Assembly: GCA_035946615.1 (NCBI GenBank)
Contig: DASYZB010000121.1
Span: 1 to 56,098 of the forward strand
DNA: 56,098 bases
Reading direction: 5' to 3'
DNA from: Verrucomicrobiia bacterium
GTDB lineage: Bacteria; Verrucomicrobiota; Verrucomicrobiia; Limisphaerales; UBA8199
Positions 1 to 56,098 of the stretch are shown in pieces. The translations under genes and the position numbers were made by a program. Position 1 is the first letter of the stretch. Each line of letters opens with the position of its first letter. A model generated the notes under the pieces. The model did not search any database. It saw only the letters and a program-made list of their open reading frames with translations, and was not told where the DNA came from.

Positions 1-2
1 CG

Positions 3-356
3 ATGGAAGTAGTGGACGTCGGAGCGCAGGTGGCTGGCCGCATCCAGTCCTTCGGAACCGACACGGAAGGCAAACCGGTTGATTACGGCTCGGTAGTCGA
101 GCAAGGAGCGGTGTTGGCAAAAATAGACGACTCAGTCTATGGAGCCGACCTCGCCGTGGCCAAGGCGCAGCTCGAGCAGGCCGCCGCCGGGGAAATGAGC
201 GCCGCCGCAAATCTCGAGCAGATAAAGGCAAAACGCGTTCAAGCCGATGCAGAATGGAGACGGTCGCAGGTGCTCTACGATTCCAAATTGATTGCTTGCG
301 GGCCTGCAGGCGCGGGACTTGTTTTTTCAGATTTGCGCAATAAACTGTGGGTATGA
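3..356 (+). pseudogene. truncated HlyD/MacA-type periplasmic adaptor fragment
   Basis: The reading frame shows the lipoyl-like and alpha-hairpin part of a membrane fusion protein of the HlyD/EmrA/MacA type: a VDVGAQVAGRI segment, a GSVVEQGAVLAKID segment and an alanine/glutamine-rich coiled coil ending YDSKLIA. Such adaptors join an inner-membrane pump to an outer-membrane channel and are usually 300-400 residues. Here recognisable sequence stops near position 297 and is followed by about 20 unrelated codons that run into the next gene. The N-terminus lies outside the window, so the first ATG here need not be the true start. The second half of the hairpin and the beta-barrel domain are missing, so I read it as a 3'-truncated remnant, probably created by a deletion. 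Confidence 0.7.
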
Positions 357-808
357 AGAACGATGTTGTGCCGGTTCAAATACGCGGAATCCTGCCGGCG
401 AACAGCGGGTGCGCGCTGTTTGTGGGCAATGACGAAAAGGTATTCGTCATTAACGTCGAGCCGAACATGGGCGCCATCATCGGCATGTTTCTGCGGGAAA
501 CCCCCAAAGAGCGCCCTCTGACGCATGACCTCATTCAAAGCATCTTTAAGGGCTTCAGCATCAATGTCGAGCGGGTCGTCATTACCGAATTGCGCAATTC
601 CACGTATTTTGCGCGCCTCATCTTGCAGCAGCAAAACGAACTCGCTCGGAAGATCGTCGAAATCGACGCGCGCCCAAGCGATTGCCTGGCCCTGGCGACA
701 GCGCAGAAGAAGCCGATTTACGTGGCCTCATCGCTCTTCGAGCAGGTCGAGGACATGAGCGAGGTGCTCGACCGCATCAATGAGAGCGGCAGCGCCGAGG
801 CCGAGTAG
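353..808 (+). CDS. DUF151 bifunctional nuclease-like protein
   Basis: This 151-residue protein matches the bifunctional nuclease (BFN/DUF151) family by its pattern: a short N-terminal beta strand, the segment FVGNDEKVFVINVEP, a middle stretch with RPLTHDLIQSIFKGF, and the typical IDARPSDCLALA block near the C-terminus followed by PIYVASSLFE. Family members are small cytoplasmic proteins linked in plants and some bacteria to nuclease activity; the role in this phylum is unknown. I prefer the ATG at 353; a GTG two codons upstream at 347 is also possible. It overlaps the end of the broken adaptor frame. The next gene, holA, starts three bases after its stop, which suggests co-transcription. Confidence 0.85.
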   Translation: MKNDVVPVQIRGILPANSGCALFVGNDEKVFVINVEPNMGAIIGMFLRETPKERPLTHDLIQSIFKGFSINVERVVITELRNSTYFARLILQQQNELARKIVEIDARPSDCLALATAQKKPIYVASSLFEQVEDMSEVLDRINESGSAEAE

Positions 809-811
809 GAC

Positions 812-1945
812 ATGCCTGCTGCCGTTGCCAGGAATACCGCTCCTTTCCTGCTGGTCTGCGGGGAGGATGAGTTTGCCGTCAAGCGGCGGGCCAAGGAGAT
901 TTACCTCGAGTGGACTCAGGAACTGGGAGGAATGGACCATGAAATCATCAACGGCACGGTCTCGAATAGCGGCGAGGCCCTGAAGGCCCTTGGCCGCCTG
1001 AGGGAATCCATCCAGACCCTGCCATTTTTCGGAAGCGCCAAAGTTATTTGGCTGCAGAATTGCAATTTCCTGGGTGACGAGCGGGCAGCCACCGCCCAGG
1101 CGGTGACCGAAGCCCTCAGTAGCCTGGCTCAGGAACTCAAGGAGTTCTCGTGGGAATCGGTTCGGCTGCTCGTCAGCGCCACGAAAACTGACAAACGGAA
1201 AGTGTTTTATAAAACCGCCGATAAAATCGGCAAGGTCGAGAGTTTCGCCGGGTGGTCTGTGGATGATCGGGACTGGGCCGAGCAGGCGGAGGTTTGGGCC
1301 AGGCGAGGGTTGCGAAGCCGTGGCAAGGAGGTTTCCGACGAAGCGCTAGCCGAATTGGTCAGCCGGGTCGGGCCCAATGCGCGCCAACTTGATAATGAAA
1401 TCGAGAAAGTGGCGCTGTACGTGGGCGACCGCAAGGAGGTCAGACTAGAAGATGTAATGGACATCTGCACGCAGAACAAGACGGCCCGTGCCTTCGCGCT
1501 GGGTGACGCCCTGGGCGACCGGGATTTGCCTCGTTTGCTGCGCCGGCTGGACGAGGAGTTGTGGGAAGTAAAGCTGGACCCGCAAAAATCGGAGATCGGC
1601 CTTCTCTATGGACTGATCTCGAAAATTCGGGCGATGCTTCTACTCAAAGAAATGGTGCGCGAAGGTTGGGTGAAGCCCGATGTCGATTATGGCCGCTTCA
1701 AGGCTCAACTTGAACGGGTGCCGGCGGAGCAAATGCCGCAGGACCGGCGTCTCAATCCATTGTCTATCAATCCGTATGTGCTGTACAAGGCCCTGCCGCA
1801 GACCAAGCGCTACACCCAGGCGGAATTGGTGCGGGCAATGGAAGTTTTGTTGAACTGCAACCAACAGTTGGTTTCCAGCGGGCTCGATGAATCATTGGTG
1901 CTGCAACAGGCCTTGGTCCAGGTCGCAGGAAGCGGGCTTGTATGA
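812..1945 (+). CDS. holA: DNA polymerase III subunit delta
   Basis: The 377-residue product is the clamp-loader delta subunit, which opens the beta sliding clamp in the replicative polymerase. Its N-terminus (FLLVCGEDEFAVKRRAKEI) is the usual HolA opening, followed by a central lid region (GPNARQLDNEIEKVALY, near residues 188-205, the typical N-R-L-x-N-E-L-E-K-like helix) and a C-terminal alpha-helical collar domain with LGDALGDRDLPRLLRRLDEL-like helices. Length is normal for the family, about 340-380. The start follows the DUF151 stop by three bases. The stop overlaps the next gene's start (ATGA), so translation is probably coupled with the STAS protein downstream. Confidence 0.93.
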   Translation: MPAAVARNTAPFLLVCGEDEFAVKRRAKEIYLEWTQELGGMDHEIINGTVSNSGEALKALGRLRESIQTLPFFGSAKVIWLQNCNFLGDERAATAQAVTEALSSLAQELKEFSWESVRLLVSATKTDKRKVFYKTADKIGKVESFAGWSVDDRDWAEQAEVWARRGLRSRGKEVSDEALAELVSRVGPNARQLDNEIEKVALYVGDRKEVRLEDVMDICTQNKTARAFALGDALGDRDLPRLLRRLDEELWEVKLDPQKSEIGLLYGLISKIRAMLLLKEMVREGWVKPDVDYGRFKAQLERVPAEQMPQDRRLNPLSINPYVLYKALPQTKRYTQAELVRAMEVLLNCNQQLVSSGLDESLVLQQALVQVAGSGLV

Positions 1946-2475
1946 GCACACCGTCAGCCCGAATGCTTGTGTTGGTGGGAGAGCGCTTTGCCTGCATTAA
2001 GATTCAGGGCCGGGCAAATTTTTCTTCCAGCATCGATTTCAGGACGCTGCTCAATGAGCTGCATCAAAAGGGCTACAATTATTTCGTGCTCGACCTTTCC
2101 GAGTGCCTGCTGATGGATAGCACCTTCCTAGGTGTGTTGGCCGGATTCGGTCTCAAAATGCGGACTGGACCGAAGGAAGCTTCGGTCCCGCAAATCGAGT
2201 TGATGAATCCCAATGCGCGGATTACGGAGTTGCTGGAAAACCTGGGTGTTCTTCACCTCTTTAGGGTTAATCAGGGCTCTTTGCCCAAGTGCGCCGAGGC
2301 CCCGGCCCCGGAAGCGGCCTCTTCCACCCGCGAAGAGGTCACGCGCGCCTGCCTCGAGGCCCATGAGATTTTGATGGCGATAAACCCCCAAAACATCTCA
2401 AAGTTCAAAGACCTCACCCAATTCCTGGCTGAGGACCTGAAGAAAATGAGCGCAGGCCGCCAGGAGGGGGCTTAA
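1942..2475 (+). CDS. STAS-domain protein (anti-sigma antagonist-like)
   Basis: The 177-residue product has an N-terminal STAS fold of about 110 residues. The signature is YFVLDLSECLLMDSTFLGVLAGFG, where the serine and threonine after MD sit where anti-sigma antagonists of the SpoIIAA/RsbV type are phosphorylated. It is followed by a proline/alanine-rich linker and a C-terminal helix of about 50 residues not found in SpoIIAA. The family binds a partner-switching kinase; the partner is not adjacent here, although a separate antagonist/kinase pair lies at 46.9-47.7 kb. The start codon overlaps the holA stop as ATGA. Confidence 0.82.
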   Translation: MSTPSARMLVLVGERFACIKIQGRANFSSSIDFRTLLNELHQKGYNYFVLDLSECLLMDSTFLGVLAGFGLKMRTGPKEASVPQIELMNPNARITELLENLGVLHLFRVNQGSLPKCAEAPAPEAASSTREEVTRACLEAHEILMAINPQNISKFKDLTQFLAEDLKKMSAGRQEGA

Positions 2476-2491
2476 TCGCACAATCGCAATT

Positions 2492-3595
2492 ATGCGCGCT
2501 CAGGCAGCCATCGCGGATGGTCATGGCCGCTTCACCCTCGAAAGCATTGAGGTGGCAAACCCTGTCCAAGACGAGGTTCTCGTCGAAATCCGTGCAGCAG
2601 GGATTTGCCACACAGACCACGCGTCGTTGAACTGGAAGAGGCCCCTGGTGATGGGCCACGAAGGGGCCGGCGTGGTCCGGGCCGTGGGCCCTTTGGTTCG
2701 GCATGTCCGTTCCGGGGATGCCGTTGTCTTGAATTGGGCGGTTCCTTGTGGGGCCTGTTTCCAATGCCTGCGCGGCGAGGCCGTCTTATGCGAAGAGAGC
2801 AGACCCGCTTATGTGATGGAACAATCCAGCGCCCATGCCCATCCGGAAGGAACCTTTTGGAACGGAAGACCGGTCGAACGGTCCTTCAATCTCGGGACCC
2901 TCTCGAGCCTGGCCCTGGTGCGCGCCCCGGCCGTTACCTTGCTGCCACCCGATGTGCCCTTTACCTCGGCGTGCATCGTCGGTTGCGGTGTCATGACCGG
3001 TTTTGGCTCCGCAATTAATGTGGCCAAGATTGTGCCGGGGAGTTCAGTGGCTGTTATCGGCTGCGGCGGTGTGGGACTCAACATTATTCAGGCGGCGCGC
3101 TTGAGCGGCGCCGAGCGCATCGTGGCTATTGATTTGAGCCAATCCCGGCTCGACCAGGCCAAGCGCTTTGGCGCAACAGACACCCTGGTCGCCGGCTCAT
3201 TGGATGCTCAATTCGAGGGGCTGACCCGGAAAGTCAAAGCGATGACAGGCGGGCGCGGCGTGGATTACGCATTCGAAGCGACCGCGGCGCCCGCGATGGC
3301 CTTTGCCCCGCTGCGCCTGGCGCGCAATGGCGGCATGGCCCTGCAGGTCAGCGGCATCAACGAGGCCGTCTCGGTGCCGATGCCCTGGTTTATGTGGAAC
3401 AAAACCTACGTAACACCTCTCTATGGCAACTGCGTGCCGGGCCGCGATTTTCCGAAGATTTTCGAATATTACCGCAGGGGCCAGCTCAAGCTGGATGAGC
3501 TGATCACCCGGACCTATGCCCTCGAAAACCTGGCCGATGCCCTCGATGACATGATTGCGGGCCGCAACGCCAAGGGCGTTATCGAGTTCCGCTAG
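2492..3595 (+). CDS. zinc-dependent alcohol dehydrogenase (MDR family)
   Basis: The 367-residue product is a medium-chain dehydrogenase/reductase of the class III-like zinc alcohol dehydrogenase group. Visible features are the catalytic zinc ligands Cys39 (GICHTDH), His56 (MGHEGAG) and Cys165 (VGCGVMTGFG), the structural zinc cluster Cys86, Cys89, Cys92 and Cys100, and the Rossmann motif IGCGGVG near residues 189-195 with an acidic residue (AIDLSQ) at the end of the second strand, which indicates NAD preference. Length is normal. It should oxidise an alcohol or a thiol adduct with NAD; the substrate cannot be read from sequence. It lies 16 bases after the STAS gene and ends convergent with the next minus-strand gene, the two stops overlapping by a few bases. 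Confidence 0.88.
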   Translation: MRAQAAIADGHGRFTLESIEVANPVQDEVLVEIRAAGICHTDHASLNWKRPLVMGHEGAGVVRAVGPLVRHVRSGDAVVLNWAVPCGACFQCLRGEAVLCEESRPAYVMEQSSAHAHPEGTFWNGRPVERSFNLGTLSSLALVRAPAVTLLPPDVPFTSACIVGCGVMTGFGSAINVAKIVPGSSVAVIGCGGVGLNIIQAARLSGAERIVAIDLSQSRLDQAKRFGATDTLVAGSLDAQFEGLTRKVKAMTGGRGVDYAFEATAAPAMAFAPLRLARNGGMALQVSGINEAVSVPMPWFMWNKTYVTPLYGNCVPGRDFPKIFEYYRRGQLKLDELITRTYALENLADALDDMIAGRNAKGVIEFR

Positions 3596-6500
3596 TGTGC
3601 CAACCGGTAGAACCGTTGTTGGACGGAGGGAACTATGGTTACGGTCACTTGTCCACCGCTGGTAACCTGGGTTCCAGTCGCCGGGCTCCACGAGACTGGC
3701 GGGGTCAGGCTGTCGGTATATTCAAGCTGATTCGTGGAGGTTGAATCCGGCCATGAAACCACAAGGCTGTTGTTGGCGCTGATGAGTTTAATTGGAGGGG
3801 GCAGCACGGTGAATTGAACAGCAGCCGACGTGGTCATTAGGCCCACATTATCTGTCGCCTGCGCCGTCAGGCTGTATTGTCCAGCACCCAGATTTGTCCA
3901 AACCAGGTCGTAAGGGGCCAAGGAGGCCTGTCCCAGACGGTTGGTCCCGTTCCAATAAGTGACCCCGCTGATCGCCCCATCGTCCGAAGCAAACACACGC
4001 AGCGTGAGGTTTGTAGGCGCCACAAAAACATCGTTATTGGCGGGGGATGTGATGGCGACGGTAGGCGGGGCATCCACGGTGACCGTGACGGAATTAGTGG
4101 CGGTAAGCCCGTGATTCTCGGTTGCCACAGCAGAGAGGATGTAAACACCAGGGTTCACATTGAACAGGCTGACTGAATAAGGCGGTGTGATCGCAGTCGC
4201 CAGCAAGGAGGAATTCTTATAAAAGTCCACATTTGTCACGGTGCCATCCAGGTCCGAAACCGCTGTCTGAATGGTGATGTTTGCCGGGGCCGCGAAAAGA
4301 GTGCTGTTGGTGGGAGCGGTGATGGTGACAGTGGGCGGTGCGTTGGTGCTCCAGGGGTAAAGTTGAGTTTGAGGAATAATGGCCAGAGCTGTCGAGGGGC
4401 TGGCCCAGGACAACGTAGCCGAAGCGCTGCCGCCATGTTCGTAGTAGGCCATGACGATATCGTAACGATGGCCTGCCGTTAGATTGATCGTGCCAGTCCA
4501 AGCCGTGGCGCCCTGATCCTGCCATTTATTGATGATATTCTGGCCGTTGACCCACAACCGGACGCCATCATCTGTGACTGTCTGAAATGTGTAGGTCTCA
4601 GAAAATTCTGGCTGAACTTTCCCTGACCAGACGGCAGTGAAATCGTCCACCGAGATGCTTGGGTCCGGGGAACCGCTCCCCCAATTAAAGTTAACCGTCG
4701 GGTCGATGCGCACCAGAGTCGGCGTTCCGTTGGTGGTCATGAGCTGATTGGACCAATACTGCCCCGTCAAACCGCTGCCGTGCCCAACCACCAGGCTGTC
4801 AATAAAAGTCGCGCTCGCAACGGGACTATCAACCAGGCCCGTTTTAGTAGCAAATGCCTTCACGGCCCCGGAGTTGGTGACAACAAATGGAGCCGTATAA
4901 AGGGTGGACTGCGCTGTCGGGGTCGAACCGTCCAGCGTGAAGTAGATGGAAGAGCCGGGCGTAGTGCTCGATAAGGTGACCGTCGCGGAATTGGTGAAAA
5001 CACCACCATTAGGAGAAATACTGGGCGTGGCGACCCATCCGGCTGCCAGGCCAAAGGCGGCGACCTGATAAGCCGAGCCGACGTACACCTTCCCATTCAC
5101 AACAGTAGGCACGGTAAATTTAACGGCGACGCCTAATTGGTCGCGGGCGCCCGCCATCGAGCTGTTGTAGAGTTCGGTTGCCAGATTGGCAGCGTTATAG
5201 GCATGAAGCACGCTGGAACCGCCGCTGTTATAGCCATCGGTTTGCAGCGCCCAAGCGATAGCATTACCGGTTCCGTTGGCCGAAATGACCGGCGTCGCCC
5301 CCGGAAAACCATAGCCATTGGACGCTTTCGACGTGGGGGTGCTCACCAGCAATCCGCCGGAGAACTGAAAGGCCTTCATCACATCGCCGCTCCCGAGATA
5401 ATAAATCTGATTGTTAAAATAGGCAGGCGAACTCCACGTGCCATTGATTGCCCCGGAGACTTCCTGGACAATCTGGCTGTCATTGAGCGGATTGAAATGA
5501 CCCATGTTGTCCCGGTCGAGCAGGTAAATGAGCCCTTGCTTTCCACAGCCCACCAGCAAGTGCGGATGCAAGGCGCCGCCCACTGAATCCGGCAGAACCA
5601 AATTGCCGCCTGAGCCCAGGTCAGTATCGCCGTTGTTCAGGTTGGTTTCGTTAAAAGGGGTGAAATAATCGACCATCTGAAGTCCGCTGCCGGTCGAGAC
5701 TTTGACGAAGCTGTCGCCCAAACTGTAATTGTTCGGGTTCGCATAGTTTGTGTTGAAGGTGCCGTTGCCGGTTTCAAAGTAGATGTTGCCCGAACTGTCC
5801 ACCGCCGGGCCATTGCCGCTCTGCCAAATGCCGGTTAAACCGCCATTGGGGCAGGTGTTATAGACGGCGACATTCTGCAGCGTCGATGCGCTATAACCCA
5901 GGACCCATCCATGATAAGGGCCGTTATCCCCATGAGAGGCAAAAGCAATGTAAACCACGCCATTGAGCAACAGAAGCGCCGGGCGGTTCATCTGCCGCAG
6001 GGCATTAAAATGAACGACACCACTTTGGTTGCCGTCGCCGGTGCCGGCCACCGAGGGCCCTGAAACGTAGGTATAATTCCCGTTAAAAATCGTATCGCCA
6101 ATGACCGCCGGGCCTCCGAACTTCTCCGCGCCAGTCGTGATGTCGAGCGCGTGCAACCGCTGCACGTAATGCGAAGAGCCGCTGATAACCTCCTTGGTCT
6201 TGGCCACCACGTAAATTGTGCCGGTATTGGTATCGATGACCGGCGTGCTGGTAACGCCAACCTCGGGCACAATATCGCCGGTGTTGACATCACCGTTGGG
6301 AACTGAAGTGACGTTATTGCCGTTAGTGAAGCTGACCTGCCAGAGAGGGACCGAATTTGATCCGGCAGCGGTGTCGGCATCAAAGGCATAAACGCTGTCA
6401 TGTTGCGTGGCCACGAAAATCACGTTGTGGGCGCCTTTGGCCGGAATGGCGACGCTCGGAACATAGAGCGGCTCGGCATAGACGTAACCGTCCACCGCGT

Positions 6501-6744
6501 GGGAAAAAAGCCGGCCAAAGGTGGTGGTATTGACGTTGGCTGGCGTGAGGGTTGTTTCGTTGGTGTTTTGCCCCCACCGGGCATTGTCGTAATGATAGGT
6601 CCAAACCGCCGCGGGGGCGGCAGAGGAACAAACAGGGGAGCTAACGGCGAGGATGGAAAAAATGAAAAAGCCGAGAGCACAACGAGGGATGGAACAGGGA
6701 CACATCATGAGTCGCATACACCGATCACAGTAGTCGATTGACAA
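3592..6744 (-). CDS. secreted beta-propeller / PA14 / Ig-repeat protein
   Basis: A 1050-residue secreted multidomain protein. After a hydrophobic signal segment (GFFIFSILAVSS, about residues 25-36) comes a PQQ-like beta-propeller region (about 45-560) with repeated strands such as VIFVATQHDSVYAFDADT and IYVVAKTKE. Then follow a chitobiase/beta-hexosaminidase C-terminal-like domain (IYFTLDGSTPT, about 575-650), a PA14 carbohydrate-binding-like domain (VTDDGVRLWVNG, about 660-790), and two bacterial Ig-like domains that each start PPTVxIT(A/S)P. The end (RFYRLA) is typical of verrucomicrobial secreted proteins. The internal methionine at 6717 gives a shorter signal peptide and may be the true start. 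Probably cell-surface or extracellular; no catalytic residues are recognised. Confidence 0.85.
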   Translation of the reverse strand: MSIDYCDRCMRLMMCPCSIPRCALGFFIFSILAVSSPVCSSAAPAAVWTYHYDNARWGQNTNETTLTPANVNTTTFGRLFSHAVDGYVYAEPLYVPSVAIPAKGAHNVIFVATQHDSVYAFDADTAAGSNSVPLWQVSFTNGNNVTSVPNGDVNTGDIVPEVGVTSTPVIDTNTGTIYVVAKTKEVISGSSHYVQRLHALDITTGAEKFGGPAVIGDTIFNGNYTYVSGPSVAGTGDGNQSGVVHFNALRQMNRPALLLLNGVVYIAFASHGDNGPYHGWVLGYSASTLQNVAVYNTCPNGGLTGIWQSGNGPAVDSSGNIYFETGNGTFNTNYANPNNYSLGDSFVKVSTGSGLQMVDYFTPFNETNLNNGDTDLGSGGNLVLPDSVGGALHPHLLVGCGKQGLIYLLDRDNMGHFNPLNDSQIVQEVSGAINGTWSSPAYFNNQIYYLGSGDVMKAFQFSGGLLVSTPTSKASNGYGFPGATPVISANGTGNAIAWALQTDGYNSGGSSVLHAYNAANLATELYNSSMAGARDQLGVAVKFTVPTVVNGKVYVGSAYQVAAFGLAAGWVATPSISPNGGVFTNSATVTLSSTTPGSSIYFTLDGSTPTAQSTLYTAPFVVTNSGAVKAFATKTGLVDSPVASATFIDSLVVGHGSGLTGQYWSNQLMTTNGTPTLVRIDPTVNFNWGSGSPDPSISVDDFTAVWSGKVQPEFSETYTFQTVTDDGVRLWVNGQNIINKWQDQGATAWTGTINLTAGHRYDIVMAYYEHGGSASATLSWASPSTALAIIPQTQLYPWSTNAPPTVTITAPTNSTLFAAPANITIQTAVSDLDGTVTNVDFYKNSSLLATAITPPYSVSLFNVNPGVYILSAVATENHGLTATNSVTVTVDAPPTVAITSPANNDVFVAPTNLTLRVFASDDGAISGVTYWNGTNRLGQASLAPYDLVWTNLGAGQYSLTAQATDNVGLMTTSAAVQFTVLPPPIKLISANNSLVVSWPDSTSTNQLEYTDSLTPPVSWSPATGTQVTSGGQVTVTIVPSVQQRFYRLAH

Positions 6745-7114
6745 TACTTTGGCAAGGAGCGCTGATTATTGAAATGATTTTGGTGAATGGGGTTCGGCGG
6801 AAGAACCTCTCAGGGCGATTGAAAAGCAGGAAAGACCCAAAAGAAGATAACGAGCCACATCCGCGAACACCCGGAATAGGTCATCGCGGTAACGCTGGCC
6901 TGCGCGCTGCCAGGCTCCTTGAATGGATTGAGTTTCCCAGGGACACCGCGAGGGAGCCGGCATAGGAGCCTGTGTCAAGCGGGAGAGATAAAAAATACCC
7001 ACTTGAGTTTTGCTTGCGGTTTAAGCATTGCGCAGCATATTGGCATCAACGTGAATTGCACGGGGGCGCGCGACCCGGGCAGAATTTTTTGCAGATCGAA
7101 AGGATTAGCCGGTT
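6745..7114. other. 370-bp divergent intergenic region
   Basis: This lies between the minus-strand secreted protein and the plus-strand small membrane protein, so it should hold both promoters. I see no conserved gene, no clear terminator and no strong inverted repeat. Short frames on both strands look compositionally non-coding. Confidence 0.5.
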
Positions 7115-7546
7115 ATGAAGGTTCGAAAAAACGGGTCGCGCGTGTTGTGGTATGAAAGTTTCGGGTTTGGTTTGATCCTGCTGCTCTCTTGGCTGAATGA
7201 GGCGGTGGACTTGCCGCACTTGCTTATTGGCGGGGAGGCTCACATGTCCAAATGGCGGTCCGGTGCGATGGAGACCGTTCTCATTCTTCTGATCTGGGCC
7301 TTCGTGCATTCACTGACAAAGCGGCTGGTGGACCGCCTGCACTATCTGGAAGGCATGCTGCGCGTTTGCGCCTGGTGCCGCAAGGTCGGCTATGGCGAGA
7401 AATGGATGCGCCTGGAAGAGTATTTCGCCGAAGGCTTCCAAGTCCGCACGACCCATGGTGTTTGTCCTGAGTGCCTGAAAAAGCTGGAAGATGACACCAA
7501 AGAATTCCATCGCGCGCAACTTCAGGCTCAGCCGAAAGCTGGCTGA
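7115..7546 (+). CDS. small membrane protein with CxxC...HGxCPxC zinc motif
   Basis: The 143-residue product has two predicted membrane helices near residues 14-27 and 50-63 (LILLLSW and ETVLILLIWAFVHSL), followed by a cytoplasmic domain with CAWCRKVGYGEKW and THGVCPECLKKL. The paired CxxC and HGxCPxC arrangement is seen, from established knowledge, in C-terminal tails of some PAS/response-regulator proteins, where it probably binds a metal; the function is unproven. The ATG at 7115 is the only sensible start. The gene is flanked by non-coding DNA on both sides and is probably monocistronic. Confidence 0.65.
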   Translation: MKVRKNGSRVLWYESFGFGLILLLSWLNEAVDLPHLLIGGEAHMSKWRSGAMETVLILLIWAFVHSLTKRLVDRLHYLEGMLRVCAWCRKVGYGEKWMRLEEYFAEGFQVRTTHGVCPECLKKLEDDTKEFHRAQLQAQPKAG

Positions 7547-7638
7547 GAACGAGCCTCCCAGAGCTGCTCAATCGCTTGGAGCCGCTCCGCCACCGGCATT
7601 TTGTCAATTGGGATGACTCGCGCGGTTGAGAGGTGCAT
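7528..7638 (-). pseudogene. remnant of an addiction-module antitoxin (TIGR02574-like)
   Basis: On the minus strand from an ATG at 7638 the translation contains PIDKMPVAERLQAIEQLWEA, which matches the N-terminal helix of short addiction-module components (usually about 70-75 residues, opening with an LPxxERLxAxExLWxSL-like helix). After about 30 codons the frame runs into the 3' end of the opposite gene and stops at 7528. The C-terminal half and any toxin partner are missing. I read it as a decayed fragment; the family assignment is from memory of the motif. Confidence 0.45.
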
Positions 7639-7986
7639 CCCACAACAAATATGCAAATGCCTGCCCCATCTGAAAGGAGCGCGGTTTTACGAGTGCGCAT
7701 AGCTTAGCTGTCCCAGTTGGCTCAAGAGCACGGCGGTCTCCCTGAATTTCGAGGACAAAAATGCTTGTCCTTGCGGCTGGTGCGCGTTTTGGATTTCAGA
7801 TTTTGACCATGGATCGGGTCCTTCTTTGCTTGGCTTCTTTTCTCGCTTCCGAAACAGAAGGCTGTATGGGGTCGTTGCTGCTGCGCTTTTAGGGCGGCAC
7901 CTCCATTGAGCAACTCGATCAACCGAGGTTGGTTTGATGCGTGCATCGTGGGGAGGAGTGAAACCGGAGGTTACAAGGAGGGCTTG
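7639..7986. other. intergenic region without recognisable genes
   Basis: About 350 bases upstream of the 389-aa protein. No frame on either strand has a recognisable protein signature. The only clear signal is an AAGGAGG Shine-Dalgarno-like run near 7975 serving the next gene. Confidence 0.45.
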
Positions 7987-9156
7987 ATGAATGCTGAAGA
8001 AAGATTTGGGTCCAGTTCTTCGACAAACGGCCATGCGCTTGAACTCGAGCGAGACGAGTCAAGCGGTGCGACGCCGCCCGAGCAGCAACCCGAGATAAGG
8101 ATCGGAAAGGCGCCGGTCCCCGCCGAGATAGGCGGTCGAGCCACCACCATCGAGCTCTTCACGATGTCTTTGGGTGAAGAGGCCATTTATTTGGCGCCTC
8201 TCAAAACCTGGAGCCAGTTGGACATTTTCAAGTGGCGCGTTCAGGGAAAGCTCCCCGGCACGCCGCTCGGTTTGGAGATTGCTGCCGACCACGTAAAGAT
8301 TGCTGATCAAATCGTAGCCATCAACGACTCGGATGGCTGTCAGAAATTGGAACGGGCTTTCAATGAGTGGCTGGCGCTCGAACGCCAGGCGCTGGAAACA
8401 GCCAAACAAAAGGCCCAAGCCACCGCAGCCCCGAATCCCTCGCCATCCGCAAAAGAGCACCCATTCCGGTTTCACGTCGAACTCGACAAGGCCGGCCAGC
8501 GGCACATCCAGTGCCTGGATGGCAAGGAGACCGTCGCGAGCGTCGCTGTCACGGTTCCCGGCCTCAACAGTCTGATCAACCAGGGTTTGATGCGCAAACC
8601 CGGCGCCTGGAAAATAGGCGCGCTGCGCGATTGGGTCGAACTGGACGGCGAGGTATTTCATCTTAAGGACGGTGGCGACGACGACGCGAGGCTCGAACAG
8701 GCGCTGAACGAGAGATACGTCCCCAAGGCGGACCCGGGCGCGGCGCCGGACGTGCTGGTTTTTGCCAACCCGGCCTCGCCGAGCGGCTTTGATATTGAAT
8801 TCCCCGCTGTGGTGAGCGGGTTGGCGGACAATCGCAAACGGCATTTGGACCCCCAAGCGATGGAATTGCTTTCAGACCCTCGGCAATCCCGTGTTCTGCG
8901 AAAAGGGATTCTTGTGAAGCTGGCCCCGCCCAACCTGGTTTTTAAACAGCAGTTGTCCGATGGCACGGAACGTCCTTTGGATCAAGTCCCGGAGAACACG
9001 CTTTTGGTGACGGGCGCGGACGGACAGGGCAAGACCATCGATTTGAGTCAGCCCGTGAGCCACCTCGGGCTGGGTCCCACGGAGTTGACGGCGATTTTCA
9101 ATCACCCCGCCATTAACCGCCGGGCCAGGTTGCGCGAACAGAGCCTGGGCGAATAG
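7987..9156 (+). CDS. uncharacterised 389-aa cytoplasmic protein
   Basis: The start at 7987 is chosen because a strong AAGGAGG ribosome-binding site sits about six bases upstream; a longer frame opens upstream without one. There is no signal peptide or membrane helix. The N-terminal 45 residues are polar and low in complexity. Two similar blocks follow: one ending VKIADQIVAIND plus a KLERAFNEWLALER helix, the other ending VELDGEVFHLKDGG plus a RLEQALNERYV helix, separated by an alanine/proline linker. This suggests an internal duplication of a beta-rich module with a terminal helix. The last 120 residues form a third region (VLVFANPASPSGFDIEFPAV...). I do not recognise the family. Confidence 0.7.
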   Translation: MNAEERFGSSSSTNGHALELERDESSGATPPEQQPEIRIGKAPVPAEIGGRATTIELFTMSLGEEAIYLAPLKTWSQLDIFKWRVQGKLPGTPLGLEIAADHVKIADQIVAINDSDGCQKLERAFNEWLALERQALETAKQKAQATAAPNPSPSAKEHPFRFHVELDKAGQRHIQCLDGKETVASVAVTVPGLNSLINQGLMRKPGAWKIGALRDWVELDGEVFHLKDGGDDDARLEQALNERYVPKADPGAAPDVLVFANPASPSGFDIEFPAVVSGLADNRKRHLDPQAMELLSDPRQSRVLRKGILVKLAPPNLVFKQQLSDGTERPLDQVPENTLLVTGADGQGKTIDLSQPVSHLGLGPTELTAIFNHPAINRRARLREQSLGE

Positions 9157-9278
9157 CGAGAGGAGATTTTCGTGAAACGTTGTCGGTGATAATATCGCCA
9201 GCGATTGGAGGCGAGACGCGCGAATTCGACCGCATTCAATATCCCGTTGCTATCCCGCGTTTGCTTTTGCCTGGACGC

Positions 9279-10277
9279 TTACTTCGCGGCGGGCAGGCGG
9301 GAGATGGCCCGCATGTATTGGGCGCGCTCGAAGGCGCTGGGGTCGGCGCAGTTTTTCTGGCTGAGGCTGCCTTTGAGTTGAGTGACCGATGTGTATTCAT
9401 GCTCTTCCATCCAGGCGACCATGTCGCGTTCGATGACCCCAATTTGCCGCACGCCATGGCGGATGATGGCCGAGCAGAGCATCGTCACGTCCGCCCCTGC
9501 CATGAGCATCTTGAGGACATCCGAAGCGCGGTGGATGCCGCTGGTAGCGGCGAGGCTGGCCCGCAGTTTGCCGTAGAGCAAAGCAATCCAGCGCAGCGGC
9601 AGGCGCATGGCCATCGGTGTGCTCAGGAGAATGTTGGGTTTGATTTCCAGGGTTTCGAGGTCAATGTCAGGCTGATAAAACCGGTTGAAGAGCACCAAGC
9701 CATTAGCCCCTGCCTTGTCGAGACGCTTGGCCATATTGGCGAAGTTGGTGAAAAAGGGGCTGAGCTTGACCGCTACAGGGATACTCACGGCGGCCCTAAC
9801 GGCTTTCACAATGGCGATGTAATTCTGCTCGATGCGGGTAGATGTCAATTCCACGTCGGTGGGGATATAGTAGATGTTCAGTTCGAGGGCATCGGCGCCC
9901 GCCTCCTGGACACCCTTGGCATACTCAGTCCATCCGCCGCCCGAGGAGCAATTCAGGCTGGCTATGACAGGAATGGCCACCGCCGCCTTGGCCTTGGAGA
10001 TGTGCTTGAGGTATTCGTCTGGTCCGAGTCGGAACTCTTCCGGCTCCGGGAAATAAGTCAGGGCTTCCGGAGTGCTGAAGGTGCCCTGTTCGAGGTTCTT
10101 GGCTAGCTCGGCACTCTCCTGCCGGAGTTGTTCTTCAAAAAGCGAATAGAGGACAACCGCCGAGGCTCCGTTGTCTTCCATTTGTTTAATGGAGTCGATC
10201 TCCTCGGACAACGGAGAAGCGGCCAGAACGAGCGGGGTGCGCAGTTTGAGGCCGAGATAAGTAGTGGATAGGTCCAT
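9279..10277 (-). CDS. dihydroorotate dehydrogenase-like flavoprotein
   Basis: The 332-residue product has the FMN-binding TIM-barrel pattern of the DHOD family: TTYLGLKLRTPLVLAASPLS at the start, ALELNIYY, VAVKLSPFF and GIHRASDVLKMLMAGADVTM near the phosphate-binding end. The start follows the nifJ stop by only five bases on the same strand. From established knowledge, such DHOD-like proteins are often found next to nifJ and are distinct from true PyrD; they may form a redox unit with a ferredoxin oxidoreductase. The substrate is unknown. Confidence 0.85.
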   Translation of the reverse strand: MDLSTTYLGLKLRTPLVLAASPLSEEIDSIKQMEDNGASAVVLYSLFEEQLRQESAELAKNLEQGTFSTPEALTYFPEPEEFRLGPDEYLKHISKAKAAVAIPVIASLNCSSGGGWTEYAKGVQEAGADALELNIYYIPTDVELTSTRIEQNYIAIVKAVRAAVSIPVAVKLSPFFTNFANMAKRLDKAGANGLVLFNRFYQPDIDLETLEIKPNILLSTPMAMRLPLRWIALLYGKLRASLAATSGIHRASDVLKMLMAGADVTMLCSAIIRHGVRQIGVIERDMVAWMEEHEYTSVTQLKGSLSQKNCADPSAFERAQYMRAISRLPAAK

Positions 10278-10282
10278 AGGTT

Positions 10283-13200
10283 TTATGGATGCTGATCGAT
10301 GGATGCCTGGGGTTTGGATGCTGCCGCCGGAGCGGTGGCTGGTTTCAAATCACGCCCGGCCATGAATTGATAATGTTTCCAACGGCGGTCGGCATCGGCT
10401 TGAGCCTGGGTGAAGAGGCGCCGCGCATCCTCCGGTTTGCTCTTGGTGAGCATTTTGAATCGGTTCTCGGAGAGCAAATAGTCCTGCACCTTGGCCTTGG
10501 CAGCCGGTGAATCGAGCTGAAGCGGGTTTTCGCCGCGATCCGTTCTGCGGGGGTCGAAGCGGTAGAGCAGCCATTGGCCGGACTCGACGGCGAGTTTCTG
10601 CTGGCGCGCGCCGATGCCGGCATCCAGGGCGATGCCGTGGGCAATGCAATGGCTGTAAGCGATGATCAGCGAGGGACCGGGGTAAGACTCTGCTTCCAAG
10701 AATGCCTTGAGGGTATGTTCATCTTTATGCCCCATAGCAACGCTGGCCACGTAGATATGCCCGTATGTCATGGCAATTAGACCCAGGTCTTTCTTGCCGC
10801 CTGGTTTGCCGCCGGCGGCAAACTTCGCCACGGCGCCGCGTGGGGTCGATTTCGAGCATTGACCACCCGTATTCGAATAGACCTCGGTATCGAGCACCAG
10901 GACGTTCACATCCCTGCCGCTGGCCAGAACATGGTCCAGGCCGCCATAACCGATGTCATACGCCCAGCCGTCCCCGCCAATTATCCAAACACTTTTGCGT
11001 ACAAGCTGGTCGGCCAGCGGTAGGAGCAATTTGGCTCCAGGCCCGTCGATGGTGTGGAGTTTTGCTTTCAGTGCGGCGACTCGCTCGCGTTGATCGTAAA
11101 TGCCGGCCTCATCGGCCTGGATGGCCTCCAGGATGCCGGCCACCAGGTCTTGCCCGATTGTCCCCGCCAATTTCCGAAGAAGTTCACCGGCCATTTCCTT
11201 CTGCTTGTCGATAGAGACACGGAAACCGAGGCCGAACTCGGCATTATCCTCGAAGAGGGAATTGCACCAGGTCGGTCCCCTGCCCTGCGCATTTTTGGCA
11301 TAAGGTGTCGTCGGCAAATTGCCGCCATAAATTGAAGAACAGCCGGTGGCATTGGCGATGACAGCGCGGTCGCCGAATAACTGGGTCAACAGCTTCAGAT
11401 AAGGCGTCTCACCGCAGCCGGCGCAGGCCCCGGAGAACTCGAAGAGCGGTTGCATGACCTGTTGCTGGCGCAAGGTGGTGAGTTTGAGCTTGCGCCGATC
11501 GAACTCCGGCAGCCCGAGGAAGAAATCCCAATTCTCGCGCTCCTGCAGGCGCAATGGGGCTTGAGGGCGCATATTGATCGCCTTGAGTTTGCTCTCGGTC
11601 TTATTGCGAGCGGGACACACCTCGACGCACAAGGTGCAGCCGGTGCAGTCTTCCGCCGCAACTTGCAACGTCCACTTCATCCCCTTCCATTCCGGAGCGC
11701 GGGCATCGGTGGATTTAAAATCAGCCGGGGCTGTGGCCAGGTCTTTGGGTTCATAGACCTTGGCGCGGATGGTGGCATGGGGGCAGATGGCAACGCATTT
11801 CATGCATTGGATGCACACCACCGGGTCCCACACGGGAATCTCGAGGGCCAGATTGCGCTTTTCGTACTGCGCTGTAGCCGTGGGGAAAGTGCCGTCGCAT
11901 GAAAAGGCGCTGACGGGCAGATCATCGCCGCGCCCGCCGGCCAAAGCGCCCAGCACCGTGCGGACATAAGGCGGCGCATTTTGAGTAACGCCCGGCAGAA
12001 GGGGCCCGGTCCCGTTGACCGAACTAGTGGGCGACACTTCGTGCAGATGGGCTAGTGTGTTATCCACCGCCTTGAGGTTCATTTGGACGACCTCCTCGCC
12101 CTTCCTGCCGTAGGTCTTGCGAATGGATTCTTTGATGGCGTCAATGGCCTCAGCCTTAGGCAGAACGCCTGAAAGCGCGAAGAAGCACACCTGCATGATG
12201 GTATTAATGCGCCCACCCATTCCGCTGTCGCGAGCCACGCGGGTGGCGTCAATGACATAGAGGCGGGCCTTGCGATCAATCAAGGTTTGCTGGACCGGGG
12301 TTGGCAATCGCGCCCAGACTTCGTCCTTGGAGAATGGCGTATTGAGCAGAAGAGTCCCGCCGGGGACAAGGTTCCTGGCCATTTCATAGCGTTCGAGGAA
12401 CACCGGTTGATGGCAGGCAACGAAGTTGGCCTTGGTGATGAGGTAGGTGGAGCGAATCGGCTCGGGGCCAAAGCGCAGATGGGAGACAGTCATGGACCCG
12501 GATTTTTTCGAGTCATAGACGAAATACCCCTGGGCAAAGTTTGGAGTCTCTTCACCGATAATTTTTATCGAATTCTTGTTGGCGCCCACCGTCCCATCAG
12601 CGCCCAGGCCGTAGAACATCGCCCGGATGACGTGGTCCGGTTCGGTGGAAAAGTCCTCATCCCAGGGGAGGCTGGTATGAGACACGTCGTCGGTGATACC
12701 GACGGTGAAGTGGTTCTTGGGAGCCGCTTGCTTGAGGTTGTCGAAAACGGCCTTCACCATTGCGGGTGTAAATTCTTTCGAGGACAGGCCGTAGCGGCCA
12801 CCAAAGACCTTCGGCAAACCCTTGAGCCGGCCCCAGCCACTGGCCTGGGCCTCGAACAACGCGGCGATGACATCCTGATAGAGCGGTTCGCCTGAGGCAC
12901 CCGGCTCCTTGGTGCGGTCCAGCACCGCGATGGATTTAACGCTCGCCGGCAAAGATTCGACGAACCGTTTGCCGTCGAATGGCCGGTACAACCGGACTTT
13001 AACCAAACCGATTTTCTCGCCGCGTTTGGCGAGGTGCTCGACTGCCTCGTGAGCTGCTTCGCAACCGGAGCCCATCAGCACCAAAACGCGTTCGGCATCC
13101 GGCGCGCCAACATATTCGAAGAGTTCATAGTGCCGGCCCACGCGCGCGCCAAACTCCTTCATGACCTTCTCGGTGATGTCCGCGCAGGCGGCGTAGAATG

Positions 13201-13984
13201 GGTTGACGGTCTCGCGGGCCTGGAAAAAGGCATCCGGGTTTTGGGCCGTGCCGCGGAGCACTGGCCGGTCGGGAGTCATGGCGCGCCCGCGATGGGCAGC
13301 GATCAATTCGTCATCAATCAGGGCGGCTAAATCGTCCTTGGACAGAAGCTGAATCTTCGAGACCTCGTGTGAGGTGCGAAAGCCGTCAAAGAAATGAACG
13401 AAGGGAATGCGTGAGCGGAGCGAAGCGGCCTGGGAAATCAATGCGAAGTCCATTGTCTCTTGAACGGAGGCGGCGGCGAGCATGCCCCACCCAGTCGAGC
13501 GGCAGGCCATGACGTCGCTGTGATCGCCAAAGATCGAAAGGGCGTGGGTGGCCACCGTCCGGGCAGTTACGTGGAAAACCGTCGGCAGCAGTTCACCGGC
13601 AATTTTGAACATGTTGGGGATCATCAACAGCAGACCTTGGGAAGCGGTGAAGGTGGTGCTGAGGGTCCCGGTTTGCAGCGCGCCATGCACAGCCCCCACC
13701 GCGCCGCCTTCGCTTTGCATCTCGACAATAGCCGGGATGGTGTCCCAGAGATTGGTTTTGCCCTCGGAAGCCCATTGGTCGCACCACTCGGCGATAGGCG
13801 AGGAGGGGGTGATGGGATAAATTGCCATTACCTCATTGAGCTGATAGGCAACGTACGCAGCCGCTTCGTTCCCATCGAGGGTCTTGAAATGCGCCGGCGT
13901 GGCCTTGTGCCCCTTGCTATTAGGCTGGACGGCGGGTTCGGCACGACGTTTGTTGAGAACGGGTGAGGTCTTATTCATAGCCAT
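10283..13984 (-). CDS. nifJ: pyruvate:ferredoxin (flavodoxin) oxidoreductase
   Basis: A single-chain PFOR of about 1233 residues that converts pyruvate, CoA and oxidised ferredoxin to acetyl-CoA and CO2. Visible in order: domain I (LDGNEAAAYVAYQLNEVMAI, YPITPSSP), the pyruvate-binding transketolase-like region, the two [4Fe-4S] motifs CIQCMKCVAICP and CTGCTLCVEVCP, the proximal cluster start CAGCGETPY, and the thiamine-binding block with GDGWAYDIGYGG and DTEVYSNTGGQ. Length fits the homodimeric family. The ATG at 13984 is chosen (13978 is an alternative); an upstream TTG frame to 14041 would cross the direct-repeat element and is less likely. An operon with the DHOD-like gene is suggested by the five-base gap. 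Confidence 0.95.
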   Translation of the reverse strand: MAMNKTSPVLNKRRAEPAVQPNSKGHKATPAHFKTLDGNEAAAYVAYQLNEVMAIYPITPSSPIAEWCDQWASEGKTNLWDTIPAIVEMQSEGGAVGAVHGALQTGTLSTTFTASQGLLLMIPNMFKIAGELLPTVFHVTARTVATHALSIFGDHSDVMACRSTGWGMLAAASVQETMDFALISQAASLRSRIPFVHFFDGFRTSHEVSKIQLLSKDDLAALIDDELIAAHRGRAMTPDRPVLRGTAQNPDAFFQARETVNPFYAACADITEKVMKEFGARVGRHYELFEYVGAPDAERVLVLMGSGCEAAHEAVEHLAKRGEKIGLVKVRLYRPFDGKRFVESLPASVKSIAVLDRTKEPGASGEPLYQDVIAALFEAQASGWGRLKGLPKVFGGRYGLSSKEFTPAMVKAVFDNLKQAAPKNHFTVGITDDVSHTSLPWDEDFSTEPDHVIRAMFYGLGADGTVGANKNSIKIIGEETPNFAQGYFVYDSKKSGSMTVSHLRFGPEPIRSTYLITKANFVACHQPVFLERYEMARNLVPGGTLLLNTPFSKDEVWARLPTPVQQTLIDRKARLYVIDATRVARDSGMGGRINTIMQVCFFALSGVLPKAEAIDAIKESIRKTYGRKGEEVVQMNLKAVDNTLAHLHEVSPTSSVNGTGPLLPGVTQNAPPYVRTVLGALAGGRGDDLPVSAFSCDGTFPTATAQYEKRNLALEIPVWDPVVCIQCMKCVAICPHATIRAKVYEPKDLATAPADFKSTDARAPEWKGMKWTLQVAAEDCTGCTLCVEVCPARNKTESKLKAINMRPQAPLRLQERENWDFFLGLPEFDRRKLKLTTLRQQQVMQPLFEFSGACAGCGETPYLKLLTQLFGDRAVIANATGCSSIYGGNLPTTPYAKNAQGRGPTWCNSLFEDNAEFGLGFRVSIDKQKEMAGELLRKLAGTIGQDLVAGILEAIQADEAGIYDQRERVAALKAKLHTIDGPGAKLLLPLADQLVRKSVWIIGGDGWAYDIGYGGLDHVLASGRDVNVLVLDTEVYSNTGGQCSKSTPRGAVAKFAAGGKPGGKKDLGLIAMTYGHIYVASVAMGHKDEHTLKAFLEAESYPGPSLIIAYSHCIAHGIALDAGIGARQQKLAVESGQWLLYRFDPRRTDRGENPLQLDSPAAKAKVQDYLLSENRFKMLTKSKPEDARRLFTQAQADADRRWKHYQFMAGRDLKPATAPAAASKPQASIDQHP

Positions 13985-14023
13985 TAAAGATAAGGTAATT
14001 GTGCGCCCGGTTGCTGGACCGGA

Positions 14024-14059
14024 CTTCACCCTCTTTGGCAAAAGTTCACCCTATTTTGC
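14024..14059 (-). promoter_or_regulatory. 36-bp direct-repeat element upstream of nifJ
   Basis: Read on the minus strand, this is GCAAAATAGGGTGAACTTTT followed by GCCAAAGAGGGTGAAG: two copies of a GCMAAAKAGGGTGAA-like unit with a 20-bp period, ending 40 bases before the nifJ start codon. A near-identical element (31 of 36 bases) lies upstream of the acyl-CoA synthetase at 23978-24013. Tandem half-sites two helical turns apart suggest a transcription factor binding one DNA face. The function is inference. Confidence 0.55.
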
Positions 14060-14081
14060 GGGAGCCTGAACTTTTATTGTG

Positions 14082-15926
14082 TCACTCGATATCCGCCTCG
14101 ATTGGTTCTGTTTCCGAGGCATTGAGGGCCTGTCGGTTGGCGCGCGCTTCCTTGGCTCTTTCCAGAGCGGCCCAGAGCCCGGAGCGGGTTATCAACCCGA
14201 TAGGGCAATCGGGATTTTTACGCGTCACCACAGGCAGATTGCCGACATCTTTGGCCGCAAATCGCTTTAAGATGATAAACAGGTCTTCATCAGGATAAGC
14301 CGCGCTGGATTCAAGCAGCCGCAGGTCCTTGGCACGGACGGATTGTTGCTGTTGTTGTGGCAGCCGGTGTATGGCCAGCAGCGTGATGCGACCGGAGAGC
14401 TTATTCTCTTCGACCACCGGCAGGCTGGCTAAACCGTAATCGCCCATCAAAGTCATTGCTTCAGCCACGGGCGCATTGGCGTGGACATAAACCGGCAAGT
14501 GGATCATCACGTCAGCGGTCTTAACTCGCCGAAGGGCGATGGGCTCGAACTCATCGGCGTGGAACGGCGAGGCCAGGCGGTTATCGACCTGGGCGGAAAA
14601 AATCGTTCTCTTTCCCGAAAGAATGAACGCGGTGACCACGGCGAACATCGCCGGGGCTAACAGGCCATAGCCACCCGTCATCTCCGAAATCATGATGATG
14701 GTTGAAATCGGCGCTTTGGCTGACGCCGCAAAAAAGGCAATCATCCCGACAATTGCGTAAATGCCGGGATAAGGCACGACGGATGGGAAAAGGTACGCTG
14801 CTCCGTAACCGAAGGCGCCTCCGAACATTCCCCCCGTAACCACGCTCGGTCCGAAGACGCCGCCTGAATTGCCGGAGCCGAGAGTCAATGACGCCCCCAC
14901 GATTTCGGCGATCGCCGCTCCAAGCAGCAATAAAGGCGGCAACATATGCACATTCTGAGAGATAGCAAATTGCGCCCAACCGTATCCCGTTCCAATTACC
15001 GACGGAAAGACGAGTCCGATGAGGCCCGTGCAACCGCCGCCAATGGCGGTCGCGACCCATAACGGGAAGCGTTTGAAAAACTTCTCAATGCGGAAAAAGA
15101 CAGCAAACAAAAATCGAGCGAGCAGGGCGCAGCCGACTCCCAGGAGGGCAAAGAGGACCAGGGACAAGGGGTGGTCAAATTGAGTTGCTTGAATCGGCAG
15201 ATCGAAAATGGGCTGAAACCCGGTAGCACCTCCAACAATCGTGTAACCGATGACGGACGCTATCAGACCTGGCACCAGCGCTTCGACTTCGAAATCTTCT
15301 TTATAAAAAATCTCCGCGGCAATAATCGCGCCCGCCAGCGGCGCTTTGAATATAGCGGCAATTCCGGCCCCCAATCCTGCAGCAAGGGCAAGGTTGCGTT
15401 CTCGCGCGGTGAGTTTAAGAGCGCCGGCAATACTGGCTCCGGTCGTGGCCCCGATCTGAGCGATTGGGCCTTCGCGTCCTGAAGTCAGCCCTCCGCCAAT
15501 GGTGATGGCCGACGTAATCAGTTTAAAGAGGGAGATTTTAAAACTGAGTTTCTCGTTATTGTGAAATGCGCGAATTGCCGCATTCGTGCCAATGCCGGCA
15601 GTCTGGGGGGCGAATTTCCAAGTCAGCAGTCCCCCGACCAAACCGGCTGCTGTGGTCACCAGCGGGAGCAGCCACGGACGGCTCACATGAAACGTGTAAT
15701 GGCTCACGGCGCCTTCCCCGCCGGGAAGCGGCGGCGTGTAGCCGACAATCGAGCCAAGAAGGGATTGAGTAATCAGGTGAATCGACCAACTTAATGCCAA
15801 GGCCCCCAGCCCGGCGCCGATGCCAATCAGGATTCCAATAAATCCCCATTTCCTCAGGAACGTGGCGCCCTGGCCAAGTTCCGGAATATGCTTAAACCAA
15901 CGTTGTTCAATCATCCGCTTCGACAT
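14082..15926 (-). CDS. ClC-type chloride channel/transporter with CBS domains
   Basis: The product has about ten membrane helices of the ClC family followed by a pair of CBS domains. Signature motifs are GREGPIAQIG, which holds the gating glutamate, and GNSGGVFGPSVVTGG; the first selectivity motif is the variant GIGTNAAI instead of GSGIP. The tail has CBS-like blocks DVMIHLPVYVHANAPVAEAM and VGNLPVVTRKNPDCPIGLI, with a run of five glutamines (LPQQQQQ) in between. CBS pairs bind adenine nucleotides and may gate transport. I chose the ATG at 15926; an in-frame GTG at 15989 would add 21 residues. It is divergent from the sigma-factor gene. Confidence 0.9.
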   Translation of the reverse strand: MSKRMIEQRWFKHIPELGQGATFLRKWGFIGILIGIGAGLGALALSWSIHLITQSLLGSIVGYTPPLPGGEGAVSHYTFHVSRPWLLPLVTTAAGLVGGLLTWKFAPQTAGIGTNAAIRAFHNNEKLSFKISLFKLITSAITIGGGLTSGREGPIAQIGATTGASIAGALKLTARERNLALAAGLGAGIAAIFKAPLAGAIIAAEIFYKEDFEVEALVPGLIASVIGYTIVGGATGFQPIFDLPIQATQFDHPLSLVLFALLGVGCALLARFLFAVFFRIEKFFKRFPLWVATAIGGGCTGLIGLVFPSVIGTGYGWAQFAISQNVHMLPPLLLLGAAIAEIVGASLTLGSGNSGGVFGPSVVTGGMFGGAFGYGAAYLFPSVVPYPGIYAIVGMIAFFAASAKAPISTIIMISEMTGGYGLLAPAMFAVVTAFILSGKRTIFSAQVDNRLASPFHADEFEPIALRRVKTADVMIHLPVYVHANAPVAEAMTLMGDYGLASLPVVEENKLSGRITLLAIHRLPQQQQQSVRAKDLRLLESSAAYPDEDLFIILKRFAAKDVGNLPVVTRKNPDCPIGLITRSGLWAALERAKEARANRQALNASETEPIEADIE

Positions 15927-16202
15927 ATCACCTGTAAAATCCGCAATGGCTGCCCAACTTTCGGCGTCACGGTAATTAAAGGAGGTCACCCCTGCACGGT
16001 AAATCAGGCTACAGCCGGCGCTTCGCCAAGTTCCGGCTGCTGGCTTTAGAACCTGTTTTAGTGTGTCATTGTCAGGCGCACAAAACGGATTCTTATAACA
16101 GCGTAGAGGATACGGTTTGGTGAGGAGGAAGCGCTGTTGGCCCGTTGGCCCTTGGCCTATTGACCATTGTGACGATGGCGTTGGGAAGGTATTCTCAGGG
16201 CT

Positions 16203-16973
16203 GTGAACGATGGGTCAAACGAGGATTCTTCAACCGCGCCGCCCGGCGTCAGAGGCCGAAGCCCGGTCTTTGTCACCACGCATTGGTCACTGGTGCTGAC
16301 GGCGCGGGGCAACGATTCCACCCAGGCGGCTTTGGCACTGGCCAGCCTGTGCCAAACTTATTGGTATCCTCTGTACGCCTACGTGCGCCGCCGCGGTTAC
16401 CCAACAGAGGATGCGCAGGATTTGACCCAGGAGTTTTTTGCGCGTCTGCTGGGGGAATGCTGGCTGACTCAGGCCGATCCCCAGCGCGGACGCTTTCGCA
16501 CTTTCCTCTTGAGCGCCATGAGCCATTTCCTGGCCAATGAATGGGACAAGGCTCGCGCGCAAAAGCGCGGCGGCGGCGTTCAATTGGTTCCACTGCAGCT
16601 CGATGCGGCTGAAACACGTTACGGCAAGGAACCGGCCGACGCCTTCACTCCCGAGCAAGCCTATGAGCGGCGGTGGGCGGTGACCCTGCTGGATGAGGTG
16701 TTGGCGCGGCTCCAAAATGAGTGCGCCTCGGAAGGCGACTCCCAACTGTTTGAGACGCTCAAGCCGTGCCTGGCCGGTGAGAGCGGCCATCAACCTTACG
16801 CGGCTCTGGCCAGCAAACTGCGGCTTTCGGAGGGGGCAGTCAAAGTCGCGGTGCACCGGCTGCGCCAGCGGTTCCGAAAGCTGTTGCGGCAGGAAATTGC
16901 CAACACAGTCCTTAGGCCGGAAGAGGTGGATGAAGAGATGCACCATCTTTTTGCCGTGCTGGCAGGCCGATAA
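16203..16973 (+). CDS. ECF-type RNA polymerase sigma factor
   Basis: The 256-residue product has sigma region 2 (YWYPLYAYVRRRGYPTEDAQDLTQEFFARLL, about residues 53-83) and region 4 (YAALASKLRLSEGAVKVAVHRLRQRFRKLL, about 198-228), separated by a long linker and preceded by the opening THWSLVLTA typical of the planctomycete/verrucomicrobial ECF group. That group is usually encoded beside a Ser/Thr kinase, as here. The start codon is GTG at 16203. The 72-base gap to the kinase holds a near-perfect palindrome at 17011-17031. It should direct RNA polymerase to a regulon that cannot be read from this window. Confidence 0.88.
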   Translation: MNDGSNEDSSTAPPGVRGRSPVFVTTHWSLVLTARGNDSTQAALALASLCQTYWYPLYAYVRRRGYPTEDAQDLTQEFFARLLGECWLTQADPQRGRFRTFLLSAMSHFLANEWDKARAQKRGGGVQLVPLQLDAAETRYGKEPADAFTPEQAYERRWAVTLLDEVLARLQNECASEGDSQLFETLKPCLAGESGHQPYAALASKLRLSEGAVKVAVHRLRQRFRKLLRQEIANTVLRPEEVDEEMHHLFAVLAGR

Positions 16974-17010
16974 TTCCGAAGCCCGAGAACGTTTTCCTGT
17001 AACCTCGTTG

Positions 17011-17031
17011 CCTGGTTTCTTAAGAACCAGG
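17011..17031. promoter_or_regulatory. near-perfect 21-bp palindrome before the kinase gene
   Basis: The sequence reads CCTGGTTTCTTAAG then AACCAGG, an inverted repeat with one mismatch, 14 bases before the kinase start codon. It could be an operator or an mRNA hairpin between sigma and kinase genes. It lacks a T-tract, so an intrinsic terminator is unlikely. Confidence 0.35.
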
Positions 17032-17045
17032 TAGAAAGGTCAAAT

Positions 17046-17954
17046 ATGGATACCTTGCGAATATGTCCGAGTTGCGGGAAACCGTTAGCCGCCGATGCGC
17101 CGCAAGGCATCTGCCCGGAGTGCCTGATGAAAGCGGGAATGGGCAGCACGGCCGGCGCGCCGGCCAGTGGCCGAGGGTTCGTGCCGCCAAGCGTGCATGA
17201 TATTGCTCAACTGTTTCCTCAATTGGAGATTCTGGAAGTGATTGGGCACGGAGGGATGGGCGCCGTGTATAGAGCGCGCCAGCCGGGCCTGGACCGGCTC
17301 GTAGCGCTCAAGATCCTGCCGCCCCGCCCCGGAAACGACCTCGGATTTACGGATCGGTTTACCCGCGAGGCCCGCGCGCTGGCGAAGCTGAACCATCCCC
17401 ACATCGTATCGGTTTATGATTTCGGCCAGGCAGCTGGTCTGCATTATTTCCTCATGGAGTACGTCGATGGGCCGAACCTGCGCCAGGTCGAGCAGTCCGG
17501 CAAGCTCACGCCCCGGCAAGCCCTCCAGATCATTCCACAAATCTGTGAGGCGCTCCAATTCGCGCATGATGAATGGATCGTCCACCGGGACATCAAACCC
17601 GAAAACGTTTTGTTGGATAAAAAGGGCCGGGTGAAAATTGCCGATTTCGGCCTGGCCATGATCATGAACCAGGCGCCACAGAATTTCAGGCTTACCGGCA
17701 CACGAGATGTCATGGGCACGCCGCACTACATGGCGCCTGAACAAGTCGAGCATCCACAGGCAGTAGATCATCGCGCGGACATTTATTCTCTCGGCGTGGT
17801 CTTCTATGAAATGCTCACTGGGGAATTGCCACTGGGCCGTTTCGGACCGCCTTCTTCCCGGGGAGGGAATGTGAAGATTGACGTGCGACTGGTTGAAGGG
17901 CAGGGGAAGGTTTTCATAAAGGACCTTCGCCTCGAGGCGAACCGCCGCCTCTAA
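17046..17954 (+). pseudogene. Ser/Thr protein kinase truncated and fused to a foreign tail
   Basis: The first about 265 residues are a PknB-type kinase: an N-terminal zinc ribbon (Cys7, Cys10, Cys23, Cys26), the glycine loop IGHGGMGAVYRAR, Lys89 in VALKIL, the catalytic HRDIKPEN, DFGLAM and the APE segment MAPEQVEHP. The frame then leaves the kinase fold after ELPLGRFGPPS and ends with GKVFIKDLRL, which closely resembles the C-terminal GKVWIKDVELLK of the next gene. Family members in this phylum normally exceed 500 residues with a membrane helix and a sensor domain. The kinase C-lobe end and sensor are lost, probably by deletion between the kinase and a copy of the downstream gene family. It may still be translated. 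Confidence 0.75.
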
Positions 17955-18013
17955 TCCGTCTCTCCGACAACGTCACCCGTGTGGTCTTTCCGAAGCTCCA
18001 AAAACTCAAACGC

Positions 18014-18505
18014 ATGAATACAATGAAATGCTCGCTCATCCTCCTGAGTTTGCTCGGCCCACTGATGGGAGCCGCTGCCGACCGCAAAACCGAAACCCTC
18101 AAGAGATTCTCGTCCTCAGACCGAACCATCTCCAAGGACCTGAAGTCCACTGAGGACCATGCGTGGCTTACAGACTGCCACAAGCCGCAGGTGATTCGGT
18201 TGTTCGAACTTGCCGACCCGGGAGTGGACCATTGCGTGGTGATCTATCGCGCCAAGATCAAAAGTGAAGCGCTGGACGGCCAGGCGTACCTGGAAATGTG
18301 GTGCCGTTTCGCAGGAAAAGGGGAGTTCTTTTCACGGGGCCTAATGCACCCAATCTCTGGCTCGAATGACTGGGCCTCGCACGAAACCCCTTTCTTTCTC
18401 AAAAAGGGAGAAAAGCCAGACCTGATCAAACTGAACCTTGTCGTTAAAGGCACAGGCAAGGTTTGGATAAAGGACGTGGAACTGCTTAAAGCGGCGGCGA
18501 AATGA
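18014..18505 (+). CDS. small secreted protein of unknown function
   Basis: A 163-residue product with a signal peptide (LILLSLLGPLMGAAA). The ATG at 18014 is preferred over one at 17981, which would add a charged N-terminus. The mature part contains a jelly-roll-like pattern AYLEMWCRFAGKGEFFSRG, then SGSNDW, ETPFFLKKGEKPDLIKLNL and GKVWIKDVELL. Its last segment is related to the tail fused onto the kinase upstream, so at least two copies of this family once lay here. From memory, relatives occur beside ECF sigma/kinase gene sets in Verrucomicrobia; the function is unknown. Confidence 0.7.
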   Translation: MNTMKCSLILLSLLGPLMGAAADRKTETLKRFSSSDRTISKDLKSTEDHAWLTDCHKPQVIRLFELADPGVDHCVVIYRAKIKSEALDGQAYLEMWCRFAGKGEFFSRGLMHPISGSNDWASHETPFFLKKGEKPDLIKLNLVVKGTGKVWIKDVELLKAAAK

Positions 18506-18533
18506 GGCAGTTGCGGCTTAATGGTTCCTCTAT

Positions 18534-18590
18534 AGTGGCTTGAACCCTGAGACCGAAAAAGGATGCGCTTCAGCTCTTAGCCGAGGATCA
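18534..18590 (+). repeat. dispersed intergenic repeat, copy 1
   Basis: This stretch (AGTGGCTTGAACCCTGAG ... ATGCGCTTCAGCTCTTA ... CCGAGGATCA) resembles 30408-30479, which has the same blocks with a 13-base insertion. Both copies are intergenic and in the same orientation, so it looks like a member of a dispersed non-coding repeat family. Confidence 0.5.
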
Positions 18591-18600
18591 AGGGGAGTCT

Positions 18601-19476
18601 CTACTGGTTCACAGGCCATTTGCTCATGGGCACGAGCGATCCGTAAGGGTGCAACTCAGTCTTCTCGTCGCCAAAAAGAGACTCAGCAAAAGGCCCGATT
18701 TCTTTGGCGTCCAGTTGCCCCGCCGTCGAGTCCGGGGCAGCGGAGCGGAAATAGGCGATCTGGAACCAGTTTTTGATGAGCACCTTAAACTCCTGGATGC
18801 GGCTCATGGCCTCCTGGATAGTCTTGGTAGGACGAGAATCTTCGTTGCAACCCAGCGTCAGGGCGATGGCCATATCGACGGCCTGGCCGTAAATTGCGTC
18901 GTAACAAACGTCGTAAAAGCGCCCGCCGTACTCGACTACCTTGTGGTCGGTCCAGGCGTACACCGGCGCCAGTTTGTTGGTCTGAACATCGAACACATTG
19001 GGTTTTAGGCCGTGCACACCAGCCAGGGGGTGCATTGAATAAAAGCCGCCGTTCGAATTGGGGGCCCGTCGCGCATGCTCACCAGTCGGGCCGTTTGCCT
19101 CGGCGCCAGTCATCGCCTTTTCACCCACGTACACCTTGAGCTTAACGTCCGCCAGGCCGAAACCGTAGGGAGCTTTGGTCTCCAGCAACAGCTTGAAGGC
19201 GTTGGCCGCCGCTTGGCACTCGGCGTGGTACATGTCGCCATCGAGTATCGCGGCGGCCTTCTTGAGATCGCCGCAAGAGCGCGACGGAGTCCATTTCCAA
19301 TTGAACGCCATGAGTTGTTCGTAGAATTCGTGGGTGATCTCCGGCAGGTGACCAGGGGACTTCCAGTTCTGCTGCTTGGCTTTGGCCATGACCGCCCCGC
19401 CGAGGGTCTTGCCCCACTGCGCGAGATCGGTCTCCACCGGTTTGAGGTTCTGCTGCAGGTTGCGATAGATGTTCAT
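18601..19476 (-). CDS. uncharacterised 291-aa protein with possible Cys-His-Asp triad
   Basis: No signal peptide or membrane helix is seen. Helical N-terminal half, then MYHAECQAAANAFKLLL, and later WTDHKVVEYGGRFYDVCYD. A cysteine in a helix start followed by a histidine strand and a GRxYD aspartate is the arrangement used by papain-like and transglutaminase-like folds, so a peptidase or amidase fold is possible; this is inference only. The ATG at 19476 is the first clear start; there is no strong ribosome-binding site. A perfect 20-bp palindrome lies about 170 bases upstream. Confidence 0.6.
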   Translation of the reverse strand: MNIYRNLQQNLKPVETDLAQWGKTLGGAVMAKAKQQNWKSPGHLPEITHEFYEQLMAFNWKWTPSRSCGDLKKAAAILDGDMYHAECQAAANAFKLLLETKAPYGFGLADVKLKVYVGEKAMTGAEANGPTGEHARRAPNSNGGFYSMHPLAGVHGLKPNVFDVQTNKLAPVYAWTDHKVVEYGGRFYDVCYDAIYGQAVDMAIALTLGCNEDSRPTKTIQEAMSRIQEFKVLIKNWFQIAYFRSAAPDSTAGQLDAKEIGPFAESLFGDEKTELHPYGSLVPMSKWPVNQ

Positions 19477-19896
19477 AGGTCAGCGCGCACCCGCAGTCTC
19501 CAGACCAACGGAAAGACGGTTACCTGCAGGATGGCTTTGGCGCGCCGAGGTCCTGAGCGCTTCGTCAATAAGGTAGAAAGGGTGCATGAGACGATTCTCA
19601 TCAAAGGAGGTCCGGAAGTCAATTGTGCGCGCCGGTCGGCCTGCCGATAGTGTCTTAATTAAGACACTGCCCGCCGCTCAGGGTACAGGCGGTACCGTGC
19701 CAATAATCCCCTTCACGAGCTTCCCGGGCGAAGAGCTGCGCCGCGCCTTGCTCGAGGTTTGTGCAGATCCAGAAACAAACGTTGACTCCAGGTTTTACCG
19801 GGTTGTTTCTCCGTGAGGAGAACGGGATTTGTATGCGCAAAGCGAGTTGAGGCTGGGCAGACATTTGTTGTATGTCCGACACGCACCTTGACCGGC
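19477..19896. other. intergenic region containing a perfect palindrome
   Basis: About 420 bases between two minus-strand genes. I see no recognisable protein on either strand; a 76-codon plus-strand frame has no signature. The one clear signal is the palindrome at 19649-19668. Confidence 0.45.
19649..19668. promoter_or_regulatory. perfect 20-bp palindrome
   Basis: AGTGTCTTAATTAAGACACT is its own reverse complement. It lies 173 bases upstream of the minus-strand unknown gene starting at 19476. Uninterrupted dyads of this length usually bind dimeric regulators; no T-tract follows, so it is not a terminator. The regulator is unknown. Confidence 0.4.
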
Positions 19897-20322
19897 TTAA
19901 AACAGCAGTCGTTTGACGGCCTTGAAAACAGCTTCGTAGAAATTGCCGGCAAAGGGATGGGGACCGATAAATTTGACCGGGTTGCCGCCCCAGATGAAGG
20001 GGCGCAGGACCCAGCAAATCTGGCTGCCAAGAAACAGATTGCCAGCGAGCCAGGCAAACAGGACCTTCCAGGCCACCGCACGGCTCCCGGCCAGTTGACG
20101 CAGCAGGGGTAGTAACCGCACGTTTCCCAGGACCCCAGCGAAAGCGATAAACACGATCAACGTCAGTTGGAGCAAGGCATGCTCCGGCGCCCCGCCCTGG
20201 GTGGACGGGCCCCGCGCTGGAGTGTTCCAAACAATAAACAGACCAACCGGGCTGAACGCCCCGAGCACCAGGGCGGCATAGGCGAAGCTCACCAGCACCG
20301 CCGTCAGCGATTGCCGGAAGCT
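19897..20322 (-). pseudogene. membrane protein, C-terminal part only (N-terminus lost)
   Basis: In-frame codons run from about 20322 (FRQSLTAVLVSFAYAALVLG) to the stop at 19897; a GTG at 20298 is the first usual start codon. Three to four membrane helices are visible, including AGNLFLGSQICWVLRPFIW near the C-terminus. From memory, full-length verrucomicrobial relatives (about 220 residues, often named 'actin-binding WH2 domain-containing protein') begin with another 70-80 residues, and the segment FRxSLxAVLxSF is internal in them. The upstream gene stops inside the same sequence in another frame. I therefore read this as the 3' part of a gene joined to its neighbour by a deletion. The function is unknown. 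Confidence 0.55.
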
Positions 20323-20947
20323 AATGAAAGATTACGATCCAAGTGTTTAGGCCGGCTTGCGAGCGGGCTTGCGAATGCGAAAAGGCTTGCGTCAGAAATC
20401 GCAACCCGAAGGCCGTGGCGATAAACCAGAACAGGAGGTCCAGCGCACCCATCCAGGCCACCGATTCGGTGGATTGCGAAAAAAGCCATGCCACCGGCGC
20501 GAAACCAATAAGCAAGATTGAAGTTAGGAGCAGCAGCCCGGCGACCAGGCCGCAGATCTCCGCCAGGCGCGCCTGCGAACCGCTCAAACAGGTGAAAATA
20601 TACAGGCTGGGAAGACAGATCTGGGTGGATAACAGCAGGCCGATTGCGATCTTTACCGGCGCCGCCCAGAGCTGCGCACCCTGGGAAAAGGTGCCAACCA
20701 CCAGTCCATAAATGAGGGTGCAACAGATTGCCGCGGCGCTCATCCCAACAATGAGACCACCCGGCCTGGCCTGGGCGACCTGATACATCACTCGCCGCGG
20801 CTGGCGCAGAATTGCCTCAACAGCGGCGAATGGACCCGAGATCGGGTCCCGCTCCTCGGGACGCGTGCCGAGCGGTTCGAGGCTTGCGCGCTGGGGCCCC
20901 TGAGTGTGAGGTGGAAGCTGAGGCGGAACGGCGTTGAGTTGGTCCAT
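20321..20947 (-). CDS. integral membrane protein, probably C-terminally truncated
   Basis: The 208-residue product has a polar N-terminus of about 55 residues, then four or five membrane helices (GGLIVGMSAAAICCTLIYG, IAIGLLLSTQICLPSLYIF, ICGLVAGLLLLTSILLIG, ALDLLFWFIATAFGLRFL). It stops at NTWIVIFH, in the middle of what should be a further helix. From memory, relatives continue there with another helix and an LRP motif. The next minus-strand frame overlaps by a few bases. The protein may fold poorly without its last helix. The function is unknown. Confidence 0.6.
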   Translation of the reverse strand: MDQLNAVPPQLPPHTQGPQRASLEPLGTRPEERDPISGPFAAVEAILRQPRRVMYQVAQARPGGLIVGMSAAAICCTLIYGLVVGTFSQGAQLWAAPVKIAIGLLLSTQICLPSLYIFTCLSGSQARLAEICGLVAGLLLLTSILLIGFAPVAWLFSQSTESVAWMGALDLLFWFIATAFGLRFLTQAFSHSQARSQAGLNTWIVIFH

Positions 20948-21153
20948 AACAATGTATTTTCCCGGTTAAAGAGTTTCACTTTGTATCACAAAGTAAATGA
21001 CCTCGCCGCCTCCGTTTTGTTCAAAAAACTTCTTGCGGAGCTTGGTTTCAATGAAGCTCGACGGCTTGCCGGCCTGCCGGCCGCGCCTTTACAAGCCTGC
21101 AACTGCTAATTGCCAAGAGTCGGGCTTGAAAAAAAACGGCTCCCGGGCGCATC

Positions 21154-23916
21154 TCACTTCGCGCCGAGGAGGATTTCAGCGCGGAAATCGTGATCATCCG
21201 GTTCGCGGACCAGCTTAAAACCCACATTCCTGCTGACGTGATGCATGGCGTGGTTCTCGGCCAGCATACTGGCTGAAATCAGGTCGAGTTTTTCCGCGCG
21301 GCCAATCTGAACCAGGCGCTTGAGCAACTCTGTGCCCAGCCCCTGGTTTTGCCAGCGATCACTAATGACTAGCGCGAACTCGGCTTCATTAAGACCGCGG
21401 GCCTTGCTGAGGCGGCCAACGCCGAGGATTTCGATAGCTTTGGATTTGGGGTCGCGGTATTCGGCCACGAGAGCGATCTCGCGGTCATAATCGTTGAAGC
21501 ACATCCGCGTGAGCCGCTCGTGGGCGATGCGCTGATCGAGTTTGAGCTGGCTGAAGTAGCGGTAATAGACGCTTTCTTCCGAGAGCGTCTCGTGGAATTT
21601 GACCAGAAACGGCTCGTCTTCAGGGCGGATAGGGCGGATGGTAACCTGGACGCCGCTCTTGAGTTTCCACGGAGTCACGTACTGGAGCGGGTAAGGCCGG
21701 ATGGCAGGCCGCGGCAGCTTATCTTCCGTGATTTTGGAGCTATGGACCACGACCCGCGCATCAAGAGCCAGCAGGCGTTCAGGCGAAGCCAGCAGCGGGT
21801 TGATATCAATCTCGGCAATCCACGGCTGCTCGACGACAAGCTGGCTGAAACGGACCATCAATTCTTCGAGAGCAGCGAGGTTGACAGGCGCCCTGCCCCG
21901 CACGCCTTTGAGCGCCTCGAATATTTTGGTTTGCTCCATCATCCGCCGGGCTAGCGTGGCGTTGAGTGGCGGCAAGCCCAGGGAGCGGTCTTTAAAGACT
22001 TCCACAAGCTGCCCACCGGCACCGAAAAGAAGCACCGGACCGAATTGGGGGTCAGGGCTGCTGCCGATAATGAGTTCGTAGCCGTCCAAGGCGATCATCG
22101 GTTGAACGGTCACACCGAGGAAATGTTCTTTGCCAGCGCGCTGGGCGACGGCGCTCTCGATGCCCTTATAGGCGCGGCGCACCGCGGCGGCGTTGCGCAA
22201 ATTGAGCTGGACGCCTCCCACATCCGTTTTATGCGTGATGGTCTCGGAGTAGAGCTTGAGCACGACCGGGTAGCCGATGTCATCTGCCAACCTGACGGCG
22301 CTCTCCTCGCTGCGCGCGATTCGCGTATCAACCGTCGGGATGCCGTAGGCGCTGAGGAGCTGTTTGGATTCGAATTCAGTGAGGATCGTGCGGCCTTCTT
22401 TGCGGACCGCCTGGATGATGGAATCGGCCTTCGAGCGCGCGACGGCGCCGGTCGATTGGTCCGCCATCAACGCGGGGGTTTCATAGAGCGAACGCAGGTT
22501 ATATGTGTAACGCCACATATAATAAAAGGCGCGCGCGGCGGTATCCGGGTATTTATAGGTGGGGATGTTCGCAGCATTCAGGATGTCCTCGCCGGGTTCG
22601 ACCTCCTTGCCGCCCATCCAGCAGGCGAGGAGCGGTTTGCCGGGCAGCTTGGCAAAAGGCTTGAGCTGCTCAGCCGTGGCGGTCGGGTCCGTCATGGCCT
22701 GCGGTGTCAGGATGACCAATAAGCCGTCGCTGCCCGGATCATCAGCGGCAATCTGGACCGCCTTTGCGTAGCGGTCCGGCCCGGCATCCCCCAGGATGTC
22801 GAGCGGGTTATTATGGCTCCAGGCAGCCGGCAGGAAGGAATTAAGTGCCTTCATGGTTTCAGCCGAAGGCTCGGAGAGCCGTCCGCCGCTGCTGATAAGC
22901 ATGTCCGTGGCCAGAACGCCGGGGCCGCCGGCATTCGTGACAATCGTCAGACGCGGGCCATGGGGTCGGGGTTGTTTGGCAAGGACCTCAGCCATATGAA
23001 ACAACTCGGCAATGGTTTGCACCCGCAACACACCCACCCGCCGGAAAGCGGCCTGGAGAACCTCGTCGCTGCCGGTTAGCGAGCCGGTGTGCGAAGCGGC
23101 GGCTTTGGCAGCGGCTTCGGTGCGACCCACCTTAATGACGATGATCGGTTTGGTCAGCGCCACTTCGCGGGCAGCAGACAAAAAGGCCCGGGCATCCCCG
23201 ATGGATTCCATGTAGATGACGATGCTCTTGGTGTTCGGATCGTCTCCCAGGTAATAAATCAAGTCGCCCCAGTTCACATCCAGCATCGACCCAATGGAGA
23301 CGAACGAGCTGAACCCGACATTTTCTCGAAGACTCCAGTCCAGGATGGCCGTGCAGAGGGCGCCTGATTGGCTGATGAATCCGACCGAGCCAGGCCGGGC
23401 AATGGTGCTGGCGAAAGTCGCATTGAGACCTTTGCATGGGACCATCACTCCCAGGCAATTGGGTCCGATCAGGCGCATTTTGCCTTTGCGCGCCTCTTCC
23501 ATGACCTGACGTTCGAGTTCCGCGCCGGCAGGGCCGGTCTCCTTGAAGCCGGCCGAGATAATGATCGCGCCAGGGACGCCCGCAGCCACGCATTCGCGAA
23601 TCAGCCCCGGCACCGTTACGGCTGGAGTCGTTATAACAGCCAAATCCACTTTTTCGGGGACCGAGGCAATGGTGGGATACGCCTTAACACACAATACACT
23701 CGAGCGTTTAGGGTTCACTGGATAGACTGTCCCTTCGAACCCGCCACGGCCCAGGTTCTGGAATACGGTCCGCCCAACGCTCCCGCGGGTCTCGGTCGCG
23801 CCAATGACCGCCACGACCTTCGGGGAAAAAATCGGGTCCAGCGGGTGAACGCGGACCTGGTGGAGGATGTCATGCGCCGGCTCAGCGCGTTGCTGACTCA
23901 TAATATTTGTCTGCAT
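21154..23916 (-). CDS. NDP-forming acyl-CoA synthetase fused to GNAT acetyltransferase
   Basis: The 920-residue product combines a CoA-binding domain ([22 protein letters not shown] near residues 35-55, then [19 protein letters not shown]), a succinyl-CoA-ligase-like domain ([43 protein letters not shown] with the phosphohistidine-type region), an ATP-grasp domain ([20 protein letters not shown]) and a C-terminal GNAT domain ([18 protein letters not shown] ... [19 protein letters not shown]). Members make acetyl-CoA from acetate or the reverse with ADP/ATP, and the GNAT-bearing forms resemble the Pat-type lysine acetyltransferase architecture. An alternative start is ATG 23901. A 36-bp direct-repeat element shared with nifJ lies upstream. 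Confidence 0.92.
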
Positions 23917-23977
23917 GGTGATATGGCCGTATTAATTCTTCGAATACTGCCAATGTCGCGATAAAGCCCTTATCCGA

Positions 23978-24013
23978 CTTCACCCGCTTTGGCAAAATCT
24001 CACCATCTTTTGC
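23978..24013 (-). promoter_or_regulatory. 36-bp direct-repeat element upstream of the acyl-CoA synthetase
   Basis: On the minus strand: GCAAAAGATGGTGAGATTTT followed by GCCAAAGCGGGTGAAG, two similar units with a 20-bp period, ending 62 bases before the start at 23916. It matches the element before nifJ at 31 of 36 positions. Both genes act on acetyl-CoA, so a shared regulator is plausible; a dispersed repeat is the alternative. Confidence 0.55.
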
Positions 24014-24249
24014 GTCCAGCGCAAGAAATAGGTTGAATCCTCGAAAACCGCGGAAAGCCTCGACAAGCCCCGGAGCAGTGCCCTAACATTTTTATGGAAA
24101 AATATTTTGCATTTTTTGAAGACGTTGGTAGAAAGAGCGCAGTCCGGTTTTCGGATTGATGGTACATTCTTGAATTTTGAGCAGGTTCCGCTTGGGCGCT
24201 TCTATTCCTCACGACCAAGTTCGCGGAGTCAGAGTGAGATCGTGTCGGA

Positions 24250-24972
24250 ATGAACGCACCTGTAATTTTGGCCGCAGCCGGCGGCGCCAATAAGGCCGAA
24301 TTGCTTTATGTGTGGGAGCAAGCCACACCGGAAGCCAAGGCCATTATTGTGTGCCTGCTCATCTTCTCCATCATCGCCTGGTCGGTGATGATAGCCAAGG
24401 CGCTGCAGATGCGCCGAGCCAAACGCCTCAACCAGTTCTTCAGCACCGAATACCGCACCCAAAAAAACGTTCTGGATGTCTATGACCGGCGGGTCCAGGC
24501 CGACGGGTGCCCGCTGTTTGTGGTTTATCACTCCGGCAGCATCGAGTTGGACGCCCGGCTTAAGAACGCGGACGGCAATGGACGCAAGAAGTACGTCTCG
24601 CTCAAAGGCATGGAGCACGTGAAGCGCTCGCTGGAAAACACGGTGGCCCAGGAATCACTTAAGTTGGAATCGGGCCTCATCCTGCTGGCCATCGCCGTCA
24701 GCGGAGCCCCGTTCCTGGGCCTGCTGGGCACCGTCTGGGGCGTAATGAGCACCTTCGGCCACATCGCGCAGCAGGGTAGCGCCACCATGGCCGCCATGGC
24801 CCCAGGCGTGGCAGCGGCCCTGATCACCACCGTTGCCGGCCTGTTGGTGGCTATCCCCTCGATGTTTGGATACAACTGGCTGGTTCACAATCTGCGCGTC
24901 CTGACGGTCGAGCTGGACAACTTTGCGCAAGACCTCGTTTCCAAAATGGAGACGGAGTATCTCGAGGAGTGA
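24250..24972 (+). CDS. tolQ: MotA/TolQ/ExbB proton channel family protein
   Basis: The 240-residue inner-membrane protein has three membrane helices: IIVCLLIFSIIAWSVMIAKAL near the start, then LILLAIAVSGAPFLGLLGTVWGVM and ALITTVAGLLVAIPSMFGYN in the C-terminal half. GTVWGVM and the threonine-rich third helix are the proton-channel signature. With the next gene it should form the motor that energises Tol-Pal. The assignment to TolQ rather than ExbB comes from the following tolR-tolA-tolB-pal order. tolR starts seven bases after the stop. Confidence 0.88.
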   Translation: MNAPVILAAAGGANKAELLYVWEQATPEAKAIIVCLLIFSIIAWSVMIAKALQMRRAKRLNQFFSTEYRTQKNVLDVYDRRVQADGCPLFVVYHSGSIELDARLKNADGNGRKKYVSLKGMEHVKRSLENTVAQESLKLESGLILLAIAVSGAPFLGLLGTVWGVMSTFGHIAQQGSATMAAMAPGVAAALITTVAGLLVAIPSMFGYNWLVHNLRVLTVELDNFAQDLVSKMETEYLEE

Positions 24973-24978
24973 GGTTCT

Positions 24979-25398
24979 ATGCGCCGCTTTTCCCAACGCA
25001 GTGCCCTGGTGACCTTGAGTGAGATCAATATCACGCCGCTGCTAGATTTGGCGTTCGTGCTGCTGATTATCTTTGTTATCACAACGCCGCTGCTCGAACA
25101 AAGCATCAACCTCAAGCTGCCCAAGGGGGGCGAGCCGGATAAAAAAATCGAGCGACGCGACATCCGTACCGTGGAAATCAGCACCCAGGGCCTTTACAGG
25201 CTTAATCGGCAACAAATGTCGCTTAGCCAAATCCAGGACATCCTTCAGAAAGATGCCAGAGGCAACCCGAACCTGGTGGTGTATCTGCGCGCGGACGAGA
25301 TGGGCCGTTGGAAGGACGTGGCCGCCGTGCTCGATTTCTGCCAGAAGAACGGCATCCAAATGGCCGCCCGCACCGAACCGCCGGGAAAGCAGCGATGA
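24979..25398 (+). CDS. tolR: ExbD/TolR family biopolymer transport protein
   Basis: The 139-residue product has one N-terminal membrane helix (NITPLLDLAFVLLIIFVIT), where the aspartate in LLDLAF is the conserved proton-carrying residue, followed by a periplasmic domain with VEISTQGLYRLNRQQMSL and a VVYLRADE strand. It pairs with TolQ. Length is typical. It is seven bases downstream of tolQ and 19 bases upstream of the tolA-like gene, in one transcription unit. Confidence 0.9.
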   Translation: MRRFSQRSALVTLSEINITPLLDLAFVLLIIFVITTPLLEQSINLKLPKGGEPDKKIERRDIRTVEISTQGLYRLNRQQMSLSQIQDILQKDARGNPNLVVYLRADEMGRWKDVAAVLDFCQKNGIQMAARTEPPGKQR

Positions 25399-25417
25399 GC
25401 CAAGGGATGTGCGCACC

Positions 25418-26266
25418 ATGAACCGGCTCCAAAAGAAATGCGTAATTGTGTCTGCAGGGATGCACCTGTTGCTGGTCGTGGTTTTGTTCGTTGGCCCGGC
25501 GTTTCTCTCCTCGCCAAACAAGTCGGATGAGATGCCAATGCTGGATTTTATCCCGGTGAAGACCGTCGATGCGCTGGTTTCGGGCGGAGGGGACCCCAAT
25601 GCCAACCCGCCACCTGCTGTTTCCCAGCCGCAGCCTCAGCCGCGCCCTGCCCCGCCCCAGCCGCAACCCAGACCGGAGCCGACTCCCCCTGAGCCCGTCA
25701 AACAACCAATTCAAGAGGAAAAGAACTCGGAGCCTGATTCGCTCAGCCTCAATGAGCATCCCCGGCACAAGGTGGAAATCAGCACGAAACTCGTCACACG
25801 CAAACCCGAGCGGAGAAGCGACAACACGGCCCGCGAGCAAGCCCGGCAATGGGCACAGGAGCGGCGGCATCTGGCTCGCGAAGTGGCTCAGGCGGCTGAC
25901 AGCATCAGCAGCGAGGTCTCCGGCAGCACCAGGCTGGTTTTGAAAGGACCCGGTGGGGGCGGCGTCCCTTACGCCAATTTCAACCAGGCCGTCATGAGCG
26001 TCTATAAACGGGCCTGGAGTGGCACGGTGCCCAATGATTCGACCGATGAAGATGTCGCCGCCGAGGCCTCGGTTAAAATCGCCCGGGACGGCTCAGTCAT
26101 TTCGGCCCGCATCACGCAATCCTCCGGCAAGCCCGGTGTGGACCACTCGGTGCAGGCCGTGTTGGAAAAGGTCAAATTCGCGGCGCCGCTGCCCGAGGAT
26201 TCCAAAGAGGACCAGCGCACGGTGTCGATTACTTTCGAAGTGAACGCAAAACGAGGAATAGGATGA
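25418..26266 (+). CDS. tolA: TolA/TonB-like energy-transducing protein
   Basis: The ATG at 25418 is chosen because the hydrophobic anchor (CVIVSAGMHLLLVVVLFVG) follows directly; an open frame extends much further upstream but overlaps tolR and is spurious. The 282-residue product has the anchor, a long proline/glutamine-rich linker (SQPQPQPRPAPPQPQPRPEP), a charged region, and a C-terminal TonB/TolA domain (NFNQAVMSVYKRAW ... ASVKIARDGSVISARI ... VQAVLEKV). It links TolQR in the inner membrane to Pal and TolB. Its stop overlaps the tolB start (ATGA). Confidence 0.85.
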   Translation: MNRLQKKCVIVSAGMHLLLVVVLFVGPAFLSSPNKSDEMPMLDFIPVKTVDALVSGGGDPNANPPPAVSQPQPQPRPAPPQPQPRPEPTPPEPVKQPIQEEKNSEPDSLSLNEHPRHKVEISTKLVTRKPERRSDNTAREQARQWAQERRHLAREVAQAADSISSEVSGSTRLVLKGPGGGGVPYANFNQAVMSVYKRAWSGTVPNDSTDEDVAAEASVKIARDGSVISARITQSSGKPGVDHSVQAVLEKVKFAAPLPEDSKEDQRTVSITFEVNAKRGIG

Positions 26267-27546
26267 AGAAAATGAAATTTAAAACAAATGCCGCCGCAAA
26301 GGAAGACAACCAGCCGCAAAAGAACGCAGAGAACCCAAAGAAGGAGGGGAAAAGAAGGTTTCTTTGCGATCCTTGCGCTCTTTTGCGGCTAATCCGCCGG
26401 CCTTGCCTGGTGGCGTTTGCAGCGCTCGCCATTACAGGGGCTTTCGCTCAGATCAAAATCAGGGAAGAAATCATTCCAGGAAACACCCGGCCGATTTGGG
26501 TTTCCCTCAGTGGTTTCACGGGCGAAGCAGCGGAGGTGCTGCGGTTTGATCTTTATGTCCAAGGCTTCAACTTCACAAACACCCAGAGCGCGCAATACCT
26601 GATTTCTGGGCGGAACAATGGGAATCTGGAAGGCCGGGTTATGGATGCAATCAACAAAAACACCCTGGTCGCCAAGGCCTACTCGGGTTCTTCACTCCGG
26701 CGCCAGGCGCATGCCTTCGCGGAGGATTTTGTAAAGGCGCTCGACCGCAAAGGCCTTGGCGAGACGAAGATCGCCTTCAAAGGCCAAACTGGCCAGAATA
26801 GCGAGATTTATATAGCAGATTTCGACGGCCACAATGCCCAGGCCGTTACGCGCGATAACACCATTGTCGCCGCCCCATGCTGGGTGCCCGAGCGATTGGC
26901 CCTTTATTACACCTCCTACAAATTGGGCAACCCGGATATTTTCTACCACGACCTCACGACGGGCGCCCGGAGAACATTTGCCCGATATGGCGGCTCGAAC
27001 ATCAGCCCCGCCGCATCGCGCGATGGCAGAGTGGCGATGATCCTCAGCAAAGATGGCTGGACCGACCTCTATGTCTGTGACGCCGATGGCAGCGGTTTGA
27101 AACGCTTGACCAAGTCGCCCCAGGATGAATCGTCTCCCTGCTGGTCGCCCGACGGCCAATGGATTTGTTATGCCGCCAAAGATCACGAACACCGCGCCTT
27201 GCGCAAAATCTCCCCATCCGGCGGGGGTTCCCAACCCATTTCCACCAGCGGCATGCCCAGTCCGACCGAGCCGGATTGGTCGCCTGACGGCAAGCTCATT
27301 GCCTTCACGGCACAGTACCGCTCTGGTTTCGAAATTTGTGTGGTCTCCCCCTCGGGTGGAGACGCGACGGAACTTGTGGAAGGGGAAGACCCCTCGTGGG
27401 CGCCCAATTCGCGAACAGTCGCCTTCGCGCGGCGGCAGGGAGGCCATTACGTCCTCTCTCTGCTTGACGTGCCCACCAAACAGGTAAAGGATGTTGCCCG
27501 AATTTCGGGCCTTAGCTCACAATCACAACCGAGTTGGGCTAGATAG
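26263..27546 (+). CDS. tolB: TolB-like periplasmic beta-propeller
   Basis: The 427-residue product has the TolB layout: an N-terminal alpha/beta domain (PIWVSLSGFTGEAAEVLRFDLYVQGF, residues about 75-180) and a PD40 beta-propeller with repeats such as EIYIADFDGHNAQAVTRDN, LYVCDADGSGLKRLTKSPQ and SPCWSPDGQWICYAA. The first 45 residues are unusual: positions 26310-26391 are a palindromic intergenic-type repeat translated in frame, ending just before the hydrophobic segment LVAFAALAITGAFA. No start closer to that segment has a good charged N-region, so the repeat may have become part of the signal sequence. ATGA overlap with tolA. Confidence 0.85.
   Translation: MKKMKFKTNAAAKEDNQPQKNAENPKKEGKRRFLCDPCALLRLIRRPCLVAFAALAITGAFAQIKIREEIIPGNTRPIWVSLSGFTGEAAEVLRFDLYVQGFNFTNTQSAQYLISGRNNGNLEGRVMDAINKNTLVAKAYSGSSLRRQAHAFAEDFVKALDRKGLGETKIAFKGQTGQNSEIYIADFDGHNAQAVTRDNTIVAAPCWVPERLALYYTSYKLGNPDIFYHDLTTGARRTFARYGGSNISPAASRDGRVAMILSKDGWTDLYVCDADGSGLKRLTKSPQDESSPCWSPDGQWICYAAKDHEHRALRKISPSGGGSQPISTSGMPSPTEPDWSPDGKLIAFTAQYRSGFEICVVSPSGGDATELVEGEDPSWAPNSRTVAFARRQGGHYVLSLLDVPTKQVKDVARISGLSSQSQPSWAR
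26310..26391. repeat. palindromic repeat inside the tolB 5' coding end
   Basis: The left arm CAGCCGCAAAAGAACGCAGA and the right arm, read in reverse complement AGCCGCAAAAGAGCGCAAGG, are nearly identical; both end in a CAAAG/CTTTG block around a short centre. A related inverted repeat lies at 36632-36747. Such 'gcaaaagaacgcaaag' palindromes are otherwise intergenic. Confidence 0.6.
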
Positions 27547-27567
27547 CCCAGTCCATTCGCATCGACA

Positions 27568-28173
27568 ATGAAACTGACCAAGTTTACGAATCTTGCGGTG
27601 ATGGGACTTATCCTCACCATCGCGCTGGCCGGCTGCCGAAAAAGACCGGAATACATGACCAACATCCCTGGCGCCAGGATGGGCCAGGTCGGAGAACCTG
27701 ATACCGCCAAGCCCATCGGCTTGGAGGATAACAAACCTAAAGAAGCGACTGACGGCTTCCCCCTGGGACCGGGACATGAAGGCTGGAAAGAAGACGCGGA
27801 GGCCTTCAAAGCCGATACAGTGCATTTTGATTTCGACAGCTCGGTGGTCAAATCGGATGAAAAGCCCCACGTGGCGGCGGTAGCCGACCAACTCAAGGCC
27901 AATCCTTCCCAGGCCCTCAAAGTCGAGGGCCATTGCGACGAACGCGGCACGGAGGAATACAACCGCGCCCTGGGCGAGCGCCGGGCGCTGGCGTTGCGCG
28001 AGCAGCTTATCGGCCTGGGTATCGACCCGGCTCGGGTCGATACGATCAGCTATGGCAAAGACCGGCCTGAAGACCCCAGCCACGATGAAGCAGCCTGGAA
28101 AAAAAATCGCCGCGGGGTTTTCGTTTTATTGTCACCACAGCAACCCGTTTCTGCTGCACCTGCACAACCGTAG
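27568..28173 (+). CDS. pal: peptidoglycan-associated OmpA-family lipoprotein Pal, copy 1
   Basis: The 201-residue product starts with a lipoprotein signal peptide (LILTIALAGC, lipobox LAGC with cysteine about residue 22), then a spacer and a C-terminal OmpA-like domain: TVHFDFDSSVVKSDE, VEGHCDERGTEEYNRALGER and RVDTISYGKDRPEDP. The aspartate and arginine in the HCDERGT and NRALGERRA motifs bind diaminopimelate in the family. Pal anchors the outer membrane to peptidoglycan and interacts with TolB. It lies 21 bases after tolB and 55 bases before a close second copy. Confidence 0.92.
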   Translation: MKLTKFTNLAVMGLILTIALAGCRKRPEYMTNIPGARMGQVGEPDTAKPIGLEDNKPKEATDGFPLGPGHEGWKEDAEAFKADTVHFDFDSSVVKSDEKPHVAAVADQLKANPSQALKVEGHCDERGTEEYNRALGERRALALREQLIGLGIDPARVDTISYGKDRPEDPSHDEAAWKKNRRGVFVLLSPQQPVSAAPAQP

Positions 28174-28189
28174 AATTTCAATTGCGCCC

Positions 28190-28204
28190 GCCCCGCGGGG
28201 CTTT
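28190..28204 (+). terminator. short GC hairpin between the two pal genes
   Basis: GCCCCGCGGGGC forms a short stem and is followed only by TTTC. It is a weak terminator or attenuator at best; the tract is too short for strong termination, so both pal genes may be co-transcribed. Confidence 0.25.
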
Positions 28205-28228
28205 CGCGCTTCACATTAACAAATCATT

Positions 28229-28816
28229 ATGAAGCTCACCCGGTTCGCCAGTTTTCTTGCCTGCGCCGCATTGCTCTCTCTCATTTCCACCGGCTGCAAA
28301 CATCATCCACCAGGAATCACGCCCCTGCCCGGAGAGGGAGTAACGGGCCAAAATCCGGGAGTGGGCCCTGGAGGAACGCTCGAGGCGCCCGGCAGCACTG
28401 ACACTTCATCGGGAATCCCTTCCAACCCAGCCGGCGCTCACGATGGCTGGACACCGAACGCAGAGGTTTTCCAGGCCGACACGGTCCATTTCGCCTTTGA
28501 CAGTTCCGTCATCCGCCCTGAGGACAGCCCGAAGCTTGCGGCTGTGGCCGATTACTTAAAAGCCAATCCTTCCGCAGCGGCTAAAATTGAGGGGCATTGC
28601 GATGAACGCGGCACCGAGGAGTATAATCGGGCGCTGGGCGAACGCCGGGCCCTGGCACTGCGCGAGGAGTTGGTCCGCCTGGGCATCGACCCCACCCGGG
28701 TCGATACAATCAGCTACGGCAAAGATCGCCCGGAAGACCCCGGCCACAACGAAGCCGCCTGGAGCAAGAATCGCCGCGGAGTCTTTATTCTGCTGACTCC
28801 GCCCAAGGGGACATAA
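28229..28816 (+). CDS. Pal-like OmpA-family lipoprotein, copy 2
   Basis: A second 195-residue lipoprotein (lipobox ISTGC) whose OmpA-like domain is nearly identical to copy 1: FQADTVHFAFDSSVIRPED, IEGHCDERGTEEYNRALGER, ALREELVRLGIDPTRVDTIS. The linker between lipobox and domain differs and is richer in glycine/proline. This is a tandem duplication; both copies keep the peptidoglycan-binding residues, so both are probably functional. A palindromic mobile-like repeat follows the stop. Confidence 0.9.
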   Translation: MKLTRFASFLACAALLSLISTGCKHHPPGITPLPGEGVTGQNPGVGPGGTLEAPGSTDTSSGIPSNPAGAHDGWTPNAEVFQADTVHFAFDSSVIRPEDSPKLAAVADYLKANPSAAAKIEGHCDERGTEEYNRALGERRALALREELVRLGIDPTRVDTISYGKDRPEDPGHNEAAWSKNRRGVFILLTPPKGT

Positions 28817-28823
28817 CATAAGT

Positions 28824-28925
28824 GTAATCGGTTAGTGACGGCGGGCGCTGCCGCCTGAAGGCGGCGTTCCGCACCGTCCGGAACGCCGGCTTCAGCCGGC
28901 GGCCTCGTCGTCACTGAGGCATTAC
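28824..28925. mobile_element. MITE-like 102-bp palindrome with 8-bp flanking repeats
   Basis: The element starts GTAATCGGTTAGTGACG and ends with the inverse of GTAATGCCTCAGTGACG; the internal arms (TGAAGGCGGCGTTCCG against TGAAGCCGGCGTTCCG in reverse complement) make it one long imperfect hairpin. It is flanked by ACATAAGT at 28816-28823 and 28926-28933, with a further tandem copy at 28934-28941. Terminal inverted repeats plus an 8-bp direct repeat are the hallmark of a small non-autonomous element. It sits between pal and tatA. Confidence 0.6.
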
Positions 28926-29006
28926 ACATAAGTACATAAGTTTTTTTTAGAGCTTTACTATTATTCTGCTCAGGCTTAAGGTTATTACAGCATGGTTTGC
29001 TCTAGT

Positions 29007-29306
29007 ATGAATCTAATGTTTGGCATCTTCAATCTCGGCGGTGGCGAGATCATCCTCATCCTCGCCCTGGTTTTAATCCTGTTTGGCGCCAAGAAGCTGC
29101 CTGAGTTGGCAAAGGGGCTGGGAACCGGCATCAAAGAATTCAAGAAGGCCACTCGCGAGGTGACCGACGAGGTCTCGCACGCAATGGACGAGCCACCGCC
29201 TTCGCCCTCAAGACGCCTCCCCAGCGCCCCCGAAGCAACTTCCCAGACGACCGAGGCTGAACCGTCCCATACCGTTCCTCAATCTACCTCGAGTCCGAAG
29301 GCCTGA
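29007..29306 (+). CDS. tatA: Sec-independent protein translocase TatA
   Basis: About 99 residues. The N-terminal membrane helix and hinge ([20 protein letters not shown], then [20 protein letters not shown]) are diagnostic of TatA/TatB, with [14 protein letters not shown] matching TatA. A proline/serine-rich tail follows. I start at the ATG 29007; an upstream ATG at 28992 would add five residues and 29016 is also possible. It forms the translocation pore with TatC, whose gene starts 21 bases downstream. Confidence 0.9.
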
Positions 29307-29326
29307 GTCGCTGAGCGGTTCTAGCC

Positions 29327-30352
29327 ATGGTTGATGAACCCGAAGCGGAACTCCTAGACCAAGAGGAGCAAGAGGGCGGCCCAGTCAAATCGTTTCTCGA
29401 GCATCTCGAGGACCTCCGCTGGGTCTTGATCAAAAGTCTCGTCGCCGGCTGTGTGGCCATGCTGGGATGTCTGCTGGCCGGCAATTATGTCCTCGATGTC
29501 CTGAAATGGCCCTTGCACCGGGCCCCTGTTCCGCATCACGGCAAAACCCAAACTGTCCGCTTCACTTTCGGCAACAACCAGCTCGGCAGTCCGTTCCACC
29601 TCAGCACCAACGAACCGTTTGCCTCTCTGCTTGGCACCAATGCCTTTGTCCGCTTGGAGCTTGCTCCGGTCGTTCAGGGAACAAATTTCGTACTGGCGGT
29701 AGTTCCGCATCCGGAACCCGAAGAGGCCGTCCAGGAACGCTTGCCAATCGAGATTATTAACCTCAGCCCTGCCGGTTCGTTTATTGTCGCCACCAAAGTC
29801 GCTTTTTATGGCGGGATGGTGATTGCCGCCCCGTTCATTTTCTATTTTGTCTCTTCATTCGTTTTCCCGGCGCTCAAGATGCGCGAGAGAAAGTATGTCT
29901 ATCGCGGCCTGTTTTTTGGCGTGGGCCTCTTTTTAACCGGCATACTCTTCTGCTATTTCGTTCTGATGCCGGTGGCGCTGGCCGCTTCGGCCCAATACGC
30001 GCAGTGGCTCGGCCTGGGCGTCAACCAGTGGCGAGCGGAAGATTATATCGGTTTTGTGTGCAAGTTTATGCTCGGAATGGGCTTGGGTTTCGAGCTGCCC
30101 GTCGTCGTATTGACCCTGGTTAAGATCGGGGTTTTGAACTACGCCATCCTCTCCAAAGCGCGGCGCTACGTTATCATTATCAACGTCACTTTGGGCGCCC
30201 TTCTAACCACGCCCGAGGTTATTACCCAGCTTCTCATGGCCCTGCCCCTGCAACTGCTTTACGAGGTGAGCGTGTGGATTGCCTGGTACTGGGAGCGGCA
30301 GGAAAAGAAGCGGCAGGAACAGGCCGAAGCGACCGCCGCCGCCAGGGCCTGA
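29327..30352 (+). CDS. tatC: Sec-independent protein translocase TatC
   Basis: The 341-residue product has the TatC opening FLEHLEDLRWVLIKSL and six membrane helices. It is longer than usual (about 250) because about 90 residues (roughly 65-155, HHGKTQTVRF to VQERLPIEII) are inserted in the first periplasmic loop. The conserved loop motif appears as LTTPEVITQ, with glutamate where many TatCs have aspartate (TPPDVxSQ). It binds twin-arginine signal peptides. It ends near an intergenic repeat, with the tandem CGTATTCCG repeat just after the stop. Confidence 0.93.
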   Translation: MVDEPEAELLDQEEQEGGPVKSFLEHLEDLRWVLIKSLVAGCVAMLGCLLAGNYVLDVLKWPLHRAPVPHHGKTQTVRFTFGNNQLGSPFHLSTNEPFASLLGTNAFVRLELAPVVQGTNFVLAVVPHPEPEEAVQERLPIEIINLSPAGSFIVATKVAFYGGMVIAAPFIFYFVSSFVFPALKMRERKYVYRGLFFGVGLFLTGILFCYFVLMPVALAASAQYAQWLGLGVNQWRAEDYIGFVCKFMLGMGLGFELPVVVLTLVKIGVLNYAILSKARRYVIIINVTLGALLTTPEVITQLLMALPLQLLYEVSVWIAWYWERQEKKRQEQAEATAAARA

Positions 30353-30407
30353 AAACCGGGTGATTTCCGCGTATTCCGCGTATTCCGCGGTTTAATCTGT
30401 TCTCCAG

Positions 30408-30479
30408 AGTGGCATGAATCCTCAGGCCGCGAAATGAATGCGCTTCTGGCTATGCGTTTCAGCTCTCAACCGAGGGTCA
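30408..30479 (+). repeat. dispersed intergenic repeat, copy 2
   Basis: Related to 18534-18590: shared blocks AGTGGCATGAATCCTCAGGC, GAATGCGCTTC and CAGCTCTCAACCGAGGGTCA. This copy carries 13 extra bases (TGGCTATGCGTTT) in the middle. Intergenic, upstream of the TIGR04073-type gene. Confidence 0.5.
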
Positions 30480-30612
30480 CGGCATCGGAGGCAGCACAGT
30501 TCTCTTTTATCTGCGGTTATCCGAGTTATTATTTGCGGTTTCATCACCGAAAACTCTTTACAACTTCGCAAATCCCGCGTTACTGTTTGGTCAATAAACG
30601 AAATTGCGTTTA

Positions 30613-31071
30613 ATGAAGAAATGTTTTATGCGTAACTCACTCCCCCTCCTGGCTGGTTTGGCCCTTGTGGCTGCCTTGGCCAGCGGCTGCGCCAATACAG
30701 AAAGAAAATTCGGGCGCGGTGTTAACAACATGTTGGAAGTTGTCCGTGGCGGCGAAATGCGACGGACCATGGAACAGACGGCCATCTTCGATGGACCGGA
30801 TGTGGCTTATACGACCGGCTTTTTCCGCGGGCTCAACCGGACGCTGGCGCGGACCGGGATAGGCGTTTATGAGGTGGTGACCGCTCCCATTCCTCCCTAT
30901 GACCCTGTTTTCACGGATTATTTCGCCCCGGGCTCGGTGTATCCGGATAATTACACGCCCGGCTTGCTCGAAGATTCCATGTTTGCGACCGACTCAAACC
31001 TGGGCTTCAGCGGCGGGGATGTGGCGCCCATTGTCCCGGGCAGCCGCTTCCGCATCTTCGATACGCACTGA
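30613..31071 (+). CDS. TIGR04073-type exosortase-system-associated lipoprotein
   Basis: The 152-residue product has a lipoprotein signal peptide ending in ALASGC and the recognisable core KFGRGVNNMLEVVRGGEMRR, followed by YTTGFFRGLNRTLARTGIGV and YEVVTAPIPPYDPVFTDYF. This matches the small family named for its co-occurrence with exosortase in Verrucomicrobia; no function is established. The ATG at 30613 is preferred to an upstream TTG. A clear intrinsic terminator follows 22 bases after the stop. Confidence 0.82.
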   Translation: MKKCFMRNSLPLLAGLALVAALASGCANTERKFGRGVNNMLEVVRGGEMRRTMEQTAIFDGPDVAYTTGFFRGLNRTLARTGIGVYEVVTAPIPPYDPVFTDYFAPGSVYPDNYTPGLLEDSMFATDSNLGFSGGDVAPIVPGSRFRIFDTH

Positions 31072-31092
31072 GCTGTTTGCTCGATTTCCAGG

Positions 31093-31127
31093 GCGCCGGC
31101 ATAGTTTGTGCCGGCGCTTTTTCTTTT
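31093..31127 (+). terminator. intrinsic terminator after the TIGR04073-type gene
   Basis: An 8-bp perfect GC stem (GCGCCGGC, 9-base loop, GCCGGCGC) is followed directly by TTTTTCTTTT. This is a textbook Rho-independent terminator on the plus strand, 22 bases after the stop codon at 31071. It separates this gene from ispE. Confidence 0.85.
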
Positions 31128-31152
31128 GCGCACACTTTGGAGGCTCTTTAGT

Positions 31153-32040
31153 GTGAGCCCACTTTTGAAGACGCTCGAAAAGGCATCGCCGTGCAAGGTC
31201 AACCTGCTGCTCAATATTCTTGGCAAACGCCCAGATGGCTTTCACGAGCTGGAAACGGTGCTGCACCCCGTCCGCATCTTTGACCAGTTAAGTTTTCAGC
31301 GGGGCGGGGCCGGGATTCGATTAACCTGCGCTCAGCCCGGGTTGCCGACCGATTCGCGCAACCTGGTCTATCGGGCAGCGGCTCTGTTTTTCGATGCTGC
31401 GAAAATTAATGAAGGCGTGAGCATCCGCTTGGCTAAGCAAATCCCCCTGGCGGCCGGCCTGGGTGGTGGCAGCGGGAACGCGGCAATAACTCTTCTCAGC
31501 CTCAATGAGCTCTTTGGCCATCCGCTTGCCCAGGCTGACCTGGAGCGACTCGCCGCCTCTCTTGGCTCCGACATCCCCTTCTTTCTGCAGGATAAGCCGG
31601 CACTGGGCGCCGGGCGCGGGGAAAAAGTTCAACCCCTCGATTGGTTTGTGGCCCTGCGAAGCGCGGCATTTCTCCTGGTCCATCCCGGCTTCGGCATTGC
31701 TACTGCCTGGGCTTACAAAGAACTGAGCCGGTTCCCCACCGCTCTAAACGGACGCCCCGGGCGCGCTCAGCAGTTGATATCTCTGCTGCAAGGTGAAACC
31801 CTCCAAAGCGCAGGGGCGCAGCTTTACAACTCGCTCGAAGCCCCGGCGTTGGAAAAATATCCGCTTCTGTGGCTATTCCAGGAATTCCTTCGAGGACATG
31901 GAGTGGCCGGGACCCTGATGTCGGGCAGCGGTTCCACCGTATTCGCATTAGTCCAGAGCCTGAGCGCTGCTGAGGAATTGGCGGAACAGTTTAAAACCAG
32001 GTTCGGGAGCACCTACTGGATTCGATCTGTGGCGATTTAA
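31153..32040 (+). CDS. ispE: 4-diphosphocytidyl-2-C-methyl-D-erythritol kinase
   Basis: A GHMP-family kinase of about 295 residues that phosphorylates CDP-methylerythritol in the MEP isoprenoid pathway. Motifs: the N-terminal KVNLLLNILGKRPDGFHELE, the ATP-binding IPLAAGLGGGSGNAAITL, and the C-terminal TLMSGSGSTVFAL. I start at the GTG 31153, which has GGAG about eleven bases upstream; the longer frame to 31108 crosses the terminator tail. The route supplies isoprenoid precursors, which suits the hopanoid genes downstream. Confidence 0.92.
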   Translation: MSPLLKTLEKASPCKVNLLLNILGKRPDGFHELETVLHPVRIFDQLSFQRGGAGIRLTCAQPGLPTDSRNLVYRAAALFFDAAKINEGVSIRLAKQIPLAAGLGGGSGNAAITLLSLNELFGHPLAQADLERLAASLGSDIPFFLQDKPALGAGRGEKVQPLDWFVALRSAAFLLVHPGFGIATAWAYKELSRFPTALNGRPGRAQQLISLLQGETLQSAGAQLYNSLEAPALEKYPLLWLFQEFLRGHGVAGTLMSGSGSTVFALVQSLSAAEELAEQFKTRFGSTYWIRSVAI

Positions 32041-32112
32041 TTCGAGGCACAGGATTGGTTGGATTCTAATGGGCACAACTACTTCGGAGCTGAGGCCGAT
32101 GCGCTTGGATTG

Positions 32113-32340
32113 CTAAAATGAAGGCTCGTTCGGCGTCCACATCCGAATATTACCCAAGGCAAAGAGGGCGTTTCTTCGTGCCTCCGCACTCTTATCCTCG
32201 GATGCTCTCAGGAGTACGGGAATGGCCGCTTTTGCTTCAGGACCTATGTCACCCAAGACCGTCGCAACGATGGGAGTATAACGGATTTTTCGGCGCGCGC
32301 GCCAGAGTCTTTAAGACTTCAAACACTTCAGCGCCATTGC
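32113..32340 (-). pseudogene. HEAT-repeat protein remnant
   Basis: On the minus strand the frame from about 32280 to the stop at 32113 reads VATVLGDIGPEAKAAIPVLL and then SAEARRNALFALGNI, a clear PBS-lyase/HEAT repeat unit. Upstream sequence in the same frame is interrupted by a stop; another frame there reads GAEVFEVLKTLARAPKN, which is compatible with a preceding repeat after a frameshift. No start codon is visible. It fills the gap between ispE and the TPR protein and seems to be a decayed gene end. Confidence 0.55.
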
Positions 32341-32419
32341 GGTTTGGTACGTGAACTGGATGCCGCGGATTGTGTGGGCGGCCAAAAAGGCATGCTCTTC
32401 AGAGGCTCGCCTTAATTCA

Positions 32420-33229
32420 TTAATGCCGGGGTGATTGGATGCGGGCGGGCTGGCCAAGCTTTTGGCGCGCCGCATCGAGCCGCTGGTCCCAATCTGCCCA
32501 ACTGGCCGCCCATTCCGGGCCGGAGAACTTTGCTCGGGCGGCGGGCAATCGCGCTTCGAGGGCCTTGAGCTCTGTGCGCGCCTCGTTGCGATTGCCCCAT
32601 TTGAGATAAGTCTCGATCAGGTCGAGGCAGTTCTCAGGGAAATCGGGCGCCAGTTGAACGGCGCGTAGGAGGTGCTCGCGCGCTTTCGTCCGGCTGCCGA
32701 TGCTGATAAATGAGGGCGCATCACGGTACAGCAGACCCAGGCTCCGGTCGGGGCCTGCGTGGTCGAATTTTTCGTCCAGCTCGCGGGCCCGATTCCACTC
32801 GCGCTCCATTTCATCCAGCAACTTCAGCGCGCTAAGGCCTCGAGTGCGGGCCAGTTGCCCCAGGTTCAAACCGAGGTAATAATGTCCGGCAGCGGCAGTG
32901 GGGTCCAAGGCAATGGCCTGGCGGCTGGCTGCTATTCCCTGCTCGGCCAGGTCAGCGCGCTGTGCGCTGTTGGTTGAAAAATCGGCCAGGTCAAAACAAG
33001 CGCGGGCAAAGCGCCATCCGGCTTTGGCATTACGCGGCTGGGTTTTGTACTCGGATTTCGAGTGGCGAAAGGCCTCCTGCGCCTGGCTGGCCGGGTCTCC
33101 AGCCAACGCGCCTGCCAGAGCAATAAATGAAAAAATAACGGCTACCGCCGTAGCGCCGATTGGCAATTGGCTGTGCCGCCGACTGGCAATCGGCGGCTCT
33201 GTCACTACCCTGGCCGCAAGGGCTTCCAC
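32420..33229 (-). CDS. membrane-anchored TPR-like protein
   Basis: About 269 residues from a GTG at 33229. An N-terminal hydrophobic segment (GATAVAVIFSFIALAGALAG) acts as anchor or signal, followed by TPR-like helices: AKAGWRFARACFDLADF, ASRQAIALDPTAAAGHYYLGLNLGQLA, EWNRARELDEKF, AREHLLRAVQLAPDFPENCLDLIETYL. The open frame extends to 33499 but that part overlaps the opposite small lipoprotein gene and looks non-coding, so the start is uncertain. TPR proteins mediate protein contacts; the partner is unknown. Confidence 0.6.
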   Translation of the reverse strand: MEALAARVVTEPPIASRRHSQLPIGATAVAVIFSFIALAGALAGDPASQAQEAFRHSKSEYKTQPRNAKAGWRFARACFDLADFSTNSAQRADLAEQGIAASRQAIALDPTAAAGHYYLGLNLGQLARTRGLSALKLLDEMEREWNRARELDEKFDHAGPDRSLGLLYRDAPSFISIGSRTKAREHLLRAVQLAPDFPENCLDLIETYLKWGNRNEARTELKALEARLPAARAKFSGPEWAASWADWDQRLDAARQKLGQPARIQSPRH

Positions 33230-33279
33230 ACCCGAATTAAATGTTGCGCATAAGATAAAGCAACCTATATTTGGGCTCT

Positions 33280-33486
33280 GTGAGATTAAATTGGAAAATT
33301 CTGCGGCTGGCCGCTCTGGCGCTGCTGTTGGCCACGGTCGCCGGATGCGGCGGCCTGACTGCCAGCAAGAGCATTTCGCCGGCCAGTTTCTTTCTCCCGG
33401 GATTTCTCCAGGCAGACCCCCCGCCTGCCCACCCCGAGAGCACCACCCCCGCAGATGAGCCAGGTACCATGGTTGCTCAATCCTAA
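33280..33486 (+). CDS. small lipoprotein upstream of hpnH
   Basis: A 68-residue lipoprotein precursor: MRLNWKILRLAALALLL then ATVAGC with the lipobox cysteine, followed by GGLTASKSISPASFFLPGFL and a proline-rich tail. Start GTG 33280 is chosen (TTG 33271 is the alternative). Only 38 bases separate it from hpnH, so it may be co-transcribed with the hopanoid genes. The function is unknown. Confidence 0.55.
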   Translation: MRLNWKILRLAALALLLATVAGCGGLTASKSISPASFFLPGFLQADPPPAHPESTTPADEPGTMVAQS

Positions 33487-33524
33487 GACTCATTCCCAAA
33501 CCAAAATTATTCTAAAATTCGCTT

Positions 33525-34919
33525 ATGCGATTTCCACTCGCATTGACGGTGAAGATTGCCCGTCACATCATTAAGCATAAAATCCGGCGCACACCCAAGT
33601 TCGCCCTGGTGCTCCAGCTCGAACCGCTGCACACCTGCAACCTCACTTGCACCGGCTGCGGACGCATCCGCGAGTACTCGACCAGCCTCAAGGATATGAT
33701 GTCCCTCGAGGACTGCCTGGCGTCTGCCCAGGAATGCAATGCCCCCATGGTCTCTATTTGCGGCGGTGAACCGCTCATTTATCCAAAGATCAAGGAACTG
33801 GTTGCCGGCCTGCTGGACCAGGGCCGCATCGTCTATGTCTGCACCAATGGCATGTTCATGCGGCGCGAACTCAGAGATTACCTCGCCGGCATCTACTCGC
33901 CTTCACTCGAACCGACCCTCAAACGGCTCCTGGACGAGAAGCTGATTTCGGACAAAGAGGCCGAAACAATTCGCAAAGGCAAACAGGATGACCGCCCGGC
34001 TATCAAACCCAGTCAATGGATGTACTGGAACGTGCATGTCGATGGCCTGGAATACACTCACGATTTAATCGTCGAGCGCGAGGGCGTTTTTAAAGAATGC
34101 GTTCAAGCCATTAAGATGGCCAAGCTGCTCGGTTACCAGGTCGCTACCAACACAACCGTCTATAAGGAAACCGACATGCGGGAGATCGAGCAGATGTTCG
34201 AGTTCTTCTCCGCTCTCGAAGTCGATGGCCATACCATTTCTCCCGGCTACGAATACGATGCCGCCAAAAAGGACATGATCAAACGCCTCGGCAAAAACCC
34301 CGAGGAATTCTTTCTCACCCGGGCGATGACGGTCGAGAAGTTCGCGAACATCCTCGACTGGGGCAAGCGCTTCACCATCTTTGGCACAACGGTGTATCAG
34401 GAGTTTCTGGCGGGCAAACGCGACTTGACATGCACCGCCTGGGCCATTCCGACACGCAATATCAAAGGCTGGAAGGCCCCCTGTTATCTCATGACCGACG
34501 GCCATTACCCGCATTACCAGGAAATGCTCGACCAGGTCGATTGGGACAAGTACGGCGTGGTCAACGGTATCGCCCGCGACCAGCGTTGCGAGAATTGCAT
34601 GGTCCATTGCGGCTACGACCCAAGCGGCGCCTTGGGCACCAATTATCAGCGCGGCGATCATTGGAAGAACATCAAGTACAACTTCTCCCCCAAACCCAAG
34701 CCGTACTACCAGGGACTCAAGGTCAATGCCTTTACCGGGTTTTCTGCCGGCAAAGGCCATCTGGCCGAGGCCAAAGCGGCTGTCAAAGCGGGGCTTTCCG
34801 GGGCTAAATCCGCCTTTCAGAACAACGGCAACAACTCCGGGTCCTGCGGGAGTGGCGATACCTCGCAACGAGACGAGGTGCTGGCGAAAATGCGCGAAGG
34901 CCGGCAGGTCGAAAAGTAA
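33525..34919 (+). CDS. hpnH: adenosyl-hopene transferase HpnH (radical SAM)
   Basis: The 464-residue product has the HpnH pattern: ALVLQLEPLHTCNLTC and GCGRIREY, where CNLTCTGC holds the CxxxCxxC cysteines for the [4Fe-4S] cluster, then MVSICGGEPLIYPKI and YVCTNGMF. The C-terminal half has the expected CENCMVHCGYDPS cysteines and FTIFGTTVYQEFLAGKRD. HpnH adds the 5'-deoxyadenosyl group to diploptene at the start of bacteriohopanepolyol synthesis. It is longer than usual because of an insert of about 40 residues around SPSLEPTLKRLLDEKLISDK and a glycine/asparagine-rich tail. hpnJ follows after about 200 bases. Confidence 0.92.
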   Translation: MRFPLALTVKIARHIIKHKIRRTPKFALVLQLEPLHTCNLTCTGCGRIREYSTSLKDMMSLEDCLASAQECNAPMVSICGGEPLIYPKIKELVAGLLDQGRIVYVCTNGMFMRRELRDYLAGIYSPSLEPTLKRLLDEKLISDKEAETIRKGKQDDRPAIKPSQWMYWNVHVDGLEYTHDLIVEREGVFKECVQAIKMAKLLGYQVATNTTVYKETDMREIEQMFEFFSALEVDGHTISPGYEYDAAKKDMIKRLGKNPEEFFLTRAMTVEKFANILDWGKRFTIFGTTVYQEFLAGKRDLTCTAWAIPTRNIKGWKAPCYLMTDGHYPHYQEMLDQVDWDKYGVVNGIARDQRCENCMVHCGYDPSGALGTNYQRGDHWKNIKYNFSPKPKPYYQGLKVNAFTGFSAGKGHLAEAKAAVKAGLSGAKSAFQNNGNNSGSCGSGDTSQRDEVLAKMREGRQVEK

Positions 34920-35029
34920 GCGCCTGGCAACCCCTTTGCGGCAAAGCCTGGATTTGACGCCAACGACACTGCTGATAATCTATTGAGGAGTCCCTAAAAT
35001 GAACTACATCTTTAATCTGCCGATGCTTC

Positions 35030-35084
35030 TCCCTCTCCCCTTCCCAAGGGGAGAGGTCCGGGGAGAGGGGTCCCTCTGTATGGT
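35030..35084. repeat. palindromic CTCTCCCCTT repeat, copy 1
   Basis: The sequence contains the hairpin CTCTCCCCTTcccAAGGGGAGAG followed by GTCCGGGGAGAGGGGTCCCT. Its reverse complement closely matches 44619-44692 in the malQ 5' end. It lies between hpnH and hpnJ. Confidence 0.65.
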
Positions 35085-35118
35085 CCATTCCACGGTCCTG
35101 CCAATAAGAACCTGATTC

Positions 35119-36594
35119 ATGAGCACACTATTCCTTTCACCTCCGTCTTTTGACGGGTTCGATGGCGGGGCCGGCTCGCGCTACCAGGCGCGGCGCGAAG
35201 TCACCAGCTTCTGGTATCCTACTTGGCTCGCCCAACCTGCCGCGTTGGTGAACGATTCGCGTCTGATGGATTGTCCTCCGCACGACATCGGAATTCAGCG
35301 CTGCCTCGATGAGGCCAGGCATTACGATCATGTTATCATCCATACCTCGACGCCCTCTCTCAAGAACGACTCCAAAGTCGCCGAGGCCATCAAGCAGAAC
35401 CGCCCTGAGACCTGCATCGGCTTCGTCGGGGCCCACGCCGCCGTGCTCCCAACGGAAACCTTAAAAGCATCGAAAGCCATCGACTGGGTTGGACGCAAGG
35501 AGTTTGATTACACTTGCAAAGAAGTCGCCGAGGGCCGCCCGCTCGAAACCGTCGCCGGGCTTTCCTATCGCGATCGGGAAGGCCGTATCAAACACAACCC
35601 CGAGCGTGAGATGATCGCCGATATGGACGCCCTGCCCTGGGTGGCGGATGTTTATAAGCGGAATCTCCAAATCGAGAAGTATTTTATCGGTTATTTGCTC
35701 CATCCTTACGTGAGCCTTTACACCGGGCGCGGCTGCCCTGCCCAATGCACCTTCTGCCTTTGGCCCCAGACCATCGGCGGACACAAATATCGTGTGCGCT
35801 CGCCCCAGAATGTGGCTGACGAGATGGCTTACATGAAGCGGCTGTTTCCGCAGGTAAAGGAATTCTTTTTTGATGACGATACCTTCACGGCAAACCTGCC
35901 CAGGGCCCGCGAGATAGCCAAAAAGCTCGCGCCACTCGGTTTGACGTGGTCCTGCAACAGCCGTGCCAATCTCGATTACGACACCATTAAATCGTTTAAG
36001 GACTCCGGGCTCCGTCTGTTCCTGGTCGGTTATGAAAGCGGCAACGAAGACATCCTCACGCGCATTAAGAAGGGCGTCACCATGGACGAGATGCGCCGCT
36101 TCACCAGGTCCTGCCACAAGGCCGGCGTGGTGGTTCATGGGACGTTCATTCTGGGTTTGCCTGTCGAAACGCGCCAGTCTATCGAGAACACCATCCGCTT
36201 CGCCCAGGAACTCGATGTCTTCAGCATCCAGGTCTCTCTTGCCGCTCCTTACCCGGGCACCGAGCTGTTCGAGATGGCCCGGCAGAATGGCTGGTTCGTT
36301 AAAAAGGATAAAACCGATCTCGTCGAGACCGACGGATTCCAGCAGAGCGCCCTCGAATACCCCGGCCTCGCGAAGGATGAAATCTTTGAGGCCGTGGACC
36401 GCTTTTATCGCGCCTATTATCTGCGGCCCAAACCGATCCTGCGCATCATCAAAACCATGCTTGAAGACAAGGACGTTTTTGTCCGCCGCTGCCGCGAAGG
36501 CTACGAGTTCTTCAAGAGCCTCAAGCAACGCCGCGAAGACCTCGAAGCCGCCCGCACTGCGCCTCCCACCGCCCAGCCTGCCCCCGCTGTTTAG
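35119..36594 (+). CDS. hpnJ: hopanoid-biosynthesis radical SAM protein HpnJ
   Basis: The 491-residue product has a B12-binding-like N-terminal half (IIHTSTPSLKNDSKVAEAIK, GFVGAHAAVLPTETLK) and a radical SAM half with GRGCPAQCTFCLWPQ, whose C-P-A-Q-C-T-F-C is the cluster motif. It matches TIGR03471 (HpnJ), which from established work contracts the ribose to form the cyclitol ether of bacteriohopanetetrol. Other motifs: FFFDDDTFTAN, LVGYESGNEDIL and GTFILGLPVET. Together with hpnH it indicates that the cell makes side-chain-modified hopanoids; squalene-hopene cyclase is not in this window. Confidence 0.9.
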   Translation: MSTLFLSPPSFDGFDGGAGSRYQARREVTSFWYPTWLAQPAALVNDSRLMDCPPHDIGIQRCLDEARHYDHVIIHTSTPSLKNDSKVAEAIKQNRPETCIGFVGAHAAVLPTETLKASKAIDWVGRKEFDYTCKEVAEGRPLETVAGLSYRDREGRIKHNPEREMIADMDALPWVADVYKRNLQIEKYFIGYLLHPYVSLYTGRGCPAQCTFCLWPQTIGGHKYRVRSPQNVADEMAYMKRLFPQVKEFFFDDDTFTANLPRAREIAKKLAPLGLTWSCNSRANLDYDTIKSFKDSGLRLFLVGYESGNEDILTRIKKGVTMDEMRRFTRSCHKAGVVVHGTFILGLPVETRQSIENTIRFAQELDVFSIQVSLAAPYPGTELFEMARQNGWFVKKDKTDLVETDGFQQSALEYPGLAKDEIFEAVDRFYRAYYLRPKPILRIIKTMLEDKDVFVRRCREGYEFFKSLKQRREDLEAARTAPPTAQPAPAV

Positions 36595-36631
36595 CCAGAA
36601 CACTCTGGCGATTGGCGATTGTCATTTTCAT

Positions 36632-36747
36632 CACAGAGCCAACGCGCGGAACGCAAAGGGCTTGTACGCGCAGAATCATAACTTTACTGTAATTGTTGTG
36701 AAAAGTTCTCGTCAAACCTCTTTGCGCTCTCTTGCGGCTGAACTGTG
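36632..36747. repeat. imperfect palindrome with GCAAAG arms
   Basis: Left arm CACAGAGCCAACGCGCGGAACGCAAAG-like and right arm, in reverse complement CACAGTTCAGCCGCAAGAG then AGCGCAAAG, flank an AT-rich centre of about 65 bases. The arms are related to the repeat inside tolB. Confidence 0.5.
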
Positions 36748-36787
36748 CCTGTGGAATCTTCTTCATAACGCTCACTACGAAAAATCG

Positions 36788-37258
36788 ATGAAGATCACGG
36801 ACGGCGGGCTCGATGATCCGCGCGTGCAGAAGCTTCTCGCGCATCATCTCAATACCGCGCGCGGAGACGGGGCTCGGCAGCGCACACGCGCTTGATTTAA
36901 GCGGCTTGAGAAAACCAGACATTCACTTTTGGTCCGGATGGGACGGGGAGCGCGTTATGGCCATTGGCGCTTTGAAACGACTCTCGGAATCCCACGGCGA
37001 AATAAAATCAATGCACACCGAGCAGTCATACAGGCGGAAAGGCGCTGATAGCGCTATGCTGCGGCACATGGCCAGGGCGCGTCGAATGGGGGAATGGGGT
37101 TATCCCGCTTGAGCCTTGAGACGGGTTCGTGGCCGTATTTCACCCCGGCCCGTGAGTTCTACAAACGACATGGATTTGTGGAGTGTCCGCCTTTCGGCAG
37201 CTATGTTCCTGACGCGAACAGCGTGTTGATGACGCTGGAACTCCCGCCAGAGCCATGA
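36788..37258 (+). pseudogene. GNAT acetyltransferase with two frameshifts
   Basis: Three frame segments together give a nearly full-length GNAT protein of about 155 residues: GGLDDPRVQKLLAHHLNTAR, then ETGLGSAHALDLSGLRKPDI with GERVMAIGALKRLSESHGEI, KSMHTEQSYRRKGADSAMLR, and finally RLSLETGSWPYFTPAREFYK with RHGFVECPPFGSYVPDANSV. The first shift is near 36856-36864 and the second near 37085-37110; the second restores the original frame. RRKGADSAML is the acetyl-CoA loop, with an imperfect QxxGxG pattern. Substrate unknown. Either a pseudogene or two base errors in the sequence. Confidence 0.75.
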
Positions 37259-37337
37259 CATGCACCGACCCCTGTTCCGTAGGAACATCCGAGATCACAA
37301 CTGTTACTCGGAAAAAACCGCCCCTTTCCAGCGGTAC

Positions 37338-37372
37338 AAAAAAGAGCGACCCAGGCGCAGGCCGCTCTTTTG
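37338..37372. terminator. bidirectional intrinsic terminator
   Basis: AAAAGAGCG, a 14-base loop and CGCTCTTTT form a 9-bp stem whose A-tract and T-tract sides serve both strands. It lies between the GNAT pseudogene on the plus strand and the 3' end of glgC on the minus strand, which converge here. Confidence 0.7.
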
Positions 37373-37485
37373 TCTTCCTAAACAGTCTTTCCTCCTTTAA
37401 GTCGATTTGTTCGAGCTGTTCCATTTTTATCATGCCAGGTTGGCAAGGGAATGGGGTAAACACCCCAATTCAAGAGGGCCCCACT

Positions 37486-38796
37486 CTAAATGACTGTGCC
37501 GTGGGGGACCACGCCGTTCTTGGGAATAATCACCACACCATCGCGGATGTAGTACAGCGGGTGATTGGTGTCCTTGGGACTCGCGCCTGGCGTGATCACA
37601 CAGTTGTTCCCGACCCGCGCATTTTTGTCGATAATGGCATTCTCGATTCGGGTATTTTCGCCGATACCAACCGTTGGGGTTCCCTCCTCGCGGTGGCGCT
37701 GAACAGATTCGGCACTTTCATAGTAGTCGCTGCCCATCAGGATGGCGCGGTAGAGCCGGCTGCCGCGCCCGACCTGGCTGCGCAAGCCGAGAATGGTTTG
37801 GCTGATGTCAGCCTCATTGATGTGACAACCGTCCGAGACAAGGGATTGGTCGATGCGGCTGGCGTTGACCTTCGAGGAGGGCAGGAACCGGGGGCGGGTG
37901 AACACAGGCGAACCCATATCGAACATGTCGAACCGAGGCGCTGGGGAGGCCAATTCGAGACTGACATCGAAGTAATTGCGGATGGTGCCGATGTCCTCCC
38001 AAGCACCCTGAAAGACATAGCCCCGCACATGATGGCGGGTGAGCGCCTCGGGAATGACGTGTTTGCCAAAATCACGGCTGGTTTCTCCCAGCAACTCCAG
38101 CAGGGCAGCCCGGTTGAAAACATAAATCCCCATCGACGCCAGAAACAGCTCCTCGCCCGCTGGAATATCCAGGCGCAAGCGGGCCTCAGCCGAGAGCTGG
38201 AACTCATCCTGCACAGCACGGTCTTTGGGCTTTTCCACAAACCGGCTGATGCGGCCATCGGGTTCCGTGCGCATGATGCCAAAGCCGGGCACGTCTTTGC
38301 GAGGCACCGGGATGGTTGCGACGGTGACATCGGCGTTGCTGGCAACGTGCTCGCGCAACAAGGTTCGGTAATCCATGTGGTAGAGCTGGTCCCCGCTCAA
38401 GATGAGCATGTACTCGAATGGGTTGCTCTGGAAATGAATGAGATTCTTGCGCACGGCATCCGCTGTGCCCTGGTACCAGGTGGTGTCCGTGAGGGTCTGC
38501 TCGGCGGCCAGCAGCTCGACAAAACCGGACGAGAAGTGATCAAATTTATACGATTGCGAGATGTGCCGATGCAGCGAGGCCGAGTTGAACTGGGTGAGCA
38601 AAAAGATGCGAAGCAGGCCCGAGTTGATGCAATTGGAAATCGGGATATCCACCAAGCGGTACTTGCCGCCCAGCGGCACGGCCGGTTTGGCGCGGTCCTT
38701 GGTTAAAGGAAACAAGCGGGCGCCTTGTCCCCCGCCGAGAATCACTGCCAGCACGTTATGTGCGCCAAAGGGAAGGAATGGCTGCGGCGGAGGCAT
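37486..38796 (-). CDS. glgC: glucose-1-phosphate adenylyltransferase
   Basis: The 436-residue product makes ADP-glucose from glucose-1-phosphate and ATP. Motifs: AVILGGGQGARLFPLTKDRAKPAVPLGG at residues about 17-45 (nucleotide-binding), the PISNCINSGL block, WYQGTADAVRKN (catalytic), ILSGDQLYHMDY, FVEKPKD and the C-terminal left-handed beta-helix with IGENTRIENAIIDKNARVGN. Length is normal. It is divergent from glgE with a 230-base shared promoter region; it supplies ADP-glucose for glucan or maltose-1-phosphate synthesis. Confidence 0.95.
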   Translation of the reverse strand: MPPPQPFLPFGAHNVLAVILGGGQGARLFPLTKDRAKPAVPLGGKYRLVDIPISNCINSGLLRIFLLTQFNSASLHRHISQSYKFDHFSSGFVELLAAEQTLTDTTWYQGTADAVRKNLIHFQSNPFEYMLILSGDQLYHMDYRTLLREHVASNADVTVATIPVPRKDVPGFGIMRTEPDGRISRFVEKPKDRAVQDEFQLSAEARLRLDIPAGEELFLASMGIYVFNRAALLELLGETSRDFGKHVIPEALTRHHVRGYVFQGAWEDIGTIRNYFDVSLELASPAPRFDMFDMGSPVFTRPRFLPSSKVNASRIDQSLVSDGCHINEADISQTILGLRSQVGRGSRLYRAILMGSDYYESAESVQRHREEGTPTVGIGENTRIENAIIDKNARVGNNCVITPGASPKDTNHPLYYIRDGVVIIPKNGVVPHGTVI

Positions 38797-38889
38797 ATCT
38801 CAGTGTTTCTCCTTCAAGGTAGCCGCAGCGAGCGCCTCATGAAGTGGGGCAAACTCCGCATGCCGAGCTCTGCGGGTATCAAGGTGGCG

Positions 38890-38955
38890 CAGGCATCCTC
38901 GCCGGGTTAACCGGTCGTCTCGCCCGGTTTTCCGGGTGGCCGGCCAGGACGCCTG
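38890..38955. repeat. 66-bp palindromic repeat in the glgC-glgE promoter region
   Basis: The ends CAGGCATCCTCGCCGG and CCGGCCAGGACGCCTG are reverse complements with two mismatches, around a loop of GC-rich sequence. It lies in the divergent promoter gap, so it may influence both genes or may simply be an inserted REP-like repeat. Confidence 0.55.
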
Positions 38956-39027
38956 GGTTATGGGCCGGTGCGGAGGGCAACTTACCCCAGTTGCAGTTTG
39001 GCGCGGCAGGCAGACATAAAGGGAGGC

Positions 39028-41133
39028 ATGCGCTATCGCCCTGGTGAACCCCGCAACAATCCAAAACCGGCCCGCCGCTCCTCTCTGGCTTTGGTGGCCG
39101 TGGAGCGCCAGCAGCCGGCCATCGGTCCGCATTGGCCGCTGCTGCCCGCAGAACGCCGCCGCGTCGTCATCGAGCAGGTCCAGCCGGAAATTGACGCTGG
39201 CCGGTTCTCCGTGAAGCGGACGGTGGGCGAGAGCGTCGCCGTTGAGGCGGACATCTTCGCCGATGGCCACGACATCCTGTCGGCTGTCATTAAATTTCGT
39301 CATGCCGATGAATCGCACTGGTCGGAGTCGCCCATGAAACAGGGGCCAAACGATCGGTGGGGCGGCTCGTTTAACGTGAGCCAACCCGGTTTTTACATTT
39401 ACACAATCGAGGGCTGGGTCAACCCCTTTCGCTCTTGGCAACGCGACCTGGAAAAGAAAATGGCGGCTGAGATGGATGTCTCGAGCGAGCTTCAAGCCGG
39501 TCTTGCCCTTATCGAGCAGGCCGGCCAAAGGGCCGATGGACGATACGGCCAGCAGTTCCGGGCGATTCTTGAATCGTTTGCGGAGCAGAGTCCTTTGCCG
39601 CTCCGGGCCAAGGCAGCCAAGGCATTAAACCCGGCCCTGGCCGACCTGGTGGATAAGTATTCGGACCGTCTTCACCGGGTCCGCTATGATCGGGAGTTAC
39701 AGGTGCTCGTGGACCCGGTGCTGGCCCGCTGCGGCGCCTGGTATGAACTCTTCCCCCGCTCGTGCGCGCCGGAGCCAGGGCGGCACGGCACTCTTGCCGA
39801 CTGCGCGGCCTGGCTTCCGCGCATTGCGTCCATGGGCTTTGATGTCGTTTATCTTCCGCCCATCCACCCCATTGGGCGCTCTTTCCGGAAAGGCAAAAAC
39901 AACAGCGTTTCCGCCACGCCAGCAGACCCGGGCAGTCCGTGGGCCATAGGCAGCGAGGAAGGGGGTCACAAATCAATCCACCCCAAGCTGGGAACGCTCG
40001 ATGATTTTCGGGCGCTGGTCCGCCAGGCGCGCGAGCACAAGCTGGCAATCGCGCTGGACATCGCCTTCCAATGTTCCCCGGACCATCCCTATGTCCGGGA
40101 ACATCCGGAGTGGTTTCGCCACCGCCCGGACGGCTCGATTCAATACGCGGAAAATCCACCCAAAAAGTACCAGGACATTTACCCTTTGGATTTTGAAACG
40201 ACCGATTGGCGGGCGCTCTGGAGCGAGTTGAAGAGCATCTTCGAGTTTTGGATGCAGCAGGGCGTGCGCGTTTTCCGGGTCGATAACCCGCACACCAAAC
40301 CCTTCCGTTTTTGGGAATGGTGCCTGGGCGAACTCAAGCGGGGCGAGCCGGAGCTGGTCTTTTTATCGGAAGCATTCACGCGCCCCAAAGTCATGCGTTA
40401 TCTGGCCAAGCTTGGCTTTTCGCAATCATACGATTACTTTCCGTGGCGCAACAGCAAACACGAGCTGACGGCTTACTTCACCGAGTTAAAACAGGCAGGA
40501 CTGCGCGATTATTTCCGTCCCAATCTCTGGACCAATACGCCTGATATCCTGACGCAATACCTGCAGTATGGGGGGCGTCAGGCCTTTATCATCCGTTTCG
40601 TTCTGGCCGCCACGCTGGGGGCCAGCTACGGCATCTATGGACCACCTTTTGAGTTTTGTGAGAACCAGCCGCGCGAACCAGGCAGTGAGGAGTATTTGAA
40701 TTCCGAAAAATACGAGATTCGTTACTGGGATTTGAATGCTGCCGGGACCTTGCAAGACTTGATTGCCAAAGTAAACCAGGTCCGTCGTGAGAACCCTGCG
40801 TTGCAAAGCAACGAACACCTGGAATTCCATGAGATTGATAACGAGCAACTGCTGGCTTACAGCAGGCACACCGCGGACCTGGAGGACATTATCCTAGTGG
40901 TGGTCAGTCTGGACCCGCACCATGTTCAGCGTGGCTGGATACGGCTGCCGCTAGACCTTTGGGGATTGGCTGGTGGCGGCACGTTCCAGGTCCACGAACT
41001 GCTCACCAACGAACGCTTCCTCTGGTCGGGAACACGCAATTATATCGAATTGAACCCCGAATTCGCCCCGGCGCATGTGTTCCGGTTGCGCCGCCATGTC
41101 CGAACGGAACAAGATTTCGACTATTTCCTCTGA
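39028..41133 (+). CDS. glgE: alpha-1,4-glucan:maltose-1-phosphate maltosyltransferase
   Basis: The 701-residue product is a GH13_3 enzyme that extends alpha-1,4-glucan with maltose units from maltose-1-phosphate. It begins RVVIEQVQPEIDAGRFSVKR and carries WYELFPRSCAPEPG, DVVYLPPIHPIG, the nucleophile region VRVFRVDNPHTKPF, the acid/base region LVFLSEAFTRPKVM, and NLWTNTPDIL. The ATG at 39028 follows a GGGAGG ribosome-binding site, so the longer upstream frame is not used. Its stop overlaps the treS start (TGATG). The pathway is trehalose, maltose, maltose-1-phosphate, glucan, with the next gene supplying the first steps. Confidence 0.94.
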   Translation: MRYRPGEPRNNPKPARRSSLALVAVERQQPAIGPHWPLLPAERRRVVIEQVQPEIDAGRFSVKRTVGESVAVEADIFADGHDILSAVIKFRHADESHWSESPMKQGPNDRWGGSFNVSQPGFYIYTIEGWVNPFRSWQRDLEKKMAAEMDVSSELQAGLALIEQAGQRADGRYGQQFRAILESFAEQSPLPLRAKAAKALNPALADLVDKYSDRLHRVRYDRELQVLVDPVLARCGAWYELFPRSCAPEPGRHGTLADCAAWLPRIASMGFDVVYLPPIHPIGRSFRKGKNNSVSATPADPGSPWAIGSEEGGHKSIHPKLGTLDDFRALVRQAREHKLAIALDIAFQCSPDHPYVREHPEWFRHRPDGSIQYAENPPKKYQDIYPLDFETTDWRALWSELKSIFEFWMQQGVRVFRVDNPHTKPFRFWEWCLGELKRGEPELVFLSEAFTRPKVMRYLAKLGFSQSYDYFPWRNSKHELTAYFTELKQAGLRDYFRPNLWTNTPDILTQYLQYGGRQAFIIRFVLAATLGASYGIYGPPFEFCENQPREPGSEEYLNSEKYEIRYWDLNAAGTLQDLIAKVNQVRRENPALQSNEHLEFHEIDNEQLLAYSRHTADLEDIILVVVSLDPHHVQRGWIRLPLDLWGLAGGGTFQVHELLTNERFLWSGTRNYIELNPEFAPAHVFRLRRHVRTEQDFDYFL

Positions 41134-44100
41134 TGGCCACCCCACGTTTTATAATCTCTTCGCCCACGGGCCGCCGCTTTGGCGTATCCGCGCCTCGCTC
41201 GCCACGGGCCCGCTCCGCGCGGATTGGCCGCCGTGCCATCCCGCCCCCGCTTCCTAAAGACCCTTTATGGTATAAGGACGCCATCATTTACGAGGTCCAT
41301 GTCCGCGCCTTTTTCGACAGCGATGCCGATGGGATTGGAGATTTTGGCGGGCTGACCGAACGGCTGGATTATTTGTCAGACCTGGGTATAACGGCCATCT
41401 GGCTGCTCCCGTTTTATCCTTCGCCGCTAAAAGATGACGGCTATGACATCGCGGATTATTACTCGATCAACCCCATCTACGGCACGCTGAAGGATTTCAA
41501 GACATTCCTGGCCGCCGCCCACCAGCGCAATCTGCGCGTCATCACCGAACTGGTCGTCAACCACACCTCCGACCAACACCCCTGGTTTCAACGCTCCCGC
41601 CGCGCCCCTCGCGGCAGCCTCTGGCGCAAGTTCTATGTCTGGAGCGATACGCCGGAGAAATACCGCGAGGCGCGGATTATCTTTCGCGATTTCGAACCCT
41701 CGAATTGGACATGGGACCCCGTGGCCCATGCCTATTTCTGGCACCGGTTCTATTCACACCAACCCGACCTGAATTTTGACAACCCACAAGTCCACCAGGA
41801 ACTAACCCGGGTGCTGGATTTTTGGCTGGACCTCGGAGTGGATGGGCTGCGACTGGACGCGGTGCCCTATCTTTATGAAAGGGAAGGAACCTCCTGCGAG
41901 AACCTCGAGGAAACTCATCAATTCCTCAAAGTCCTGCGCCAGCATGTCGATGAGCGTTACGGCGACCGGATGCTGCTGGCTGAGGCGAACCAATGGCCGG
42001 AAGATGCTGTGTCTTACTTCGGCTCGGGCGCCGGCGATGAGACCCACATGGCCTTTCATTTCCCCCTTATGCCCCGCCTTTTCATGGCCGTGCGGATGGA
42101 AGACCGCGTTCCCATTGTCGATATCCTCGAACAAACCCCGCCGATTCCCCAGACCAGCCAATGGGCGCTGTTCCTGCGCAACCACGACGAATTGACTCTC
42201 GAGATGGTGACCGATGAAGAGCGCGATTACATGTATCGCGTCTATGCCGACGATGCCAAAGCGCGCATCAACCTGGGCATCCGCCGCCGCCTGGCGCCTC
42301 TCCTGGGCAATGATCGAAAGCGCATCGAACTGTTGCACCTCCTGCTCTTTTCCTTGCCCGGAACGCCTGTCCTTTATTACGGAGACGAAATCGCCATGGG
42401 CGACAATGTGTTCCTGGGGGATCGCAACGGCGTCCGCACACCGATGCAGTGGAGTTCGGACAAAAATGCCGGTTTTTCGCGGGCCAGCCCGCAAGCGCTG
42501 TACCTGCCCATCATCCTGGACCCCGAGTATCACTACGAGGCGGTCAATGTGGAAAATCAACAGCGCAATCCCAACTCGCTCTTTTGGTGGATGAAGCGGA
42601 CATTGACCTTGCGGAAGCGTTTTAAGGCCTTTGGCCGGGGCTCCCTTAGTTTCCTGCAGCCGGAGAACCGCAAGGTTCTGGCCTTTGTGCGCAGCTATGA
42701 AAGCGAAAACCTGCTGGTGATAGCCAATCTGTCCCGATTTCCGCAGCCTGTCCAACTCGACCTCTCTGAATATCAGCATTCAATTCCGGTTGAACTCTTT
42801 GGCCACGCCGATTTCCCGCCGGTAACTGACAAGCCTTATTTCCTGACGTTCTCGCCGCATGCGGCTTACTGGTTTCTGCTAGAACCCCTGAGCAGCAGGC
42901 AGGCGCCGGCCCAAAGCAGCGCTCTGAACAGCCTGTTGGTGACCCCGCCACTCGAAGACCTCTTCGAGGGTGAAGGCCCACACCGGCTGGAATCTCATCT
43001 GGCGGAGTTCTTAAAGAACAAGCGCTGGTTTGGCGGCAAAGGGCGGCAGATAAAGTCCGTGCAAATTGGGGACAGCCTCGGCATTCCCGTGGGCTCCGGG
43101 CGCGCTTTTATTCTGCTGCTGACCATCGAGTATGTGGAGGGGGACCCGGAAGAATATGTGCTGCCAGCTCAGCTTGCCGGCCCAGCCGAAGCGGCCCAGG
43201 TTCAGGAACACTTGCCCGATGACATCATTGCGCGCTTGCGCTTTGATGATGGGAGCGGCGAAGGAGTCCTCTACGCGGCCGCCAGCAGCCCAGACTTTTG
43301 CAAGGCGTTGCTCGAAGCGATTGCGCGCCGTCGTTCGTTCGCCAGCGCCAATGGTGAACTCAAGGCAACCCCAACACCCGATTTGCGCCAGGAGGCCGCC
43401 AACGGCCTTGTGACGCTGGAACCCTCTTTCCGCAAGGCCGAGCAAAGCAATAGCTCGGTCGTCTTTGGCAATAAATTCTTCCTTAAGCTTTTCAGGCGCC
43501 TGGAATCCGGCGTTAACCCGGACCTGGAGATCGGACGCTTTTTAACCGAACGGAATTTTCCAAATCTACCGCCGGTGTCCGGCTGGCTGGAGTATCGCCG
43601 GCAAACCGGCGAGGAGTTTACCCTGGGAATCCTGACCCGTTTTCTTGCGCAAGCCCAGGACGCCTGGTCCTACACCCTCGATATGCTCAGCCGCTATTTC
43701 GAGCGCATTCGCACCGGTCCGGTCGAAACCGGGATTCAGCTCGAACTGGAAAATTCCGTGGTCGGGCTCGCGGAACGCCCGGTTCCCGAATCGGTGGTCG
43801 GGCTGATTGGGACCTACTTGGAGCTGGGGCGGTTGCTGGGCGAACGCACCGGCCAGTTGCACCTGGCATTGTCTTCAGAAACCCAGGACCGCAACTTTGC
43901 TCCGGAACCCTTCACACCGTTTTATCAACGCGCTTTATTCCAATCGATGCGCAATTTTGTTGTCCAGAGCTTGCGCCTGCTGCGCCGCGGGCTTCCCCGG
44001 CTTGCCGAGTCGGTGCGGGGCGAAGCTGAAAAGGTTCTCTGCCTGGAACCGGAAATCCTCCGGCGCCTCCGTGCTATTGTCCAGTCTCCCATCGCCAGCA

Positions 44101-44579
44101 AGCGGATTCGATGCCACGGCGATTTTCACCTGGGCCAGGTCCTCTACACCGGGAAAGACTTCATGTTTATTGATTTCGAAGGGGAACCCGCGCGCGCACT
44201 GGGCGAGCGCCGAATCAAGCGCTCTCCCCTGCGGGATGTGGCTGGGATGATCCGTTCTTTCCATTACGTTACCTACGCCGCTCTATTCAAACAACTCCAA
44301 CTCGGCGCCCTGCAGGAGCAGGAACTCCCATCGATCGAGCCATGGAACAGCTTTTGGTATCGGTGGGTCAGCGCGGTGTACTTGAAGGCATATCTGGCAG
44401 TGCTCCAAGGCGCCGAACTGTTGCCAGAATCAAAAGATCAGTTGACGATTTTGCTCGAGGCGCATTTGCTGGAAAAGGCCGTGTATGAAGTGGGTTATGA
44501 ACTCAGCCACCGTCCCGATTGGGTTAAAATCCCATTGCGCGGCATTCTCCAACTCCTCGAGCCGGTCCGCCCCGGTTAA
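41133..44579 (+). CDS. treS: trehalose synthase/maltokinase fusion (TreS-Mak)
   Basis: The 1148-residue product joins a GH13 trehalose synthase (residues about 45-600; WYKDAIIYEVHVRAFFDS, GITAIWLLPFYPSPLKDDGY, nucleophile DGLRLDAVPYLY, acid/base LLAEANQWPED, FLRNHDELTLE) to a maltokinase (about 620-1148; FLKNKRWFGGKGR, then RCHGDFHLGQVLY with the catalytic aspartate and FIDFEGEPARALGERRIKRS). TreS interconverts trehalose and maltose, and Mak phosphorylates maltose for GlgE; fusion of the two is known in several phyla. The ATG at 41133 overlaps the glgE stop; the open frame upstream overlaps glgE and is spurious. Confidence 0.94.
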   Translation: MATPRFIISSPTGRRFGVSAPRSPRARSARIGRRAIPPPLPKDPLWYKDAIIYEVHVRAFFDSDADGIGDFGGLTERLDYLSDLGITAIWLLPFYPSPLKDDGYDIADYYSINPIYGTLKDFKTFLAAAHQRNLRVITELVVNHTSDQHPWFQRSRRAPRGSLWRKFYVWSDTPEKYREARIIFRDFEPSNWTWDPVAHAYFWHRFYSHQPDLNFDNPQVHQELTRVLDFWLDLGVDGLRLDAVPYLYEREGTSCENLEETHQFLKVLRQHVDERYGDRMLLAEANQWPEDAVSYFGSGAGDETHMAFHFPLMPRLFMAVRMEDRVPIVDILEQTPPIPQTSQWALFLRNHDELTLEMVTDEERDYMYRVYADDAKARINLGIRRRLAPLLGNDRKRIELLHLLLFSLPGTPVLYYGDEIAMGDNVFLGDRNGVRTPMQWSSDKNAGFSRASPQALYLPIILDPEYHYEAVNVENQQRNPNSLFWWMKRTLTLRKRFKAFGRGSLSFLQPENRKVLAFVRSYESENLLVIANLSRFPQPVQLDLSEYQHSIPVELFGHADFPPVTDKPYFLTFSPHAAYWFLLEPLSSRQAPAQSSALNSLLVTPPLEDLFEGEGPHRLESHLAEFLKNKRWFGGKGRQIKSVQIGDSLGIPVGSGRAFILLLTIEYVEGDPEEYVLPAQLAGPAEAAQVQEHLPDDIIARLRFDDGSGEGVLYAAASSPDFCKALLEAIARRRSFASANGELKATPTPDLRQEAANGLVTLEPSFRKAEQSNSSVVFGNKFFLKLFRRLESGVNPDLEIGRFLTERNFPNLPPVSGWLEYRRQTGEEFTLGILTRFLAQAQDAWSYTLDMLSRYFERIRTGPVETGIQLELENSVVGLAERPVPESVVGLIGTYLELGRLLGERTGQLHLALSSETQDRNFAPEPFTPFYQRALFQSMRNFVVQSLRLLRRGLPRLAESVRGEAEKVLCLEPEILRRLRAIVQSPIASKRIRCHGDFHLGQVLYTGKDFMFIDFEGEPARALGERRIKRSPLRDVAGMIRSFHYVTYAALFKQLQLGALQEQELPSIEPWNSFWYRWVSAVYLKAYLAVLQGAELLPESKDQLTILLEAHLLEKAVYEVGYELSHRPDWVKIPLRGILQLLEPVRPG

Positions 44580-44593
44580 AGGGGGTCTGCAAC

Positions 44594-46825
44594 ATGCGCT
44601 ACAACCGGGAGATCGACAACACACAGAGGGACCCCTCTCCCCCGGCTCTCTCCCCTTCCGAAGAGGCCGAAGGGGAGAGGGAGAATTCTCGGCAGAGTCT
44701 CATCTTGAAAGCGATTTGCAATAGAGCCCTGCCCTGCCCTGCCCTGCGGCAACTGGCACGCGGGTATGGAATACATCTGTCCTATATCGATATGGCAGGC
44801 GCCCGCCATCACAGCTCGCCAGAAGCCCTTAAGGCTATTCTGGAACTCTTAGGCGCTCCCGCCGATACGGAGGACGATGTTCGCGACTCGCTCCACCTCC
44901 TCCAACAACGTCAATCACGTCAGTGCCTCCCGGAGGTGATCGTCGCCTGGGACGCCCGGCGGACCACTGTGCCGGTCCGATTGTCTGACGGTCTGGATGG
45001 CAGACGAGCTGAGTGCAAATTGGTTTTAGAAGATGGGCGTTGTAAGAAACTCCATCCGCATTCAAGCCGTTCTCCTCAAACCAGGACCGATGGCCAGACT
45101 GAGAAAGCTGCCGCCCAATCTCTGGTTTTGCCCAGTCTGCCGTTGGGTTATCACCGGCTCGAGTTGGAGGTCCGCGGACGCCACCATCAAACACTGGTGA
45201 TTTGCGCGCCTGAAAAGGCATTTCCCGGCAGACTCACGCGGAAAATCTGGGGGGCTTTTGTGCCGATGTACGCCGTCCATTCCAGTCAAAGCTGGGGTGC
45301 AGGCAACCTCGCGGATTGGACGAAGCTGATGGAATGGACCGCCTCAGTCGGGGCGAATGTCCTGGGGACACTGCCGTTGCTGGCGGCCTTTCTTGGCCCT
45401 GAGCTGTGTGAACCCAGCCCCTACTCCCCTGCCAGCCGGCTCTTTTGGAACGAGTTTTATGTCGATATTCAGCAAGTACCCGAATTCTCCGCTTCACCCG
45501 CAGCGCAAAAGCTGTTTCGCTCCCGGCCCTTCCAGCAGCGCCTGCATTCGTTTCGCCAAAGTCCCTGGATCGATTACCGGGCCGAAATGGAGTCCAGGCG
45601 CCAGGCGCTTAAACGGATGGCAGAATTCTTTTTTCATCGCGATTCAAAGCGGCGCGGGCATTTTCAATCCTTCCTTAAAACGCGTCCGCGGCTGGAGGAG
45701 TACGCCCAATTCCAGGCTGCTACCGAGCAGACGGGCAAACCTTGGACCCGATGGGAAGGACGCATGCGCTATGGCAGGCTGCAGCCGGGCGACTACTCAG
45801 AATCGGCCCGGCAGTACCACCTCTATGCGCAATGGGTCGCGGATTGCCAAATCGCGGCCTTCAACCAGCGCTGCCGCCAGCGCGATATCCAGACCTATCT
45901 CGATCTCCCGCTCGGCGTGCACACTGCCGGTTACGATCTTTGGCGCGAACGTGATTCCTTCGCCTTTCCGGCTGCTGCCGGCGCCCCGCCCGATCTCTAC
46001 TTCACCCAGGGCCAGAACTGGGGGTTTGCGCCTTTGCACCCCCAGCGCATTCGCCAGCGTCACTTCGGCTACGTTATCGAGTATCTGCGCTTCCAATTGC
46101 GTTGCGCTCGTGTGTTGCGCATCGATCATGTCATGGGCTTGCACCGCCTTTACTGGATACCGCCCGGCTTCCCAGCCAGTCTGGGCGCTTACGTTTCCAA
46201 TCCCGCCGAGGAGTTGCTGGCCATCCTGTGCCTCGAATCCCACCGGCATCAGGCGCTCCTGGTGGGCGAGAACCTCGGCACCGTTCCCCCCGAGGTCAAT
46301 AGCGCCATGGCCCGTCACCAATTACGCGAAACTTACGTCCTCCAGTACGAACAGCGACCCAATGCAGCCCACCCGCTTCGGCCTCCGCCTCCGTTCAGCC
46401 TCTGCAGCATCAACACCCACGACATGCCACCCTTTGCCGCACACTGGCGCGGCTTGGACATTGCCGATCGCTTTGAGTTGGGCCTCATCCCACGCCGTAA
46501 GCTCTCTACGGAATATAAAACCCGCACCCGCATGAATGCGGCGCTGGCAAAGTTTCTTGAACGCGCCGGCCTGCTGAAAACCGGCTCAAAGGATGGCGCC
46601 GCCGTATTGCGCGCCGCTCTGCGCTGGCTGGCGGCCAGTGAAGCGGAAGCTCTCTTGGTCAATCTGGAGGACCTCTGGGGTGAAGAGCGCCCGCAGAATG
46701 TCCCCGGCACCTCAATCGAGCTCCCCAACTGGCGGCGCAAAACAAAACTGTCCCTTGAGGAGATTCTGACTAACCCATCAATCCGCGATTTGCTTAGGAG
46801 CCTCGCAAGGAAGAGGACACATTGA
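44594..46825 (+). CDS. malQ: 4-alpha-glucanotransferase with repeat-derived N-terminus
   Basis: The frame gives 743 residues; recognisable MalQ sequence starts near residue 50 (LRQLARGYGIHLSYIDMAGA) and includes PSPYSPASRLFWNEFYVD, GHT-type catalytic blocks DLPLGVHTAGYDLW, VLRIDHVMGLHRLYWIP (nucleophile aspartate), LLVGENLGTVPPEV (acid) and SINTHDMPPFAAHW. It transfers maltodextrin units between glucans. The first 35 codons are a translated palindromic repeat (44619-44692), so the true start may be the TTG at 44705 just after it. Downstream of treS by 14 bases. Confidence 0.88.
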   Translation: MRYNREIDNTQRDPSPPALSPSEEAEGERENSRQSLILKAICNRALPCPALRQLARGYGIHLSYIDMAGARHHSSPEALKAILELLGAPADTEDDVRDSLHLLQQRQSRQCLPEVIVAWDARRTTVPVRLSDGLDGRRAECKLVLEDGRCKKLHPHSSRSPQTRTDGQTEKAAAQSLVLPSLPLGYHRLELEVRGRHHQTLVICAPEKAFPGRLTRKIWGAFVPMYAVHSSQSWGAGNLADWTKLMEWTASVGANVLGTLPLLAAFLGPELCEPSPYSPASRLFWNEFYVDIQQVPEFSASPAAQKLFRSRPFQQRLHSFRQSPWIDYRAEMESRRQALKRMAEFFFHRDSKRRGHFQSFLKTRPRLEEYAQFQAATEQTGKPWTRWEGRMRYGRLQPGDYSESARQYHLYAQWVADCQIAAFNQRCRQRDIQTYLDLPLGVHTAGYDLWRERDSFAFPAAAGAPPDLYFTQGQNWGFAPLHPQRIRQRHFGYVIEYLRFQLRCARVLRIDHVMGLHRLYWIPPGFPASLGAYVSNPAEELLAILCLESHRHQALLVGENLGTVPPEVNSAMARHQLRETYVLQYEQRPNAAHPLRPPPPFSLCSINTHDMPPFAAHWRGLDIADRFELGLIPRRKLSTEYKTRTRMNAALAKFLERAGLLKTGSKDGAAVLRAALRWLAASEAEALLVNLEDLWGEERPQNVPGTSIELPNWRRKTKLSLEEILTNPSIRDLLRSLARKRTH
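44619..44692. repeat. palindromic CTCTCCCCTT repeat, copy 2, inside malQ 5' end
   Basis: Contains ACAGAGGGACCCCTCTCC and the hairpin CTCTCCCCTTC, loop, GAAGGGGAGAG. In inverted orientation it matches 35030-35084. Translated in the malQ frame it gives PSPPALSPSEEAEGERE, which is unlike any MalQ. Confidence 0.65.
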
Positions 46826-46949
46826 AACCAAAGTTGACGATTTTGGACCTTGGGTTTTATACCGAGTCCATGATTCGTTTTTCGTTTTGCCATCCCCTGC
46901 CCTTTCGGATTTACTGCCTCGCATTACCAACACTGGAGTTGAAACTGAG

Positions 46950-47252
46950 ATGAAAGCTGAAATTCACGGCGATACCCTTTGCGTCTCGTCAGTCAAAGAA
47001 CTGGGCGCTGCCAATGCCAATGCCTTTCGGGACTGGGTCCGCAAGGCGGTGTCGGACCGCCAGAAAAACATCGACATCGATTTGTCGGAAACGACTTTCA
47101 TCGACAGTTGCGGCCTGGGCGCCCTGGTCGCCCTGCACAAAACCGCTTGCAGCAAAAAGGGTCTCCTGCGCCTGTTGCGCCCTCAAACGGGCGTCCTGCA
47201 GATTATCGAACTAGCCCGGTTGGACCGCGTTTTTCAGGTAGTCAAGCAGTGA
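46950..47252 (+). CDS. STAS-domain anti-sigma factor antagonist
   Basis: A compact STAS protein of 100 residues (start ATG 46950). The phosphorylation region reads IDIDLSETTFIDSCGLGALV, the canonical SpoIIAA/RsbV signature with the target serine after FID. It should bind and release the anti-sigma kinase encoded four bases downstream. The partner sigma factor is not visible in this window; in this phylum such pairs may also act on a response-regulator phosphatase. Confidence 0.88.
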   Translation: MKAEIHGDTLCVSSVKELGAANANAFRDWVRKAVSDRQKNIDIDLSETTFIDSCGLGALVALHKTACSKKGLLRLLRPQTGVLQIIELARLDRVFQVVKQ

Positions 47253-47256
47253 ATGT

Positions 47257-47685
47257 ATGGCCGGGCCGAAAGACGCAACCGCCGCTGCTCTGTTCCGTCT
47301 GAGTGTGCCTTGTGACCTTCGGCGGGTGCGGGGGGCCGTTCAGCAAACCCGCCGATTCCTCACCGAACAGGATTGCGCGGACAAGGAAATTATGGACTGC
47401 GAACTGGCCCTCACCGAGGCCTGCAACAACGCCGTTGAATATGCCTCACCTCAGGCCCGCTCCCAGCCGTTCCTTGTAGAAACCACCTGTTCGCCATGTG
47501 AAATCGAGATGCGGATTACCGATCAGACTCCGGGATTTGAGTGGCCCCAAACGCCCAACCTCCCAGGCCCGGAAAGCGAACACGGTCGCGGGCTCTACCT
47601 CATCCGCACCCTGATGGAGCATTCCGAATACATTCGGGGCACATCCTCGAACGTGCTGGTCCTGCGAAAACGCCGGTGCATCTGA
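47257..47685 (+). CDS. anti-sigma regulatory factor, RsbW-like kinase
   Basis: A 142-residue GHKL-ATPase of the SpoIIAB/RsbW type. Motifs: the N-box CELALTEACNNAVEYAS, the G1 box ITDQTPGFEW and the G2 box SEHGRGLYLIRTLMEHSE. It probably phosphorylates the antagonist encoded just upstream. The pair is a partner-switching module, placed after the glycogen genes but with no evident functional tie to them. Confidence 0.88.
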   Translation: MAGPKDATAAALFRLSVPCDLRRVRGAVQQTRRFLTEQDCADKEIMDCELALTEACNNAVEYASPQARSQPFLVETTCSPCEIEMRITDQTPGFEWPQTPNLPGPESEHGRGLYLIRTLMEHSEYIRGTSSNVLVLRKRRCI

Positions 47686-47707
47686 CTCCCTTTCAGGCGC
47701 ACTACTT

Positions 47708-47954
47708 CTACGATTTCTGGCCCTTGCCGCCCTTCGCTCTCGATCCATTCCTCACTTCCAAATCGGTCACCAGGAGAAGATCAACGATGTTGAAAGAATC
47801 GTCTGGCTGAAAAACAATCACCGTTCTCCCGCTGGGAGCGGAGGCGAGCCACTCTCGGTGCGCTACCGCAACCTCCCGACCGTCAGCCAAGCGCATCACG
47901 AAAGGGTGGAATGGCTCCACAGTCGTAAAGTTGACGGATTTTTTCAATCGTCAT
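47708..47954 (-). pseudogene. small conserved protein with N-terminal frameshift (cassette gene)
   Basis: From the ATG at 47954 the sequence starts MTIEKIRQLYD, then a one-base shift is needed to continue as EPFHPFVMRLADGREVAVAH, SAPSGRTVIVFQPDDSFNIV and DLLLVTDLEV. From memory, intact family members read through this join. A TTG at 47947 opens the second frame directly (79 codons), so an intact short protein cannot be excluded. The ATG sits seven bases after a GTTATTT core that may end an attC-like site. The function is unknown. Confidence 0.55.
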
Positions 47955-47961
47955 TACAATT

Positions 47962-48041
47962 AAATAACACTGCCATCGCCCGTCGGCAACGCCCAAGCGG
48001 ACGCGCACCGGGCTCCCGGCCGCAACTGAACATGGTTAGAA
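47962..48041 (-). other. possible degenerate attC-like site D
   Basis: On the minus strand it begins TTCTAAC, which holds the stop of the previous gene, and ends GTTATTT seven bases before the next ATG. The spacing (80 bp) fits attC but complementarity between the arms is weak, so this rests on position and the other sites. Confidence 0.3.
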
Positions 48042-48296
48042 CACCGTCACCCTTGTGATCTCTGCACGGCCTGCCGCCGAGTCGATGTGATATAAAACCT
48101 GGACCCGCCCGAAGTTGAACGCCTCTTCTCTGGAAACCTGCGGCAAATCTGGGCTCGGGAGCGGATGCAACCGAACCTCCTCCTCGACTTTCTCGACAGC
48201 GAGCCGTTCGATATCCTGCGCTGAGGGGAACATCTTACGCGCTCCCGCCGCGACGAGTTCGCGAGTCCCTTCAGCCCATGAAATTTCCCACGGCAT
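48036..48296 (-). CDS. small uncharacterised cassette protein, 86 aa
   Basis: Starts at ATG 48296, two bases after a GTTAGAA core, and its TAA stop lies inside a TTCTAAC core. The sequence includes MPWEISWAEGTRELVAAG, RLAVEKVEEEVRLHPLP and ends VQVLYHIDSAAGRAEITRVT, a beta-strand pattern reminiscent of RelE/ParE-type folds but without the usual catalytic residues I could assign. The function is unknown. Confidence 0.55.
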   Translation of the reverse strand: MPWEISWAEGTRELVAAGARKMFPSAQDIERLAVEKVEEEVRLHPLPSPDLPQVSREEAFNFGRVQVLYHIDSAAGRAEITRVTVF

Positions 48297-48298
48297 AA

Positions 48299-48388
48299 TT
48301 CTAACGATTAGCGCAGCTACGCCGGAACAATTGCGTCCAGCATGACCGACCGGGACCTCCCGGCGTTAGCTGCCGCGACTCGTTAAGC
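48299..48388 (-). other. attC-like recombination site A
   Basis: On the minus strand the core GCTTAAC (48388-48382, RYYYAAC) contains the TAA stop of the upstream cassette gene and the far end is GTTAGAA, two bases before the next ATG. The arms pair well: TAACGATTAGCGCAGCTA then CGCCGG against TAACGAGTCGCGGCAGCTAA then CGCCGG, with an unpaired extra base. This is the secondary-structure layout of integron attC sites. Confidence 0.6.
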
Positions 48389-48540
48389 GACTGTCTCGAC
48401 CTGAACAAATGTAAGCTCATAATCCGTGATTTGCTCGGCTGGCGAATCATCAAAGTGAACAGCGAATCGCTTGCCTGGAAACCGCCAGCTTCGTTGTTCC
48501 CGTCGCGCATCTCCGGGATAAGTTGGTCAAAATTGGTCAT
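48383..48540 (-). pseudogene. cassette gene with internal deletion
   Basis: The start reads MTNFDQLIPEMRDGNN and the end, in another frame, RFAVHFDDSPAEQITDYELT followed by a short tail. From memory, intact relatives are about 140-150 residues, open with NFDQLIPEMRDWNNG and end with a similar DY-(E/Q)-(L/I)-TF motif, and are common in integron cassettes. About 100 residues are missing and the halves are out of frame. The ATG follows a GTTAAGC core by 10 bases and the TAA lies in a GCTTAAC core. Confidence 0.55.
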
Positions 48541-48550
48541 GGCCTTAGCC

Positions 48551-48649
48551 GCTTAACGAAAAAAGCTGAGCCACCGCCGAGTCGCGACGTGAACCGCGAC
48601 AGCGGAACTGACCGCGCCAACGGCGGTTGGCTCCGGCGACTGGTTGAAC
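48551..48649 (-). other. attC-like recombination site B
   Basis: Cores GTTCAAC (minus strand, 48649-48643) and GTTAAGC (48557-48551) bound a 99-bp imperfect palindrome. The inner arms GAGCCACCGCCG and GAGCCAACCGCCG (reverse complement) pair with one unpaired A, as in attC L boxes with extrahelical bases. It separates the PTS-like gene from the deleted cassette gene. Confidence 0.6.
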
Positions 48650-48663
48650 GACTGCTTCATATC

Positions 48664-49185
48664 CTACATAAAACGATCCGACAAGCCATCGCGGAAGTCC
48701 TGCCGATGAAGCATCTTCGCGACACTCGCAAGCACGTGAACATGCTTCTGGAACTGGCCCGTCGGCACCAAAAACAAGAACACCAAATGGACTGGCTTAC
48801 TGTCAAGGGCATCGAACTGGATTCCCTTTCGGGAGCGCCCGACTACCGCCACCACTTCAGATACCAATGTCGTGGACGCATGAGGAATGCCGATACCAAA
48901 TCCGATACCCGTGCTCATTGACGACTCGCGCTTCCTGATACTCTCGGTGACTGAACCCCTATGCCGAGACTGAATCTTGCGAGTAGTCACGAGGTGACTT
49001 ATCAACTCCTCAATAGCCTGCCAGCGGTCTTGCGCGTGTAGGTCAACTATATCCACTCCTGACCCGAAAAAGTCATCGGGAAACCCGTCGCCTAAGCCTC
49101 GTGCGGTTTTCTTGGGCGGTCGTGGTGGACCGCCAGCAGAAGCGGGCTGCGTCTTCGGAGTCTGGTCTGGTCGAGAATCACTCAT
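48664..49185 (-). CDS. PTS EIIA type-2 (PtsN-like) domain protein
   Basis: The 173-residue product has a proline-rich N-terminus of about 45 residues and an EIIA type-2 domain: DRWQAIEELISHLVTTRKI, RESSMSTGIGFGIGIPHAST with the phosphorylatable histidine, then ALDSKPVHLVFLFLVPTGQF and KHVHVLASVAKMLHRQDFRD. It accepts phosphate from HPr/PtsP in regulatory PTS chains. The ATG lies 13 bases after a GTTAGGC core and the stop 14 bases before a GTTCAAC core, so it seems to be carried as a cassette. Confidence 0.8.
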   Translation of the reverse strand: MSDSRPDQTPKTQPASAGGPPRPPKKTARGLGDGFPDDFFGSGVDIVDLHAQDRWQAIEELISHLVTTRKIQSRHRGSVTESIRKRESSMSTGIGFGIGIPHASTTLVSEVVAVVGRSRKGIQFDALDSKPVHLVFLFLVPTGQFQKHVHVLASVAKMLHRQDFRDGLSDRFM

Positions 49186-49198
49186 CGCGCGCCAAGTC

Positions 49199-49269
49199 GC
49201 CTAACTCTGATTACGCGACTGCAGTTGCATTATCCCGCCAGGATTTTCCGTCGCCGCGTTTTTTTAACC
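49199..49269 (-). other. degenerate attC-like site C
   Basis: On the minus strand it ends with GTTAGGC (49205-49199), a perfect GTTRRRY, 13 bases before the PTS-like start. The other end (GGTTAAA) is degenerate. A short stem (ACGCGACTG against ACGCGGCGACGG with unpaired bases) is visible. Confidence 0.4.
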
Positions 49270-49340
49270 GGTGCATTATCAGCCAAAAATACGCGATATG
49301 GAAAACGTAAGCAATCGGCGCGTCCACTGAATGGGACCCC

Positions 49341-49658
49341 TCAGCACCATGCCCAACCTGGATGGCTCTCGTCCATATCAGAAACGTTCTTGTGACACAT
49401 CTGGCACATTTGCCCATCGCGACGAACAACCTTCAGCATGATATCCCGCGGAACATAGCGACCGAACCGGCGCAGTTCTCTCGTCTCTGTAAACGGCTCT
49501 TTATTGAAGAAAACAGGGCAAACGTGGCCAAAGACTCTGCACTCGATTTCGCCGGTGTCATATAGCTTAAGCTCCTCCCAGCGGGCAGGCCACCAAAACT
49601 CTAATTGATCGACTGCACACAGAATGTCGTACTCCGTTTTGAATTCCCCCCAGGACAT
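49341..49658 (-). pseudogene. truncated HNH-type endonuclease-like protein
   Basis: The frame reads MSWGEFKTEYDILCAVDQLE, EELKLYDTGEIECRVFGH, then GRYVPRDIMLKVVRRDGQMC and QMCHKNV, the entry of an HNH domain (CxxC before the DH). It then departs into unrelated sequence and stops 12 codons later, so the DH...N...H catalytic part is missing. Its start overlaps the antitoxin stop, so the two were probably one operon. Confidence 0.55.
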
Positions 49659-49663
49659 CTGGA

Positions 49664-49948
49664 TCAAGCGCGAGCGGTTTTTTCAAAAAGCGCCTTGAGT
49701 TGAGCGCGCGTCGTGAGCTTCAGCTTGCCCCTCGATTTCATCTTTTGAAAGCGTCGATCGGTCAGGCGGTCGATCTCTTCCAGTTGCGCGTCGCTCACTC
49801 CATATTCACTCCGGGCGCAGTTAGTGGACTCGACTTCCACCTTGCGAAGAGCGATGATGTGCGGACCTGAAATCAGGCCGATGCTTTCTCCGCGCACAGC
49901 GGCCTCAAGAAGGTTGCCCAGATTCTTCCTGGCCTGCGTAATCGTCAA
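49664..49948 (-). CDS. Phd/YefM-family antitoxin
   Basis: A 94-residue protein with the Phd N-terminus TITQARKNLGNLLEAAVRGE and GLISGPHIIALRKVE, which form the dimeric DNA-binding fold; the C-terminal half (EEIDRLTDRRFQKMKSRGKL) is charged and helical, the toxin-neutralising part. The only start in frame is TTG at 49948. No intact toxin follows; the next gene is a truncated HNH-like protein. It may therefore be an orphan. Confidence 0.7.
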   Translation of the reverse strand: MTITQARKNLGNLLEAAVRGESIGLISGPHIIALRKVEVESTNCARSEYGVSDAQLEEIDRLTDRRFQKMKSRGKLKLTTRAQLKALFEKTARA

Positions 49949-50016
49949 GGCCTTTTGAGGGCACTGTCAACGACACGAGAAAGAGCCGAAGAAAGTCGCT
50001 CTCATAAACCGGGCTC

Positions 50017-53000
50017 TTACTTTGGCGGGATGAGTTTCTGGTATTCGGGGGTCTTGCGAAGGGCGGCGAAGCGATCATCTTCGCGGGCTTTGGCGACCAA
50101 ATCGAGCGCAGCAGGATTGGTTTGGCGGCGTTTAACGCTCAGGTCAATGGCCTGAGCGAGGTCGGTCAAAGCTTCTTTATCCTTTCGCAGGTTGGCTTTA
50201 AAGGCGGCCAAATCGTACCAGGCCTCGGGGCTTTCGGGAGAGACCTTGACCAGCTTCTCGAGTGCGCGTTCCAGACCCGGCCAGTTGGCAGCCTGCCCGT
50301 AAAGCTGGGCGGCCTGGATTATGTACGCGGGCGCCACACCCGGGCTGGTAACGAGCGTTTCCAGGAGTTGGTCCGCCCGGCTGGTCTGCTGCATCTGGAA
50401 ATAGGTTTTCGCCAGTTCAAGAACCACCGGGAAATTGCTGGGATGGGCGCGGATTTCGGCTTCCATGAGCGGCACCTGGGTTTGGGGCGCCGGGAGGCCG
50501 GCGTGCTGGGTTTGCTGAGTCTTATACTGCTCCAACTGGCTTAAAAGGCCGATAACTGCTGCGTTGTAAGGGTCCAGCTTGAGGCAGGTCTGTACGATGA
50601 GCAGGGCGTCATCCAGGCGGTTGAGTTGCAGGAGCAGATTCACATAGCGGAAGACTGCCTCGGGGCTGTAAGGGCAAAACGCAAAGGATTGGCGGAAGGT
50701 AAAATCGGCTTCCCTCAGGATGCTCTGGTATTCGGCGCTGGTTTTAGGCCGGTATTCAGGCGGGGCCTGGGTGAGGCGCCAGGCATAGATGCCGCCAATC
50801 GAGCTGCGCAGTTTAGAGAAGGCCTTTTGCGCATCATCGTCATGAACGAATTTACGGTCACCGGTGAACCCGTTCAAGTCATGACGCAGATATACCTTTT
50901 CGATCCAATCAGTGATCTGTTTGAGCGGTGTATCGTAATCGATGATGTCGCCGGTCAGGCGTTTGGAGTACTGTTTCCAAAACTCATGGTCGGTGCGCAG
51001 AACATCCTCCGTTAGCGACGGAAGCGGCTGGCGGTTAATCTTCATAATGATCCCGTAGGGAGTCAGGTGCGGATACATCCAGTCCAACGGGAAGCTTTCC
51101 TCGACATAGAACTCGTTTTTGGGGTTATGATCGAACATGACCTTAGTGAGCAGGCCATTGATGGCCATCACAGCGGTTTGGCCAGCGACAGTCACCCGGT
51201 TATCCACCACCCGCACGTCTTCGCCCTGGCGGATTTGTTTGGGCTCGTTCGGGAACTGCGTGTCATGTTGCAAGCGCCGCTGGGCATCGCTGAGGTATTC
51301 ATTGAAGCAATGTTGGGAGTCCTCAGGCGAGGCGATGTAAATCTCGCGGTCGGGATAAACCCCGCCCAGGCTCTTGGCGATCTCCTTGGGATAAGCGGCT
51401 TCGAGCAAAAGCCGATTCAAGCGAACCCGGGTATGGCTCTGGGGATTCTGCTTAATAAAGTCGGCCAAGTACTCCGAAATCTGGACCTGCTTGAAACGGT
51501 CGGGCTCATAAAGCAGCTCGACTTTGGACAACTCGGCGATTTGCTTTGCCAGCTCGTCCTGTCTGCGGTGCAGGCTCTCCGAAGTGCTGCCTCCGGCGAT
51601 CTGCTGGTCGATGTCACTCTTTTCCTGCAGCTTGGCAGCAAGGCTCTTTTTGACCTCCAAATCGCGATCCAGCAACACGTTTAAATCCCTTGCCAGGTCC
51701 TCGCCCAAAGCGGCGTCATTGCCTTGGCCTGCCAAGAGTTGGCGGGTCTCGGCGGCAAGGTTCTCGTAAATAAATTTTGACACGGTGTCCTGGTCCGGCC
51801 CCGGGCGCAGGCGCGCTGCAAATCCGCGCAGGTCGATGAAATCCTGCGCAGTAAACCACGAGGTAAAGGTGCGCCGGCGTTTTTCGACACGGTCGCCGTA
51901 ATCCTCGAAGGCCGTGTCCAAGGGCGAGATCAGGCGCGCCAGAAAGTTAGTCTCATAATTCTGTTCTTTTTCTTTAGCGGACCGCAGCAAATCCTGGAAG
52001 AACGGGGGATCGATCTCTTTGCTGCGGTTGTATTGGGCGCGGATATAATCCAGGTATGTCCCGTCGGCCAAGGCATTCTGGGTGATGATATACACGTCAC
52101 GCCGGTCGAACTTCTGGTCTTCTAGCGGTTGGCAATTGTGCGGCGTAAAGCTTTCACAGAAGATCATGTAGGTCGGACAAAAGCGGCCCGGGTCAGTCCC
52201 GCCATAGAGCACGGCGTCTTTGGCCATTTCCGGATAAAGCGGCTTGCCATTGGCGCCTTTGAATGGCGGGGTAAACATGTCGTGTCCGAACCAGTACCCG
52301 AACATGTGATCGTGTTGATTGCTCGGAAACCAGTGGGCGAGCACGGAATAGACCGGCATGGCGACAAACAAACTGAGCGTAATGAACAAAGGCCCGCGCT
52401 CGCGATAAAAGACCAGAGCCACAACGAACGCCAGCGGAATAGCAACCAGAAGCAAGCCACCATAAACGGGCAATCCGTACTGGTGCGGCGCAAAGGCGCG
52501 GGCAATCCAGTGAGGCAATTCCGCGAAGCTCTCCGGCTCGCCCGCCAGGCCGAAGAAGGTCCGGCCAACGGTCTCATAAAGGCCGAAGATGCCGGCAACA
52601 ACTGCAACCACACCGCCTCCCAACCCCCAAAGACGAAACGTTTTGTAATGAGTGGCCATAAAGGCGGCTGTGAGCGCCAGCCCGTAGCCAATCAGCGCCG
52701 CAACGATCGTATGTGAATTGCAGAAGAAAACCTTGATGAGGTCCGCCGAAGCGCGGTCGGGCGTGGGGTTGAGCAGAATCATCAACAACACACCCAGGCA
52801 CAGATAAATCCCGCTCAGCCCAATCAACCAGGCGCGCTCGCGGCGCTGCATCTTGAAGAAAAACAGGAACGGCACCAGGGCGATGAACATGTAAACCCAT
52901 GTGTATTCAATGGCCACGCCGCTGATGAGCATCCAGACCTGACCCAAAAAGCGCAGCGGATCGGAAATGAGGTCGGTGGGGTTGGGCTGCTCGTACTGCC

Positions 53001-54222
53001 CGCGGCTCAGGGCATGGAAGAACCCTTCGACCGTGCGCGGGTATCCCCATTCCATGGGAGGATTGGTCATGCCCGAAACCGCCATGTACAGATAAAATGA
53101 AGCCCCCAGAATCCAAAGCAGGCCCATAATGCTGACGGTGAACCATTCGTGGCTCAGTCTCCAGGTCTTCCAAGCCAAATAGCCAAACCAAGCCGCCAAA
53201 CCCAATGTGGCCAGAATAAAGAATGCGCACACGCCCGAATCGGCTTTGTGCAGCAACGCCATTTCGAATGAAACGAAGATGCCCAGCAAAAGAAAATCGC
53301 GCCCAAACTCGATTCCCTTGGTTTTGGTTTTCAACCCCAGCCAGATGCTGCCCGCCAAGGAAAGGAGCCCGACCCCATGGAAAATGATTTGCAACCCAGG
53401 TTTGGATAAATTGGCGAAGACCTGCTGGCCGACTACCCAGTAATAGACGTTGCCCAGCATGTACAGGACAAAATTTCCGAAAAACACATCGCGGCCCAGT
53501 CGTTGATTGCCAGCAGCGATCGCGACCTCCACCCCAATGGCCGCGACAATGAGGCTCTGGTGGGTGGTGAAACAGATTCCAAAAACAAACAGCGCCCAAT
53601 AGACAAAACGGTATTGGTGTGGGGCGTAAAGCCATCGCAGCAGGCACACCAGCACAATGAGGAACCAAGGCACGCTGGTGACCGCAATGCGGTTCACCGC
53701 GATCGATTCCTTCCACATGAATCCATCAAAACCCATCAGCAGACCCGCTACCACTCCCGAGACCATGCAAATCGCGTTCTCCCATTTGCCAGTCATGCTC
53801 TTGAGTTCTTCGATGCTCTCCATGAACATGCTGCTGCCTCTCGAGACCAGCAGGCTCAACAGACCACAGGCGACCGCCCCGAGAAAAGCTTCCCCGAGGG
53901 CCACCCGCCAAGCCATGTTGCCCCAGGGGACAAGCGTGGTCCACAGCCAGCTATAGATGGTCCAAACCGGGTAGCCAGGCGGGTGCGGGATGCCGGCATA
54001 GAACGAGCCGGTGACCAACTCGCCGGAGTCCTCGAGGGTCAACTCAGGGGCGAGCGTGATAAAATACACGACCGCTACCACTGCGAAGGTAATCAGCAGG
54101 GTTAACCAGTCGATTCTACGGAACAAGGGCGCCACTGTTGGAAGCGGCGGTGGGGCGCCAGGTGGCTTGGGCAGCTTTGGGGCCGCCTGGCTCTCGCGCT
54201 CTGAATTCTTCGTCTTTGCCAT
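50017..54222 (-). CDS. DUF2723 multi-pass membrane protein with TPR tail
   Basis: A 1401-residue protein. After a proline-rich N-terminus it shows the DUF2723 opening: LITFAVVAVVYFITLAPELT, LEDSGELVTGSFYAGIPHPP and GYPVWTIYSWLWTTLVPWGN, where the acidic DSGE motif after the first helix resembles the catalytic aspartate of GT-C glycosyltransferases. About ten to fourteen further helices follow to near residue 650, then a large extracytoplasmic region and a C-terminal TPR-like part (LLLQLNRLDDALLIVQTCLK, VLELAKTYFQMQQTSRADQL, ALTDLAQAIDLSVKRRQTNP). It probably transfers sugar from a lipid carrier to protein; inference. Monocistronic, ATG 54222. Confidence 0.85.
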   Translation of the reverse strand: MAKTKNSERESQAAPKLPKPPGAPPPLPTVAPLFRRIDWLTLLITFAVVAVVYFITLAPELTLEDSGELVTGSFYAGIPHPPGYPVWTIYSWLWTTLVPWGNMAWRVALGEAFLGAVACGLLSLLVSRGSSMFMESIEELKSMTGKWENAICMVSGVVAGLLMGFDGFMWKESIAVNRIAVTSVPWFLIVLVCLLRWLYAPHQYRFVYWALFVFGICFTTHQSLIVAAIGVEVAIAAGNQRLGRDVFFGNFVLYMLGNVYYWVVGQQVFANLSKPGLQIIFHGVGLLSLAGSIWLGLKTKTKGIEFGRDFLLLGIFVSFEMALLHKADSGVCAFFILATLGLAAWFGYLAWKTWRLSHEWFTVSIMGLLWILGASFYLYMAVSGMTNPPMEWGYPRTVEGFFHALSRGQYEQPNPTDLISDPLRFLGQVWMLISGVAIEYTWVYMFIALVPFLFFFKMQRRERAWLIGLSGIYLCLGVLLMILLNPTPDRASADLIKVFFCNSHTIVAALIGYGLALTAAFMATHYKTFRLWGLGGGVVAVVAGIFGLYETVGRTFFGLAGEPESFAELPHWIARAFAPHQYGLPVYGGLLLVAIPLAFVVALVFYRERGPLFITLSLFVAMPVYSVLAHWFPSNQHDHMFGYWFGHDMFTPPFKGANGKPLYPEMAKDAVLYGGTDPGRFCPTYMIFCESFTPHNCQPLEDQKFDRRDVYIITQNALADGTYLDYIRAQYNRSKEIDPPFFQDLLRSAKEKEQNYETNFLARLISPLDTAFEDYGDRVEKRRRTFTSWFTAQDFIDLRGFAARLRPGPDQDTVSKFIYENLAAETRQLLAGQGNDAALGEDLARDLNVLLDRDLEVKKSLAAKLQEKSDIDQQIAGGSTSESLHRRQDELAKQIAELSKVELLYEPDRFKQVQISEYLADFIKQNPQSHTRVRLNRLLLEAAYPKEIAKSLGGVYPDREIYIASPEDSQHCFNEYLSDAQRRLQHDTQFPNEPKQIRQGEDVRVVDNRVTVAGQTAVMAINGLLTKVMFDHNPKNEFYVEESFPLDWMYPHLTPYGIIMKINRQPLPSLTEDVLRTDHEFWKQYSKRLTGDIIDYDTPLKQITDWIEKVYLRHDLNGFTGDRKFVHDDDAQKAFSKLRSSIGGIYAWRLTQAPPEYRPKTSAEYQSILREADFTFRQSFAFCPYSPEAVFRYVNLLLQLNRLDDALLIVQTCLKLDPYNAAVIGLLSQLEQYKTQQTQHAGLPAPQTQVPLMEAEIRAHPSNFPVVLELAKTYFQMQQTSRADQLLETLVTSPGVAPAYIIQAAQLYGQAANWPGLERALEKLVKVSPESPEAWYDLAAFKANLRKDKEALTDLAQAIDLSVKRRQTNPAALDLVAKAREDDRFAALRKTPEYQKLIPPK

Positions 54223-54386
54223 GGCAATTTACTAAACAGACACCATACCCAACCGGATTTGTATAAAACCAGCGCTTTTTCGGGAAGCTGATGCTCGGCG
54301 GGCGGCAATGCCCCTGATTCGAGTTACTTATTGACCATTAACCCGAAGCCCCGTTCGGAAAAAGGCCCGAGACGCAAAGCATTATC
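54223..54386. other. short gap between DUF2723 gene and toxin remnant
   Basis: Upstream region of the DUF2723 gene. I see no gene, repeat or terminator here. Confidence 0.4.
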
Positions 54387-54728
54387 TTAGATTTCAAGCA
54401 TCGAGGCAAGCCACTTTCGCATGGCAGCCACTTTCGCATGGCCGCAAGCACCGGCGCTTCGTAGCGCCCGGCGCGTCGCTTGAAACGATGGTGCTCGACG
54501 GCTTGAATACCGAGCACGTTGGCGACACCTTCATCTGAACCGGCCATCTATCTGACCCGGGGGAAGTGCGACCTCGTATTGCCCGCCCTTGATGGTGGGG
54601 GTGCAAGGAATGCAAACGCTGAGAGCCCTTTCGGGATTCGGATGCTCTTGAGAGCCCACCATCATTGGCCGGAACTTCGAGCGCATCCCCAAGTCAATCC
54701 ACCAGACCTCACCAGGCTTGGGCTGACT
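54387..54728 (-). pseudogene. MazF/PemK-like toxin, inactivated
   Basis: Right after the antitoxin the minus strand reads KPGEVWWIDLGMRSKFRPMM, VCIPCTPTIKGGQYEVALPP, then in another frame GVANVLGIQAVEHHRFKRRA and GRYEAPVLAAMRKWL, the layout of a MazF/PemK-type endoribonuclease. Lesions: no normal start codon, a frameshift near 54540-54560, and a 17-bp tandem duplication at 54412-54448 that shifts the C-terminus. With one copy the end would read AAMRKWLASMLEI and stop at 54387. Function lost by inference. Confidence 0.7.
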
Positions 54729-54921
54729 AATAAAACGACTCGATGGCCTTTGCTCTCAGTTCCCAGGGCGAGAACGGCGAATCTTGCGGCGTGGGGACCA
54801 ATTTGGCTTTGGTGATGACAAGCAGAGTGCCTTCGCGTTCCGCGTAAACTGGCCTGTGCTTTGTCTTGTCGAGAATTGCTCCCGTTCTGGCCTTGAGTTC
54901 ACTAGGTTTCAGAACCCTCAT
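54727..54921 (-). CDS. antitoxin-like protein of a decayed toxin-antitoxin pair
   Basis: A 64-residue protein starting at ATG 54921: MRVLKPSELKARTGAILDKT then HRPVYAEREGTLLVITKAKL. This is the short Phd/YefM-like fold with basic N-terminus. A longer frame to 54996 would run into the IS630 terminal repeat and is not used. The stop overlaps the toxin remnant. The insertion sequence begins 13 bases upstream and has removed or replaced the native promoter. Confidence 0.65.
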   Translation of the reverse strand: MRVLKPSELKARTGAILDKTKHRPVYAEREGTLLVITKAKLVPTPQDSPFSPWELRAKAIESFY

Positions 54922-54975
54922 GGGCCAAAATCTAGTATGTTGACAATATAATAACGTTACATTAGCCTGGTTGGG

Positions 54976-55419
54976 ATGAAACCCAACCAAATCCAATTGG
55001 GCTCCGGAGATCGACGCTTTTTAGAGGCTTTCCGGAGCAAAGGTCAGCACTCGGCTCGGGAGGTGACGCGCGCCCATATTTTATTGGCGGCGGAGGCGCG
55101 AGTGCCCGCGGCGCACATCCAACAAGTCCTCGGTGTAAGCCGGATGGTCATTTGGCGCACGCAATCGGCCTATGCTGAGAAGGGATTGGATTACGCCCTT
55201 TACGATGCGGCGCGTCCGGGCCAACCAGCCAAGTATGGCACCGACCAAGAAGCCGAAGTAGTAGCCCTGGCGCGCAGCCAACCGCCCGAAGGCGCCGTGC
55301 GTTGGACAGTCCGCTCGCTAACCATCGCGGCGCGGCACCGGCCCAAATTGGAAGGCATCAACCGGGAGAGCATCCGCCAAATTCTAAAAAAAACGTCTGT
55401 AAACCTTGGCGCAAAATGA
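54976..55419 (+). CDS. IS630 transposase, N-terminal part (frame 1)
   Basis: 147 residues with a helix-turn-helix DNA-binding region (AREVTRAHILLAAEARVPAA, IQQVLGVSRMVIWRTQSAYA) that recognises the inverted repeats, ending at RESIRQILKKTSVN. An A8 run at about 55386-55393 lies near its end, where the second frame begins. Standard IS630 elements make the full enzyme by -1 ribosomal frameshifting on such runs. Confidence 0.85.
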   Translation: MKPNQIQLGSGDRRFLEAFRSKGQHSAREVTRAHILLAAEARVPAAHIQQVLGVSRMVIWRTQSAYAEKGLDYALYDAARPGQPAKYGTDQEAEVVALARSQPPEGAVRWTVRSLTIAARHRPKLEGINRESIRQILKKTSVNLGAK

Positions 55420-56078
55420 TGTGGTGCATCGGGCGAATCACCACCGGATACCGAGAGCGCATGTACGAGTTGCTGGGTCTGTATGCCAAGCCCTATGATG
55501 CCACCGAACCGGTGGTTTGCTTGGATGAAAAGAGTAAGCAACTGTTGCAGCAGACCCGTCCCCCAATTCCAGCAGCTCCGGGCCAAATTGCCAAAGAAGA
55601 CTACGAATACAAACGGGCTGGTACACGGAACCTGTTTGTGGCGGTGGAACCCAAGGGCGGTCATCGCGAGGTGGAAGTGACTAAGCGGCGCACCAAACCC
55701 GATTTCGTGGCCTTCGTACAATTCCTGGCGCTGGAGGTCTATGCTCAGGCACGCAAAATCCATTTGGTCATGGATAATCTGAACACCCATTTTCGTGCGT
55801 CATTTGAGGAGACCATGGGGAGGGAAGCGGCAGCCGTGTTTCTGTCGCGGCTGGAGTTCCACTATACGCCCAAGCACGCCAGTTGGTTGAACATGGTCGA
55901 GATCGAGATCGGGATTCTGGACCGGCAATGCACAGGACGGCGAATCGGCGATGAAGCACAGTTGTGCTCCGAAGTGCTGGCCTGGGAGCAACGCCGGAAT
56001 GAGGCGCAATCTCGGATTGAATGGAAGTTCACCCGCCAGGATGCCGACCGGAAACTAGCACGCCACTATGTAACGTAA
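55302..56078 (+). CDS. IS630 transposase, catalytic part (frame -1)
   Basis: The -1 frame relative to the upstream part continues the protein after the A8 run as KKNVCKPWRKMMWCIGRITT and contains the DDE triad: VVCLDEKSKQ, HLVMDNLNTH and ASWLNMVEIEIG. The true fusion begins near 55386; the earlier ATG at 55302 is probably not used by itself. Full-length protein about 365 residues, normal for IS630. No stop or deletion is visible, so the element may be active. Confidence 0.85.
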   Translation: MDSPLANHRGAAPAQIGRHQPGEHPPNSKKNVCKPWRKMMWCIGRITTGYRERMYELLGLYAKPYDATEPVVCLDEKSKQLLQQTRPPIPAAPGQIAKEDYEYKRAGTRNLFVAVEPKGGHREVEVTKRRTKPDFVAFVQFLALEVYAQARKIHLVMDNLNTHFRASFEETMGREAAAVFLSRLEFHYTPKHASWLNMVEIEIGILDRQCTGRRIGDEAQLCSEVLAWEQRRNEAQSRIEWKFTRQDADRKLARHYVT

Positions 56079-56098
56079 TTATATTGTCACGATACTAG

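Follow-up and report, generated by a model that had tools for sequence, protein, structure and literature searches.

A dispersed MITE at a pal-tatA junction in a Verrucomicrobiia genome, with IS66-type ends, a REP-like hairpin core and a probable IS66 mobiliser

The window, the whole stretch of 56,098 nucleotides that was analysed, contained an OmpA-domain (Pal-like) gene at positions 28229-28816 of the plus strand (PF00691, E 4e-18) and tatA downstream of it at 28992-29306, also on the plus strand (PF02416, E 1e-19). The former was the second of two tandem OmpA/Pal-like genes (27568-28173 and 28229-28816), which were 73% identical over 300 nt and apparently arose by local duplication. The end of the contig was occupied by an IS630-family element (54932-56098) with 31-nt terminal inverted repeats (TIRs; 90% complementary). 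Its overlapping ORFs, 54976-55419 and 55302-56078, lay in different frames and both matched NF033545, one of them below the cut-off.

Between pal and tatA, a foldback of 102 bp without coding capacity was located at 28824-28925 (plus strand), bounded by GTAAT...ATTAC. The TIRs were better taken as about 20 bp long, with GTAATCGGTTAGTGACGGCG on the left (28824-28843, plus strand) and GTAATGCCTCAGTGACGACG on the right (28906-28925, read on the minus strand). The 8-mer ACATAAGT flanked the element on the plus strand at 28816-28823 and 28926-28933, and an exact tandem repeat of it followed outside the element at 28934-28941. Base 28816, the first of the left 8-mer, was also the final base of the pal stop codon. 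A 102-bp palindrome with 8-bp direct repeats and a third copy on the right had been proposed in the original prediction, and foldback and repeats were all present in the sequence at those positions. Inside it, one hairpin unit was followed by a second in the opposite orientation, GGAACGCCGNNTTYANNCGGCAGC. Unit 1 (28847-28870) read GGAACGCCGCCTTCAGGCGGCAGC on the minus strand and matched the hairpin pattern described below exactly; unit 2 (28880-28903, plus strand) read GGAACGCCGGCTTCAGCCGGCGGC and was its inverted repeat. As single-stranded DNA, 28800-28960 folded with -45.6 kcal/mol (z = -6.9), and none of 200 shuffled sequences was equally stable. The 12-base arm was not in excess over chance within the window, with 11 matches against 13.0 expected.

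The own genome (G000) was a 5.6 Mb draft of 161 contigs. With 28816-28941 as the query, 40 of 101 candidates were scored and gave at least 41 matches at 40 places, one of which matched in both orientations. A genome search for the terminal repeat had been suggested along with the palindrome, and it returned 47 matches of the left end GTAATCGGTTAGTGACGGCG at up to three mismatches, compared with one for the reversed-pattern control. Of these 47 matches, the 46 other than C116:40558 were examined for a second end. Up to three substitutions were allowed in the left end and up to four in the right end, and the target-site duplication (TSD) played no part in the selection. This gave 42 different two-ended copies, designated family A. 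Four left ends had no right end in range: one in the hybrid L034, two in a broken, nested copy in L067 and one in L069. The copy in L067 was broken at about 1495-1600 (C113, by eye) by a nested insertion resembling a GGGGAGAGGGGTCCCTCTGTRTG repeat; repeats of this kind also occurred twice, inverted, in the window (35016-35082 and 44620-44696). L069 held a 72-bp GTAAT...ATTAC element with another core and no clear TSD (1216-1287, C73), perhaps a shorter relative.

The 8-mers flanking the 42 copies were identical in 37, agreed at 7/8 positions in four and at 5/8 in one (L035). No target consensus was obvious across the 42 TSDs. For flank lengths of 2-7 and 9-13 bp, the mean identity across the 42 copies was 23-30%, which corresponds to background. 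Copy length was 101 bp in 34 cases, 102 bp in six, and 100 and 105 bp in one case each. The modal 101-bp copy read GGAACGCCGGCTTCAGCCGGCAGC at hairpin unit 2, as opposed to GGAACGCCGGCTTCAGCCGGCGGC in the window. The 34 copies of 101 bp had a mean pairwise difference of 2.2 and 11 were identical, which shows that the family was amplified recently. Among the 41 copies with enough flank for comparison, four were inserted within ORFs of at least 150 aa, compared with 77% of random positions at the same loci; by this ORF proxy, applied without a gene caller, family-A insertions avoid genes. The element was short and lacked a transposase gene, and it showed fixed TIR boundaries, a constant 8-bp TSD and at least 42 dispersed copies. 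Judged by these features, the pal-tatA palindrome is a real and recently active miniature inverted-repeat transposable element (MITE). The original prediction had likened it to a small non-autonomous transposon, which agrees with the near-identical copies, the defined ends, the 8-bp TSD differing from site to site and the related IS66 ends described next. Neither the IS66 type of the ends nor a REP-like hairpin pair shared with other element families had formed part of that prediction.

For the IS66 family, the accessible part of one report gives 8-bp direct repeats, 23-bp inverted repeats and ends starting with GTAAGCG (PMC11946415), and that of another tables 8-bp direct repeats for two IS66 elements (PMC3281130). 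An IS66 element of 1854 bp was present in genome G009, which belongs to the same family as the own genome (L154:603-2456). It had the ends GTATCCCCTCAGTGACGGCG and GTATTCCCTCAGTGACGGCG and a TSD, CATTTTTG, identical at 8/8 positions, and encoded a DUF6788 ORF and a transposase. The L154 protein matched PF03050 (E 3.5e-34) and the IS66 model NF033517 (231.7 bits, cut-off 180). In four comparisons between the MITE ends and the L154 ends, 15-17 of 20 positions were equal, with 16 and 17 for the right TIR of the window copy. A second IS66 element of G009 with GTAAGCG ends (L149), which served as positive control, was recovered with an 8/8 TSD. Genome G082 contained four IS66 copies with the ends GTAATTGATTAGCGGG, equal to the MITE ends at 9-12 of 20 positions; the TSD was 8/8 in one of them (L173) and absent in the other three.

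The strongest link of the MITE ends to IS66-type ends was an own-genome hybrid copy, L049, with GTAATCGGTTAGTGACGGCG on the left, GTATCCCCTCAGTGACTACG on the right and an 8/8 TSD, TGCCGAGG. Its right side carried an L154-type end, GTATCCCCTCAGTGAC, which was also found in L138 and L142. If the TSD of L049 records one insertion event, one enzyme would have handled both end types. The GTAAGCG start was absent from these ends, which start with GTAAT or GTATC. Other IS66 elements of the order, however, combine an 8/8 TSD with ends in GTAT or GTAATTG, so that the GTAAGCG start is not universal among IS66 here.

An intact IS66 element was not detected in the draft of the own genome. Two partial PF03050 matches were detected, both near contig starts, and neither showed MITE ends, so that the transposase now acting on family A was not found in this draft. 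A transposase with matching ends, which had also been suggested as a search target, was accordingly recovered in a related genome (L154) and not in the own one. The IS66 remnants on C4 and C26 were rejected as parent: their apparent right ends, GTAACAGTTTAGC and GTAACTGCTCAGG (by eye), shared the form GTAAYNNNTYAG and differed in sequence. Near the start of C4 (L062:627-2874), a MITE copy had an IS66 remnant and a RAYT-type Y1_Tnp fragment as neighbours, all three within 2.3 kb. Paired ends with a TSD of at least 7/8 were recognised at 2 of 36 scanned IS66 loci. L060, L061 and L101-L121 yielded none (0/23); L149-L161 yielded two (2/13), and of both, only L154 had MITE-type ends. Of 313 genomes of the order searched with the L154 protein (E <=1e-30, up to five candidates scored per genome), one encoded it in full; G012 had a fragment of 72% identity, and G082 had relatives of about 30% identity. 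Viral contigs gave neither a TIR match nor a relative of the transposase.

Elements with the same ends were also detected outside the own genome. All genomes listed besides G000 were from other genera. Of 320 genomes of the order, six, counting the own one, had the left end at up to two mismatches, and one (G046) matched the reversed control; because of this control hit, single matches may be due to chance. Two-ended elements were found in G012 (5 of 8 matches) and G009 (1 of 1). In G074, G079 and G095, the ends were unpaired. L089, L090, L091 and L098 each held one unpaired end-like string, and L094 and L097 were half elements; L166, L168 and L169, from a second collection, duplicated L099, L093 and L100 and were counted once. 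In G012, L092 had kept the asymmetric ends GTAATCGGTTAGTGACGGCG and GTAATGCCTCAGTG with an 8/8 TSD around a core built on a GGGCGCGTCACTCCGTGCGCGCC-type pair. L095, L096, L099 and L100 of the same genome were 179 bp long, with GGAGTGCGCCCGTCCTCGGGCGCAGC-type pairs and TSDs of 7, 7, 6 and 6 of 8; one GGAGTGCGCCCGTCCTCGGGCGCAGC-type unit of L096 had a broken stem. The element of G009 (L093) measured 155 bp, with an 8/8 TSD and a GGAGCGCGGCTGTCCTCAGCCGCAGC-type pair. A scan for GTAAYSGGTYAGTGACGGCGG in one genome per species (84,980 species, the own genome possibly excluded) matched eight contigs. All eight were from Limisphaerales, Verrucomicrobiales or Verrucomicrobia MAGs. By the positions of the matches, PLZQ01 corresponds to G012, PSRM01 to G009 and JAQGOU01 to G074, so that no genome was added. 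Kinships of this kind would place the organism of the window in Limisphaerales.

The core was an inverted pair of REP-like hairpins of the form GGARY-stem-loop-stem-AGC. The unit pattern, with up to two mismatches, had 118 matches in the own genome. It leaves the NN..NN stem positions free, and these paired in 99 of the 100 matches listed (GC/GC 54, CC/GG 42, CA/TG 2, CG/CG 1), C41:4467 being the one unpaired case. Among the same 100 of 118 matches, 79 lay beside a family-A left end and 21 elsewhere, the latter at 16 places that were classified by eye. Since the pattern was derived from family A, hairpins less like those of A would escape it. Of the features by which REPs and REPINs are recognised, a short hairpin, conserved borders and inverted pairs were present, and further such hairpins occurred in relatives, where they were collected for perfect stems. 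A GTAG or CGTC tag was absent from the own core (GGAAC); the G012 half element L094 read GTAGGGCGCG, a tag of the GTAG/CGTC type. The GC-rich arms had been believed to be dispersed in the phylum. This was partly right: the hairpin unit had its 118 matches in the own genome, and parts of the core matched in 5 of 145 other genomes (up to six candidates scored per genome). At 13 scanned loci of such core matches in other genomes, no MITE ends were seen beside the hairpin.

At eight of the 16 places, the element belonged to family A in degenerate, half or hybrid form (L129, L131, L133, L135, L136, L138, L142 and L144). Four were affiliated with a family B (L134, L140, L141 and L143), two with a family C (L132 and L137) and one with a family D (L139); L130 was outside these. 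Family B was a second MITE-like family, 132-134 bp long when complete (L134, L140, L141, L143, L176 and L178), with loci on C60, C105, C108, C117, C13 and C81. Its ends, GAGCGCATCTTGACACTGCC, had 12 matches and the control none. Four B elements had both ends; their flanks of 9 bp agreed at 9/9 positions in L178 and L182 and at 8/9 in L177 and L179. Two further B-type ends (C79 and C134) adjoined apparent transposase remnants. The C79 fragment had a weak match to NF033572, a model of ISKra4 (20.4 bits against a curated cut-off of 205; E 2.3e-4), and the second fragment had none, so that an ISKra4 origin of the family B ends is a lead only. Family C, with the ends ATATTTCACAC, comprised two elements (L132 and L137, on C49 and C87), in which no TSD was recognised, and one hybrid end. 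Family D comprised one element (L139, C98), with the ends CAATTCKCAYTTTG assigned by eye, and one hybrid. No transposase was identified for C or D, and no TSD for D. The GGAAC sides of the hairpins faced inward in A and D and outward in B and C, suggesting separate captures instead of one cassette copied by homology. In the hybrid L064, an A end, one hairpin unit and a C end followed each other; in L136, an A end, the hairpin pair and a D end. Both switch end type at the hairpin, which indicates that ends are exchangeable there.

An exact extra TSD copy directly outside the element was found on 3 of the 84 sides of the 42 family-A copies, compared with 0.004 expected. Extra copies at 6/8 or better occurred on 7 of 84 sides, compared with 0.43 expected from positions elsewhere at the same loci or 0.19 from positions 30-100 bp away. 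The exact cases were L001 (the window copy), L011 and L020, in all three on the right side. L001 and L020 had two tandem units right of the element and one left, and the extra copy of L011 was situated in a visibly repetitive stretch. This excess and the tandem pair to the right of the window copy are what would be expected if the three ACATAAGT copies were a slipped tandem repeat and no TSD. That explanation is scarcely credible, however: 41 of the 42 copies were flanked by 8-mers of differing sequence that agreed at 7/8 or better, which identifies the outer pair as a TSD and leaves only the third copy in need of a separate cause. A tandem target, or the remnant of an element that had once inserted at this place and been lost, may account for it equally, and extra right-side copies could mark repeated insertion at a single spot. 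The strong fold and the run of eight T from 28941, after the extra ACATAAGT copies, would also suit a terminator, an RNA-processing site or another functional hairpin conserved at the pal-tatA junction. Identically bounded copies occupied dozens of sites in unrelated flanks, nearly all with their own duplicated 8-mer, which makes this highly improbable; Rfam gave three weak matches to microRNA models far below the gathering scores (best E 0.00067). A secondary, putative effect of the MITE on transcription may exist.

The make-up of the core, two short hairpins in opposite orientation with conserved borders, and the seven Y1_Tnp matches in the own genome would fit a REPIN, in which a RAYT moves an inverted REP pair and the outer repeats are incidental. 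The copies, however, had constant GTAAT boundaries and 8-bp TSDs, and no such target duplications are known from RAYT movement; the TSDs disfavour it. When the seven Y1_Tnp stretches were searched with up to five mismatches, four had no match, L125 and L127 had one loose string each, and the two units at the seventh locus (L128, C4) belonged to the neighbouring MITE copy. A paired hairpin of the own-core kind was unseen at six of the seven Y1_Tnp loci; other inverted repeats were present at four of five such loci scanned and at the fifth there were none. The REPIN reading is very unlikely. Ends from another DDE family with 8-bp TSDs would be compatible with an own draft in which no intact IS66 bearing MITE ends was detected, and the search for a full element was centred on IS66, other families having been sought less hard. 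This origin is nevertheless unlikely: the transposase of the full element that has a TCAGTGACGGCG end is of the IS66 family, and the perfect TSD of the hybrid L049 assigns its two end types to a single enzyme.

The MITE was most likely moved by an IS66-family transposase. With high probability, it is a 101-102 bp element whose IS66-type ends are moved in trans by such an enzyme and whose REP-like core is separable from them. The ends, the TSD length, the recent amplification, the avoidance of genes and the sharing of L049 by MITE and IS66-type ends were read from the sequence. For the mover and the chemistry, we infer that an IS66 transposase would recognise both MITE ends in trans and insert the element with an 8-bp stagger, and gap filling would yield the 8-bp duplications.

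To judge from the cores and hybrids described above, the ends and the core are separable modules. Within one genome, a single hairpin class was combined with apparently four end types in MITE-like elements, the fourth (D) being represented by one element and a hybrid. One of the end types enclosed four or more hairpin sequences in three genomes. How cores are exchanged can be inferred from the two hybrid elements and the two hairpin orientations: most probably, IS ends became joined on several occasions to both sides of hairpin pairs that already existed, and recombination at common hairpins would occasionally swap an end. A more far-reaching reading is put forward tentatively, as possible though rather doubtful. 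In it, REP-class hairpin pairs of Limisphaerales would be a portable core, repeatedly captured between unrelated transposon ends, of IS66 type, perhaps of ISKra4 type and apparently of two further types, with several transposases spreading them. If so, the hairpin would be the persisting unit, its vehicles being changed by recombination at the arms, and not filler in a decayed IS. MITEs are usually explained as insertion sequences that lack their middle, and REP pairs are usually credited to RAYTs. The elements described here offer a testable system for how miniature elements gain interiors and whether the hairpin itself is selected.

Among known systems, the closest were bacterial MITEs such as MITEPsy1, MITEPsy3, MITECca01 and MITEPye1 (PMC3189936, PMC6053426, PMC9769881, PMC11578231, PMC3733652). 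As far as the accessible text of these reports goes, they are likewise small, lack an ORF and have TIRs and ends like those of IS families, and several share TSDs, an intergenic bias or a foldback; MITEPsy3 is also 102 bp long, with 78 copies. Their ends are of IS5, Tn3, IS982 or IS1182 type, or they are probably moved by ISPsy25 (listed under IS630), whereas the present element has IS66-like ends and a REP-like hairpin-pair core that differs between genomes. With IS66 insertion sequences, as presented in the parts available, it shares the 8-bp TSD and terminal repeats of about 20 bp (PMC11946415, PMC3281130). Full IS66 elements with related ends were those of G009 and, more loosely, G082. Unlike IS66, the MITE has no transposase, and the ends start with GTAAT or GTATC instead of GTAAGCG. 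REP dimers (PMC3733652), BIMEs and REPINs (PMC3116915) likewise combine two short hairpins in inverted orientation, with conserved borders. The present pairs differ in being enclosed by transposon ends and TSDs; the tag of the own-genome core is GGARY as opposed to GTAG or CGTC in REPs, and no matching RAYT was found. Neither an IS66-type MITE nor a MITE around a REP pair was found described in the accessible portions of open-licence full texts, which include few subscription journals. An IS66-mobilised MITE alone would be a further example of a known element class; the modular build of IS ends and a REP-like core goes beyond it and is the new part.
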